Positions 1-64,000 of a stretch of 64,000 nucleotides of DNA are shown here, piece by piece (position 1 is the stretch's first letter; each line of letters starts with the position of its first letter). This DNA comes from Lodderomyces elongisporus (taxonomy: Eukaryota; Ascomycota; Pichiomycetes; Serinales; Debaryomycetaceae): the NCBI RefSeq assembly GCF_030384665.1, contig NC_083680.1, forward strand, positions 963,001 to 1,027,000, read 5' to 3'. A program made the translations under genes and the position numbers. The notes below the pieces were generated by a model. That model saw only the letters and a list, made by a program, of their open reading frames with translations. It was not told the origin of the DNA and did no database searches.

Positions 1-2
1 AA

Positions 3-1472
3 TGGTCTTCCCACACGCGTGATATGCTTAATAGTATCAAGAGAATGTATTCCAACTCATTTATAGATACAATTCGACAAGAGGCGATAAATTTGTTTTT
101 GGGCAACTATGTTTATCATCCTGATAAGCCTAAGCTTTGGGAGTTGAGCAATGATTTTGCGTTGCATAATGACTTGTCCGTCAGCTATGGTGCGCCAGTA
201 AAGAGGAGTTACCGCGCGTGGTATAAGAAGGAAAATATTGACAAGAATAGATTTATTATTAGAAGTGGCTGTCAAGATTATGGTGTGTGTGAGCCAATAG
301 GTGGAACGATCAGTGAACCAATAGGTGAACCAGTAGGTGAAACAGCGGGTGAAACAGCGGGTGAAACAGTGGGTGAAACAGTGGATGAAACACTGGATGG
401 CAAGCTGGGTAAGACACTGGGTGGTGCTTTTGAGAATGAAAAGAGAGTAGTAGCTGCTAATACCATAACTCCACTGGATATGAATGATAAGTGGTTTAAC
501 GAGTGTTATGTTCCTCGAAAGTATCAATCTTTTAAGGATCTTTTTCTGTACAATATGAATTCCAATTCTAGGTACTTCCCGCTGATTGTGCAGATGCATA
601 AGCAACAGAATAGCTCAAGTGGAGAAGCAGGAGCTGCAGCTTTTGAAAGTTTTGGCGCGACTACAGCAAAAACAACAAGTGCAGTAACTGGTGGTACTTT
701 GGTTGCAACTACTGCATCGGTACTGCCACCAATGTTGTTTGATTATAGTCCATTTGAGAGTCGTAAGATGAGAGGTGGGGATAAGAAGGTTGGAGAAGAG
801 GAGCTTAGTTATCTTGACCACGAAGTTGAAAATGATGAGCATGGGCAAGTTGATAAACATCAGTTTGGCAACGATTCTCCTGGAAAGAAATCGAGGACAA
901 AGAATATCACATCGTTTCTTGCATCAAAAATCACCTCCAAGCATAAAAGTCGAGAGAATAGGAAGAATGTGGGAATTGAGAGCGAGAGTAGTAAAAGTGA
1001 AGGAGGGAGGTACCTACATGGTGATGATGATGATGATGGTGAAGAAGAAGAAGGAGATATTGGAATGAGCAGGGGTAATTATTATGCTATGTTTGATAAA
1101 CAGCGATGTCCTGTTGCGAGCAAAAGAGATTTGGAAATGTATAAATCACAATTTGATTACAGCAATATCATTAGCCAGCTACCGGTGCAGCGACAAGCTC
1201 TGCAATTAGGGGCAGAGAAAAATAGTGGTGTTGAATATGGTACTGCTAACTTGAAGCCGAGTGAAGAAGATATTGAATTGTACAGGTTTAGTTCTGATGA
1301 GCTTTTGCATAAGATCAATGGGGTTATTCCAGGCCATGGTCATTTGGCGAGTGGGAATTTAGTGTCTGATGCAGATATCAGGTTGTATGCTAAATATTGT
1401 GCTGAAAGAGACAGTGGTGGTGGTGGTAGCAGTGAGCTTCATAATTCAGGGCTTATACTGAATTATGTTTAG
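3..1472 (+). CDS. FIG4: FIG4, polyphosphoinositide phosphatase, C-terminal part (5' end outside window)
   Basis: Fig4 is the Sac-family phosphatase of the vacuolar Fab1-Vac14-Fig4 complex that turns over PI(3,5)P2. The frame is open from base 3 and enters from outside the window. The first visible residues, WSSHTRDML, continue into SIKRMYSNSF and then INLFLGNY, the sequence I know from the end of the Fig4 Sac domain. The ATG at 24 is therefore internal, and the catalytic Cys-x5-Arg motif lies upstream and is not seen. The variable tail holds a tetrapeptide-like G-E-x-x repeat (bases about 300-380), an Ala/Thr-rich stretch, and an acidic Asp/Glu run (1018-1062). A conserved-looking end follows (SEEDIELYRF, DADIRLYAKYC). 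The stop is TAG at 1470-1472. Family assignment is firm; the tail repeats are likely specific to this lineage. Confidence 0.9.
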   Translation, partial: WSSHTRDMLNSIKRMYSNSFIDTIRQEAINLFLGNYVYHPDKPKLWELSNDFALHNDLSVSYGAPVKRSYRAWYKKENIDKNRFIIRSGCQDYGVCEPIGGTISEPIGEPVGETAGETAGETVGETVDETLDGKLGKTLGGAFENEKRVVAANTITPLDMNDKWFNECYVPRKYQSFKDLFLYNMNSNSRYFPLIVQMHKQQNSSSGEAGAAAFESFGATTAKTTSAVTGGTLVATTASVLPPMLFDYSPFESRKMRGGDKKVGEEELSYLDHEVENDEHGQVDKHQFGNDSPGKKSRTKNITSFLASKITSKHKSRENRKNVGIESESSKSEGGRYLHGDDDDDGEEEEGDIGMSRGNYYAMFDKQRCPVASKRDLEMYKSQFDYSNIISQLPVQRQALQLGAEKNSGVEYGTANLKPSEEDIELYRFSSDELLHKINGVIPGHGHLASGNLVSDADIRLYAKYCAERDSGGGGSSELHNSGLILNYV

Positions 1473-4312
1473 TGTAGAGAAAGGGAGAGAAAGCCGAAAA
1501 GAAAAAGGAGATGAAATGTAGTGTTACTGAGATGTTGTTAAATCCCTTTTCTTTTTTTATTTGGATATTGTAGGCGGTAATTTTACAAGGTTGAATTTGC
1601 AGGTCAATTTTATTAGATAGACTTGAATTGGTGATTATAGTTGTAGTAGATATTTAGTTAAATACAAGGTTTATATATATATTTCTTTTCTTGTTTGCAT
1701 AAATGATATGGAAAAGTATATATATATAGAGATCATAGGTGTTGGAGAATTGTTGATTTGTAAACAATAACATCTGGAACTGAAACTCTTTATGTGTTTG
1801 TGTGTTATATTTTAATTTGTTAACTTTAGAGCTCAGCGGCGATAAGCGGAGTTCTCTTTCTCTTTCTCTATTCTTTGGTTTCTCGAGCAAGTAGGAGAAA
1901 TTTTCCTACTTTTTAACGGCAAAGTGGGGCAAAGAAGAGGAAGAGGAAGGAGGGGGGGAAAATAGAAAAAAAGTATACACTAAATATTGAAAACGGAGTA
2001 TGCTACCAAATGTATTTTAAGTTTCCTCTTTTTTTTTTTAAAGAAAAAAGACAAACGTTTGATTTCACATGCAAGTCACGGTGTTTGCGGAGTAACAGAC
2101 TCAAACACGAACGATGGTGATGTCAACGATGTCAACGATGTCAATGATGTCAATGATGACAATAACGTTGATATACCTTACAATTATCTTTTCCTTCAGG
2201 GGAAGTGGGGGGGGGGTAAAATTGAGTTGCTAAGATTGATTGTTGCAACCAATAGGTTTTGTTTTTACTAAACTGTAATATAGTTGTTTCCAATTATTAG
2301 ATTAAAACTAAAAGAAAGAAGAACAAAGAACAAAGAACAAAGAACAAAAGCAACAACTCAATTGAGGAGAAGCAATAATCATAGTGTGATGGTGGTTGAC
2401 GATGTAGCAAATGGATGACATTTGTGTTTCCTTTCCTCCATCTCCCCTCACCCATTCTTTTCTTCCTAGCTATACCAATTTAGATGAGACAGGTTCTTAT
2501 GGGGTAGCAAGCAAATGCCTTCTAAATGTTGAGGTGTAGAAAGAGTAAATTAGACAGAAAGACAAATGAGAGAGAGAGTGTGTGTGTGAGAGAGACTGTA
2601 TGTGTGTAAATGTGTGCCTGTGATTACGGTTAATCTCCGCTTAGTACATGGTCAGTCATTTTATTTTTTATTTCTTTTATTTTATTTTATTTTATTTATT
2701 TTTTTTTGGGCATTTTAAAAAAGAAGAATAGTATAGTGCTCAAAAGTCGTTGCCAACGTTTTTTAATTTCGAGTTTGATAGATGATTGGATAGAGAAGGG
2801 ATAGGGAAGGAAATAACGGCTGTTTCATGATGAAAGAAGAAGAGATAATTCAAAATACCTTATTCTAGTGTAGTGCTTTTTGGCAAATAACTATATATAT
2901 ATTTACTCTACATGTCATGTGATAAATATCATTGTAATTCAAAAAAAAGAAGAAGAAAAAAATACTACAAGAAATGAAGTGGAATGGAAAACCTGTGATA
3001 TTTTTCTGGGATGTGGCATAAAACAAATACTGCCATTCTCTCTAGTTTTTGTTTCCCCATGTGAAAAAATTGAGCATAAAATGGAAAGAAAGAAAGAATG
3101 AATGAATAAAAGAATGAAAGTAAAAAAAAACCCCTCCAAAAAAAAGAAAGCATTTGTATATATATATATTTTATATGTACAGTGTTGATACATTGTTGAT
3201 GAAGTTTATGGACTTAATGCAAGAGAATGTTAGAAAATAGACTATAATTAGGTCGTGTACTATGGTTAAGTAACATATTTCTTCTTTTCTGTAACTAAAA
3301 AACTATTAAAAGGAAGCGGGGCAATTGATTGCAACAACCAAATTTAATAAACAGAATAAAATAAAAAATATAATCATAAAAAAATTGTAAATAAATATGC
3401 ACCAGGGGTAACAGCGGAGTTTAGCAATATGTGTTAAGCTCTATTGGATTAGATATATATATAGAGTATATACTGCATATAAAGCTATATATATTTAATC
3501 TATTCCCCGTGTTTGTGTGTTTGTGTGTTTGTGTGTTTGTGTGTCTGTATATTCTCAATAAGGCAATTTCCATCTTTCAACTTCAACTTCAACTTCAACT
3601 TGAAAAAGGGAAGAGAGAAAGAGTGGGGTAAACAAGACTCCTAACCAATTTACTTCCTACTGTTGTTTTTTTGTTTGCTTCTGTCATTCCCTTTCTTCTT
3701 TCTTTTTTCTTTTCTTTTTCAATTCAAACTGTTGAAGCACTTTACCCCATTTTGCGCTTTAAATATTTTATTAACCAAAAAAAATAAAAAAAAACATTTA
3801 CACGAAGTTGAAGTGTAGAACAATAGAACCCCCTCTTCCAGTACCCCAAAAAAAAACAAAATTAAATAAAGAATTTTAATTAAAATTTTAAAATCAAGAG
3901 CCAACAAGACACAGCCAATTGCAAATAAATAAATAAAAAATGTTAAGATAAAACCATGGGGTTTCATCCAATCTATATCAGTCCATGATAATAATGATGA
4001 TGATAATAGTACATATACATATACATATATATATTAAAAAAATATAAAAAATTAAATATAGAATTTTAAAATTATATAAAGACATTGACATTTCCTTTCC
4101 AATACTCACTGGAAAACATACAAGTTGTTAAAAAACTAGTGCTACTACTACTAACTAACTAACTAAGTAAGTAATCAATAACAATTAAACCACTTATCGA
4201 CACAGCTAGAATAACCCTTTTCCTTTTATTTGCCTTTGATATCTTAATATTATAGCACAGCAAAGCAAAGCACAGCACAGCACAACACACACACACACCC
4301 TCACCCTCACTA
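1473..4312. other. intergenic, 2.8 kb, low-complexity; no gene seen
   Basis: This lies between FIG4 and the P450 gene. It contains a 9-bp tandem repeat GATGTCAAC/T (about 2117-2160), TG-rich DNA (about 2575-2615), an octamer TTTGTGTG repeat (about 3509-3546), CTTCAA repeats (about 3576-3602) and many A/T runs. Short frames here are low-complexity and not convincing. The last 50 bases before the P450 ATG are a CA-rich leader. Confidence 0.7.
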
Positions 4313-5899
4313 ATGTCTTCTACCTTTGTACAACAGGTGGCCTCGCTTGGCCAGGAAATTGTTCCCTACTTTACAAAATGGTACACAGTACTCATTCTCT
4401 TGGTTGTAACATACATTGCTGCATTCAACATCAAAGACGCATACATGACATGGAAGTTGGGTTGCAAAAACCCATTATACTACAAACCAGCAGGTTACAC
4501 TGGTGTCTATTCACTATACGAAATAATCCAACGTAAGAACAAGGGCGAGTTGGCTGAGTTTGCCCAGGAGGCATTTGACGAATACACTACAAACACCGTT
4601 TACGTCAAGATTGGTGGCTTGATGAAGATTATGTTCACCGTTGACCCCGAAAACATCAAGGCAGTATTGGCCACTCAGTTTAATGACTTTAGCTTGGGTA
4701 TCAGACACGCCCACTTTGCACCATTATTGGGTGACGGTATATTCACCTTGGACGGCGATGGATGGAAGGACTCGCGTGCCATGCTCAGACCACAGTTTGC
4801 TAGAGAACAGATTGCCCACGTTAAGGCCTTGGAACCACACGTTTTAATGTTGGCCAAACAGATTGCCAACACCAAATATGAAACATTTGACTTGCAAGAA
4901 TTATTCTTTAGATTTACCGTTGACACTTCGACAGAATTTTTGTTTGGTGAATCTGTCCACACATTGTATGACGACAAAATTGGCGTTGCACCACCCAATG
5001 ATATCCCTGGCAGAGAAGCCTTTGCCGATGCATTCAACTTTTCACAACACTATTTGGCAACCAGAACATATTCACAAGTTTTCCATTGGTTATTCAACAG
5101 CAAGGAGTTTAGAGAAAATAACGCCAAGGTGCACCACTTGGCACAATACTTTGTCAAGAAGGCGTTGAATTTTACACCTGAAGAATTGGAGGAGAAATCG
5201 CAGGATGGATACACATTTCTTTACGAGTTGGTTAAGCAAACTAGAAACCCAAAGACATTGCAGGATCAATTGTTGAATATTATGGTTGCTGGAAGAGATA
5301 CTACTGCTGGCCTCTTGTCCTTTTGTATGTTTGAGCTTGCACGCAACCCAGAGATTTGGCAAAGACTCCGTACTGAAGTGTTGGACAACTTTGGCGATGG
5401 GTCAACAAAGGAGCAGATTGACTCGATTACATTTGAGAATTTGAAAAAGTGTGAGTTTTTAAAGTCTGTGCTCAATGAGACCTTGAGACTTTATCCTTCT
5501 GTGCCCATCAACTTCCGTACTGCCACTAGGGATACCACCTTGCCACATGGTGGTGGTTCTGATGGGTCCAAGCCAATCTTTGTGCCCAAGGGTTCAACTG
5601 TTGCTTATGCAATTTACAAGACACATAGGTTGGAAGAATACTATGGTAAGGATTCGCAAGAGTTTAAGCCAGATAGATGGACTGATATGAAGCGTCTTGG
5701 ATGGGCCTACTTGCCATTTAATGGTGGACCAAGAATCTGTTTGGGACAGCAGTTTGCATTGACGGAGGCTAGTTATGTGTTGGCAAGATTGGCGCAATTG
5801 TTTCCAACCTTGCAGAGTAGAGACGAGACGTATCCACCTAAAAAGTGTATTCATTTGACAATGAACCACGCAGAAGGTGTATTTGTAGGAATGAAGTAA
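4313..5899 (+). CDS. CYP52-family cytochrome P450 (alkane/fatty-acid omega-hydroxylase type)
   Basis: This is a microsomal P450 of the fungal CYP52 (ALK) group, which hydroxylates n-alkanes and fatty acids at the terminal carbon using NADPH-P450 reductase. The protein is 528 residues, the normal length. A single N-terminal membrane anchor spans about residues 20-40. The I-helix oxygen-binding motif AGRDTTAG is at 326-333 and the K-helix ExxR is E389-R392. The haem-binding loop FNGGPRICLG has its thiolate Cys at 476. The GRDTT form and the tail around the haem loop are CYP52-like. The ATG at 4313 follows a CA-rich leader and is the first ATG in the frame. The individual ALK paralogue cannot be told from sequence alone. 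No clear oleate-response element was recognised upstream. Confidence 0.95.
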   Translation: MSSTFVQQVASLGQEIVPYFTKWYTVLILLVVTYIAAFNIKDAYMTWKLGCKNPLYYKPAGYTGVYSLYEIIQRKNKGELAEFAQEAFDEYTTNTVYVKIGGLMKIMFTVDPENIKAVLATQFNDFSLGIRHAHFAPLLGDGIFTLDGDGWKDSRAMLRPQFAREQIAHVKALEPHVLMLAKQIANTKYETFDLQELFFRFTVDTSTEFLFGESVHTLYDDKIGVAPPNDIPGREAFADAFNFSQHYLATRTYSQVFHWLFNSKEFRENNAKVHHLAQYFVKKALNFTPEELEEKSQDGYTFLYELVKQTRNPKTLQDQLLNIMVAGRDTTAGLLSFCMFELARNPEIWQRLRTEVLDNFGDGSTKEQIDSITFENLKKCEFLKSVLNETLRLYPSVPINFRTATRDTTLPHGGGSDGSKPIFVPKGSTVAYAIYKTHRLEEYYGKDSQEFKPDRWTDMKRLGWAYLPFNGGPRICLGQQFALTEASYVLARLAQLFPTLQSRDETYPPKKCIHLTMNHAEGVFVGMK

Positions 5900-7653
5900 A
5901 AAAAGTGAATGTTGAATACACACATTGTCAACGTAACTTGTTAAAGTGTATACTATTTATTATTTAATGAAGTAAATTAGAATCTTGTACCTAAAAAAAA
6001 AGAAATAGAGAGTGTACTAATCATTCTTGTCTCTGTCTGTTTTTTTAAATTTGTTAGTAGAGAAAAGAAAACAAAAATGCGTTGTGTCAGCTCTACTATT
6101 GTTATATGGCATATTGTGTACAAAAAATGGGAAAAGTCCGATGTGAACAATAGACAACGACACAGAGGTCATATATAAAAAAAAAATAGAAGCTATTGTT
6201 TTATATTGGAAGGGATAATTGATTCCAGAACCAAATAAAAATTAAAAAAGAGAGAATGGAAAAAATCACATGCCAAAGTAGAGCTGGAGATTGTAGGTTG
6301 TGTTTGAGAAAAAGAAGAAGAAGAAGAAGAAGAAAACAGCAACAGAGTGTGTAATACACGATAAGTAGAATAGAAGTCAAGTGTGTTCAAGGAAACAGCC
6401 ATGTATGTATTTTGTTTGTTTTGTTTTTCTAATGGCTTTGGCAAATAGGAGATTGTCGTAGTTGTTGTTGTTGTTGTAATTGTTGTCGTAGTTGTTGTCG
6501 TAGTTGTTGTCGTAGTTTATTTGTACGTTTGATTGATTAAAATAGGTGGAGTAGATCATTACTTTGTTGTTGGTTTGCTCTGTTGAGAGATGGAATTCTT
6601 TACTTTTACTTTTGCTTTTGCTTTTTTGTTTCCCCCCACATTTTATTGCTACTACTGTGTGATGTGATGTGATGTTATGTTATATTATGCTAAGTTGTGT
6701 TGTCTGATGTGATTGGATGTAGAAGAACGAAGAGGAGAAGCGCTTAAATGGTGTAATTTGTTGTCATTATTGTCATTGTTATTGTTGCTGTTGCTACAAA
6801 AATAGTTGTCACCCATTCAATAAAGTGTTTATTTCAAGTTTAGTGGAGTAAAAACCGTTTGCAAATTAAAAGTAAGAAAAAGAAATTAAAGCAAAAAAAA
6901 AATTCAAATGACTATGGTATTACATAAGTATAGAGTAATATACAAGCATATGATTATGTAATATGAAATTTTCTACTACTTCTCTCTTTTTCCTTTACAA
7001 AAAAGACAAAAATAACAAAAAGAAGAAGAAGAAAGGATACCCCGCCCTTTTCTTCTTTTCTCCAAAGTTTTCCAGAGCAGCACAAGGCAAAGAATTAGAG
7101 AGTGTGATATATATGTGATATATATGTGATATGTGTGTGTGAGTTGGGTGGATGTCATACATTGTTTCCACTACTTTGTAGAATCTTTAGAGTGAACAGT
7201 TTCTTTTTTTTTTTTTTTTTTGCTTCTTCTTCTTTTGTTTAACTTCCCACCTCTTATACTTTTTTTTAAATACTAAAACCAATGCAGCACATTCTAATTT
7301 TTTTTTCTTTATGAGAAGTGGGAGGGGGAGGAGGAAAGGGAAGGTTGTGATACTCCGTTGCTTAAAGACCTTTTATTATTCGTTGTCTATATACTGGAAT
7401 TAAAGCCAATCACTAGATTAGGTAACGTCAGTACAACTAATACTAAGTAACTTACTTACGAACTAAGTAACTAACAATAGAAATTGTATATAAGTCTCTA
7501 AGAATTTGGAATTGGACATATATGTATAGAAAGAGAGAAAGAGAGAACAAGTGGTAAAGTGGGAAATGCAACTCTTGTAACTGCGGAGTAAATAGCTTCT
7601 GTACAACAATAAAGGACCCACTTGTCATCACCAAACCTATAGCCTTATAAGTG

Positions 7654-7694
<41 letters not shown>

Positions 7695-8136
7695 TCCCAC
7701 CAATCCTTGTGTTTACCCAGACTATCTCACTATTCTTTATTTTGTAATAACAGATTTGGTATTATATACCTACAACTACTACTACTGACATATTATATAC
7801 TCACTTCTAGTACTACCACTAGTACTACTACCACCACCACCCACGACTTTGACACTTGATTATTTATTTATTTATTTTACTTTATTTATTCTTATTTATT
7901 GATTAGCTCTTCTGTTTTGTTTTGTTTTGACAGTTTCCTTACAATTTACTCACAAAAAGTTACTGCTATATTTACAAATATACATATAGAGACAGACTGT
8001 GACTAGTATACACTATATATATAGAGAGAGAAGTCCACACACACGCATACACACACACACACACACACACGCAGAGGCAATTACCAGTCAGTATAGAATA
8101 CATACCACTACTAGTGACATATTTACCTCCAAAACA
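5900..8136. other. intergenic, 2.2 kb; microsatellites, no gene seen
   Basis: It holds a degenerate 12-bp tandem repeat (GTTGTTGTCGTA, about 6457-6518), a T run near 7205, a long TA microsatellite (about 7655-7693) and an AC microsatellite (about 8045-8070) in the leader of the next ORF. Short frames in this stretch are repeat-derived. Confidence 0.7.
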
Positions 8137-8568
8137 ATGACTTTAACACAGCCCCAAATGAATCAACATCAACATCTACAACAAGACAACTATTACACTG
8201 CACTCCACCAACCATCACAGCTACCACAATCATCTACATCCTCATCCACTTCCACACCATCACCATCTTTATCATCATTTTTATCAAATTTACACACAAC
8301 AATACAAGAAAATAAACACAATATGCAAAATGATAGACAAGACAAGCACTTGTTTCTGAGTACAGAGAAGAAGGAGTTTGTCAATAACAAACAAGTGGTT
8401 AAGACTGGGTTTGAACTACTAGACCTTGTCATCTACTACTTGATAAACCTCATGCTTGTGTTGCTCAACTTTTGCGACTTTGTTGTCGACTCCATCAAGG
8501 GAGCAGTGTTCAAGTATGAGATTATTGTTTGTGCACTCAAGAATGGATTGTACAAGAATATCAACTAG
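8137..8568 (+). CDS. small protein of unknown function with hydrophobic C-terminal half
   Basis: The frame encodes 143 residues from the ATG at 8137. It is open further upstream, but only through repeat DNA without an ATG. The first ~60 residues are Gln/Ser/Thr/Pro-rich and low-complexity. The second half is a conserved-looking block: a charged stretch (EKKEFVNNKQ), then a long hydrophobic segment (about residues 94-118, FELLDLVIYYLINLMLVLL) and an amphipathic end (IIVCALKNGLYKNIN). A membrane-embedded or membrane-associated product is likely. I do not recognise a family. It converges with the LicD-type gene, with 1.5 kb between them. Confidence 0.6.
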   Translation: MTLTQPQMNQHQHLQQDNYYTALHQPSQLPQSSTSSSTSTPSPSLSSFLSNLHTTIQENKHNMQNDRQDKHLFLSTEKKEFVNNKQVVKTGFELLDLVIYYLINLMLVLLNFCDFVVDSIKGAVFKYEIIVCALKNGLYKNIN

Positions 8569-10091
8569 GTGGAAAGGCTGGGAAAAAGGAGTATTTATTA
8601 TATTGTGATTTGTTTTTAGTTGTTAGTGTTTTTTTGTTATTTCTTTAAGTTCAGAATAACTATGTTTGGGAAAGTCTAAGAAGTGTATATATCATTGGAT
8701 TGGTGAAGGTTATTAGAGTAAGTTTTGTTTTAGTTCTAGTATAGAGACAGAGAGAAAGAGAGAAAGAGTGAGAGAAAGAGTGATGAAGTTTTTTTTTGTT
8801 TTTTTACTTCTTTGTCGATACGTATATTATTACCATTTATTTATCTTGCTTCTTCAAGTAGTATCCAAGTACATCCCTTTGATGTAGTTGGATTCCTAAT
8901 GACTCTTTTGTTGTCTAAACAAGCATTGATCACAATGAGAAAAAAAAAAAAAAAGGAAAAAGAATGTTACACTTTTTACAGTTTACAACACTTTTTGTCT
9001 CACTGATATCTGGTAACGTTGTATTCATAATCCTTTATTTTTTATGTTGTTTTTGTACATGTACTTATATGTGTCAGTTAGTTCTTGTTAGTTAGTCATC
9101 AACACTAGCTATCAACCAAACATTAAAAATTTTTGAATGGATGATGTAATTCATATACTTGTAGTATATAAGCATAGACATAAATTGTAAAACAAATTGT
9201 AACAAGCACATTTGTATCATCCAATATTCATTATTCAATACATATAGAAAGCAAAAAAAAAAAAAATTTAGTAATGCACTGTCCTGTTTTGAACTAACCA
9301 AAACTCTTGCACATTTCTAGCACATTTCTAGCACATCTCTTGCACATCTTTTGCACATTTCCGAATTCTGATTACCTCTTTTTGCTCAAAACAGGACAAA
9401 GACTCGTATAACAATATGTGTTGAAAGAACAATACAAGGTCATAAATCACTAACCAGCTTTATGTAGGCAGTGTTGTTGCTTTTGCTGCTGGTGGTGCTT
9501 TTAGTTTTTTTTTTGGCTGTGACAACTCGATTTCCTTTTAACATTTGACGTTTGAGCAGGGAAAGAAAAAAGAGGGGGAAGAGAGAGGGGTAAAGTCTGA
9601 TTTTGTGTTTTTCTTCTGGTTGACAGCTGCAACCCAAAGACAGAGAGAAAAAAATGGGCAAAACAACAACAATTTTTTTAGTAAAAAAAATTTCTTTATA
9701 CCCCACACTCTGATTATGTAATCTACAGTGACATCTATTTTATTTCTCTATACTAGAAACAAAATAACTACATCATCATCATCATCATTATCTATATTGC
9801 AACTAATTGCAAAAGAATAGTTCATTAATGGAAAGGGGTTTCATGAGTAGCAAAGTGAGGATATTTTTGAAAAAAATTCAATTGCTTTTTACTTTCATAC
9901 ACTATTTCCTTTCCCTTCCCTTCCCTTTCCTATTTCAGGTTTATTGCAAGTTTCGTTTTTTTTTTCAGTGTCTTCTTTATCTTCATTTTTTTTATCTAAA
10001 ATTAATTATCATTTACTCTAAGTCTACTCTATATTACTAAAATTATTATTGTTATTATTATTAAACAGGTTCTTCCTAGCTTTGTGGGTCC
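8569..10091. other. convergent intergenic, 1.5 kb
   Basis: This lies between two 3' ends, so a promoter is not expected. It contains a five-copy 11-bp array inside a 13-bp inverted repeat (9280-9398, described separately), a CAT trinucleotide run (about 9770-9790) and T-rich DNA. No convincing coding frame is seen. Confidence 0.65.
9280..9398. repeat. 13-bp inverted repeat enclosing five 11-bp GCACAT direct repeats
   Basis: The left arm TGTCCTGTTTTGA (9280-9292) is perfectly complementary to the right arm TCAAAACAGGACA (9386-9398). Between them GCACAT recurs at 9309, 9320, 9331, 9342 and 9353, always exactly 11 bp apart, within an 11-bp unit GCACATYTYYN. The structure is seen directly. Its function is unknown. 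Confidence 0.85.
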
Positions 10092-12530
10092 TCACCTATT
10101 CTTATGATGTTTTGGTCTTTCCAAATTCTCATAGTCCCACAATGCCTTTCTCAATGGTGGATCCATCTTCTTAAAGTACCCCTCAACAAGCTCTTCATAC
10201 CTCTTGTGGTCACCAACAAGCATGTACTCCATCTCCAAATCATGAAAGTCGGTATACTTTTTGGTCTTGTAATACTCAATCAAAATCTCATCAATGTCCA
10301 AAAGCTTCAACACTATCTCATCAGTAAGCAAGTCTAGCTGAATCAAAACCTTTTCTTTATTGATCTTACCAGGCTCATCCATTATAAGCTCATGTGGAAG
10401 CACCTGGCTCAAATGCTCGCCATGAATCCACAAGTTCAACTGCTTAACAAAATACCAATCGGCATACTCAAACTCACTCAACCCGCGCTCATACTCAAAT
10501 TGCAAACGCGAATTAATCTCTTGAGGAATAAATACTGGAATACCTTGCAACATGGAATGACGTAATGGCGAGATTTGGTGCAACTTGTAAAAATGCTTTC
10601 TTCTGTCATTGTAAATCTCATCAAACTCGCTCACCTTGTTTATATCGACATCCTTGATAAGACCCTTGATCTCCTCCTCGGTATAAAACTCATCGGGCAT
10701 CGCCTTTGACTTGGACAAACCCGTGATATCAATATAGATACCAGAGTCAACATCAATAAAACGGGCATCAATATAGTTTTCTCCATTCGACATGTCTCGA
10801 TTATATATATAGGTACCCGCCTCAATAAAGAATTTGCCATATCCTTCAGAAGGATCTTCGACAACCAATGTTTGATTATAGTCTCTTGCAAGAGTATACA
10901 AATGCTCAACCGGTACTTGAATATCAATATCAATATCAAATGGAAACATCAACCCATCCCAGTACCACGACAAGAGCGGACCGTGCATAATCCACCAGAT
11001 GATTCCCTTCTTTTGTGCAAACTTGGTCCAGTTACGCAATAACCTATCAAGGATAATCTCGGTACGGAACGTATTTTCCTGTTGTGTCCATCCGGGCTTA
11101 TCGTAATTGAGGGCACCATTAAAGAACCTCCAGTCATAATGCCAGCCACGATCGTAATCTACATTCCGCTCATCATCCAAACGCAATGTAGTCATTTTGA
11201 AAAACCTTGGCTCTTGATTATCAAACGAGGCCTGGCATGTGAGCAATCCATCGAGAAAGATTTGTTGTTGTGGCGTTAACTGCGATTTAATAAGGGAATC
11301 GAGTTTGGCTTGTTGTTCCTGGGTTTCAGTGCCTTCGCTAGTAAGGGAGTCCAAAGAAGTAAGAAACTCTTTGGGAAGATATGCAAATTGCTCATCGATT
11401 GTTTTTGGGTGAAACATTTCTTGGCTAAGATTATACATTGATGATCCTTCAATCTTGAGTTTGGTGTCTTCATTGTTGTATGGTATGATCAAGCTCTTTA
11501 AATGGCGCAACTCTTCCAAATGGTTCAACTTGATTTGTTCAACTTCATCATTCAAAAGGTTATTAAACTTCAAGTACCGTTGAAACATATCGCCTTGGTT
11601 AATTCTTTGTTTTCTTGTTTGGTCAACATCAAATTCGTATGTTCCATCTTGGTCCAAGATGATAACCTTTAATGGGTTTGGCATATGGATCAAAGCATAC
11701 GACTTGGCCATCTTGACACGATCATCATTAAAACAACGTTTATTGTGTGGCTGGTGGCCAAAGATGATAAAGCCTGGCAATTGCTGTTTTGTGTAACCCC
11801 AGGTTTGTAATTGTTCCTCGGTTACTTGGTCGAGGTCTTGACACCATCTTTCCATAAGCACTTGTTTTGCATCGGTGTTTTCTCTAATACTTTGACAATT
11901 GGGACGTACCTCAGGTGGTTCACGCAATTGCTCATTGAGTAATGTGAGGTCCATCCAGTCTACCCAATCGAATGGGAGCTTAATTGGCTGCGAAATTTCA
12001 TTGAGGTCAACTGTTCTTGCATTGGCCAAGTACTGGACCTTTAACTCGTGCAAGTACATTGAAAGTGTGAATCTTGGATCGTAGGTTATGATGTTTGAGC
12101 TATATGTTTGTGTAGTGTAGTTTACTGGTATGGTAATGTCTACTTCGGTCAAGTCGGTATTGATCATAAAGAAACGGTCGGCGTTTTGAGGGTCTTTTAA
12201 GCTCTTGAACTTGTTGCGTACATGTTTGGGCATTCGTTGGATAGAAAGGGTATTTTTTGAGCCCAACTTCAATGGAGACAAGTTGACATTAATATTGGAA
12301 CTTATACTTTTGATTGACTTCATGGAGTGGTTGAGGCCATTTTCATTATACAAGAGGAAAATCAAGTTGAATGCTAGTAAAGTGAAAAAGAACAACTTGA
12401 CGAATCTGCCTGGGTTGGCAGAGACACTGGTTAGTTTTGCTAATTTGGGTATCATGTTGTAAACAGATGTTTGTATACGACGCGGTGAGGCTGAAGTGGA
12501 TAAATCTGGATATGGGTTATCAAAAGTCAT
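10092..12530 (-). CDS. Mnn4/LicD-type protein for cell-wall mannosylphosphate transfer
   Basis: Mnn4-family proteins are Golgi type II membrane proteins needed to add mannosylphosphate to cell-wall mannan; LicD domains are nucleotidyl/phosphocholine-transferase-like. The 812-residue product has a short basic cytosolic N-terminus, one membrane segment at about residues 43-60 (KLFFFTLLAFNLIFLLY) and a long luminal region. The LicD signature begins at M515 (MHGPLLSWYWDG) and ends in the acidic D532-I-D-I-D536 motif, which is expected to bind metal. Family length and layout agree. CUG-clade yeasts carry several MNN4 paralogues, so I give no symbol. The start at 12530 is the first ATG and puts the anchor at a normal distance. 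Confidence 0.86.
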   Translation of the reverse strand: MTFDNPYPDLSTSASPRRIQTSVYNMIPKLAKLTSVSANPGRFVKLFFFTLLAFNLIFLLYNENGLNHSMKSIKSISSNINVNLSPLKLGSKNTLSIQRMPKHVRNKFKSLKDPQNADRFFMINTDLTEVDITIPVNYTTQTYSSNIITYDPRFTLSMYLHELKVQYLANARTVDLNEISQPIKLPFDWVDWMDLTLLNEQLREPPEVRPNCQSIRENTDAKQVLMERWCQDLDQVTEEQLQTWGYTKQQLPGFIIFGHQPHNKRCFNDDRVKMAKSYALIHMPNPLKVIILDQDGTYEFDVDQTRKQRINQGDMFQRYLKFNNLLNDEVEQIKLNHLEELRHLKSLIIPYNNEDTKLKIEGSSMYNLSQEMFHPKTIDEQFAYLPKEFLTSLDSLTSEGTETQEQQAKLDSLIKSQLTPQQQIFLDGLLTCQASFDNQEPRFFKMTTLRLDDERNVDYDRGWHYDWRFFNGALNYDKPGWTQQENTFRTEIILDRLLRNWTKFAQKKGIIWWIMHGPLLSWYWDGLMFPFDIDIDIQVPVEHLYTLARDYNQTLVVEDPSEGYGKFFIEAGTYIYNRDMSNGENYIDARFIDVDSGIYIDITGLSKSKAMPDEFYTEEEIKGLIKDVDINKVSEFDEIYNDRRKHFYKLHQISPLRHSMLQGIPVFIPQEINSRLQFEYERGLSEFEYADWYFVKQLNLWIHGEHLSQVLPHELIMDEPGKINKEKVLIQLDLLTDEIVLKLLDIDEILIEYYKTKKYTDFHDLEMEYMLVGDHKRYEELVEGYFKKMDPPLRKALWDYENLERPKHHKNR

Positions 12531-15500
12531 GCAAGTGAAGCAATGAAACTGGTCAAACTAGATTAGTTTATGGATGCCAAAGATGCAAAAAAGGTAAAAA
12601 ATAAAAATAAAAAGAAGGTAAAAGAAGCAACTGTGGTTTGTATGTGTGCTTGGGTATAGTATGCTTGGTTCAAGTATTTTTTTTGTTGCAAAATTGTCAA
12701 TATTGCACTATTACTGCCAAAAAAAAAAGAAAAGGGTATGTATTTATATGTGGAATAGTTGGTTGCAAATGGTTGGTCTAGTTTTTAAGACCAGTGGGTA
12801 TAACGAACGACTTGGTTAGGTTGAAAAGGGTCTCAAACAAGCAAAAAGAAAAGAGAAGGAAAAAGTTGAGATTTGGAAAAGTTCAATATCAATATATGTA
12901 TAAAAAACAAAAATCCACCTTGAGTTTAGATTGAGCTGAAGTTGAAGGTTGTAAATGCTTGATTGTTGGTTGTGAACTTTCTGGTTAATTTTAGTCCTCG
13001 TTATGCTCTGATCTTTTTTTCCGTTTATCCTTATTAGTATTTGCTTTAATTTGGTCTTTTGGTCTTTTGATCTTTTTTTTCTTTGTCTTAGAGGTTAATG
13101 AAAAATGGATGTGGAAATGGTGATGTTTTTAACTTTAATGTTCTTTAAGACTCGTGTGACAATAAAAATTAAATATTTAAAGAAAAAAATCAAAAAAAAA
13201 AAAAAAAAATTGAAACAAACAAAGGAACGAACGAACGAACCTAACCTAACCTAACCAAACAAAACCATACAAAACCAAATAAATAAATAAATGAATTAAG
13301 AATGAAATTCCTGTCTAGTGCCACACACCCCGTCTAAAATTAGTATAGAAGATAGCGGGAACAATAGGACTTTGTGAGATAACAAACAATCGCGTTTTCA
13401 TTTATGGATTATTTTTTATTCTTTTTTGTAAAAAAAAAAATAAATATTATTACTTTTCATTTCGGACTCTGTGATAGTTACAACGGCTTATTGGCTATAA
13501 GTAAAATAAAGGTTCAAGAAGGAGAGTAGTTGGGTAGTGGATTAATAATAATAATAAAAACAACAACAACAACAACAACAACAACAATAGGAAGAGAAAT
13601 AAATACCTTTAATAGTTTGTTCTACTCTGGTTGTTGCAGTTGCAGTTGCAGTAGCAGTTGCAGTAGCGGGTAAAACTTTGGGCAATGGTCACGAGATGGC
13701 ATTTTCTTTTTTTTTTTTTCTACCTTTTGGTTCTGGTTTATTGGTTGCTGCAGTCAATCCAATATGTGAAATGAAATGGAAATGTGGCTTTGGAATGACA
13801 AGATGTGTTTGTATTTCTTTATGGGTTTTGCTTTTTTCGTAAATGTGAAATTTTAGATATATTCTTTATGGTTGATTAGCTTGAGAATTTCAATATCAAT
13901 CAGAGTTGATAACGAGATAGGGTAGCAGATGAGAATAATGTAGATGTGGTATAGAAAAATAGTACTAGTAGAGTTTAATAAAAAAAATTCTTAGAGTTGG
14001 TAGATCTATGATATATCTACACAAACGAACCAATGAGCAAAAGGTTATAGAAAAGGAAAGAAAAAAAAAAAATTTAAGAAAGAAAGAGAGAGACAATAGT
14101 AGGTGTATAATACGCGTTGGTGTGTAATGAACAGTTGATGGGAGGTATAAATAGGTGGAGTAGTACAAACCAATAATTTTCTTAAGAGCAAAACACGTAC
14201 AAAATGAATAGTGCAAGAAGCATTTGCCAGTGTGTGTACAGGCGTTTGTTGAGTCTATTGTTATTGTTACTGTTATTGTTACTGTTGAAGTTATTGTGGT
14301 TGGTTGATTTTGTTACTTTGGTGATGGTACCCCTTTGGTTTTCATTTTTGAAGTATTGAAAATTGGTCATATACTTCTGCTCTTGGCAATTCATCTAATG
14401 CGCCACCTCTAAATTGTGAGTTTCAAGCTACTAGAGACAAACACATACAGGTAGAGACACTCTTTGTTTCTATTCCTCTTATTCGAACAAAGCTAAAAAA
14501 AAAAAAAAAATGGAGAGTGAAATGGAAGTAGATTGAAGATTGCTGAATTGAAAGAGAAAAATGACAAAATTTGAAAAAAACTGTGAAGTGCATTATCCGT
14601 ATCGCGCGTACGTTAACTCACATTACACAACATCCGCGTATTCAAGAAGCCTAAATTCCATATATATATACATATATTATATTGTCATTCTTAATCTTTT
14701 TAATCACAAAAGTGTTGGTGAGGGGAATACGGGAAACAACTTGTCCAATAGTTCTTTCTCTTCCCTTTCTCTTCTTCCTCGTCATCTTCCAATGCTATAT
14801 TTAAATAGAGTAAATGTCATATGTGTGTTTGATATGAGGTACTAGAGAGATATATAGTTGAATAGCACTATATGTAAATAATGCTTATGTTCTATATCGT
14901 GTCTCACGTGATATTGTATTTTATTGGTAACTGTATATAAGTATATAAGTATATGCACAAGGGTATAAAAAGTATAGAATTATAATATTGGTGTTTATTT
15001 GCAGTAACAATTACATTAAATAACTGTGTATAAGTAGTATTTGGTTTTGTGTAATTATATGCTTCTTCTATATTTCTTTTTGGTTTTAAGGAAAAAAAAA
15101 GAAAAAAAAGTGTCGTGTGACAATTTACCAAAAGTATTTAAAATTTTACTTACATATAGAAATACTATTAATCATCTTTGTATTTCTAATCTTTTAATTT
15201 TCATTATTGTACCTCATCGATAATCAGTAGTTGGTGAAGGAGTAAAAAAAGATCTCTTGTGGGTTTTTTTTTTAAAAAAAAATAAGGGCCAACTTTGTAG
15301 CAAACAAAAAAAGATGGTGGATGGAGTATGGAGTATGAAAAGAAAAAAAATAACCATCCGGGATTTCACTTATCATTTTGCACATACTTCCATTCCCCCA
15401 CTCTAACCCACTTTTCTCACTACTTGAAAACCTATCAGATAAATCTGTCTAGACACATTAATACCGACAATCTCAAACTAGAGCAGCATATCGTCGTATT

Positions 15501-16963
15501 CTATTTTTAGTAACTTTTCTCTCTATATATCATCAACCTTCTACTTCTTCTCCTCCTCTTCATCATCTGCATCTCTTGTAAGAAAATTGACAACAGAAAC
15601 AAATAGAAAAAAGAAACATGTAAAGTAATGAGCATCACGCGACATTGTATTCCATACTTGAAATATTGGTCTTGGCAGCGTCTAATACGTGTGTAAATAA
15701 AGTGACAATAGTTGATAAAAAAAAGAAAAGTACAAGAATTGTTGAGTGCACATTAAAAAAAAGTGAATTCAAATATTCTGTAGCAAAGTTATCACAAAGC
15801 AAGAAACAAAACTATCACAAAAACAAAAAAACAAATAGTTTTAATTATTAATTTTTTTTTTCTTTTTTTTTTTTTTGGAGGATCCGAGGACATCAATTCC
15901 ATACGCGTACACGCTCTTTTGTCGTTCCGATAGCGGAAGGACTATTACCAAAACAATACATAAATATATATATATATATAATATATATACATACATCTGA
16001 GGAGACACAATCACCATCAGAGAAAACAAAAAAGCAGAAAACAAAAACGAATATGAGATACGCGTAATCTCATTTTTGCCTATATTCTGTTGATTTGCTA
16101 TACCGAATAACACTTTGAATGTGATGCCTCTTCTTTTTGGGGGGGGAGAGATTTTGCAAGAGAAGTAGAAACATAGCTAGATAATGATAATAAGCAAATG
16201 AAAAACTACTGAAGACAGAGAAACAAAAAAAGTAATAGCATTGGCCTAAAGATGCACGGCAACAACTATATGCAATCTGATAAAGCATACACTATTTAGC
16301 TCAGTATCAATCTATGTATATTCTCCACATACTTTTCATTCTCAGTTTTTTTTAGCTTTTTGTTATAATTAATATTATTTTGTGTTTTCCACTTGATACT
16401 ATAAACTACTTAACCATTGGCTTTTAGTATATATAGATCTATCTCGTATCGTACCCCCCTTCCCCTTCCTCTTCCCCACCTTTTTAATTTTGTCTCCCAC
16501 TTCTTCTATTTCTTCACCTTCGCTTTCTCAAATCCCTTATAATTTTTTATTAGGTTGGAATCGAAATTAATTGGAGCTGAGCTATTAGATTTGCTTTCGA
16601 CTAATTTCTTATTTTCTTAATGCAATAATTCAAAGAAGATATACAAATCAGTATATAGATGTCTAATGAATTATACATTGACCCTATACCTAAGAACAAA
16701 CAAGAGAGCAAAGATCAACATTCCCCTTAAAACATTATTAAGTTTGTTGCAACAACACGCTCTTTGCGCATCAACACATAGACGTATACTCTCCTTCACT
16801 ATTGTCGCTAAAGTACAAAATTATAATAATAATCTCAACATAATATTCAGTTTATTATCTACTGTATACTATACTGCTTCATTATTAATTTCTTTTTTTT
16901 ACTTCACATTTTTCATCAACTTCATCAACTTCATCAACTTCGTAATTATCATCCTCCTTGCAC
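12531..16963. other. gene-poor region, 4.4 kb
   Basis: This is the longest stretch without a supportable gene. It contains A/T runs, CTAACC and GAAC short repeats (about 13230-13260), a CAA run (about 13558-13588), a GCAGTT/GCAGTA hexamer repeat (about 13633-13667) and TA microsatellites. Every frame is short and low-complexity. Three ACGCGT sites (14112, 15903, 16060) occur without an adjacent gene. It could be the long 5' region of the LicD-type gene, an origin or centromere-type region, or host an RNA gene; nothing decides this. Confidence 0.6.
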
Positions 16964-17125
16964 TTATTCTGCCTTAACAACACTCTTTCCTGCACTCGAA
17001 CTCCATCCCCAACTGGCAATAAACTTCTTATACAACCAGTATATAACCAATCCAAGCAAGATCCATCCCAACACTTTACTACCACTACCCTGTTGCAACT
17101 GCGGATCCAGCTCAGGGTCTCCTAG
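16964..17125 (-). CDS. in-frame readthrough extension with tail-anchor-like membrane segment
   Basis: Directly after the UGA of the small spliced gene, in the same frame, 53 sense codons run to a TAA at 16966-16964. They contain no ATG, so they cannot be a separate ordinary ORF. The product is hydrophilic and Gly/Ser/Gln-rich at first, then has a hydrophobic segment VLGWILLGLVIYWLY (residues 75-89, counting the decoded stop as 57). The basic pair KK, a Trp/Ser-rich stretch and a short Lys-containing tail follow. That is the layout of a C-terminal tail anchor. The stop context is TGA CTA G, the strongest readthrough context known in fungi and animals. One CTG codon here (residue 63) would be Ser. 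Open codons and membrane segment are seen; translation is inferred. Confidence 0.6.
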   Translation of the reverse strand, partial: LGDPELDPQLQQGSGSKVLGWILLGLVIYWLYKKFIASWGWSSSAGKSVVKAE

Positions 17126-17128
17126 TCA
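17126..17128 (-). promoter_or_regulatory. candidate programmed stop-codon readthrough site (UGA CUA G)
   Basis: The stop and its 3' context read AAA TGA CTA GGA on the minus strand. UGA followed by CUA(G) is the leaky context behind readthrough isoforms of several fungal and mammalian proteins, including peroxisomal forms of metabolic enzymes. A GT...AG pair (GTAATG to CTAG) spans the stop and would remove 18 nt in frame. That is far shorter than any spliceosomal intron I would accept, so readthrough is preferred. Confidence 0.6.
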
Positions 17129-17562
17129 TTTGGCATTACCTTGCTTTGGAGGAAACCCACCATCCAATGGAGCAACGCCATCAGCAGGCTCACATTTACA
17201 CCATTCATCCTTTGGATACTGGTTCATTGCTGCAGGAATGTGTTGACCACAACCAACCCAGGTCTTTCCTTCTATAATACACCTAATTGTTAGTATTTAT
17301 AAACTGGAAAAAAAAAAAGGAAAAGGAAAAAAACCACTAATAACACAATATCCACTCTTTAATAATTTTGGAAAATAAAAAACCCATCTTCTGTTTATGT
17401 GTAGCAAAAAGGTTGAAAAAAAAACTTGCCATCAACCACATAGATTTCAAACTTCCAAAACTCCTTCCATTATAATCTCTTGCTATGCATGATTTGTTCT
17501 TGTTTTCCCTGTGTTCTTCTTTCTTTTAATGGATTTTCAAAGACATACGACAAATTGGACAT
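17126..17562 (-). CDS. small two-exon Cys/His protein, 56 residues, ending at UGA-CUAG
   Basis: Exon 1 is 17562-17549 (ATG TCC AAT TTG TC). The intron is 17548-17283, with donor GTATGT, branch site TACTAAC and acceptor TTAG. Exon 2 is 17282-17126. Exon 1 ends in phase 2 and exon 2 resumes in the matching phase. The product starts MSNLSCIIEGKTWVGCGQHI and continues through PKDEWCKCEP to GNAK. C16-x2-H19 and C33-x-C35 form a plausible metal site. The dense W/C/G/P motif content looks like a conserved fungal small protein, but I cannot name the family. The branch A lies only 7 nt from the acceptor G, which is short but workable for yeasts. The next in-frame acceptor, TATAG, is phase-incompatible with this exon 1. 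Confidence 0.75.
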
Positions 17563-18991
17563 TCAGCTGATCTACACATTGTATCTTTTTTGTTTTGCTG
17601 TTGCTGCTGCTGCTGCTGTTTCTATTTGTAGATATATATGTATATATATGTGTGAGTATTGTAGTTTTCAATGATTCTGTATTTGATAACAAAACCAGAG
17701 TAAAGTGGAAAATTGTGGTTCCTTTTATACTATTTTTACCTTGCTTCTCCCTCTTTCTCTCTTTAATTTATTTTATTTTTTTTTACCTTCCTCTATTCTG
17801 CTTTACTTTTTTTTTTTGGGGTGTGGCACGGGGTTCGTGATCCATTCAACGGGGACGCATGATGTCTGATGTCAGAGAAAGTGCAAAAGATGGAAAAGGA
17901 AAAAAAATATATATGTATGTATGTATGGGTCGAAGTGACAAATTAGGAAAGCAAACTCGGGTTTTTACGTAATCAGACCCAATCTTTTAGTGAAAACAGT
18001 GACTTGAAAATTACATCTACAAAACATCTAGCTAAGAGAGCTTATTGAAAAGGATATCTTCTTTTTACTTATTCTTTTTTTTCATTATCCTTTTGTCCTT
18101 TTCCAATAGGTGCAACTTCCTAGGCCCCCCCCCCCCGCCCCCGCCCATTTTTATTTATTCATTAGATATTGCATCGGACAACAGCAAATGTCAACGGACA
18201 TTATTGTGCGTTCAAACTAGTTGCAATCTCTTTTTATATTATTACATTCCAGCTATTATAGGTTTAATCAAACATCTAGTAGACTATATTTCATTTTTGA
18301 ATTACCTATCTTTTCTCTCGAACCATCGAGCAGTTCAAACGGGGCAGTTCGTTGGCAGAATCTATTTATTTTTTTTTATTTTGAGTAACTAAACGGACTT
18401 GAAGAAAAGAGGAAAAAATAACCGGGGAGAAATATATAGACAGGAAAGAAAAAACATACACTTGAGCGGGCGACAAATAAACCTCTATCTGTCATTGGAT
18501 GGATACTCATCTAAAGCCACATTAGAGAAAGAAAAAGAAGAAGAACAAGAAGAACAAGAACAAGAACAAGAAGAAGAAAAATTTTAAAAGTTATAAAAAT
18601 TCATAAAAATTATTTCCTAAAACGTACAAGTTCGGCCGCTCATTGCTTTATTACTCCCTGGTTTTTGTGGATACCATCGGCCGCACTCTACTTTTGCCAT
18701 CTAATACTATTCAAAGGTCTATACATCGGATAATACCGTAATAAATTATCGCTTTAATCCTGCAACGCCATAGCCAATCAAACAAAAAGGACAAAAAGAA
18801 AGCAAAGAGTTTGGCTCATCATGTTTTCTTTTTTTTTTTCTCATTTTTTTTTTACTAAAACTCAAACAACTATTAAATAATATTAATAAAAGCTATGTAA
18901 TTTTTTGCTTTTTTCGAGGCGGTGGAAGGGGGGGGGGGGGGGGGAGTAACGGTTTTTTGGTCCATGTCTATCAATACCATAGTCTATACTG
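17563..18991. other. intergenic, 1.4 kb, with C-rich and G-rich tracts
   Basis: This lies between the ATM1 stop and the start of the small spliced gene. It contains a run of 12 C followed by two shorter C blocks (18125-18147), a run of 17 G (18928-18944), an AAGAAC/AAGAAG repeat (about 18535-18580) and two CGGCCGC sites near 18633 and 18679. No supportable gene is seen. A GTATGT on the minus strand near 18456 follows a short open stretch but has no usable acceptor frame. Confidence 0.6.
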
Positions 18992-21280
18992 CTATACACC
19001 TGCATCACGCTTCTTTTGCTCTTCTCTGGCCTCAAATAATCTCCTCTCTTTTTCCTCTTCATCCTTTATCCGCTGCTCCTCTTCAAGTCTCAACTCCTTC
19101 TCCACATCCAAATTCTCTTGTATATTCCACAACTGTGCATATAACGACTCCGCATTGCTCAACAACTCGGAATGGGTACCTTCTTCTTGCACCTTACCCT
19201 TGTTCAACACAATAATCTTATCAGCATCAGCAATAGTTCTCAACCTATGCGCAATAGAGACATTGGTCCTTTGATCCTTTTTGAAAATACCTCGTATAGT
19301 CTTGAGCAACGACTGCTCCGTATGCGTATCCAATGCAGACGTTGCTTCGTCGAAAAATGTAATTGGCGCATTCTTCAATAAAAGTCTCGCAATTGCCAAT
19401 CTTTGCTTCTCACCTCCAGAGATCATCATTCCTCGCTCTCCAACAATAGTATTGAGCCCATCTGGTAGATCCTTAACGAGTTGATCAAGTTGCACTGCAG
19501 AAATGGCCTTGCGTATTTGATCATCTTTAGCATTTAAATCACCATACCGGATATTCTCAAGAATTGTATCGTTAAATAATGGTGTTTCTTGCGGCACAAC
19601 ACCAACTTTTGATCGAAGCGACTCAAGTGAAACTTGCTTGATGTCTTGTCCGTCAATTAAAATTCGACCTTGATCTACATCGTAGAATCTGAAAACCAAG
19701 CGCAAAATCGTCGATTTACCACTTCCACTAGGCCCAACAATGGCAACTTTCTCTCCCGCGGGAATAGTGAATGTCGCATTAGACAAAATGGGCCGATCTG
19801 GGTGGTATCCAAATGTGACATTTTCAAATTTGATCTCACCGGGCATCAGCTTGTTGAGCACCAATTCCAGAGCATTTTCTGCACTTTGGATCTTAATGGG
19901 CACGCTTTGCAACTGGAACAAGTTCTCCATATCCAATAAGCTTTGCTTCATATCTCGATAAACGCTTCCCAAAAAGTTTAATGGAACACTCAATTGAAAC
20001 ACCAATTGATTGATCAAAACCAAATCACCCACGGTTAACCCACCATCAATAACACCTTGGCAACCCATATACATCATTGCAGTTAATGCTGACGTAAAAA
20101 TGAAATTTTGCCCTGCATTTAAGTATGCTAAACTTGTGGCAACTTTAACACTTGCTTTTTCATATCTGGTCAACGCTTCATTATATTTTTTACCCTGGAA
20201 AGCTTCATTATTGAAGATCTTGACACTTTCATAATTGATCAATGAGTCCAACGCTACCGATGCTGCTTGATTATCGGCATTGTTTGCTTGCCTCCTAAAC
20301 TTGGTACGCCAAGCTGTGGTCTGGATCGTAAATATTGAATAAGCAAGCATTGTTGCCAAAGTAACTGCCGCAAAAGAATAACCATAATTCCAACTAAGAA
20401 TGGAACAAACAATACCAATCTCAAATGTTATGGGGATAATATGGAAAACCATTGCATTGAGTACTGAGCTGATTCCCTTCGTACCACGATCAATGGCTCT
20501 AGTTAAACCACCAGTTTGTTGCGACAAGTGGAATTGTAGATCCATGTTTAGTAACCTGGTAAATGTATTTGTTGCTACTCTCTTGATTGCCGATTGCGCA
20601 ACACCAGCAAATATGGCATTACGCAACTCACCAAACAACACAGCACCAAATCGAGCTCCACCATAAGCAAGAATCAAAGACCCAACAACAGTGGCAAATA
20701 CACCAACATCATCGGTCCAATTAACATTCATTTGATCAATTATTTGCTTAAAGAAAAAGGGGACCTGGACATTGAGTAGTTTTGATCCAATAAGCAAAGA
20801 AACGGCAACAACAACACGGATCTTGAATTTCGGGTTGTTCTTGGGCCAAATTGTGCGGAGCAAAGAACGAAGCATAAATACTTCTGAGGTCGATACTTTG
20901 CGGCCAAAAAGTGAATACTGTGAGGACTCCTTTGACTTTGCTTGATCTTGTGAAACTGGAGAGCTTTGTGAGGGTTGCGAATCTTGAGTGGTTTGCGATA
21001 AAGTGGCAGATTTTTTGCTCAGTTGTTGGGGTGTTGAATTATCGCCTCGATTCAATGATGATGGTGATGATGGTGTAACTGGCTTTGATATAGAGTTTGA
21101 CTTATTAGAATTAGTTTCTCCATTGGATCTTAAAGTTGTACATTGGGAAAAAAATCGAAATTTGTAAAGAGTGGTACTCAGTTGAAGTGTTTGTAGCGGA
21201 GCATGACTGGCTATTGTGGATGGACTTTTTAAATAATTTAGTCGTGCTATATTCTTAACCAATGGGCTCCTCAATAGCAT
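18992..21280 (-). CDS. ATM1: ATM1, mitochondrial inner-membrane ABC exporter
   Basis: Atm1 exports a glutathione-linked sulfur/Fe-S compound from the mitochondrial matrix for cytosolic iron-sulfur assembly. The 762-residue protein is a half-transporter that works as a homodimer. A basic, Ser-rich presequence of about 125 residues is followed by a six-helix transmembrane domain (about 155-450). The nucleotide-binding domain has Walker [10 protein letters not shown] from G516, signature SGGEKQ at 621-626, Walker B Asp644 with catalytic Glu645, and the switch His at 678. The C-terminus is a charged Glu/Arg/Lys helix. The N-terminal block [14 protein letters not shown] and overall length match Atm1 rather than Mdl1/Mdl2. 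The start at 21280 gives a typical presequence. Confidence 0.95.
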
Positions 21281-21601
21281 TGAATAATATTGTTGGTTAA
21301 ACCTGTAGAAACAAATTTGAATGAAGGAGAGGATATGGTAAATGAAGTTGAAGTAAGCAAAAAAAGAAAAAGAAAAAGAATAAACAGTAAGAGGGCTAAG
21401 AAAGAAAAAAGAACCTCTATGTTTATATCAGGAATTGTGATAACCACTAATGTTCAATAACTTTATGGATTCGATTCCGACTCGCGAATTAACGTGGTGG
21501 TTGTGAAAAAAAAAATACTTATATATATTTATTTTTATATAGAGAAAAAAAAAGAGACATAGACAAATGAAATAAATAAAAAATTGTGGCTCCTTTTTAT
21601 T

Positions 21602-21632
<31 letters not shown>

Positions 21633-22245
21633 TTTAATTTAGAGAAGAAAAAAAATAAAAATCTGGGATCTGCTCACGCTCACAATAGTAGATGATACCT
21701 TCAGCAAAAACGGCCGTTGACTATGTAGAATGTTTTCTCAGGCGCAAAATAGGGTTCCCGTTTGTATGACACATTTCTACGCATTAATTTGCGGTAATTG
21801 TGCTTGGTGAATCGATATACCTTGTTATATTTTCTTCAAAATCTCGCACTTCGGATCAAATTTTCCCTTCACATTTCGATCATTTCACACTCCCCCCATA
21901 TCTTTAGTCTCCTACTTATTACATCGTACCTAGACTCTAGGACCTCGGACCTCAGACATTTTACAATTTTTGCAGTACTTTGCAATGAGTAATAAGGAAA
22001 AGAATTGATAGAAAAAAAAAGAAAAAAGAGAAAGAGAAAGAATAAGGAAATAGAGAAAATTGTACAAACTAGACTTGGAATACATGGAAGCAAGACATGC
22101 TACATTTAATATAAGCTTTCGATTTGGTACAATGTTGAGTAAATAATTTCCACTTTATTTTTTTGGTTCCATTTTCTCTCCCTTTATTTTTTTCTCATTC
22201 CAAGAAAATAAGGACGCAGATATAGATTCTAAGTTTTGACTAACC
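21281..22245. other. intergenic, 965 bp; presumed ATM1 promoter
   Basis: This lies between the AGX1 stop and the ATM1 start on the same strand. It has a long CT run (about 21602-21633), A-rich tracts and a duplicated GGACCTC motif near 21940. No convincing coding frame or RNA gene was recognised. Confidence 0.6.
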
Positions 22246-23499
22246 TTATTGTTTCAATTCTTTTATCGACTCTTCAAGAGCTTTGCTCAACTTTTGGATG
22301 TGGCCAGCATATGTAGAGTAGCCCATGTGGCCCACTCTAAAGTACTTGCCCACCAATTGTTTGTGAATACCTCCAGCAACAACAAAACCTTTTTCTGCCA
22401 ACTTTTTCAACAATTCAGGACCTTCAATGCCTTCAGGGAAGTAGACTGCAGTCAAACCATGTGCAGCAACTTTTTCATTCACAGGAACAATAGTCAATCC
22501 CAAGTTCTTGAGGTTTTGCTTAAACTCATCAGAAGTCTTTGCTTGGTGTGCAATTGTTTCATCCAATGATTTGGAGAAAATCTCTTCCAACGATGTTTTC
22601 AAGGCAGTAATAGTTTGCACTGCTGGAGTAGCAAAATATGCTGGCTTGCCCAGCTCGTAAGCCTCCATGATTGGAGTCCATCTTTTCAATGAGCCAAAGA
22701 ATGTTGTTTCCTTTTCTCTGTTCAAAGCCTTTGCCAATGCTCTCTCGCTAATGTAGAAAATGGATAAGCCAGCAGGAACGCCAATGGCTTTTTGGGATGC
22801 AGTTAATGCAAAATCAATACCCCATTTGTCAAACTCCAAGTCTTCAACACCAATGGAACAAACCCCATCAACAACAATCAATGTTTCAGGACTAACTTCT
22901 TTAACAATCTCACTAATTGCCTTGACATCACTCACAACTGAAGTAGATGTATCAACATGGGTAATAGTGATGGCAGTATACTTTTCCTTTTGCAATTGCT
23001 CTTTGACTTTGTCCAATGCGACAACGTCTCCCACTGGAGCAGTAATAACGTCAACATCGGCACCGTAAACCTTCAATGCCTCAGCAAATGAGTCACTAAA
23101 AAACCCAGTGGACAAGACCAAGACTTTATCTCCTGGAACTATCAAGTTTGAAGCAGCAATATCCCATCCCAAAGTACCTGAACCACTAAGAACATAACCT
23201 TGTGACTTTGGGTCGGTGGACTTGAATAATTTACGCAAGCCTTTCAAAACGTATTGAAAAGTGGAAACAAATTCAGGTGAAGTGTGTGCTTGCGAGGGAG
23301 TAGCCATTGATGCAAGAACATCGTCGCTAAACTCAATGGGACCTGGGATCAAGGTCAACTTGTGTTCTGGTTGTTCGTATTTGAATGGTGGTGACATTTT
23401 GGGTGAGCTAGTGCTAATTAAACGGTTTAACTGACAAGAAATTGGGTTTTTAAAAAATGGGACTGGCTTGACAATTGATCTGATCAAGCCTTTGTACAT
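22246..23499 (-). CDS. AGX1: AGX1, alanine--glyoxylate aminotransferase
   Basis: Agx1 is a fold-type I PLP enzyme that converts glyoxylate and alanine to glycine and pyruvate. The 417-residue product has LIPGP near residue 50, SGSGTLGWD at 105-113, HVDTST near 181, and the PLP lysine K237 in ALTASQKAIG. The end is HMGYSTYAGH plus a helix. The core aligns end to end with the yeast enzyme. Ahead of it lies an N-terminal extension of about 34 residues that is basic and Ser-rich with no acidic residue (MYKGLIRSIVKPVPFF), then a second in-frame Met at 35 (MSPPFKY). The extension looks like a mitochondrial presequence. The C-terminus is ELKQ, so there is no PTS1 signal. Confidence 0.93.
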   Translation of the reverse strand: MYKGLIRSIVKPVPFFKNPISCQLNRLISTSSPKMSPPFKYEQPEHKLTLIPGPIEFSDDVLASMATPSQAHTSPEFVSTFQYVLKGLRKLFKSTDPKSQGYVLSGSGTLGWDIAASNLIVPGDKVLVLSTGFFSDSFAEALKVYGADVDVITAPVGDVVALDKVKEQLQKEKYTAITITHVDTSTSVVSDVKAISEIVKEVSPETLIVVDGVCSIGVEDLEFDKWGIDFALTASQKAIGVPAGLSIFYISERALAKALNREKETTFFGSLKRWTPIMEAYELGKPAYFATPAVQTITALKTSLEEIFSKSLDETIAHQAKTSDEFKQNLKNLGLTIVPVNEKVAAHGLTAVYFPEGIEGPELLKKLAEKGFVVAGGIHKQLVGKYFRVGHMGYSTYAGHIQKLSKALEESIKELKQ

Positions 23500-25656
23500 G
23501 TATTATTTATAGAGCAAAGAAGGAATAAGAAGAAGAAGAAGAAGAAGAAGGGTGGGGAGAGGGTAAGGGTAAGAAAAAATGAGAAGGAAAATAAAAGAGA
23601 ATAGTGAGTGTTGAAAAAAATGGAATATTGGAAAGATTTACAACAACGGAGGGAGAATGTATGAAAGGGAGAGAGAGTGTGTGTGTGTGTCTATGTTGGA
23701 GATTAAGTATAGGGTGGGGGAGAAGGCAGGGATATCATGGGTGTGTGCGTATTTGTATAAGTGTCTGTTTTCTGTTTCTTGGGTTTGTGTTTGTTTTTGT
23801 GCGTGTGGGGTGGCTTTGCCGCCGGAAAATGCCGAGGGTTTTTTTTTTTTGTGCTTAACCAGGAACAATTACAATTGATTAAAACTGAACAACGTCTTGT
23901 GGAAAAACGAAAAGCAACTTTGTTGCAACAATAAAGAAAGCATTTGAATAATAGTAGAGACGTCAAGCCATTAAGTAGTGTATATCAGCAAAGTCATGGT
24001 TTTTGTAGTCTAACGGTCGGGGAAAAGCTAAATTTTTAATAGCGAAGTGGTAATTTTCTCCTGAACAGGGCATTATTTCCGGCTTTTATAGCATTACCAA
24101 TAAATATCATTAGATTGTATATCTAATTTTCAACAGTTATAAAACAATAACAAGATACAATGCTAATATTGTTTATTCTATTGTTCATCCAGAACATGAG
24201 TACAAAAAAATTAAAAATAGGTTGGTGAATACAATATGACCCTGTATAAAGATTGCTAAGCGTGATTTGGTTGTGATTGTATTAAACAATTCCCGTGGAT
24301 ATATCCATTACAAAAAAATATCGTTTGTCATGTCTTGCTCAAGTAGCGTGCAACGTTCGATACCTTTAATAGCTGATTTCATCGCTATTAGCTAACACGA
24401 ATCCGAAACATACCTTGACATTAAACTCTATACATTTTTCTGTTTTTTTTTGTATATAGTTGTGATCTCCCATTTTTTTAAAATATAAAGGAATTGAGTG
24501 CTACCGACTATACTCCATTTACGTGGTTAATTCTTACTTGTTTTTTTTTTAGGTCCTTTTTTATTTTGGGTCTTTCTTTGCAACAAAATACGCACGCCTC
24601 AATTGTTTCTGCCACTTTGTCTCTCTGTTGCTCTTTCTTTTTCTTCTCTTTCTCCTTCTTTCCTTTCCTTTTCTCTAGGCTTACCCCATGAAATCTACAA
24701 TATATAGAATTAAGGAAACTACACGATAGCACTACAACTTAAAATATGTCAAGCTCCGTCTGCTGATAGCACATTATTACTTTACTCATAACAAAAAATG
24801 CATGATCTATGATTCATAACTTACAGTTTCAGATTCTTTTGTTTCTTCAATCTTTCTTTTTCTTTTTTATTTTTTTTTGATCTCTAATTTTTTGTGTGCT
24901 TGACAAACAACGATTGATGGTACAAGCTTTTTGTTTTGTTTCTTTTGTTTTGTTCCTATTGGCATTACGCTTGATTTAGTGGTCTTGTGTTGCCAAAATG
25001 GTGGAAGGAAGGAAGGAAGGAATATGCGTGTGTGTCTGTGTTTGAGAGTGTACAAGATATAAAGAATTGGAATGAATCGACTAGGAAATGAAAAGAGAAT
25101 ACGGAGACAAATCTCTCCAACTTCTCCATTTTATTTTTTCCAAAAAAAAAAAAAGAGAAAAAGACGACAAAACAAAATCAATCATAAAGATGGGGAAGGT
25201 ATTGCCATCGATACTTTAGTAAACCTTCTTGGTTGTATAATCCATTGATTTAAAGGTTTTTCTGTTCAGATTTTCCTTTCTTTTATTGATTTTTTTAAGA
25301 AAAAGAAGATTGATGATTGAATGATGGTTTAATCCAAAAACACATAATTTCGCTCATAAAACTCAGGTGCAATAAATTTGCTAATTTACCAAGCTCTCAA
25401 GCTTGTTTCCCCATTTAAAAAATTTTATCGAATTAGAAAGAAACAGAAGAAGAAGTAGAAGAAAAGGAAGAAGAAGAAGAAGAAGAAGAAGAAGACATAC
25501 GTTTCAATAGCATTATTCAAAACAATTGATAAAAAAAGCATTGCTTACACATTTGGTTCATTACCCCCGCCCTTGTCCTTTCCAACTTGTATTCCACTTG
25601 CTTTGCATTTGCCCTCGATTGCACATATCCCCTTTTACTCTTTGAGGTGTTAAATT
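23500..25656. other. divergent intergenic, 2.2 kb
   Basis: This separates AGX1 (minus) from the next plus-strand gene. It contains GAA runs (about 23529-23550 and 25467-25494), TG-rich DNA (about 23675-23690), a GGAA repeat (about 25002-25020) and a short hairpin (24367-24390). The part from 24000 to 24420 is less repetitive than its surroundings, but it contains no supportable frame and matches no RNA family I know. Confidence 0.6.
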
Positions 25657-27288
25657 ATGGATACAGACGCGTTTTCAACTGCATCACATACGCTTAAGGG
25701 ACGTCAAACTAGTCTGCAGATGCCCATGGACAACGTAAATGCTTCCGCTGATGTTAGTGGCAAAAAGAAGAATCGGTTCAGAAAAAAGAACAAGGACAAG
25801 AGTTCCAGATCCAGATGTAACAATGGTGACAATAATGGTGGTAATTATAGTGATGTAGAGAGTGTTGACCCCGAAGTGAAAGAATTGATTCGTGGTCGGG
25901 AGAAGTTGACTTTCGGTGCTGAAATATGTTTGCTGGGAAAGCCTCATTTAGGTGGTAACAGTGCAAGTGCTGCTGCTGCTGCTGCGGCGGCGGCTGCTAC
26001 AGATAACGTTGGAGGCGTTGGTGGTAGCAATGAATTGAATTCGTTATCTTATAATGATCTGACATCCAGTATAAACTATACTCCTGCTAAATTAGTTGAC
26101 GCTAAAGGAAATGTGTTTCAATTGCATCCTAGTGGTTATGTTACCCCTTATAAACAAGCCATGGGGCATATTGGGGGGTATAGTAATATCCACTATGTTC
26201 AACCAGTACAACAACGGCCAATACAGATGCAAATGCAAATGCAGATGCAGATGCCGCAACAGCGACCGCTGCAGTTTTACCCTATAGCACCTGAAGGCTA
26301 TAATTCTACCACGCATACTTCCTCGTCAATGTCTTCCATGCGCAAACGCAACAAAGCTTTTCAAAACTTGAATACCTCACTGTTTGCCAAAAATAGGTTG
26401 AAGTTGGTGCAGCAAAATGTCTTGTGCAAGCCATGCTTTTTTGGTGATATTGATTTGTCGACTTCGAATCGGTTTGGTGACTTGGACTCTACTACAAGGA
26501 TTATGAGTTCGAGTGCCAACACTTCGTTGAGATCGTCTTATAGAAATTCTTTGCGTTCATCTTTTGCTTCGACTACTAGAAATGATAATAGGTCAACTAA
26601 ACTGCCCCCAACATCAAACGATGAGATCAAGGTTGACGAGGTTGATGAGGTTGAGAAACCCGTTGTTAGTGATGAGATTAGTTGGAAAGAAGGGACAGTT
26701 GCAGCGTCTGAGCCGATGATGGAACATGATATTGTCAATGTGAGACAAGACGAAGACTTTCCTGGAGGAGTAGATTGTAAAGGAGTTGTTGGACAGAATG
26801 AAGTGGAAAAAGAAAAGGATGTTACAAATACAATTGAAGACGAAACGATGTTGGAAAGCGGAGACGGCAATAACGATGGCGATGGGAATAGCATTGGCAA
26901 TGTCGATAGAATTGACAATGACGAGGGGAATAGCAATGGCCATGACAATGGAAATGGAAATGGTATTGATTATTGTAAGCACCGTGATGGGGGGTTGACA
27001 GATGAGGAAACAGATTTGAAAAAAGAGCTGGATGGTGACACGCCAATTTCAACTGATTTTGAAATTAGTACCGATGATAACTCGTTGAATAGTGGTGCAG
27101 TTGAAAAGCACGGCGACCAGAACGGCACAGATCCTGCTATGAAAATCAATGATGATACTGAGGGTACAGGTGAAAATTCTAAAGATGGTTCATGTTACCA
27201 AGTGGAAGAAAAAGACAGGTGTAGAGAAGAAAATAGCGACATTGTGAAAAATCCAGAGGATATCTCGGAGGATACAGTTATGAATTAG
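25657..27288 (+). CDS. unrecognised low-complexity protein, 543 residues
   Basis: No family is recognised. The frame starts at the first ATG after a pyrimidine-rich leader and is clearly coding by length. A basic stretch (KKKNRFRKKNKDK, residues 36-48) may be nuclear or RNA-binding. An Ala run (about 103-115) and a Met-Gln repeat (about 190-199) interrupt more ordinary sequence. Conserved-looking islands are EVKELIRGREKLTFGAE (from about residue 74), LVDAKGNVFQLHPSGYVTP (from about 146) and LFAKNRLKLVQQNVLC (from about 242). The last 200 residues are acidic Asp/Gly/Asn/Glu-rich and probably disordered. There is no membrane segment or signal peptide. The large upstream region suggests complex regulation. 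A regulatory or RNA-associated role is only a guess. Confidence 0.8.
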   Translation: MDTDAFSTASHTLKGRQTSLQMPMDNVNASADVSGKKKNRFRKKNKDKSSRSRCNNGDNNGGNYSDVESVDPEVKELIRGREKLTFGAEICLLGKPHLGGNSASAAAAAAAAAATDNVGGVGGSNELNSLSYNDLTSSINYTPAKLVDAKGNVFQLHPSGYVTPYKQAMGHIGGYSNIHYVQPVQQRPIQMQMQMQMQMPQQRPLQFYPIAPEGYNSTTHTSSSMSSMRKRNKAFQNLNTSLFAKNRLKLVQQNVLCKPCFFGDIDLSTSNRFGDLDSTTRIMSSSANTSLRSSYRNSLRSSFASTTRNDNRSTKLPPTSNDEIKVDEVDEVEKPVVSDEISWKEGTVAASEPMMEHDIVNVRQDEDFPGGVDCKGVVGQNEVEKEKDVTNTIEDETMLESGDGNNDGDGNSIGNVDRIDNDEGNSNGHDNGNGNGIDYCKHRDGGLTDEETDLKKELDGDTPISTDFEISTDDNSLNSGAVEKHGDQNGTDPAMKINDDTEGTGENSKDGSCYQVEEKDRCREENSDIVKNPEDISEDTVMN

Positions 27289-27794
27289 AAAGGTTCTATG
27301 TCTGTGCTTCAATTTTGAGTTTTGATGTGATTTTTTCCTTCTTTCCTTCTACCCAGAGGTTGCAAATCAGTCAGTTTAAAGAAATTCCGCATTTTTTTTT
27401 AGTACTAAAATTTAAATAATCATTATATATATATATATAAATATATTGGACTTTTTTGTTAATCTGTTTCTCAGCATTATTTATAGGTGGACGGATGAAA
27501 AAAACGTTAATGGAGTTGATGGAGTTGATGGAGTTGATGGAGTTGACTACTTTTGGAATTCGAAGTACTTGCATTTCTTTATGTATGTGAATATTTTTTT
27601 CTGCGCGTCTTACGCTAACTGTTTGTACATCTTTGCAACCAGAATTCACAAAATCATCTTTCTCATCACCATCAACAACAAAATTAAATTCATAGTTAAA
27701 CTCATAACTTAACCCTAGAAAATAAAAACAAAATCAAAACTTGCAACCTAAATTTTGTCACCATTTTGACACAATTGTATACGAATGTTCTAGA
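27289..27794. other. intergenic, 506 bp
   Basis: It contains a TA microsatellite (about 27424-27440) and four tandem copies of GGAGTTGAT (27512-27547). The remainder is the leader of the POP6-like gene. No gene is seen. Confidence 0.65.
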
Positions 27795-28448
27795 ATGACT
27801 CTGCCTTCTCCCACTCCAGAAACACGTGAATCTTTGCAATTGCAAAAAGACCAGTTTGCTCACAAAATCTTAGCAGACCTTAAAATAAAGATTCACGACA
27901 AAGATATCAAATTTGAATTTATGGAAATCAGCCGGAATGATTCAATGAAGTCAACTGTTTCCAAAATTCAATCTTCCACCAAACTCTTGCCCTTTGACGC
28001 CAAGAAAGAATTGACAACTTCTAATGTGGATTCAAAGGAATCGCTGAGTAAAGATGGTGTGATTTTGTTGAAAGGATTTAGTCGAGACATTCAAAAGCTT
28101 GTATCCATTGTTGAGATTGTCAAATCACAAGGAAATAAAAAACTTTATCAGTACAATCGACTCTTGAAGTACCTGACAAAAGTATATCCGTACCAAAAGA
28201 AGAGGAAGATCGAAGATACGGAAGATAAAGGAGGAGATGAAACAAAGATGAAGGAAGGGGAAGCAATAAACGTTTTGAACGTTGCTGCTAATGAGCTTGA
28301 GGAAGAGAAAGAAAAGGAGAAAGAGAAGGAGAAGGCAAGGCAGGAAATTAGAGGTGGAAAAACTTACGATTTACCAGTATTGTATGTCATCTTGAGTCTG
28401 AGTGATTTGAAACAGCATTTGGATACGACATGGACGATACAAAGTTGA
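27795..28448 (+). CDS. POP6: POP6, RNase P/RNase MRP Alba-like subunit
   Basis: Pop6 pairs with Pop7 and binds the RNA of nuclear RNase P (tRNA 5' processing) and RNase MRP (pre-rRNA processing). The frame is open further upstream, but the first ATG is at 27795, giving 217 residues. Three blocks match yeast Pop6 in order: EISRNDSMKSTVSK (from residue 44; yeast has ISKNDNIKKSVNK), DIQKLVSIVEIVK (98-110) with KKLYQYNRL (115-123), and the closing strand LPVLYVILSLSDL. This is the Alba fold pattern. A Glu/Lys-rich low-complexity insert sits between the last two blocks. The second CTG-free reading of codon 3 (CTG) would be Ser in this clade. Confidence 0.8.
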   Translation: MTLPSPTPETRESLQLQKDQFAHKILADLKIKIHDKDIKFEFMEISRNDSMKSTVSKIQSSTKLLPFDAKKELTTSNVDSKESLSKDGVILLKGFSRDIQKLVSIVEIVKSQGNKKLYQYNRLLKYLTKVYPYQKKRKIEDTEDKGGDETKMKEGEAINVLNVAANELEEEKEKEKEKEKARQEIRGGKTYDLPVLYVILSLSDLKQHLDTTWTIQS

Positions 28449-29303
28449 TACAACAAAAGAATAAGAATTGAAAAAAATTTTGAAAAAAAAAACAAACAAA
28501 CAAGACAAGAACATTAGGTGGAGTTTTCGATGTCGAATCATTATATTGGTAACCCTTGTGAACAAGAATCATTCCAGTGGAACAAAAACAAAACAATTCA
28601 TTACCCACGGTCTAAACTTAGATTACATGTGCTAAACCATTACAAAAATGCAAATTTATGAGCTTTGAAATGGCCAAATAAAAATTCGAGTTACTTTCAT
28701 GATTTAAGGAATGATCCAGTGCATATTATTACTAATTCATATCTTATTAGGAAATTGCGAATAGTCCATAGCATTCGAATAAGCAGGTCTTCAATATAAT
28801 AGCGAGACCAGCTAAAAAAAGATAAAGGTGGTCAAGGGCCATATATTCAAAGACTCCTTCCCTCTTTTCTTTCCTACAGTTCATTTCCAAAGCTCTCCAG
28901 CAAAATCATGTAATGCAATCAAGGTCAAAAAGCTGACATCCATCCTAGTTAACGATCTTGTCTTTTATCTCCGGTCTACCTTTTCCAATACGTCCTTCTA
29001 CTTCCCCTCCCCATTATCAAGTTATCGACTTATACCGGTTTACTGAGCTAATCACATCGGGTAAAAGATCGATATATCATATTTTGATATTATAGATGTA
29101 TTTGCTTGGTAATTTAAATGCATATGTTTGTAGCTGTGTAAATGTTTATATCTGTGTGTGCGTGTATATGTGTATATCACCTGTATGCAGTACTTAAGAA
29201 AAGATAGTGTCCAATAGCAGAAAGTCAAACTGTCAATGAGTTGTTCTGAGCCGCACTGGACTAACCAACTGACATCTATCTAGGTGGGTGGTGGACTGAT
29301 TCT

Positions 29304-29334
<31 letters not shown>

Positions 29335-29564
29335 TCTATTCACATAGGTGAAGACGCTACCATTACATATAATTTTCTACCAACCACTGAGAAGAAAAAC
29401 ACAAGCGACCCAATCTTTTCATCATCGATACAACGACTTTTGTATATTTATATACTCTCTCTCTCTCTCTCTCATCCACTCACATCATAACAAGACTAAC
29501 GACACAAGTCAACTACACAGTCAAAAAAGAAAAGAGCCACTTCTATATATAAACTATTTCCAAG
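28449..29564. other. intergenic, 1.1 kb
   Basis: The sequence ahead of COX12 has a GACTAAC near 29259 and an AG at about 29282, but no plausible coding exon precedes it, so a 5'-UTR intron is only a possibility. T-rich blocks (29301-29336) and a CT repeat (about 29455-29473) follow. No other gene is seen. Confidence 0.6.
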
Positions 29565-29816
29565 ATGCCAATTGACGCAGCTACATTCAAGTTCGAGACT
29601 CCACAATTCGACCCAAGATTCCCTAACCAGAACCAATCCAAGCACTGTGCTCAAACATATATCGATTACCACAAATGTATAAATGCTAAAGGTGAAGACT
29701 TTGAGCCATGTCAGTTATTCTTCAAGACGTTCACTTCATTGTGTCCTCTTGCATGGGTTGAGAAGTGGGATGACCAAAGAAGTGCCGGTACTTTCCCAGT
29801 CAACTTGGATGCTTAA
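29565..29816 (+). CDS. COX12: COX12, cytochrome c oxidase subunit VIb
   Basis: Cox12 is a small intermembrane-space subunit of complex IV that lies between the two halves of the oxidase dimer. It is imported by the Mia40 disulfide relay. The 83-residue product is full length. It has the family's twin cysteine pattern: C-x9-C (HCAQTYIDYHKC) followed by C-x10-C (PCQLFFKTFTSLC). The tail VEKWDDQRSAGTFP is diagnostic. The start at 29565 is the only ATG in position, the frame is uninterrupted, and there is no presequence, as expected. Confidence 0.97.
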   Translation: MPIDAATFKFETPQFDPRFPNQNQSKHCAQTYIDYHKCINAKGEDFEPCQLFFKTFTSLCPLAWVEKWDDQRSAGTFPVNLDA

Positions 29817-30702
29817 AGAATATTTTAACTGAATTAAGCGACATGAATAAACGAAGAGGAAAAGGAGGAGGAAAAAGAAGAAGAGTTTAAGAAGCAAATG
29901 ACAATGAAAGTATTTGAAAATGAATCTATGCAGAGACATGAAGTTTATGATAATTTGCGGAAAGAATAAAGGAGGGGACAATGACGAAGGAAGAAATAAT
30001 GCTGAGAAGAAAGCAAAAGAGTTGAGTGGGGAGTGGAATAATGTATTGTCCGTCTTTTTTTATCTATATTTATGTATATGTACGTATATATATATATATA
30101 TATATATTCATTCAATGCAATAAAGAAGTTAATTTTTCAATGATTTTTGTATAGAATTGGTGAGTCTGAAGAAAATATAAAAACAATTCCTTTTTGCTCT
30201 ACTTATATATATATACATATTGCCTTCTTCTTCTTCTGTTTATTAAATTTTTCCATTATAATCATTCGATATGTCATTTAAAAGCAAATGTTCAATGACG
30301 TTGATAATCTATGAACATTTAGAACGGAATTTACCTTTAATTTTTTCAAAGTTGAACGTATTCAGTCTGGAAACTGGAAAGTTCAAGGGTTCGGGAACTT
30401 AGCTTTGAGAGTATGATTTATGGTCAAGTACTAGAGTAAAAAAAAAAAAAAGAGCAGTTAAAAGGGCGACAAGATCTATTGGAAGTTAACGGGACTTGGA
30501 TATGACGGAGTCTTTTATTGTCTACCCCATTTCTTCTCCGTTTATTTGGCTCTAATTGGTATACTAAGTAAACTTTACAAATAAACTCGTTTTTTCATAA
30601 CATCTAGTCAAAAATCAGCAGCTGTTTGTTAATATCTATTATATTGATGATTCAGTGGTTATTGCTATTGCTGTTGGTGATAAGAGTATATGGTAATGAT
30701 TT
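29817..30702. other. convergent intergenic, 886 bp
   Basis: This lies between the stops of COX12 and the JLP2-like gene. It is purine-rich 3' sequence after COX12, then a TA microsatellite (about 30087-30107) and an A run (30439-30451). No gene is seen. Confidence 0.65.
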
Positions 30703-31491
30703 CTACCAAAAGTCATCCTCGTCAAAGCCACGAGAACTTGCTACGTTTTCCTCAGTAAACAAATCTGCATATGGATCACCTTTCAATTTCCTTCCACCTT
30801 TTTTCTTCCTCCCTTTTGCTTCTTCTTCTTCTTCTAATCTTTGCTCTTGTTCTTGCATTGCCCATTTATCCAACTGTTTCAGCATCCCACTTTTCTCCAT
30901 GTTTTTTACTTGCTTTTTAATACTTTCTTGATCGGCTATAAACACATCCATAGATACTTCCTGTTGAGTCTTTTTCAATGCATTTAGAATGGCATTCTCC
31001 TTTTTTGGAACATGAACACGTCGCACTAATTTGGGATTTTTATACGATACTGTGCCAACGTCCATGGTTCCATCATGGTGCAAATTCTCCACTGGTGTAT
31101 AAATAATAGTTACATTATTAATTTTGTTTCCCTTTATACTATTGGACTTTGTAAGTTGTGCCAACTGGTTGAGTAGTGTTTCATTAATATGAAAACTGGG
31201 GAATGATGAAAGGTTTGAAGGGTACGAGTTTGGAGTATTGGAGCATAGTTCCTCAGAAGTGAGCTGAAGATATACATGAGCAGAGGACAAATTGTCAACG
31301 TGGAACCAAATATTCTGTGGATGAGAATGTTTTAACAAGTGGTCGTTTTCAAATTTATCTTTACCCATAAATATTGTATGCTCAATGGTTTGTTGAGGTT
31401 CGACATCTTCCTCATCGGCAGAAAATGGCGAACTGCTTTTCTTATTGCTCAACAGCAGTGATTTAGTCTTTGACAAAAAGTAGTAAACCAT
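30703..31491 (-). CDS. JLP2: JLP2 / CCDC25-like protein with NFACT-R (DUF814) domain
   Basis: The 262-residue product is the fungal counterpart of human CCDC25, called Jlp2 in baker's yeast. Its molecular role in yeast is not established. The NFACT-R-type domain covers about residues 1-160, with the conserved run HPQNIWFHVDNLSSAHVYL (from about 57) and DVGTVSYKN (from about 143). A Lys/Glu-rich coiled coil follows (about 165-235), with a basic KGRKKKGGRKLKGDPY stretch. The acidic aromatic end FDEDDFW is typical of the family. The start at 31491 gives MVYYFL, which matches the usual N-terminus. Confidence 0.9.
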   Translation of the reverse strand: MVYYFLSKTKSLLLSNKKSSSPFSADEEDVEPQQTIEHTIFMGKDKFENDHLLKHSHPQNIWFHVDNLSSAHVYLQLTSEELCSNTPNSYPSNLSSFPSFHINETLLNQLAQLTKSNSIKGNKINNVTIIYTPVENLHHDGTMDVGTVSYKNPKLVRRVHVPKKENAILNALKKTQQEVSMDVFIADQESIKKQVKNMEKSGMLKQLDKWAMQEQEQRLEEEEEAKGRKKKGGRKLKGDPYADLFTEENVASSRGFDEDDFW

Positions 31492-34050
31492 TCTTGGAAA
31501 AAAAAAGAAGAAGAAACAAAAAAATAAAAAAAGAAAACTATGGTTTTGCTTTAATGTCTGTTTTTTGTTTGTTTGATAAAAATCTGGAATGCTCTTGGTT
31601 TTATAGATGTGAATCTCTTTCTTGATCTACCATCGCACAAGTGTCATATAGACAATTGAATCTTGAATACAAAAAAAAAGGAATAAATCAACGGTTGGTG
31701 CGGCTGCTGCTGCTGCTGCTGCTGCTGTTGTTGTTGTGCACTGAAAATAAGATAGCACCCTACCTAGCAAGCTTCACTAGTGCCAGCATTTGTAATTATA
31801 TTCAAACAGTTTTAATCTGGCACATTGAATGCTGAAACCAACAGTGTTGTGACGTTGGTACGTCATTTGGGTACAAGTTGTAAATTGTTATGACAAACTT
31901 TTTCTTTGTTTTTCTTTTTCTCTTTTTTTTTTGGTGTGAAAATCAATCAAAATTATTTAATGAGGAAGCTACTCAACCGCTTGATCATAAGGGTACAGAT
32001 TGAAGAGGTAATTTATAGAGCAAAAACTAGATGATATTTACTTAAATGAGGTTGGGAAATGACGGGCTTGAGAATACTTGTACTGACATACCTTTCTGAC
32101 ATGTATTGAGAGTAGCATTCACTACGAGTCACTAGGATTATTGACAAATATCTCGTATAATGATGATGATGATGAAAAGCTTTTGAAAGAATATGCGATG
32201 GAGCAAAAGGTAGGATTGAATACCCATGTAGTGTTTGCAGAAAGTTAGGCCAATCTACGAACATGTGTTTTATAATAGAGTCCAGGGGGGTAGAGATCGT
32301 TGGCGCACAGGCGGTATTGAAAAGTATTGTCGCTATCACTAAAAAAAATACGAAGTAGCAAAAAGCTTGAATGACAGTAGTTGCACACTTCTGCAAAGTA
32401 GAGTAGCTCCACATGTAGAAACGTTGTAACCATATAGTTGGTTAAACAAGATATAATAACTAAGGGTAGTGGGACAGATTTTTGTATATCAAAAGAATGG
32501 AAATAAAATCGAATCAAAAACTACCCTTTATAACGATAATGCTAACAACAAAGAGATATACGGTACAACTACAAAAAAGTTTCAGTAAAAGTTTGCACGT
32601 ACGTAGTAGAGACAATTATCATAGCAAAAAGTAGTTTTGTCTATAAGCCAAAGAAACAAGGCTGGGGTTGTTGTTTTTAAGAGGTTGAAGTTGGGATTTT
32701 GGATTTTCAATATTCCTTGCAATATTGAGGTTGTGGAAGAGAAACAATTACACGAAATTCACCTACTTTTGCGTGGCTTGCACACACACCAAGCTTTGCC
32801 ACTTGTGGTTTGTGTGTGTGTGTGTATGTGTTAATCTTTTTTGTTTCTTTTTTTTTTCTCTCTCTCTCTCTCTCTTTCTAATAAAGAGTAATTGGATATC
32901 CAACATTTTCTATGCATCACTTTACCAGCCCACTTCCCAACCAGCTTGCAAGTAGCCTTGTTTAATAGACCAACGGCTATACTAAGATTAATATGCACTG
33001 GTTTACAAATGCTAGTAAATGAAGATTGAAAAGATATTTAAGGGAGATGTATATTTAGTTTTCATTATATTTTTGTTCAAAATTATACATTAGAGATTCA
33101 TCTACTGTAGTGTAAATAGAAATTAAAATTTGATAACAGATCTCCCCACATAACTCTACGTCATTCAGTTTCTTGTCTGTTTTTTACATTGGCTTATGGT
33201 TTCTTCCAACTCCTTTCTTTCTTTTCTTCTTCTTCTTTTTCTTCTTCTTCTACTACTATTTTTGGGCTTGAACTTGTTTGTGGTGATGGTAGCAGCAATT
33301 GTTTTTTTTTTTTTTTTTTTAAGATTTCGCGTTTCGTGCCACAAAAGGGAGAAAAAGGAAAGGGGGCTTGAAGGGGAAGGGGAAAGAAAGGATTTGAAAA
33401 CAAAAAGTAATGCACTTAACAATCTGTGGAATTTCCCTTTTTGGTAATGCTCTGATTTTCTGAAACAGATCGTCTCGAAAGAATGGCAGATTTCCCAAAA
33501 AAAAAAATAAACTGCCCTTAAACCTCTTTTAGTAGATGTATACATCTTTGGAAACAAAAAGAAAAGAGTAAATAAAAAGGGGGAAAACAGAGAATACGAG
33601 TTCTACATTCTATCTGGAAAAGTGCATTGAAACACCTCCATTATCTAGATGGATTGATTGATTGATCTTTCTTTCTTTCTTTTTTTTACTTCTTTTTGGT
33701 TGTTTCATATCTTTTCATTTATTAACCAACACACTTCCCACTCGTTTGATTTTACCACCTTGATGATACTTTACTAGCCCACACTAAACACTACCAGCTC
33801 CTATATTTCAAGTATACCAACACTTCCACAGTCGTTAACTTTAATTTTCATAGCATCCATACCTCTAACTAAAGACACTCCCTTCTTTTTTTATTCTCAA
33901 TCAAAAAGCTAAACATCTGCGTTAATTACATCAAGTAAAGAATCAACTGTCAACCTTTGGATTCGATTATTATTATTTTTCCCCCCCCCCTCCCATTATA
34001 TACCCTCTTTTGTTTTATTTGTCTATTACCAAAAAAAAAAATAAAGAATA
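31492..34050. other. intergenic, 2.6 kb, with one weak candidate ORF
   Basis: This lies between two divergent genes (JLP2-like and the Rab-GAP). It contains a GCT run (about 31702-31727), a GT repeat (about 32809-32830), a CT repeat (about 32858-32876), T and A runs and a C run near 33980. A 133-codon minus-strand frame (32013-32414) is listed separately. The other frames are short and low-complexity. Confidence 0.55.
32013..32414 (-). CDS. weak candidate ORF, 133 residues, one hydrophobic segment
   Basis: The frame is open from an ATG at 32414. It has one membrane-like segment near the N-terminus (AFCYFVFFLVIATILF, about residues 17-32), a His run (about 80-84) and no recognisable domain. 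Cys and His are frequent, and codon choice looks less biased than in the neighbouring genes. A second hydrophobic minus-strand frame overlaps it at 32245-32517. A frame of this length can arise by chance in this much intergenic DNA, so coding is uncertain. Confidence 0.25.
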   Translation of the reverse strand: MWSYSTLQKCATTVIQAFCYFVFFLVIATILFNTACAPTISTPLDSIIKHMFVDWPNFLQTLHGYSILPFAPSHILSKAFHHHHHYTRYLSIILVTRSECYSQYMSERYVSTSILKPVISQPHLSKYHLVFAL

Positions 34051-36354
34051 ATGATTGATTTTGAACAATTGTTGGAGTTTGAAGACTCTCTTAGCCAGGG
34101 CTTATCAAACACAAATGCCATCGTCTTGCAAAATTTGGCAACCAAAATTGAACATTTTAAAAACAATGAAGAAGAACAACAACAACAACAGCAACAACAA
34201 GAAGAAGACTCGGTGTCAACTGATGCGTCAATCTCATCAACACCATCTCGGGCACTTGCCTCGTTCACTTTGGAACAAGCTACAAGCAATTACAATATAC
34301 TTGAAGATGACTTTGCTTCTTGCACAACATGCAAAGAGCAACTCAGTCAATCAACAAAACTGTGCTGTCAATCTACAGTTGAACAATCCAACTCAACGTT
34401 TTCTAATTTGGACCAACAATATTGGACCTTGTTTCTTGAAAACCCAACACGAACAATCAACACTTTCCCCTATTACACAGAACTCTGCTTAAAACAAGGT
34501 ATCCCCAACTCGTTGAGGTCTGCCATCTGGACAAAACTATTTCTTCTCAATTCCGCAACTGTGCCCAAATCAATGAGCCTCATATACCATAATTTCCAAC
34601 ATTCATATTCAGCAGAAGTCTCTGAGCAGATCAAAAAAGACTTGAACCGCACATTCCCAACAATTCCATTCTTCAAACAACCACAAACAATCAATGACCT
34701 CTCCACCATACTCAACGTCTATGCCAACTACGATGCTGAATTGGGCTACTGCCAGGGCTTACTATTTCTTGTGGGTGTCTTGTATCATCACTTTAAAGGC
34801 GATTGCGAAATGACTTTTTTTGCATTAACCAATGTCATGGATCTCGAAACTGAGCTCCATGATATCTTTACACCAAACTTAATGTCGCAGACATTATCCT
34901 TGTGGTATCGTCAATTTTGCAATATTTTCCAACAAGTAGATTCCGAATTGTATAATCATCTCACAGGGTTTACTGATATGACCACCTTTTTATACCAATG
35001 GTGGCTAACATTTAAAACCTCGCATACTCCAGACACCAGCATCATCAATAGAGTGATGGACTTTTGCATGTTCCAAGGCTGGAAACTTGGAATCTTTAAA
35101 GTTAGTCTTGCATTGATCTTGGTCAACAAGCCCATCTTGATGAGCTTGGGTAAGAAGCTGCAGATAGCAAGTGGTTGCGACCAATTTGGTCATAGATACC
35201 AAAACGAAATTAAAAAGAGCAATATAAATGTTGTTGATGCTAATCATAACTGTAATGATGGAAATGGTGGTCAGGACCATAATAATCATAACAATAACTA
35301 TGATAATGATGATGGTGGTGATGATGATGATGATGAGGTTGTATACCAGCACATGCTCAATGAAGCGAAATGGGGCAAAGTTGTCAGTGATATGGACTAC
35401 TTTTTTGGAGAATTGGTGTTTTCATTTGATGATTCATTGTTTATTGATTTGGAAGACAAATTAGAAAAGCATGCAAATGGTTTAGACCCAAAGGTGGCTA
35501 CAAATGGTGAGAATCACTTGTTTTTGCATACTTTGCATAGCTTGAGAAATTTCTCCTTACTCAAGTCGCCACTTAAAAAACCTACTAAACTTCATACAGC
35601 GAAATTGAATAGTGAACGAATTGACAAAATTAACACATCGAGTTCAAGCTCCATCATTTCGAGCTGGAATAATCTAAGCGATAATAAACGTTCACGTTCG
35701 GGACTGGCTAGCTCCTCATACAACTCACAAAATAGTTCATCACATAGTATATTCTCCACCTCTTTGAATTTGTCTTCTACCCCTTCAAGACAAACGACAT
35801 CGTCAAGTAACTCCTTACTCTTGCCTCATGATAAGATGTTGGAGCAAGAGGATGGAGCAGAAGTTGGGTCGATATACTCGGAGATGTCACAAGAATCTTC
35901 CTACTCAGGAGTAGGAGTATCGGGAAATGTAGAAGTTATGGGAGCAGCAACTTTCTCGCATTCAACGGCAGTTACTACACCCAGTACAGGTTCTTTGTCA
36001 AGACATTCCGCAAAGAATAGCATGACACGTGCATCTGTTGGTGAAGACATAGCTCGAGTTAAATCAGGATCTTCTTCTTCTTCCTCTTCTTCTTCTTCTT
36101 CTTCATCATCATTTGGTGATTACTTCAAGTTGCCGTTTGGACGCTCTTCTACAAACCACACAGGTATTATTATTGAAGAAAAAGAAGAAGAGCAAAAAGC
36201 TAGTGATGGTGATGAGTCGGAAGAGTTGAGACAAAATAACAAAGCTATGAAGGCACTCCTTGAACGTGCATTCCAATTACTCGATGGTAATCATGAACAG
36301 GAAATGGAAGTTGCCATGTTGAAAGGAGAAATCTTACAAGCAATTAGTGACTAG
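34051..36354 (+). CDS. TBC-domain Rab GTPase-activating protein
   Basis: TBC proteins switch off Rab GTPases by supplying an arginine and a glutamine finger. In this 767-residue protein the TBC domain runs about 150-375. Both fingers are present: R200 in IKKDLNRTFP and Q235 in LGYCQG. Later motifs (FTPNLM, VDSELYNHL, WWLTFKTSH, RVMDFCMFQGW) fit helices of the domain. A Gln run lies before the domain (about 45-52). An Asn/Asp-rich loop (about 397-430) interrupts the sequence after it, and the C-terminal third is Ser-rich with a pure Ser run (about 674-688). I cannot tell which yeast Gyp protein is the counterpart. The start is the only upstream ATG, after an A-rich leader. Confidence 0.9.
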   Translation: MIDFEQLLEFEDSLSQGLSNTNAIVLQNLATKIEHFKNNEEEQQQQQQQQEEDSVSTDASISSTPSRALASFTLEQATSNYNILEDDFASCTTCKEQLSQSTKLCCQSTVEQSNSTFSNLDQQYWTLFLENPTRTINTFPYYTELCLKQGIPNSLRSAIWTKLFLLNSATVPKSMSLIYHNFQHSYSAEVSEQIKKDLNRTFPTIPFFKQPQTINDLSTILNVYANYDAELGYCQGLLFLVGVLYHHFKGDCEMTFFALTNVMDLETELHDIFTPNLMSQTLSLWYRQFCNIFQQVDSELYNHLTGFTDMTTFLYQWWLTFKTSHTPDTSIINRVMDFCMFQGWKLGIFKVSLALILVNKPILMSLGKKLQIASGCDQFGHRYQNEIKKSNINVVDANHNCNDGNGGQDHNNHNNNYDNDDGGDDDDDEVVYQHMLNEAKWGKVVSDMDYFFGELVFSFDDSLFIDLEDKLEKHANGLDPKVATNGENHLFLHTLHSLRNFSLLKSPLKKPTKLHTAKLNSERIDKINTSSSSSIISSWNNLSDNKRSRSGLASSSYNSQNSSSHSIFSTSLNLSSTPSRQTTSSSNSLLLPHDKMLEQEDGAEVGSIYSEMSQESSYSGVGVSGNVEVMGAATFSHSTAVTTPSTGSLSRHSAKNSMTRASVGEDIARVKSGSSSSSSSSSSSSSSFGDYFKLPFGRSSTNHTGIIIEEKEEEQKASDGDESEELRQNNKAMKALLERAFQLLDGNHEQEMEVAMLKGEILQAISD

Positions 36355-37240
36355 TTGGTTATAAGTATTGGATACCTACCTTATGCTTGTGTTTGTGAAG
36401 TGTCCAGCACAAGACATAGTAAATTAACACACACACAAATACATATATATATATATATATATGTAAATGAAATGCATTGATTTTTTATTCTCTAGAATAG
36501 GTTCTTGTAGAACGAATAATGCAACTGATAATAAAAAAGTTACTCTAAAGAGGTAGATAGAATCGAATTTGAACAACTCTTTTATCCCAACTTCTAAATT
36601 CTCGTTTTTTCTATAAGAAATCCTATAAAACTATTCAGCTTAACTAGATTTTTCAGATGACGAAAAGAAAAATAAGCATCAATATGGCGTCATTGTATCT
36701 AGTGTACTCTGAAAGTCACTTTTGGTTTCCAGTACAATTAAGTTAATTATACTACCAACTACTGCTATACTCTAGCTGCTTTGTTCTCACCATTTGGTGT
36801 GCAAACTGGCGAAAAAAAAAAATTGTGTTTTGACAATGAGTTATTGCGACAGATCAACACTTCGAAAAATTCACAATCTATATTTTGAAAGGTTAGGGGA
36901 AAAAAAAAATTACCAAAAGAAAAAAAAATAACATAACTTCCAGCATCAAGAAGCAATCAGCAACAAGATCTAAACCTATTGAAAATAATTGACCACAGGA
37001 TCGTATATTTATATACATATACATATATATATATAAAAGGTCATCACACAATCTGTACATATATTACATTCACTCTATTGGAGGATACTACTACAACAAA
37101 CCTTTTAAGCGGAGATTAAATTCGAAAAGGATTAATTTGAAAAAGATAAACCATTGAAGATAGAGCAGCAAAAATTCTTCAATACTTATTTTCTCCTCAA
37201 CGATTTGCAGGTTTTTTTCTAAAAAAAATAACAAAAGATA

Positions 37241-37272
<32 letters not shown>

Positions 37273-37324
37273 TCAACTTAATTCTTTTTCCTTAATTTCA
37301 TACCATTGTGTCACTGCAAATATC
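36355..37324. other. intergenic before NOT1, 970 bp, without a usable upstream start exon
   Basis: The region has TA microsatellites (about 36443-36462 and 37240-37271) and A runs. I looked for a first exon for NOT1. There is no GTATGT donor, and the NOT1 frame is closed by a TAA at 37229-37231. No acceptor joins an ATG exon to the conserved frame. Nothing else is seen. Confidence 0.6.
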
Positions 37325-40300
37325 GTGTCCTCAATTCCACCTACAGAGAGCCCCGGGGGCAAAAACCAGAGGCAGCAACAAACAAAAGTAGCACAAGTAA
37401 CACAACAACAGCAAGGAAAGAAACAGGAGGAAAAAGAAAACGTTGCTAGAGACCCAGAACTTACCAAGGCTATAATCAATCAACTTTGCATCTTACTTTT
37501 AACAGTAGACTACTCAACTGTTGACTCGCATTTCAAGCAGATCAGATTCATCTTACTGAAAGAAGTAGGTGGCAACAACTCACAAGTTTGTTTTAATTAC
37601 TACCAAAAACTTATTAGTTTAATCAGACTCGGTGATTTTTCCAATAAGAAATTAACACCAGTGGAACATATTTTTGCAAAAGAATTAAATTTTATTGCAA
37701 CTGACTTGAGAATAACCGACTCGTTACTCGACCTATTTGATCAACAGTTAAATTTCGCTCAAAAAAGTATTGTTGATTTCGTAGTCAAGTTTGATTGTGA
37801 TATCATCTTTTCTTTTATCTTATTAATTCGATACAATAATCCATCAAACACAGAAGCCGCTAGAGCATTTATCAGAGACCACTCATTAGAGCTTTCCGAT
37901 TTACTCAAGGATAGAAAATTTCCACAAAACTACAATTGGAGCCTTTTATTAGAGTCAATTTTAAACACTCCATACTTTCCGTTTTTGCATAAACTATTAA
38001 TTCTTAGTTCATTAAAAGCTTTCAAGTTAACTATCGAACCAATAAGCAAATTTTACCAAAATATACTCAAGATGTCCTTTAAAGAATTAATTACAGAAGT
38101 TGGATTTGACGACTTAGTACCTGAAAAATTGTTACCCAGCTTGTTGCAGATTAAACCAAATGAGGTTGACGAGGGTATTGCATTGGTTCTAGCAGAGATC
38201 TTGATTCCTGGGTCACAAGGGATCAATAAGAATGCACACCTTCAACAACAAACATTGCCAGAGGCTAACGCCAAGGGAGCACAACTTCAAGCAAGCTTCC
38301 GAGCCATTGAGGCACAACTGGGCACGAACAAACTTAGCATCAATTGGTATGAGGTGTTTAACCATATGCAGCAAAACCTATTTGAAGCAGGTCGGAGATA
38401 TAAACTTCCAACAGCAGTTAGCTTGACACAGTTTTTGTCATCATTGGACTTTAAACAGGAGCCATTAGATATTTTTTTCAACTACGATTGGTATTTTGAC
38501 AAGACATTACTTTACCTTTTGCAAACTGCTGATCCGGCGCAAGGTGCTTATGACATATCCTTACTGAACAACTTGGCACTTTGCTTTGAAGAAGACAAGG
38601 CAACCCCTCCCCAACCAGGAAGACGAAATATCTTACGTTTCATCAATATCGGTAAGTTTGAGTTGAAAGCATTGTCTGGTGCTCAGGCTCAGCAGGTGAC
38701 TAAACACCTCAACGAAAAAGAAGTCAAGCTTAATACCTTTATCAATCAACAATTTGATCATGATTATAGAGTGTTTCCTGAATACGTGTTGGCAGCTGCA
38801 GTCTCTATGATTGAAAGGACGCCTTTTATCAATGACTTGGTCGACACATTATTTGGATTGTTGATGGATAGCGATTCGCCGACATTACCCAAGGTTATGC
38901 GTGTAATGCTGGAGACTGGTTTGGCCATTTCACAATTGGTAAGTTATTATAATAGCAGAAAGACTGTTGTTGCTGCTCAAAAAGTAGCTAACGTGGCCTC
39001 GAGGATTGGTATTATAAACGAAGTGATTGCTCAATTTTGGACAACAGATATCAATAGTGCAGTAAGTGTTCTTGTTGAATCATCTTTTTATGGCGTCGAT
39101 ATCAAGGGTGAATTGGATACTAAATTGAAAGATCAGCAATTCAAAAAACCGTTGTACATTGCTTTGCTTGATGTTCTTAACGAAAGAGCACAAAAGGATT
39201 ATGAAGCATTCCAACAACATCAACAACGTGAACAAAACCCACAATCAGCTAGTGGTGGTATTCCACCTTCTCTTTCTCGTCAACTTCCATTCTTGAAAAT
39301 TAGTACAGTTAACACGTTGGTAGAAAAATTGAAAAACAGCAGTGGATTGATTGATTTGAAGAAATGGAAAAACTTGCAAATCTTGATCTTGACCACTTAC
39401 CCAAGACTCATCAATTTTGGTAGTGGTCATGATGAAGTCATCTTGGCCAATGAGGCAAAATCAACTTTTTTCCCTCAGGAAGTGGAGTTGGAAATGAAAG
39501 AGTATTATTCAAAAATGTACAGCAAGGCAGTTGAAATTCCAGAGGTTGTTGATGCATTAATCAAAATGAAGTCTAGTGATGACCCCCACCAGCAAGATGT
39601 ATTTGCATGCATGATTCATTCGCTTTTGGATGAGTATAAGTTTTTTTCTGAATACCCATTAGCTGCATTGGCTTCAACTTCGTTATTGTTTGGTGCATTG
39701 TTGGAGAATGATTTGATTCATGGAACAACACTTACAGTCGCCCTCAATTTCATCTTTGAGTCATGTAATCAACCACCAGAGTCAAAGCTTTTCAAATTTG
39801 CTGTACAATCATTGTATAATTTCAAATCAAAATTGCATGAGTACCCTATTTATTGTAAACACTTGTTGGAATGTCAATCATTGGCAACGCATGCCAAGAT
39901 GTATCAAGTGGTGAAAGATGCGGCAAATGGAATACCATGTGGTGGTGCTAACTCGGCTACAGGTGCAACTCAAACACCTACTCCCGACGTTGGACCCAAA
40001 TATCAATCTATCAATTACGTTGAGCAAGCTGTAGGATCAGTGCAACAAGAAGAGCCATCTGAAGAAATCAAGGATAAATTGTTATTTGCAGTCAATAATA
40101 TGACAATGGAAAATATGAGATTGACCGAGATCAAGAGTCATTTGCAAGAGGCATATTATGCTTGGTTTGCTGATTATTTGGTGGGAGATAGGGCTAGAGC
40201 CGAGCCAAATAACCATAAATTGTACTCGGATTTGGTTGAGAGCTTGGCAGATCCAATATTTACCGAATATGTGATGAATGTTACTATGAAAGAAGTATTC

Positions 40301-43300
40301 ACCATCATTAGGAATTTCAAGGACTCGAGATCAGAGAGAAACCAGTTGAAGAATCTTGGTGCTTGGTTGGGAAGAATTACTTTAGCCATTGATAAACCAT
40401 TGCGCAGAGATTTGATTGCATTGAAGTTCCTCCTTGTTGAGGCATACGACTTTAAGTCTTTGCCATTGATCATTCCATTCGTGTGTAAGATTTTGGACCA
40501 AGCACAATTTTCAAGAGTGTTTAAGCCTCCAAACCCATGGATTTTAGGTATAATGAGTGTTTTGGCTGAGTTGTACGAGCATGCTGATTTGAAGCTTCAG
40601 CTCAAGTTTGAAGTTGAAGTGTTGCTCAACTCATTTGAAATGAAAGTAACTGATCTTGAACAAAGCACAATTATTAGAAACCACAGCAGTGACGCTACCG
40701 CATTAGCTCAAATGTTTGGTCTTCTTCCACAAGTTGGACAAGCTCAACTTACCTCAGAATTGTCAAGATTGAATTTGGATGCTGGTAGTGGAAGTAGCGA
40801 CCTGCCAAGTTCTAATGTTCCATTATTCCCACCGCAGGCTGGCATTAAAAAGCAACTACAACAATTTCAGCAACCTCCGCTTTCACTTCAACAACAACAA
40901 GCACAGGCTCAAGCTCAAGCTCAAGCTCAAGTACCAGCAAACTCTATCCACGCGCCTCAACCACAACAAGTACAACCGCAAACTCAGCAAGAATCTGGTT
41001 GGGATACCAGTTTCAGCCAGTTAGTGGGCAATTCTGTATTCACTCAACATGCTAATTTGAGAAGAGCTTTCCAAGCTTCATTGTCTCGTGCTGTAAGAGA
41101 ATGTGCAATTCCTATAATGAATCGAGTTTCCGAAGCTGTGCTTGTCACCACTGAGTATCTCATTAAGAAAGATTTTGCCACCGAAGTTGATGTCGACAAA
41201 TTCAGACAAAGTTATAGAAGGTTGGCGCAACAATTGGCTCATAGTATGGTTTTATGCAGCGGTAAAAAGATTTTGGCTGAGACTATCGAAGCTACAATGT
41301 TGCAGCTTTTGGGAAATAATCCCAACGATATTCCTATGTTGGAGCTCAGCAACGCCGTTCAAGCCAATGTTGGCCTTTGTGTCGATATTGTGGACAAGAT
41401 TGCCACTAACAATATTACTGATTTGATTGATGAGAGAATGAGGCCATACATTTTGAATCGTGAACGCCATAAATTCGGTCAACCATATATTGAAAATGGC
41501 ACACCAGAATCCTCGTTAAGACTTCCAGAACCATTGGGCTTGAGTACTAGAGGATTGAGTGCACAGCAATTGAAGATATACGAGCATTTTGGTGAGTTTT
41601 CTGGTGTGGAAAGAAGCAATGCTCCTACCCCGCTCATTGCACAACCGCAACCACACCAACCTCTAGTGCAACAACTTCCACAACAATTACCACAACACCT
41701 ACCACAACACCTCCAACAACAACAGCTGCAACAACAACTGCAACAACAACAACAGCAACAACAGCAACAACAATATCAGCAGCAGCAGCAACAAGTGCTT
41801 CAACAACTGCAACCACATCAACTCCAACAGATTACACAAGACTTCCCGGCACATCAACAACAATCGAGAATGTTACAAGAGGATGTGGCCTCTGTCGAAC
41901 AGCTTTTCGCTATCATCACACAGTACTGTGAAAAGGCCATCAATCTTCTTGCAGATGTTACTGAGACTAAGATTGCTGATTTACCACCAAACCATCCAAT
42001 CATGACGGCTCTCACTCAGGCATTAAGTATTGCTCAAGCAAATGCCATCAAGTTCCCTGATTTGTTGCTCAAGGCAGCGCAATATGCTGTTAATTGTCTC
42101 TTTACACAAGCACACGAAAATTCTATAGCAAACGAAATCTATGTGATTATGCTCGACAAATTGTGTGAATTTTCTCCCTCAACAGCAAAGGATGTCACTT
42201 GGTGGTTAGTCAATTCATCGGATCAACGTAAATTTAATATGCCGGTAATTTTATCGTTGTTGAAAGTACAATTGATTCAACCAACTAAATTGGATTCATC
42301 TATTGGTGCATTGATCAAGGAGTCAAACAATCCAGTTGTTGTGAAATTTGGTGCTACATTATTGTACAGTATATTTACAGCGGAGGATTTGGCGCGTCCC
42401 ATTGCATTGAGATCAGAATTTGCCCACACCTTGGATGCATTGTATGAGTACCAGAGATTGCAATTTAATGACAATGATGAGGAGAACAAGCAGGCCAAGG
42501 CCGAAGTTGACAAGTTGTTTGAAGTCCTTGGTAAAGCTGACCCTGTATCAAAGGAGTTGTTTGCCCAGTTGGGTTACGTTTTTGCTGAATGGGTAAGGTT
42601 ATTGTCGCATGGAAACGAGCAGCTGAAAAAGGATGCATCAGAAGAAGACTTTATTGCTGGTTTAGTCGAGTCTGGTATTTTAACTAACCCCGTGCATTTC
42701 AAATCATTTTGGAAGGCTGCTATTGAAATATCAGTTGCTTTGTTTGGTACCGAGCACGAGTTGAGAAGCCGTACTCAACATGAGGCTTATTTGTCGGTTG
42801 ATTGTTTGGCTATTTTGGTGGTTCGTGTGGTTATGAATGTTGAAAATGAAGCTCATGCAATTTCGTACCTCAAAAACATTATTGGTGTTGTGTTGTTCAA
42901 CTTGATTAGTGAGCACGAAGAGGCTAAGGCGGCATGGAATGAACGTGCATATTTCAGATTCTTTTCATCGTTGCTATCAGCATGGAACGATGTATCTGTA
43001 TTGGACAATGATGCGACAAAGAGTCTTGACTCGCAATTTTTCCAATTTATTGGTGAGTGCTTCAACTCGCTTCAACCAATAGTACTTCCCGGTTTCACTT
43101 TTGCATGGATCTCGCTTATCAGCCACCGCATGTTTTTGCCCAGATTAATGGAATTGCCTGATGGTGAAGGCTATGCAGTAGGTGTCAAATTGTTGCTGGC
43201 ATTGTTCAAGTTTCAGGATACTTATCAGCTCAAAGAAAATAGCCATGATGTGTCAAATGTCACATTTAAGGCAATAAATAGAATCTTTGTTGGCTTGTTG

Positions 43301-44128
43301 CATGAGTATCCAGATTTCTTGGTTGAGTGCCACTACCAGTTGATAGCAGCGGCGCCAAGAGGCTATATCCAACTCAAGAATATAATATTGTCTGCTTCAC
43401 CCAAGTCGATGACTATACCTGATCCATTCACTCCTGGATTGAAAGTTGAAAGATTGCCAGAAATCAATGATGCTCCAAAAGTGTTTTACAAGCCAATGGA
43501 TGATTTGATAAGAGCTGGTTTAAAGAAGCCGGTTGAGACATTTTTGCGTATTCCATCATCTAGTCTCGTGAGAGCAATTTACAATGGATTGAAATTGGCA
43601 CAGCCCAAACAGTCTGATATGTTTGGCATTCCCGAAACGGTTAATTTCAACCACAAGTTGGTGAATGCATTAGTGCTTCATGTTGGAATGAATGCTGTGG
43701 CGGAGAAGTCGCCTGCTGGCCGCAACAGTTTTAATAGCAAGAGCTCACAAGTTGCATTATTGGTTGATCTTATGAATTATGGTTCCAATGAATTCAAGTA
43801 TTTGTTGATCAGCAGTATTGCGAATCAATTGAGGTACCCTAACAGCCATACTCACTGGTTTATTGGAATCATATTGCACTTTTTCTTGTCAAACACGTTA
43901 TGGAACACTTCTGGATCAAAATTGGCTGTGCAAGAGATTATTACTCGTGTCTTGTTGGAAAGAAGGATCGTTAATAAGCCGCATCCATGGGGACTTACTA
44001 TCGTATTCCTTGAGTTGGTCAAGAATGATGATTTTGGCTTTTTCGATTTGCCATTTGTTAAGAACTCGATTGATGAGGTCAAGACAATTTTTGACACTCT
44101 TGCTGACAATGTGAAGGGTTCGAATTAG
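37325..44128 (+). CDS. NOT1: NOT1/CDC39, scaffold of the CCR4-NOT complex (apparent GTG start)
   Basis: Not1 is the essential scaffold of CCR4-NOT, which removes mRNA poly(A) tails and regulates transcription and translation. The frame gives 2267 residues and follows the yeast protein throughout, for example PRLINFGSGHDE, YPLAALASTS, FKPPNPW, LPEPLGL, DVTWWLV, HRMFLPRLMELP, LRIPSSSL, EQLRYPN-type and VNKPHPWG motifs. Gln-rich inserts lie at about 1180-1204 and 1447-1502. The C-terminal Not1 module (about 1870-2260) is complete. There is no ATG in the first 249 codons, although that part is clearly Not1-like (TKAIINQLCILLLTVDY). The frame reads GTG TCC TCA at 37325, where ATG TCC TCA would be normal, with A at -3. 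The first in-frame ATG is at 38072. Confidence 0.93.
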   Translation: MSSIPPTESPGGKNQRQQQTKVAQVTQQQQGKKQEEKENVARDPELTKAIINQLCILLLTVDYSTVDSHFKQIRFILLKEVGGNNSQVCFNYYQKLISLIRLGDFSNKKLTPVEHIFAKELNFIATDLRITDSLLDLFDQQLNFAQKSIVDFVVKFDCDIIFSFILLIRYNNPSNTEAARAFIRDHSLELSDLLKDRKFPQNYNWSLLLESILNTPYFPFLHKLLILSSLKAFKLTIEPISKFYQNILKMSFKELITEVGFDDLVPEKLLPSLLQIKPNEVDEGIALVLAEILIPGSQGINKNAHLQQQTLPEANAKGAQLQASFRAIEAQLGTNKLSINWYEVFNHMQQNLFEAGRRYKLPTAVSLTQFLSSLDFKQEPLDIFFNYDWYFDKTLLYLLQTADPAQGAYDISLLNNLALCFEEDKATPPQPGRRNILRFINIGKFELKALSGAQAQQVTKHLNEKEVKLNTFINQQFDHDYRVFPEYVLAAAVSMIERTPFINDLVDTLFGLLMDSDSPTLPKVMRVMLETGLAISQLVSYYNSRKTVVAAQKVANVASRIGIINEVIAQFWTTDINSAVSVLVESSFYGVDIKGELDTKLKDQQFKKPLYIALLDVLNERAQKDYEAFQQHQQREQNPQSASGGIPPSLSRQLPFLKISTVNTLVEKLKNSSGLIDLKKWKNLQILILTTYPRLINFGSGHDEVILANEAKSTFFPQEVELEMKEYYSKMYSKAVEIPEVVDALIKMKSSDDPHQQDVFACMIHSLLDEYKFFSEYPLAALASTSLLFGALLENDLIHGTTLTVALNFIFESCNQPPESKLFKFAVQSLYNFKSKLHEYPIYCKHLLECQSLATHAKMYQVVKDAANGIPCGGANSATGATQTPTPDVGPKYQSINYVEQAVGSVQQEEPSEEIKDKLLFAVNNMTMENMRLTEIKSHLQEAYYAWFADYLVGDRARAEPNNHKLYSDLVESLADPIFTEYVMNVTMKEVFTIIRNFKDSRSERNQLKNLGAWLGRITLAIDKPLRRDLIALKFLLVEAYDFKSLPLIIPFVCKILDQAQFSRVFKPPNPWILGIMSVLAELYEHADLKLQLKFEVEVLLNSFEMKVTDLEQSTIIRNHSSDATALAQMFGLLPQVGQAQLTSELSRLNLDAGSGSSDLPSSNVPLFPPQAGIKKQLQQFQQPPLSLQQQQAQAQAQAQAQVPANSIHAPQPQQVQPQTQQESGWDTSFSQLVGNSVFTQHANLRRAFQASLSRAVRECAIPIMNRVSEAVLVTTEYLIKKDFATEVDVDKFRQSYRRLAQQLAHSMVLCSGKKILAETIEATMLQLLGNNPNDIPMLELSNAVQANVGLCVDIVDKIATNNITDLIDERMRPYILNRERHKFGQPYIENGTPESSLRLPEPLGLSTRGLSAQQLKIYEHFGEFSGVERSNAPTPLIAQPQPHQPLVQQLPQQLPQHLPQHLQQQQLQQQLQQQQQQQQQQQYQQQQQQVLQQLQPHQLQQITQDFPAHQQQSRMLQEDVASVEQLFAIITQYCEKAINLLADVTETKIADLPPNHPIMTALTQALSIAQANAIKFPDLLLKAAQYAVNCLFTQAHENSIANEIYVIMLDKLCEFSPSTAKDVTWWLVNSSDQRKFNMPVILSLLKVQLIQPTKLDSSIGALIKESNNPVVVKFGATLLYSIFTAEDLARPIALRSEFAHTLDALYEYQRLQFNDNDEENKQAKAEVDKLFEVLGKADPVSKELFAQLGYVFAEWVRLLSHGNEQLKKDASEEDFIAGLVESGILTNPVHFKSFWKAAIEISVALFGTEHELRSRTQHEAYLSVDCLAILVVRVVMNVENEAHAISYLKNIIGVVLFNLISEHEEAKAAWNERAYFRFFSSLLSAWNDVSVLDNDATKSLDSQFFQFIGECFNSLQPIVLPGFTFAWISLISHRMFLPRLMELPDGEGYAVGVKLLLALFKFQDTYQLKENSHDVSNVTFKAINRIFVGLLHEYPDFLVECHYQLIAAAPRGYIQLKNIILSASPKSMTIPDPFTPGLKVERLPEINDAPKVFYKPMDDLIRAGLKKPVETFLRIPSSSLVRAIYNGLKLAQPKQSDMFGIPETVNFNHKLVNALVLHVGMNAVAEKSPAGRNSFNSKSSQVALLVDLMNYGSNEFKYLLISSIANQLRYPNSHTHWFIGIILHFFLSNTLWNTSGSKLAVQEIITRVLLERRIVNKPHPWGLTIVFLELVKNDDFGFFDLPFVKNSIDEVKTIFDTLADNVKGSN

Positions 44129-45141
44129 AAGACAGAGTGAATGAGTGGGTGCTTAGATGAGGATGTGGGGAAGGAATCTTTAAAAAAAAAAAGCGAGAGA
44201 GAGAAGGGGTGGATGGAAAGGAAAATAGAAAAAAAGAGGATTCCTTTTTTGAAATAAAGGAAAAAAGAGAAATTTAGATTTTTTGATTTGTATATTATTA
44301 TATTTAATGCTTACGACCTGATGATTATAGATTTATTGCAAAAGGTTGCACTTGTGATGTTAATACGTAAATTAGATACTTTGCTAGTAGTGTAATGCTT
44401 GATAAAGGTGATTCAAAAGAAAAAAAAAATGAAAAAGAAAAGAAAACAAAAGAAAAACTATCTTTATCATCATCTCTCTTTCCATTATTTGAAAGTCTTA
44501 TGCTCCCCGACAGTAGCAAATTGTTAACAGCTTAGCCAACAAATACAAAGGTATTGATATATGGAGTATCTAGTGCTCTGTGTTTGTATGTTTGCATGTG
44601 TGCAACAAGCTGGAATATAAAGTAAATAAAGATGGAAAAAAATATTATGATTGTGTATCTGTATATTTTGTACTTACATATCTCTGTATATAATATTTGA
44701 GTTAGGGCCACACATTTTATGATCTACGATACGGAGAAAAAAGAATTACAGTGTATACCATTTTAGGTCAAAAAGAGAAAATAAAAAATAAAAATTAATT
44801 TATAAATTTTTTTAAAAAAAAAAAGAGACAAAAAATGGAAATCAAGGAAAAATCAAAAGTTGGATTCACAATAAGGTAGACAAATAGACTAATCACTTTT
44901 CCCGCCCAATTTATAATAAATATCTTCATCCAACCTTTTATATCTTGAATACAAGCAACGGTTTCTATTAGCGACTATTTTGTATTAGATTCCACCTATT
45001 TTAAGAACTGCACCTTATTTTTTTGTGTTTTTTTTTAATTACTGTCTTTGCCATTGCCATTGCCATTGCCTTTGACTTTTCCTTCTGCCCGTCACCCCCA
45101 CCGTTTTTTCCATCCCCTTCCTCCCACAAACTTAACAAGTA
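44129..45141. other. intergenic, 1.0 kb
   Basis: NOT1 3' region and UBC1 promoter. It holds purine-rich DNA, A and T runs, and a GCCATT repeat (about 45050-45067) in the UBC1 leader. No gene is seen. Confidence 0.65.
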
Positions 45142-45837
45142 ATGTCACGCGTGAAGAGAATCGCTAAGGAATTGGACGAGTGTCGTCAGGATACCCAGTC
45201 GGGAGTTACTCTTAAGCTTAACAATGATAATGATTTGACTAAACTCACAGGTTATTTCCGTGGACCACCAGGCACACCATACGAGGGCGGAATCTTTCAA
45301 GTCGCGATTGATATCCCCAACGAATACCCATTCAAGCCGCCTATTATGAAATTCTCCACCAAAGTTTACCACCCAAATATCTCGTCAGTTACTGGTGCTA
45401 TATGTCTCAATATCTTGAAGGATAAGTGGACACCAGTGCTCACGTTGAAATCGACTTTGATCTCGTTGCAATTACTCTTACAACTGCCTGAGCCTAATGA
45501 CCCGCAAGACGCTGAAGTGGCAAAGCATTACTTGAGCAATAAGAAAGGGTTTGAGGAGACTGCTGCATACTGGACTACATTATATGCAAAAGATGGAGGA
45601 GCTGGCGAAGAGAGTGGTCTCGGTAATGGTGCTGCTGGAACTAGAGGCGGAGCCAGTGATGCAGCGTTGTACGGTATTGATGAAGAGATTGTGGCACAGT
45701 TTGAAAATATGGGATTTCCTAGAGATAAGACTATTGAAGTGTTGAGACGTATGGGAGTAAAGACTTTCAAGAATGTTAACAACAAGAGTGAGTTGGAGAA
45801 CAAGATTTTGGAAGAATTGTTGAGGGAATGTCAATAA
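45142..45837 (+). CDS. UBC1: UBC1, ubiquitin-conjugating E2 enzyme with UBA domain
   Basis: Ubc1 is the E2-25K-type enzyme that extends Lys48-linked ubiquitin chains, for example with the anaphase-promoting complex. The UBC fold covers residues 1-150, with active-site Cys88 in TGAICLNIL, the same number as in baker's yeast. A Gly/Ala-rich linker leads to a UBA domain (about 178-231, EEIVAQFENMGFP). Codon 115 is CTG. The family has Ser here (LLQSPEPNDPQDAEVA), so reading CTG as Ser restores the consensus. This is the cleanest sign in the window of the alternative genetic code. The start at 45142 aligns with the family N-terminus. Confidence 0.97.
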   Translation: MSRVKRIAKELDECRQDTQSGVTLKLNNDNDLTKLTGYFRGPPGTPYEGGIFQVAIDIPNEYPFKPPIMKFSTKVYHPNISSVTGAICLNILKDKWTPVLTLKSTLISLQLLLQLPEPNDPQDAEVAKHYLSNKKGFEETAAYWTTLYAKDGGAGEESGLGNGAAGTRGGASDAALYGIDEEIVAQFENMGFPRDKTIEVLRRMGVKTFKNVNNKSELENKILEELLRECQ

Positions 45838-46570
45838 AATAGATTTATGATTTCTTTTTTCTTTTTTTTAGGAAAAGATGTTTGTGTGGAATAGAATATC
45901 TGGTATAATCTTTGAATCCTGGTTTTTTTTATCTTTCCCCCTTTCTCTTTTCCTCTTTCTCTTTTCCTCTTTTCCTCTTCCTCTTTGTCTCTACTATTCT
46001 CATTCTTATAGTTGTTTTTCATTAGTTTTCATTAGATTCAAGAGAAAGGATGGATCATAATTTGATTTTGATGGTATAAGTTTAGATTATAGAGTTTTCT
46101 TCCCTGCATATAGAACTGTGTGGAAATTCTGAAAAAATTATAAATTCTTTTTTTTTTTTTTTTTTTAATTTTTATTTTTTTTGGGTTGTTGATCAAAAGT
46201 CTTGGTGCCTCACTGCCATCCTACCATCTATGCTCATATACCAACACACGTATTTTTTTTTTCTATCTTTCTCTCTCTCTCACTCTCCTGTTTGTAATTG
46301 ATACCAACAACGCTTACACATCATACACATTGTAAATATTGTAAATATCGTAAACATCATCTTAGCGACGTATTAAAGAAAGCACAAGAACAGATAAAGA
46401 AACAGTACACCCTGAGCAATTTGCATCCCTGTTTATACCAAGACTATACATCTGCATCATTTTTTTTTTTGTTTCTTTCAAATTGAATTGAAAATAAATA
46501 AAAAAATAGAATAAACCAAGACACTTTTCCATTCCTTTAGTATCAGCCATTGCCAAAGATTCACCCCATT
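45838..46570. other. intergenic, 733 bp
   Basis: UBC1 3' region, a long T run (about 46148-46166), a CT-rich block and the leader of the BRE5-like gene. No gene is seen. Confidence 0.65.
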
Positions 46571-48160
46571 ATGACATCATCATTACCTGAAAGTACCAAT
46601 CAAGTTGAAAAGAAGGATTTGCCACAACAGCAACAACAATCTCAATCTGCAACTGCAAATGCAACTGCAAATGTTACCAAGGCTAACGCATTGACTGAAG
46701 AAAGAGCATCAAATATTGGTTGGTTCTTCATCAAATCCTATTACGATTTCTACGTCACCAAACTCGAAGATATCCACAGAATCTACCACGCCAATGCCTC
46801 ATTGATCCACGATGCTTTTCCAACTGACAAGTCTGTTGAAAATAATAAAGAAAGCAGTGGCAAAAATGGCAACGGTAATGAACCTACTACCAGCTTCACT
46901 GCTAAAGGAACCAACGAGATCAAAAAATGTTTTAGTGAGCATTTATCTGGAAAGGGTGACAAGAAGGACACAAATAGGATTGTTATCACTAGTGCATGTT
47001 TCCAAGTCTCACTGGAGAAAAACATTCTTATTGTCACCTTTGGAGAATGGGCTAAAAACAATTCCCCATTTAAGCAATTTACCCAGACTTTCCTTTTGAC
47101 TCCTGGTAAAAGGGAAAGTACCTACGATGTTGCCAACGATATTTTGAGATTTATCGAAAGCAATGGGTACAAGGATAACGGACACGTTGAGGAAGTCACC
47201 ACTACCGAGAATGAGAAAGAAAAGCAAAAAGAAAAGGGAACTTTAGTCAAGGAGGAGACCAAGGCAGAGACCAAGGGCAATGGCCAACCAATTCCACTGG
47301 CTGAGACTTCAGGCGCAGAAGCAAATGGAAAATTGGCCAAATCTGAATCTCAATCTGAATCTCAATCTCAATCTCAATCTCAATCTCAATCTCAATCTCA
47401 ATCCCAATCTCAGTCTGGATCTGGTTCTCGCTCCGAGGTCAAAGAGAGTTTAAAAATACAAGAGCCAACCTTGAATGATACAAAAGAAATGGCAGCAAAG
47501 TCTGATTCAGACAAGAAGAACAGCAATGACAAAGTAAAGGAGCAAGAATCACATAAAGAGGCGGAGAGACAGCCTGAGGGAATTAAGGAGCCAAAAGAGT
47601 CAAAAGAGTCAAAGGAATCAAAGGAACCAAAAGAGTCAAAAGAACCAAAAGAAGTAAAGGAAGCAAAACCCGCAGAGCCAGCAAAACCACTTACTTGGGC
47701 TGACTTGGCAAACCAATCAGTACAAGCACCGCCACAAAGAACAACTAAACCAGCATCGTCAGCATCACCAAGCACAACTAAATCCACAGCATCTACACCT
47801 ACGTCAGCTAAGAAATCACCTGCTGCCGCATCTGTCACTACAAACACAGTGGCATCGTCATCATCATCCTCATCCTCATCATCTGCAACACCAGCAACTG
47901 CTACTGCCGCCTCTCGTAAATACGATAAAAACGAGTGGTTTTCAGTTTATATAAGAGGTGTGCGCGACATTGGCGAGGGAGAATTGAAAGACTTTATCAC
48001 TAAACGTTTTGGTGAATTAAAGTTTTACAAAAAGAACCAGAACATTGCATTATGTGACTTTGTCTTGAAAGAAGCTCAAAAGAAAGCGTTGGATGCAAGA
48101 GAAGTTCCTTTCGGAGATGTCAAGATCAAGATTGAGAAAAAGTACAAGAAAAAAATATAA
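46571..48160 (+). CDS. BRE5: BRE5-like NTF2 + RRM protein (G3BP family)
   Basis: Bre5 is the cofactor of the deubiquitinase Ubp3 in COPII/secretion control and ribophagy, and is the yeast relative of stress-granule protein G3BP. From the ATG at 46571 the product has 529 residues. The NTF2-like domain spans about 45-198 (NIGWFFIKSYYDFYVTK, then ITSACFQVSLEKNILIVTF and FLLTPGKRE). A long disordered middle follows, with a Ser-Gln repeat (bases 47343-47412), Lys-Glu-Ser/Pro repeats and a Ser run. An RRM (about 454-525, WFSVYIRGVRDIGEGEL) ends the protein. That domain order is specific to this family. The frame is open upstream, but only through a TTG, so the ATG is preferred. Confidence 0.86.
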   Translation: MTSSLPESTNQVEKKDLPQQQQQSQSATANATANVTKANALTEERASNIGWFFIKSYYDFYVTKLEDIHRIYHANASLIHDAFPTDKSVENNKESSGKNGNGNEPTTSFTAKGTNEIKKCFSEHLSGKGDKKDTNRIVITSACFQVSLEKNILIVTFGEWAKNNSPFKQFTQTFLLTPGKRESTYDVANDILRFIESNGYKDNGHVEEVTTTENEKEKQKEKGTLVKEETKAETKGNGQPIPLAETSGAEANGKLAKSESQSESQSQSQSQSQSQSQSQSQSGSGSRSEVKESLKIQEPTLNDTKEMAAKSDSDKKNSNDKVKEQESHKEAERQPEGIKEPKESKESKESKEPKESKEPKEVKEAKPAEPAKPLTWADLANQSVQAPPQRTTKPASSASPSTTKSTASTPTSAKKSPAAASVTTNTVASSSSSSSSSSATPATATAASRKYDKNEWFSVYIRGVRDIGEGELKDFITKRFGELKFYKKNQNIALCDFVLKEAQKKALDAREVPFGDVKIKIEKKYKKKI

Positions 48161-49386
48161 AAGAGAAATAGAGAAATAGAGAAATAGAGAAATAGAGAAA
48201 TAGAGAAAGAAAAAGAAAAAGGGATAGGGAAAGTAAAAGAAAGAGAAAGTGATAAAAACATGCATTTCGTTAGTTGAATATCGATATAATGTAGTAAACA
48301 AAGGAAAAATAGAAACCTATAATGGGAGATAGAAGTGAAAAAGGTAGAAGTGGGGAAAAGAAAAAGAGGTGAAAATAAAAGAAGGAGAAGCAAAAGTTAA
48401 TTTGTAAATGTAATACTATAATTTTTTTTTTCTTCCATAGAGACTGACGGGATGTAAGTTCAAATGTGAATTATTATGTGTTTGAACTAATTTGTACTTG
48501 AAAAAATCAACAACTCTTTTCAATAAAAGGTAGGAGTTTCTTCAGTGTAGAAGGACTGACCCTGGTTCTGTTACACAAAATTGGAATTCCATATAAATCA
48601 TTTTGTAAGCATTTATTAAAGTTGAAACAAAATAGCTTTGCGAATCCCTTCCAAAGACATTGTTTGAGTTGACTGGACGAAAAAGAAAATAAATCAAGGC
48701 TTACTTGTTTTCAGTTTCTAATTCTTATCTTCGTAATCATTTATAAAGAGGATGGAAAGAAGGTATGGAGGAAAGAAAGCAGTGAAAAGAATAATAGCAT
48801 GCAAAAATAAAAGAGAATAATAAAAAAATAAAAGAAAAAAGAGAAAAAAGAATAGAAGCAAGAGTAAGATTTGGCTGGAAAAAAGAAACTTGAATAGAAA
48901 CACTAATTCCTGTTGTCATGCGTGATATGCCAGAAAAGATTAATTTTTTGTCTTACCCTGGTTTTCTTTCATTAAAAAGAAACCAAAGCAGTTTTCAATA
49001 CCTTTTTCAGTGCTATCTACTTATACTGTTCAACATATAAGCTGAATGTTGGTCAAATACTTGTCAATTCACATTTGTACTAACATGATGGTAGTTTGAT
49101 AAATTCATTTCATTTGGTAGCGTGTTGGAGCAAAAGCAGAAAAAAAAAAAAAAAAAAGAGAGAGAGAAAGAGAGAGAGAGAATTCGATCAGTGTGTCGCA
49201 GGTAAACCAATTGAAAATATTCATTACTAAACTCGAGTTTTTGACTATCCATAGAGCCTTTATTAATTCCTCACCAAACCATCAGCAGACTATATTCGCA
49301 CAAACTAAAATTCACCCATCTACAACACTCTGATACTTGGGATTCCCAGAATAAAAGTCACAACTTCATTACACAATCAGATAACA
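48161..49386. other. intergenic, 1.2 kb, with octamer tandem repeat
   Basis: Immediately after the BRE5-like stop, GAGAAATA is repeated about five times (48166-48207). An 8-bp inverted repeat (AGTTCAAA/TTTGAACT) lies near 48457-48489. A TACTAAC at 49078 is followed by AG sites before the complex I gene, but no coding exon precedes it. There is a long A run (49139-49157). No gene is seen. Confidence 0.6.
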
Positions 49387-49710
49387 ATGTCGTCTCAGAT
49401 TCTTCCATTCACAGAAGCAAATTCACGCAGAATAGCATCATTGTTCCGCCAAGCTATGCGTACAGCATTCGACCACTCATTGAAATTTGACGTGTACCGT
49501 AATGCAACCATCAACATTAGATCACAATTCCAAGCTAACAAGGATGTATCGGACCCAGAGGAAGTGGATAGATTGGTCAAAGAATGTGAAGCTAAATTGC
49601 AACACTGGAAACACCCAGATCCTTATATCTCACCATGCAGGCCAGGAGGAACCAAGTACGAGAGAAATATTCCTGTTGCTAGAACACCACTCATACCTGG
49701 TGACTGGTAA
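49387..49710 (+). CDS. NDUFB9-type (B22) accessory subunit of mitochondrial complex I
   Basis: This is a small LYR-family subunit of NADH:ubiquinone oxidoreductase, in the membrane arm together with the acyl carrier protein. The 107-residue product has the LYR-like helix start (RIASLFRQAMRTAFD, about residues 15-29). It also has the diagnostic ending, HPDPYISPCRPGG followed by TKYERN, which matches the animal B22 pattern HPxPYIxPxxPGGxxYER. Its presence shows a complex I-containing yeast, unlike Saccharomyces. The first ATG is used and there is no cleavable presequence. Confidence 0.9.
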   Translation: MSSQILPFTEANSRRIASLFRQAMRTAFDHSLKFDVYRNATINIRSQFQANKDVSDPEEVDRLVKECEAKLQHWKHPDPYISPCRPGGTKYERNIPVARTPLIPGDW

Positions 49711-50083
49711 GAGAGGAAAACCGAAAGGATCAATGGTGGATTGGAGATTAGAATCGAGATGTGAGAGTCTTGAAGAAACTTGAAGAGATAAAGTTTAATA
49801 GTCTTTATTAGTGTATTTATCAGAGATGAATGTACGATGTTATTCGAAAATTTTTGTATTATTGGTTCGACAAGGGCCATGTAGCGGGTAAGGTTATTAC
49901 AATCACTATTGAGAGGTTTTTCTGAGAATAATAGGAAAAAAAAAAGAGAGAATAAACAAATGAAAAATGAAAAACAAAAATACGTATATGCATGTTTATA
50001 TATACATATATATACATATATATATATATATCTATATATATCTATGTGTGTGTGTTGCAGTACTTGTTGTGTTATTGTTTCAA
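49711..50083. other. convergent intergenic, 373 bp
   Basis: 3' regions of the complex I gene and of the zinc-cluster gene. It includes an A run and TA repeats (about 49996-50042). No gene is seen. Confidence 0.65.
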
Positions 50084-52579
50084 TCAGTAGATGAGAGTAT
50101 CACCATTGACCCCCTCTGATTTATTCTCTGATGCAGCACCTAGTTCCCATTCCTTCCGCAACATTTGTACCGAGATATTTGCTGTGGATGCGCCAATCTG
50201 ACCCACCATTGCAAAATATTTCAATAGCAATTGTTGTTGTGCTCTATCTCTACACTCTAATCCAGTTACTAATAAAGGCCACTGGATCATCAACAACATG
50301 AATGGAGAAGCATGTTGCTGTACGTCAGAGAATTGGTGGAGATAGGTGATAAACAGTACAAGTTTGTCCACCAACACTTTAATATTGGAGTTGGTAGAAT
50401 CAATGTGGAAAAAACGTGTGAGAATCATTATAATGGACGAAATGACATAAGACTGATGAGATATGTCTTGCCAACTCAACCAATAGATATCCTTTCCAAT
50501 ACGAATTTCTTCAATCGGTAAGCCTGGTTTAGTATATTTACTGTGAAGCTCTGATTCGTGAATGATCCCTCTGGAATCTAGGTAAACAGTTTCAGCGTGC
50601 TTATAAAACTCAGAGACTAATTTGAGGTTGAGCATGGCATCGCATGAGTATTGATTATGCTGTTGCAACGGTTGCAGTGGGAGTGGTGAAAGTGTTGGTC
50701 GTGTTTGTTGTTGCGCCTGTTGTTGCGCCTGATGTTGCGCCTGTTGTTGCCTCTGTGCTTCTTCTCGGCGGTGCTTGTTTAACAATTTCAACAAGTCGCG
50801 GAATGTAGAGATGCAAGCATGGCTATAGCCCATGAGAATATTGAATCCTTGCTCTGTGATGATCCCCATATCCTTGAGCACTGATAGTTCATAATCACTA
50901 CTATTTGACATTAGTTGGTTTATCTCATAATCTGTTTGTAATGTACCTCCTAGCTTCGTCGATAAACCAGCAAGTATCTCAATTGAAAGAAACCAGTACT
51001 TGCAAAACATAATGATTTTCGAGACGTGTCTCATATTTGCACTATCTCGACTCTTGGTAGAAATCTTTACTAGCAATTCTTTGCATCCAGTGAGATGTGG
51101 TCTCCATTGCTGAGTGCTTGTTGCTGTTGCCGCAGTTAGCAATAGTAAAGTCAACAACACAGCTTCAATGTTGGCATTCAAATCATCCACTTGCGCATTT
51201 CTTGCTGGTTCCAACAATTTCAAGCATTTGGACAAATATGCTCCATATGCTTTTTCATCTTCGGGTCTCTTGTATTTCATAAAACTGGTCTTTGCACCTT
51301 CAGCTAGCACTGCGGCTAACAAAAATGGTTCACTGCTCGCAGTTTTAAGAATAATATCTCTTGCTGGGTTGGATAAAACTTTACTCCTTTGATGATATGC
51401 GTCAAACGGCTCAATGATAATTGCAAAATTGTTGTAAAACTGCTCGAGATATAATTCTTCATGTCGGTGTTTTAGTTTGATGTAATGAAGAGGAAGATTA
51501 ACAATCAACTCTTCGCCCATATACGTTGCCTGATGATGATGATGTTGTTGTTGTTGTTGTTGTATGTGTTGTTGTAATGCTGGTGCAGAGGAAGGTTGTT
51601 GCCGCTGTTGCTGCTGATGCTGCTGGTGTTGTTGGTAATGATGATGATGATGATGATGATGATGATGTCTATTGGTGGGTAGACACGAGGCAGATGGGGA
51701 TACGGATGTAGAAGTAGACGGTGTAGAAGGTGTAGCAGGGTTGAACAGATCAAACTGAAAATCTTCAGGAAATGGTTGAAGATTACTAAATTCCATGATT
51801 TCATTGACCAAATTGGATAAATCAGTTGTAAGCATGGATAAGTCTGCGCCATTAAGGAAATCAAAATGGTTATTAACTGGGTCTGAGTTGTTGATCAAGT
51901 TTTCAATGTTTAAAAAAGACAGCCTTGGTGGTGCTGGTGCTGTTGGAGTTTGGGCTGATGCTGATGTTGAAGATGGTGCTGATGCTGGAGCTGATGCAGA
52001 TGCTGGAGCTGGTACTGGTACTGTTTGCTGATAAGATTGTTGAAAAGGTTGTTGTGAAAACGCTGGTGCTGGATACTGATACTGAGAAGGTGTTTGTTGC
52101 GGTGTTCCTATAGTTGATTGCGGATGCGGAACATTGTCGTAATTGTGATGAACATAATGAGAATGTGGAGAGGTTTGTCCATGTAGAGGTAACAGATGTT
52201 GCTGTTGCTGTTGTTGTTGCTGTTGTTGCGGCTGTTGTTGTTGTTGCCCATTTAAACTTGCATTTTCATTTGCAACTTTTGCCTTTTGTTTGATTCTTTT
52301 TGGAACATCGTACTGTACAGGTAGGAAATGTGTTGATTTACCCAAATTTTCAATCTCCTCCTTAATCAATCTTCTCGAAATTCTTAGCACTTTTTCTCCA
52401 GCCAAAGGGTATGAACAAGTCTTGCCCAATCTAACACATGTTGAACATTCAGGTTTTTCCTCGGGACATCTAATCTTGCGTCGCTTGCACTCCCTACATC
52501 CCAGTCGTGAATATGGACGTTTTGGTGGTTGTTGAAGATGCAACTGCTTCAGTAAAAGTGTGTTGTTTGACTGTTGCAT
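50084..52579 (-). CDS. Zn(II)2Cys6 transcription factor with Gln/His-rich tracts
   Basis: This is a fungal zinc-cluster regulator. The cluster has cysteines at 28, 31, 38, 45, 48 and 55 (C-x2-C-x6-C-x6-C-x2-C-x6-C), preceded by KRPYSRLGC and followed by a basic helix region. The N-terminal half is filled with Gln, Pro-Ala-Ser and His tracts, including a pure His run (about residues 305-315). The rest (about 370-800) is an alpha-helical fungal-specific regulatory domain. The SRxGCxxCKxRKxxC start resembles Lys14-type regulators, but the target genes cannot be read from sequence. It is divergent from the membrane-protein ORF at 53311, with tandem CGACATCG sites between them. Confidence 0.92.
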   Translation of the reverse strand: MQQSNNTLLLKQLHLQQPPKRPYSRLGCRECKRRKIRCPEEKPECSTCVRLGKTCSYPLAGEKVLRISRRLIKEEIENLGKSTHFLPVQYDVPKRIKQKAKVANENASLNGQQQQQPQQQQQQQQQQHLLPLHGQTSPHSHYVHHNYDNVPHPQSTIGTPQQTPSQYQYPAPAFSQQPFQQSYQQTVPVPAPASASAPASAPSSTSASAQTPTAPAPPRLSFLNIENLINNSDPVNNHFDFLNGADLSMLTTDLSNLVNEIMEFSNLQPFPEDFQFDLFNPATPSTPSTSTSVSPSASCLPTNRHHHHHHHHHHYQQHQQHQQQQRQQPSSAPALQQHIQQQQQQHHHHQATYMGEELIVNLPLHYIKLKHRHEELYLEQFYNNFAIIIEPFDAYHQRSKVLSNPARDIILKTASSEPFLLAAVLAEGAKTSFMKYKRPEDEKAYGAYLSKCLKLLEPARNAQVDDLNANIEAVLLTLLLLTAATATSTQQWRPHLTGCKELLVKISTKSRDSANMRHVSKIIMFCKYWFLSIEILAGLSTKLGGTLQTDYEINQLMSNSSDYELSVLKDMGIITEQGFNILMGYSHACISTFRDLLKLLNKHRREEAQRQQQAQHQAQQQAQQQTRPTLSPLPLQPLQQHNQYSCDAMLNLKLVSEFYKHAETVYLDSRGIIHESELHSKYTKPGLPIEEIRIGKDIYWLSWQDISHQSYVISSIIMILTRFFHIDSTNSNIKVLVDKLVLFITYLHQFSDVQQHASPFMLLMIQWPLLVTGLECRDRAQQQLLLKYFAMVGQIGASTANISVQMLRKEWELGAASENKSEGVNGDTLIY

Positions 52580-53310
52580 TCTTAAAAGAGTGAAAGATCC
52601 AAATTTCTTGGCTTATTCAAAAGTTTGGAAAATTAGGAGGTAAAAGGAAGTGGGGGGGTGAAGCAAAATTAAGTTTTTATAAAAAATATTTAGGTGGAAA
52701 TAAAAAAAAAAGATTGGTGAATAGAAATATCTAGTGGTTATTCAGTAGTTATTTAGTTGACGATAAGGTTGATCATAAATCACTAGAGGGTGGAGTGAAG
52801 ATGTAGATACCAAATACAGTCATTGGTATTCTAAAGGAAGAAAGAAAAATAAAAAGGGATAAGATCTCTACCTTAATAGTTGGCAATTGAGGAGCATGAG
52901 AGAATTTGTGAATTTCAGTGTGTCTGTGTGTCTGTGTCTGTGTGTCTGTCAGTATGTGGGTCTTTTTTTTTTGGTTATGTGAAACGATGTCGTTGAGCAG
53001 ATGTTGAGATTCTTCTAGCCAGGCTTAGATAAGGAATATCGCGACATCGTGCGACATCGTGCGACATTTATTGCAACTAGCCTTTTGTCCTTTGTTTCTA
53101 ATTTATTTTTGCCTTGTAAACTGCATTTATAACTACACACTCTCCGCAACCCTCATACACCCACACACATAATCTAATTACATGTATTACACAACTCTTT
53201 ATAGATCTGCAACCATACCCCATAAGAATAGACGCGAGAGTTTTACAAAGTTTTACAGAGTTTTACATTGCAACACTTGAGAACATTTACAATAGCTGGA
53301 AAAACCTTGA
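52580..53310. other. divergent promoter region, 731 bp
   Basis: Shared upstream region of the zinc-cluster gene and the membrane-protein ORF. It has TGTGTCTG repeats (about 52919-52950), the CGACATCG site cluster (52985-53067), and repeated GAGTTTTACA near 53238-53265. No gene is seen. Confidence 0.65.
52985..53067. promoter_or_regulatory. CGACATCG site cluster, candidate operator
   Basis: GCGACATCGT is repeated in tandem at 53041 and 53051 and partly at 53061, a 10-bp period. The inverted form CGATGTCG occurs at 52985-52992. Three copies of an exact 8-mer within 75 bp of a divergent promoter suggest a protein-binding site. The protein is unknown. Confidence 0.4.
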
Positions 53311-54210
53311 ATGAAGACACTTTGTAATTTGTACCAGCACCAAACAAAGTATTATAACATGCTACTGGTAGAGTATCTACTACAGTTACTCAAACGCTCA
53401 TTGTGTTATATTCTAAAAACTATTGAGCAGAGTCTAAATTGCTCTATTTTAACATTTCCTCCACAATTGGACTCGCCATATAACAGAGTTTCAAAAAAAA
53501 CACTAGACCCACCAACACCATCTATGCATCATGTTTCTCAAACCACAACCTTGCTAACATCTACAAACCATGGCTTTGTTTCGGATTTCCTGTTGGAAGA
53601 ACACAAGCACCAATATTGGAGTAATCTTGCTATTCTATGTTTTCTTATGACAATGCTTTCATTAGGCGTCTATTCTATATTTCAATTTACCGCTATTTCC
53701 ACCGATAAAGCTACAGGTGAGCTTTTAATAAGCGAAAGAAGAAATGTTGATCTGATTCAGGCGAATTCTCTTCCTTTATTTCACTCTACTTCATCTTCGT
53801 TTCGTTGCTCACATTCTACATCATTGTCGTCGGCTACTAGACACACCTCGAACAGTCGTTATTCATTACCCAATACACTGCCTACCGCAAGGTTTGACAA
53901 CTTGTCTGACTTGATTCCAAATTACCCCTCATTAATAGCTAACTCGCATTTCCGACCAATGCTTAGGAGATCTACCTCGTCATCATCAGCTACAACAATA
54001 GGTTCAGCGCATTCGATATTGAATAATTCTAGCACGTATACTGAAACTACAACGGGGATGAATTTTGAATATGATATGGTTGGAAACACTGCAACAGAAA
54101 TGTTGATGAACTTGAGCCGAAACTTGTCTATTCGACATGGCATGAGCCATTACGTTGGCAATTCAGATACCATTGAAGAAGATATGAATGAAAATGATAG
54201 TGTCGGGTGA
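53311..54210 (+). CDS. putative single-pass membrane protein, unrecognised
   Basis: The frame gives 299 residues from the ATG at 53311; later ATGs at 53359 and 53524 are also possible starts. One clear membrane segment lies at about 104-127 (LAILCFLMTMLSLGVYSIFQ). A weaker hydrophobic helix (about 17-34) is included only if an early start is used. After the membrane segment come Ser/Thr-rich stretches (about 153-185 and 218-245) and an acidic end (IEEDMNENDSVG). I recognise no family. The length argues for coding. The divergent neighbour is a zinc-cluster regulator. Confidence 0.6.
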   Translation: MKTLCNLYQHQTKYYNMLLVEYLLQLLKRSLCYILKTIEQSLNCSILTFPPQLDSPYNRVSKKTLDPPTPSMHHVSQTTTLLTSTNHGFVSDFLLEEHKHQYWSNLAILCFLMTMLSLGVYSIFQFTAISTDKATGELLISERRNVDLIQANSLPLFHSTSSSFRCSHSTSLSSATRHTSNSRYSLPNTLPTARFDNLSDLIPNYPSLIANSHFRPMLRRSTSSSSATTIGSAHSILNNSSTYTETTTGMNFEYDMVGNTATEMLMNLSRNLSIRHGMSHYVGNSDTIEEDMNENDSVG

Positions 54211-55312
54211 TTCCAATAGGATATTTAAAAGATATACTGAATAAAATAAACAGAGATGGTGGAAAAGAAAGGCTCAATTATGAGAGAAAAAGAGTCAACT
54301 GAGACCAGTTTCAATTTCGGCCAGAGGGAGACCAGAGAAAGATAAAGTCTTTCGCCCAAAGTACTAATGATGAAGGTACAGCTAATGTACAACGAATACA
54401 GTAAGGTTAGAATTTGTTAAATAAAGGTAACAAGGAAAGACCTGGTATTCATGATGATAATGATGCTTCAAATAAATAATCTACCCATAATTTAATGTAA
54501 AAAAAAAGGAAAAAAAGAAAAAAAGAAAAAAAGAAAATGTTATGACCGTGATGAAACCAAATAATGCCATCCTTTGTTCTATTCTTCTAGCTATGTAACT
54601 TGCAAACCACAAATTCTTGAGAAGAACAATAATTAGAAGAAAAAAAAAAAGAAACAAAAAAAAACAAGGAGTAAACAATCTTTCATGTCCTGAAATACAA
54701 AATTGAGGCTCAATGTCAATTGTGATTATTATACTAAAAGAGGGTAGTCTCTGGAAATCAATACTCATGTGTAATATGAACTTTTACGATTGAGTAAACG
54801 ACTGAAGAGGAAATTAATAAAAACTTGAGAAAGTAAAAGACAAACCAAAAAAAAAAAAAAAAAAAAGAGAGAAAATAAGAAACAAGAAACGAATATCCGT
54901 TTGAAGATATTTTACTCTTAAAATTACAACCAAAACATTGCATATTTCTATCGGTATAAAGAAGTCCATGTTACATACCTTCATCACCACCACCACTACT
55001 ACCACTATTCCTCTTCATCATCATACAAATTCGTACTTCTTTTTCAAACTGTTATTTTTCACCTTTTGTTTTTGTATTTGTTTTTTCTTTTCTTTTCTTT
55101 TACAAGTTTAACAATTTCTTCTGTACGCTTCTCTCTGATACAGGCAACTTCAAATTTTTTTTTTTCCCTCAAACAAAGAAATTGAGAGAGAAAAAAAAAA
55201 TTAGTAAAGAGCTTAAAAAAATGCGCGCTCGCAAAAAATAATCCACTTTCAGCGAGATGCTCATCGATTTGTCGAACCTCTTAACTATCTGCTTTCTATT
55301 CAACAAGGTAAT

Positions 55313-55349
<37 letters not shown>

Positions 55350-55394
55350 ATCAACGGTACAAATTAAACTCAAAATACCCATCATCAATACATT
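54211..55394. other. intergenic, 1.2 kb
   Basis: It contains A runs (for example about 54848-54866), a GAAAAA-type repeat (about 54500-54536) and a TA microsatellite (about 55316-55341). MRT4 control elements are at its right end. No gene is seen. Confidence 0.65.
55259..55268 (-). promoter_or_regulatory. PAC-like element upstream of MRT4
   Basis: On the minus strand the site reads ATCGATGAGC, with the core GATGAG of the PAC box that controls ribosome-biogenesis genes in yeasts. It lies about 130 bp before the MRT4 ATG. A/T tracts of the RRPE type (near 55150 and 55192) lie just upstream, the usual pairing. Confidence 0.45.
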
Positions 55395-56108
55395 ATGCCT
55401 AAATCAAAAAGATCGAGATTGGTAACACTTTCGCAAACCGATAAAAAGGGTAAAGAGTCCAAAACAAAGCTTTTCGACGATATCCGTTCAGCTCTTGACA
55501 CATTCAATTACTTATGGATATTGGAATTCAACCATATCCGTACCCCAGTGTTGCAAGACATTCGTTCTGATTGGGGATCAGAGTCCAAACTTATTTGTGG
55601 AAAGCGTAAAGTTATTCAAAAGGCGCTCGGTGAGACGCCTGAAGAAGAATATCAAGAAAATCTTCATCATGTCACCAAGATCCTTTCCAAATCCGGTGGA
55701 CTTACACCAGGTCTTTTGTTCACTAATGAAACACCACAGACTGTGCGTGACTATTTCGAGGCTTACAACCGTAAGGATTATTCTCGTGTCAAGACCAAAG
55801 CACCAATTAAGTTTGTTATTCCTCAAGGTGTAGTGTATTCACGTGGTGGCCAAATTCCTGAAGAAGAAGATGTGGTGATGTCACATTCGATGGAAGAGAC
55901 ATTGAGAAACAAATACAAGATTCCTACAAAAATCAAGTCGGGGAAAATTTGGCTCGAGGAGCCATACTTGGTATGTGAGGAAGGTGATGTGTTGGATGTG
56001 AGACAAGCATTGATTTTGAAACAGTTTGGTGTCGCATTGAGTGAGTTCAAGGTGCCTCTTATTGCAGTCTATGATAAAGTTGAAGCCAAGGCTGAGAAGA
56101 TCGCTTAA
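55395..56108 (+). CDS. MRT4: MRT4, ribosome assembly factor related to P0
   Basis: Mrt4 binds the stalk site of pre-60S particles in the nucleolus and is later exchanged for ribosomal protein P0. The 237-residue product is full length. It starts MPKSKRSRLVTLSQTDKKGK, which is diagnostic. The L10/P0-like RNA-binding domain includes DIRSDWGSESKLICGKRKV and GLTPGLLFTNE. The middle segment APIKFVIPQGVVYSRGGQIP and the ending QFGVALSEFKVPLIAVYD complete it. It lacks the P0 acidic stalk tail, as expected. A PAC-like box upstream fits co-regulation with other ribosome-assembly genes. Confidence 0.97.
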   Translation: MPKSKRSRLVTLSQTDKKGKESKTKLFDDIRSALDTFNYLWILEFNHIRTPVLQDIRSDWGSESKLICGKRKVIQKALGETPEEEYQENLHHVTKILSKSGGLTPGLLFTNETPQTVRDYFEAYNRKDYSRVKTKAPIKFVIPQGVVYSRGGQIPEEEDVVMSHSMEETLRNKYKIPTKIKSGKIWLEEPYLVCEEGDVLDVRQALILKQFGVALSEFKVPLIAVYDKVEAKAEKIA

Positions 56109-56421
56109 GGAGAAGGAGAAAATATTAAAAGAGAAGAAGAAGAAGGCAAAACAAAAGGATGGAAGAGAAGAAAATGAAAAAGGAAATAAAATAATAAAGC
56201 ACAATGGCGTAATGGCTTGACGTAGAAGTTTAAACTCTGGATAGTTTTATTTTTAGAAAGAAGATTGTTTTAAATTTGATACTGTTACAATAATTGGAGA
56301 TATCTAGTGTTGATATTCACAAGTTTGTTTTCTCTATTAGTGATGTGTCTTTCATCTTTTTTATCCTTTCCATTCTTTTCATCATTATTTCTCTTTCTTT
56401 TCTTTTCTTTTTTTGACTCAA
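56109..56421. other. convergent intergenic, 313 bp
   Basis: Purine-rich MRT4 3' region and T-rich MIF2 3' region. No gene is seen. Confidence 0.65.
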
Positions 56422-56539
56422 TTATGGACTTGGTTCTGGTGAGTCGAAAACGCTTTCTATAGGACGACTTCTCGGTGGTGTTTCTCTATCAAAATTACTG
56501 GACTGTTGATGTTGTTGATGTTGTTGTTGCTGCTGCTGC

Positions 56540-56570
<31 letters not shown>

Positions 56571-58755
56571 GGATCTCTGGATCAATTTCAATATCCTCTT
56601 CCATCTCTGGGATTCTTACTTGGACAAAGTATAATTTTGCAGCAACATCACCAATATTCTTAAATCCATACTCATTCCCAGAAGGCACTCTCATGATACA
56701 CCCTTTCACTGCAGTAAATTTGTGATCATTTAGACTGACTTCGACTATACCTTGAACAACACTGAAAATATAGGTGCATGTATACATTGCCACAGGTTGT
56801 TTCGACTCGCCTTCAGGAATCTCCAACATTGCAACCGAACAGAAATCATTGTCGTCGTTGAACAAAACACTTACTTGGTAGTGCGATGGTTGAGATGCTT
56901 GGGATTCCGAATCATCAATATGTAAGACTTCTCCACCATTTTGATTAAATACAACGGGTTTTTCAACTGTTTCTCCGTTTTCAATAATACTGAGTTTTAA
57001 TACATTGTCCTTGATCCATTCTGTTCCTGGGATAGGCGATGCTGACAGTTCATCTTCTGATGCTGCAGGTGATAATGGTGCTGTAAATCTTTGGTTTTGT
57101 TGTCTTTTGTTTCTCTTTTTCATTGGTTGCTTTTTGGCATAATAGTTGTACGGCTGGTCAGGAACATGAACAACCTCTTTAATCAGTCTTAGTGGAAGTT
57201 GATAAATATCGCGAGCAAGTGTCGTATCCGGATCTTCGTCGTATTGACTTGCTTTAGAATACACAATACGTTCATTCCTCCAATATGCCAATGGCTTGAT
57301 TCGAGTTCGTTTCGATCTTCTTAATCCATCCTGTGGTGGCGAGGGAAGTTGCGAGTTGTCGTTGTACGTGGTGATATATGGTGTTGGTGAAACATTCCTA
57401 TTTCTTTTTCCAGCATGTCGCCCCATTGCAGATGATCCACTTCTTTCTGATTCTGTTTCTGGTTCTGTTTCTGCTGATCTAGTAATATCTTCTGTATCTT
57501 CGTAGGCATAACTCGATTGAGTAGCAATAGTGTCATCTACACCGTCGTCATCATCTTCTTCTTCTTCTTCTTCTTCTTCTTCTTCCTCCTCTTCTACTTC
57601 TCCCTCGTCCCCAGCTTCCGTGTCCATAAATAATGATACCGAAGTCTCAGGGTCGTCGTTTGTCGATCGCCTTCTTTTGCTTATTCGCTGTTCTAATTCC
57701 ATATCCTGAGACTGTAATGAAACTGATGATAATTTCTGTGATGAGTCCAGCTCGTTTCTATCATTTTGGTCCAATGTAGATTCTGGTTCTTCAGAGGAAA
57801 CTCCCTCACCTCGTGCATGGCTCCTATCATCAAATTGATCTTGTTCGTTCTCCTCATATCCACCGTAATCAGGATAGTCTGGATAGTTTTCGTTTCCGTA
57901 ATCGTAATCGTAATTAGCTGCATTAGAGGCAGTGGTTGTAGCTCTCGCAGGCGATTGTGCAGCAGAAGCACGATGTTGTTGCTCCTGCAATGGCGACCTT
58001 AATGGCGATTGCTTATTCCCAGCTAATGTGATTGGAGATCTACGACTCAGTGATGATGCTGTTTCACCAGCGCCTTCGGTTTCATCGTTATCAAAATTGA
58101 TCTTGCGTGCAACATAATTGAATGATGATCTTCGTGCTCGCGTGCTGTTGCTATTGTTATTGCCATTACTATTACCATTGTCATTATCATTCTCGCTATT
58201 ATTTAAAATCGGTGATATTGGTGGACGCGGTCGTATTTGGTTCTCCCGTCGTTGTTCTCCTATTTCTCGCTCTTCTCCTCCCCCTCCCCCTCCTCCTTCT
58301 TCGTCTTCCCGTTCTTCTTCTTCTTCTTCTCTCTCCTCCTCGGGTGATAATAAATGGTTGGCTCGTCTTCGTAGTCTTCCAGGTCGGACTGGTGACTGTG
58401 TCAATTGTGATTGCAACTGTGGGGGCAAGGCGTCATCATTGGGTTCCTCGTTGAAATCTGGGTATTCAAAATCCCCCAACTGTGTCAGTTCTGCAAAGTC
58501 CAAAGCCTCTACGCCATACTCCTGTGGCTGTCCTGGATTATATTCTGAGTTGTATTCGGAAAAAGGTTCCACTATTTGTTCTCTATATTGTAATTGTGTT
58601 CGCACGGGTGCATCTAATGCCAACGCTTTTTCGTCCTCTGAGTCAATCTCAAAAAACTCGTCAACATCTTCCATTCCATACTGGTCCCGTCTGATGTCTT
58701 TGCGGACTCGTAGATGTTTCTTCCGTGATTGGAACCCTAGTAGCAAGAGGTCCAT
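56422..58755 (-). CDS. MIF2: MIF2, CENP-C homologue of the inner kinetochore
   Basis: Mif2 binds the CENP-A nucleosome and links it to the outer kinetochore as a dimer. The 777-residue protein starts MDLLLLGFQSRKKHLRVRKD with a nearby MEDVDEFFEID, like yeast Mif2. The CENP-C motif is at 479-496 (RRSKRTRIKPLAYWRNER). The C-terminal cupin dimerisation domain is at about 625-725 (YTCTYIFSVVQGIVEVSLN, RVPSGNEYGFKN, LYFVQVRIPE). Between the ends lie acidic and Asn/Ser-rich disordered stretches and a long Glu run (about 386-399). Unusually, a Gln tract of about 20 residues interrupts the tail after the cupin domain. Domain order and motif make the assignment firm. Confidence 0.96.
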
Positions 58756-59359
58756 CGATGTGATATTTCTTTTATAGTCGTATTAAGCCAAACGAGCGAG
58801 TAGAATAAGCAATAATGTAAACTTGTACAGTAAATTACGTGGCACTGGTGTTGCTATTGGTAGTGGTTTTACTATTGGTTTTGATGTTGATGTTGATGTT
58901 GGTGCTGGTGCTGGTGCTAGTCCTCCTGTTAGGTTGATGAAGTTGAGGTATGTTTTGGTTTTCTGTTTTTCTTTTTTTCTCTCTTACTTTGTTTTTAGCT
59001 TTGTGGTTTTGTTTACATTTATATTCTTTTGTTATTTTTTGCGCTCTTTCTAAACTATTTTCGCATGACGCAAAACCTTATAAAGTCAAAAGCATAGTGG
59101 GATAGAGAAAACTAATTTTTTAAAAAAAAAATAAAAATAAAAATAAAAAAAAAAGAAAAAGAAAAAGAGAGAATACAAGAATAAAAAAAGTACGAAAATT
59201 TGAAAAAAAAAAATTTAAAATACCTTAAAAAAAGGAGGCATTTCTTTTTTATTCACAAAGAATTAACACACCGGTATATTGTTTTTTAAAAAACAACTAT
59301 TCACCTGCTATCTCTCCTGTCCTCACCTCTCATCTCCCCTTTTCCCCTTTTCCCCAAGT
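58756..59359. other. intergenic, 604 bp; presumed MIF2 promoter
   Basis: It contains a GGTGCT/GATGTT-type simple repeat (about 58840-58920), A-rich tracts (about 59120-59230) and the 3' region of GLC3. Short plus-strand frames are repeat-derived. Confidence 0.6.
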
Positions 59360-61426
59360 TTATTTAACTCTTTGCAACACCAATGCAGTTCTTGATGGAA
59401 TATACACCATCAATGAGTTGCGTCTATGGTTCCATCCATCATCATTTGTGAAAAATTGTTGCTTTTTGCCCTGTGCATCTACATCCTCAATTCTTGCATG
59501 GCCACCAAATTTAGCATCATCCGAGTTGAGTATAATCTCATAAGTACCAGGAATATCAACACCGACTTTGTAGTCTGGGAATGACTGGGTTGCGTTGAAA
59601 TTAAAGATAAACAAGAGTTCGTTTCTTTCAAATACAACAACTTTATCTGACTCATTCTTGAGTGAGATATATGCTTGAGGCGAGTCAAGCACATCGAGAT
59701 GTTGCATTGCTGCATCGAAATCGTATAAAAATTTGTAACGAAGCAAGTCATCCTCAATAAGGTTGAATTGTCTTCTTGCGTAATGATACGATTCCCCGTT
59801 ACCGGCACGTGGGAAATCGAGCCATTCTGGATGGCCAAACTCGTTACCTTCGAAATTGAGGTACCCCTCACCACCCAATGCAAAGGTGATGAGTCTAATC
59901 ATTTTGTGTAGGGCCAAGCCTCTGTCTACCACGGGGGTAAGTTCACTAAGCTTGGACATGTTGGTATACATTTCTTTATCCATCAACCAAAATGCCAAGG
60001 TCTTGTCACCAACAAGTGCTTGGTCATGCGATTCACAATATGCGATACACTTTTCGCCATGACGACGATTGGTTAATGTGTGGACAATATTACCCAAGTC
60101 CCATTGTTCATCTTGCAAATGTTTAAGAATCTTGATCCACATATCTGGGATAGCCATTGAAAGTCTATAGTCAAACCCAATACCACCCTCGCTGATGGGG
60201 CGACACAAGGTGGGCATTCCCAGCACATCCTCGGCGATGGATGTGATTTCAATACCTTCTTTTTTGCTAATGTCGTCCATTAATTTATGGGCGAGCATGA
60301 GGTAAACTATTGCTTCATTGTCGACCCAATCTTCGTTGAAATACTCATTGTAATCGCCGCTAAATCCAAAACTGAGGCCATGGTGTTTGTAGAGCATTGA
60401 TGTGACACCATCAAATCTAAAGCCGTCAAATCCATAAACGTCGATATAGAATTTCAAGTTGGACAAGAGGAAGCGCAATGTTTCGTAATTGGTATAGTTG
60501 AATAATCTTGAATCCCACAACTCGTGTTGTCCTTTAGTGCCGCCATGGAATAGGTAATGGTCGGTGCCATTGAACATATTGAGACCATCTTCGACATTCT
60601 TTGATGAATGCGAGTGGACAACGTCGAGCAAGACACGGATTCCGTATCCGTGTGCAGTGTCAATCAACTCTTTTAATTCTTCGGGTGTTCCGTAGCGTGA
60701 GCTAATTGCAAAAAAGCTGGTGATTTGGTATCCAAACGAAGCATAGTATGCGTGTTCCATAACTGCCATTAATTGGATTGTATTGTATCCCAACTCTTTA
60801 ATTTTTGGTAAGATATTGGTGGTAAAGTTTTTGTATGTACCAATCTTGGGTTCGGGAGTCGAGATACCAACGTGGGCTTCATAGACTTTTATTCCTTGGG
60901 TTTGTTTTGGGCGTTTGTTTTTTAAATGGTATACTTCATTTGGTGGAGGGTTCCAGAACCTACCTTCGTACAAATTGTTTGACTTGTTGTAAGTAGCGCG
61001 TTTTACCCATGGGTCTAATCTGTATATCCATTCTCCGGTTTTGCCAAGTTTCATGGCAATCTTGTAAGGCGAGTCGTGGGGAATTGTATCTTTGCCGTCA
61101 ATTTTTAATCCCCAAAGTCCAAAGTCGTTTAGTTTTTGCAACTTGTGGCTTGTCTTGTCCCAATTGTTGAATTCTCCAACAAGACTTACTTCATCAACGT
61201 CGGGGATATACTCAATGATCTCAGCACCGCCATTGCCGTGGTTAGTTGGGTTTAATCCGTATCTGTGGTAGGCGTCAGCAAATTTAAGTAGAGAGCCTTC
61301 GCTTTTTTCCAATTTCTCGTCCCATTCACGGAATTGCAATTGTCGTTTGATCAATTGTTGTGAGAATGGCTTTAACCAGGGGTCAAGGTCAATTACCCCT
61401 TTGATAAGTTCTGAGTTGTCGGACAT
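59360..61426 (-). CDS. GLC3: GLC3, 1,4-alpha-glucan branching enzyme
   Basis: Glc3 makes the alpha-1,6 branches of glycogen. From the ATG at 61426 the product has 688 residues. The open frame continues 15 codons upstream, but only to a TTG. A CBM48 domain (about 45-160, [12 protein letters not shown]) precedes the GH13 barrel. The catalytic triad is nucleophile D339 (GFRFDG), acid/base E399 (SIAEDV) and D468 (CESHDQ). The C-terminal all-beta domain is intact. The residue after AEDV is encoded by CTG (60223-60221). The family has Ser there (AEDVSGMP), again supporting CUG as Ser. AGGGG motifs upstream resemble stress-response elements, but they lie in GA-repeat DNA. Confidence 0.97.
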
Positions 61427-62302
61427 ATTTATTTGAGTGTATACACTTGTTGTTGTTGTGTAAGTACTCAATTGGTTTTATAGGTAAATTTTTGTTTGAT
61501 ATTTGGTATTTTGGTATTTTGGACAAAACAAGGGTGCTTTTAATACAAGGTTTTTTAATTTGTTGGTCAGTTAGATCTGTGAGTGTAAGTGCAAATTAGG
61601 TTGGTTGTTGTTGTTAAATTATTTTTTTTTGGCCCATTCAACAATTATAGTTGACTTGCTTGTTGAAATTTTATGTTGAGCAATTAATCTTTGCTCCTTC
61701 TTTCTTCTCTAGTATTATTTTTATTATAAATAATAATAATTATTATAATAATTTGTATGGTGTTGAGTTATATTAATTACCTTTGTTTTATTAATGAGGT
61801 GAGGTGAGGTGGGGCGGGGTGGATAAGGTGGGGGGTGATTGGGGGGGCGAAAAACAGAGAGAAATAGTGAGAGAAAGTAGGAAAAGCGCAATCTGTGTTG
61901 AAGTATGTATATTGGACAAGAGCAGAGAGCAAAGAGCAAAGAGCAAGAGCAAAGGACAAGAGAGCAAAGGACAAGAGAGTAAGGGCTGGGTAGTAAATCA
62001 GATGCAAACACAAAACCGCATTTATTTGTTATGGACCATAGTGAAATTATGTTTTGTGCGTATAGATGAGAAGAGAAAAAAATGTGGCCCCACAAATATA
62101 TATATATATATTAATATGTATTAATATATACATTGAAGACAAGAGGGGAAGCAAGAGTGAGAGTAAGAGTGAGAGTGAGAGTAAGTGAAAAGAGGGGAAG
62201 AAAGACAAGATTTGGAATATGAGTGTATCCAGTAATATTTGTATGGTGTGTGGTGTGTGAATCAAAAAATGAAAAGATAGAGAGAGTAAAAAAAATTAAA
62301 AT
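61427..62302. other. intergenic, 876 bp; presumed GLC3 promoter
   Basis: It has TAATAAT repeats (about 61728-61752), a GGTGAGGT/GGGG-rich block (about 61797-61850), repeats of AGAGCAAAG (about 61918-61980) and GAGTGAGA/GTAAGA repeats (about 62154-62186). No gene is seen. Confidence 0.6.
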
Positions 62303-62373
62303 TGCGCAAACCCGGAATCGAACCGGGGGCCCAACGATGGCAACGTTGGATTTTACCACTAAACCATTTGCGC
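62303..62373 (-). tRNA. tRNA-Gly (anticodon GCC)
   Basis: On the minus strand a 71-nt cloverleaf folds. The acceptor stem is GCGCAAA/TTTGCGC with discriminator A. The D arm contains TGGTTTAGTGGTA. The anticodon stem is CAACG/CGTTG around the loop TTGCCAT (anticodon GCC). The T arm has GGTTCGATTCC. The A/B-box promoter sequences are internal, and there is no intron. A run of T follows the gene on its strand (A-rich 62288-62300 on plus), as for RNA polymerase III termination. Confidence 0.96.
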
Positions 62374-63024
62374 TTCTTCTTGTTACAATAACAAAAGTGG
62401 GGAGTGTCACTCTATCTATATGCACTTTGTTGTCAGTTTTTTTTTCTTTAGTTTATGTATATCAATTGTTAAATACTTAATAGAAAAGAAAGAAAGGAAA
62501 AAGACTTAGTTTGATAATGAATAGTTTTCTCCCTCTTTTAATTCTTTCTTTTTGGGACATTGTATAAACATTTTGGTTTGAATTGTAGAAGATACTTTGA
62601 CTATGTAGTGGAAGATAAGATTGTTTTCTTTTTTTCTTTGTCTCTCCAATATTTATTTATCTAATTATTTTTTTTGGTCTACTTTTCAACCAATTTATTT
62701 TACCTCTTGATATAGAAAAAGAAATATAAATAATATAAAATACAAAACTAAATAAAGACTAAACAGGTGCCTATGAGTATGGATACATACATACATATAT
62801 ATATATATACGCACAGTATAGTTTACATTTCTATTGGTTTATGCTGTTGTTAAAGATTGGGTGTAGAGATCATAATATTAGAATATGCACGTGTGTTTGG
62901 TCTTTATATCAAGAATAAGTGTTTCTTTTATTTTTTTCCCCCTAGTTTCCTTTACTTTCACTCTTCGTTGTTACCTTCCCTTGTAGAAAGAGAGAGATAG
63001 AGATCGTTCTCCTCTTTTTTAAAC

Positions 63025-63059
<35 letters not shown>

Positions 63060-64000
63060 GCAGTGGGAGTGTGTGGTACTCTATCCTCATATATACATCT
63101 TACTATCTCGCTAAGTAAGTGATGATCGACAAGGTCCGCCTTGTGCAAGATTTGGAAATCGTCTACTCGTATGCAACTTTCCTGTTTCAAATATTTTTTA
63201 TTTTTTTAATTTCTTTTTAATTTCAGTTTTTACGAGCTGACAAAATAGAGAGAAAAGAGAAGAGAAGAGAAATAATAATAATATACTTTTTTATAATGCT
63301 GATCATAGTTTATAAATAGATCATTTAATAACCAAAACATAGAGAGAGAGAGAGAGAGAGAGTGAAGCAGAGATTGTAGGTTCCTTCCCAAAGCAGTTAA
63401 ATTGGTGCATATAGTTATAGTTATTGTATATAAATATATACATATACATAATCAAAAGACAAATCATTAACAATAGAGGAATAGGTGATGCTAACTACTA
63501 TACCAGACTAGAATTGTACATTACACACACTTTAATGTGTATTTCTCTCCTCCCCTCACTTCTTACCCCCCCCTGGAGGAAGGAGGAAGAAAAGTTGGTG
63601 TTTCACACTTGTATGTTGGACTCTAATTCAGGTGTTTCTGCTACGGAAGAGAAGGAAAAAAATACCATTCTTTTTGAGTTTTTGAGTTTTCGCATATAAT
63701 TCAAACAAACAAACAAACAAACAAACTTTAATATCTTGTTTGTAGAAACCATTCTTTTTGTTGTTTTCGGAGATAAACAGTGTTTGATTTGAAAACTAGT
63801 CTGTTTTTGAATTACCTATTTATATACTGTACTGTCTTTAGCTTCTGATATACTTTCTATAGATCATTTCTTTTACTATTCTGGTGGACTGGTTGAGGTT
63901 TCTTTTTTTTTGTTCCAGTTCCAGTTACAGTTCCAGTTCCAGTTTCAATTATTGTTACTGTTGTTACTGGTTGTACTTGGTTATTTTTTGTCTCATTTTT
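62374..64000. other. right-end intergenic, 1.6 kb
   Basis: It contains TA and GT repeats (about 63024-63058), an AG repeat (about 63342-63362), an AAAC repeat (63702-63725) and CCAGTT repeats (about 63914-63945). No gene, and no part of a gene, is recognised up to the window end. Confidence 0.6.

Follow-up and report, generated by a model that had tools for sequence, protein, structure and literature searches.

A possible UGA-CUAG readthrough extension that would give a small Cys/His protein of Lodderomyces elongisporus a tail anchor

A small gene on the minus strand of the Lodderomyces elongisporus genome raises the question of whether the stop codon that closes its Cys/His protein is always the end of translation. 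The gene lies in a stretch of 64,000 nucleotides (positions 963,001 to 1,027,000 of contig NC_083680.1, assembly GCF_030384665.1), hereafter the window, in whose coordinates its features are given. Its first stop is a TGA followed directly by CTAG, beyond which the frame stays open through a hydrophobic segment. Leaky termination at UGA CUA G, by which a minor, tail-anchored form of the protein would be made, is probably the best explanation of this arrangement, because a coding signature spans the TGA, the stop stands in UGA CUA G and no credible intron removes it. According to PMC10586162, the HiFi assembly of L. elongisporus NRRL YB-4239 comprises 16,086,460 bases in 8 contigs with an N50 of 2,328,861, and the genes of this yeast are translated with table 12, in which CTG is read as Ser. 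Because the total length, number of contigs and N50 of the genome used here match that HiFi assembly, a sequencing error was considered and rejected as unlikely.

The predicted gene begins with an exon of 31 coding bases (17549..17579, minus strand), with its ATG at 17579 and an N-terminus that agrees with the bacterial family described below. It is followed by a predicted intron of 277 nt (17272..17548) with a GTATGT donor, a TACTAAC branch point at 17295-17289 and a TTATAG acceptor. The second exon (17129..17271) completes a predicted protein of 58 residues, MCRSAECPICQGKTWVGCGQHIPAAMNQYPKDEWCKCEPADGVAPLDGGFPPKQGNAK, which ends at the TGA (17126..17128) after an AAA codon, with CTAG immediately 3' of it (17122..17125). 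The extension occupies 16967..17125 and ends at a TAA (16964..16966), so that the conceptual read-through form has 112 residues. The first-pass annotation of this DNA had described the TGA with its CTAG, a frame open for 53 codons from there to the TAA, the lack of an in-frame ATG in the extension, and the hydrophobic VLGWILLGLVIYWLY followed by KK, all of which the sequence bears out. Its 56-codon frame ahead of the TGA, built from an ATG at 17562 and an acceptor at 17283, has been replaced. The start at 17562 does not give the N-terminus of the Cys/His family; ATG 17579 with acceptor 17272, giving 58 codons, is preferred because the protein then begins M-C2-C7-C10, as its bacterial relatives do, although these positions themselves belonged to the pattern used in the search for relatives. 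The acceptor at 17283 (AATTAG, minus strand) directly follows the branch point and gives only 13 codons with ATG 17579; a choice between 17283 and 17272 could make an unproductive message. Just past the TAA, a short tandem repeat consists of three copies of GAAGTTGAT (16911-16941, minus strand). Upstream, in the same direction, lies an open reading frame of 762 codons (18992-21280, minus strand), which we take to resemble the mitochondrial ABC transporter Atm1, and elsewhere in the window a plus-strand frame of 528 codons (4313-5899) presumably resembles an alkane-type cytochrome P450.

The first half of the gene can be placed by its relatives. The N-terminus of the yeast protein supplied a spaced search pattern (M1-C2, C7, C10, T14-W15, G17-C18-G19 and H21), which found at least 119 stretches in a collection of prokaryote genomes. 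Among the matches listed, all were actinobacterial, judged by their titles, except two, from a Thermoflexus MAG and an Acidobacteria MAG, and they yielded 122 distinct reading frames, 120 of them complete, with a stop inside the locus. The small actinobacterial proteins share the consensus M-C-x4-C-x2-C-x3-TW-x-GCG-x-H. Cys35, which lies outside the search pattern, is present in the yeast protein and in 120 of the 120 complete relatives among the matches listed, in which P30 is found 91 times and C37 66 times; the yeast protein carries all six motifs of the pattern together with C35 and P30. An HMM was built solely from the bacterial members listed, over their first 38 residues. Against it the yeast protein reaches 50.3 bits, a value attained by none of 300 controls in which the sequence beyond H21 had been shuffled (mean 31.5 bits). 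By these sequence comparisons the predicted 58-residue protein is a member of this small, mainly actinobacterial Cys/His family, which presumably has a fungal branch, and the gene is regarded as real because its first half belongs to a conserved family. The spacing of its Cys and His residues suggests that the protein is probably metal-binding. Neither piece of the yeast protein matched Pfam, in which two bacterial members found matches only below the cut-off; NCBIfam gave matches far below its cut-off only, and no solved structure matched the family. A second match to the pattern, on contig C3, was taken for chance; its frames are broken by stops and it has neither the preceding Cys pair nor the following Cys motif.

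The yeast gene differs from these actinobacterial relatives in that it alone has an intron and a post-stop extension. Among the matches listed, a short LFG-type tail ends 59 of the 79 bacterial members of at least 46 residues, and a hydrophobic window as strong as that of the yeast extension occurs in none of the 120. Speculatively, the LFG-type tail might touch a membrane.

UGA CUA (G) is a weak termination context (PMC4207609), given as one of high readthrough in both PMC4207609 and PMC12233894. Of the bases that PMC12233894 lists as favourable or frequent in readthrough, this stop has A at both -1 and -2 (a preference given for yeast), C at -5 and AA at -9/-8; at -3 it has A where the same source names G as frequent in strong contexts. 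RNA structure 3' of the stop was not significant (z -1.5), with 17 of 200 shuffles as stable. Among the 61 genes nearby, TGA CTA is found at the end of none. Of 162,064 non-coding sites, 314 carry CTAG, and 67 of 35,773 codons are succeeded by CTA and then G. The expected frequency of the feature behind a sense codon or at a non-coding site is about 0.0019, and about 2.9 of the 5,740 genes in the genome should end in TGA-CTAG.

Whether the frame beyond this stop is used as a coding sequence was judged from its codon usage. Log-odds scores were trained on 61 open reading frames of at least 150 codons from a region of 188,720 bases that takes in the window and its surroundings. Against a first non-coding background the extension scored 0.24 per codon and exon 2 scored 0.25, while none of the five alternative frames of the extension exceeded 0.06, which places coding usage in the TGA-spanning frame only. 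Ten of 630 non-coding open segments scored at or above the extension: the extension itself, one non-repeat segment at 940761 and eight in a repeated stretch. This stretch lies outside the window (contig about 904000-910000), has non-coding frames that score as coding, and is possibly rDNA. The background was then retrained with 900-913 kb and the gene itself left out, giving 551 non-coding open segments of 53 codons with a mean of -0.21. None of them reached the extension, now at 0.262, the segment at 940761 coming closest at 0.259. Several of the segments that still rank highest resemble genuine short exons, and their presence among the controls would make the comparison stricter. Coding segments (n=646, each scored with its own gene omitted) had a mean of 0.215, and 61% of them fell below the extension. 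On synonymous choice alone, 15 of the 551 non-coding segments reached the extension, which stood above 78% of the coding ones. Sliding windows followed a gene-like signal across the TGA, a dip to -0.14 over the hydrophobic part, a recovery, and a fall after the TAA.

The hydrophobic part itself (17030..17074, minus strand) consists of VLGWILLGLVIYWLY and is followed by 21 residues, KKFIASWGWSSSAGKSVVKAE. As expected of a tail anchor, it would be a single hydrophobic segment near the C-terminus of the conceptual 112-residue form, with hydropathy that is moderate only. Its best 17-residue window, at 1.61, is matched by 220 of the 551 non-coding open segments and is not rare. The proposal of the first-pass annotation that the extension is a membrane tail thus keeps the hydrophobic run followed by KK and loses hydropathy as an argument in its own right. 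Because such frames often contain hydrophobic segments, the case for an anchor rests instead on the coding signature.

That signature also bears on the chief rival explanation, in which the gene formerly encoded an uninterrupted membrane protein of 112 residues and a recent nonsense mutation, or a strain polymorphism, now removes the anchor and leaves the remainder as a young relic. Coding usage past the stop is the expected trace of such a mutation if it is young. Moreover, the searches yielded no relative that would tell whether the stop is old. A search of the protein database with the long form (112 aa, with X at the stop) gave five candidates, none at an E value of 0.1 or better, and with the short form no candidate had enough words in common. 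With a profile built from the yeast protein and two bacterial members, 34 of 45 candidates were hits; the four whose source name bears an organism were all bacterial, and eight of the 34 sequences that were inspected were bacterial-looking. A yeast orthologue was thus found neither with the long or short form nor among the organism-named profile hits. The yeast genome has a single copy of the extension, and of 71 stretches that fitted its pattern in viral contigs, translated with CTG as Leu, none was confirmed. The main argument against a nonsense mutation is the context of the stop. With CTA and then G so seldom following a codon, a TGA arising at random would rarely come to lie in UGA CUA G. 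In addition, 53 codons have been retained without a frameshift or a second stop. A nonsense mutation is accordingly considered unlikely, although it deserves more weight than any other rival.

A second rival is that splicing removes the TGA from some or all mRNAs, whether as a very short intron at 17139-17122 or as a longer one with its donor in exon 2. Twelve GTs in exon 2 and 18 AGs between the TGA and the TAA were combined, the enumeration being of GT-AG pairs by sequence. The short candidate, GTAATG...CTAG, removes 18 nt and keeps the frame, as the first-pass annotation had noted, and further in-frame GT-AG pairs are present. The 18 bases contain no branch site, however. CTGAT at 17184 is the sole CTRAY motif anywhere in exon 2 or the extension, and every in-frame pair that spans it either runs to a stop or has a donor off the consensus or an acceptor other than YAG. 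None of these pairs begins downstream of the Cys35 codon, so each would delete that residue. No credible intron removing the TGA was found among the enumerated pairs, and this explanation is regarded as improbable.

Least probable of all is that an ordinary 3' untranslated region is open by accident behind a stop context that is never used: open length alone is not rare (frames of at least 53 codons follow the stop of 2 of the 61 genes and open at 1583 of the 18626 non-coding positions sampled), hydrophobic segments are frequent in such frames and the synonymous-only evidence is modest, but no control segment equals the full codon score, and a TGA-CTAG with an open, coding-like extension is expected in only about 0.0002-0.0004 genes per genome when the features are taken as independent and 0/551 is counted as 1 in 552.

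Programmed readthrough, as the first-pass annotation had named it, is thus retained as the probable explanation with its coding signature, which crosses the TGA and falls off past the TAA, with its stop context, and with the lack of a credible intron; its original start and acceptor are not, and hydropathy counts for little. Under this reading, the spliced mRNA would encode the 58-residue protein ending at UGA in the context AAA UGA CUA G, where the majority of ribosomes would terminate. In a minority, a near-cognate tRNA would outcompete the release factor and translation would continue for 53 more codons. The extension would consist of a linker, LGDPESDPQLQQGSGSK, then a single hydrophobic helix and finally a short basic tail, and the product would be the tail-anchored form. 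One mRNA would in this way supply the Cys/His protein in two forms, soluble and, in minor amount, anchored. As a rule of thumb, short helices with basic flanks suit peroxisomes or the outer membrane of mitochondria, and either could be where the anchored form lies. The predicted gene structure, the family of its first half, the context of the stop and the coding signature are read from the sequence itself; that ribosomes read through, at what rate, and how the product inserts in a membrane, where it goes and what it does are inferences.

The proposal resembles functional readthrough at UGA CUA(G) as described for fungal peroxisomal isoforms and for mammalian LDHB, MDH1, AQP4 and OPRL1 (PMC4207609, PMC12233894). 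Those genes likewise combine UGA and CUA G with an in-frame extension that carries a targeting element, and the yeast gene has TGA followed by CTAG and an in-frame extension with a coding signature. It differs in that its extension would carry a membrane anchor instead of a peroxisomal C-terminal signal. A small gene of Saccharomyces that is expressed through recoding, and was once annotated with an intron, is YJR112W-A/LLP1 (according to PMC12661321), in which the recoding is +1 frameshifting and not readthrough. A guess that YJR112W-A is the S. cerevisiae homologue proved wrong; that protein is described in PMC12419801 as a VanZ-2 lipocone protein. In a literature search covering titles and the openings of abstracts, no yeast gene that gains a tail anchor by readthrough was encountered, nor was anything on translational readthrough in the CTG clade or, relevantly, in Lodderomyces.

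More tentatively, and with somewhat less than even confidence, it is proposed that, in a CUG-clade yeast, a small metal-binding protein whose family also occurs in actinobacteria acquires a tail anchor through a conserved UGA-CUAG leak, such that one mRNA would maintain a soluble pool and a small pool at an organelle membrane. If this is true, dual targeting by readthrough, so far a matter of peroxisomal matrix enzymes, would take in membrane anchoring as well, and a budding yeast would use UGA CUA G readthrough for a membrane anchor, beyond the peroxisomal signal. The isoform would escape gene finders that end at the first TGA. A Cys/His family common to yeast and actinobacteria, and lacking a Pfam or NCBIfam model, would then need a membrane-bound form.
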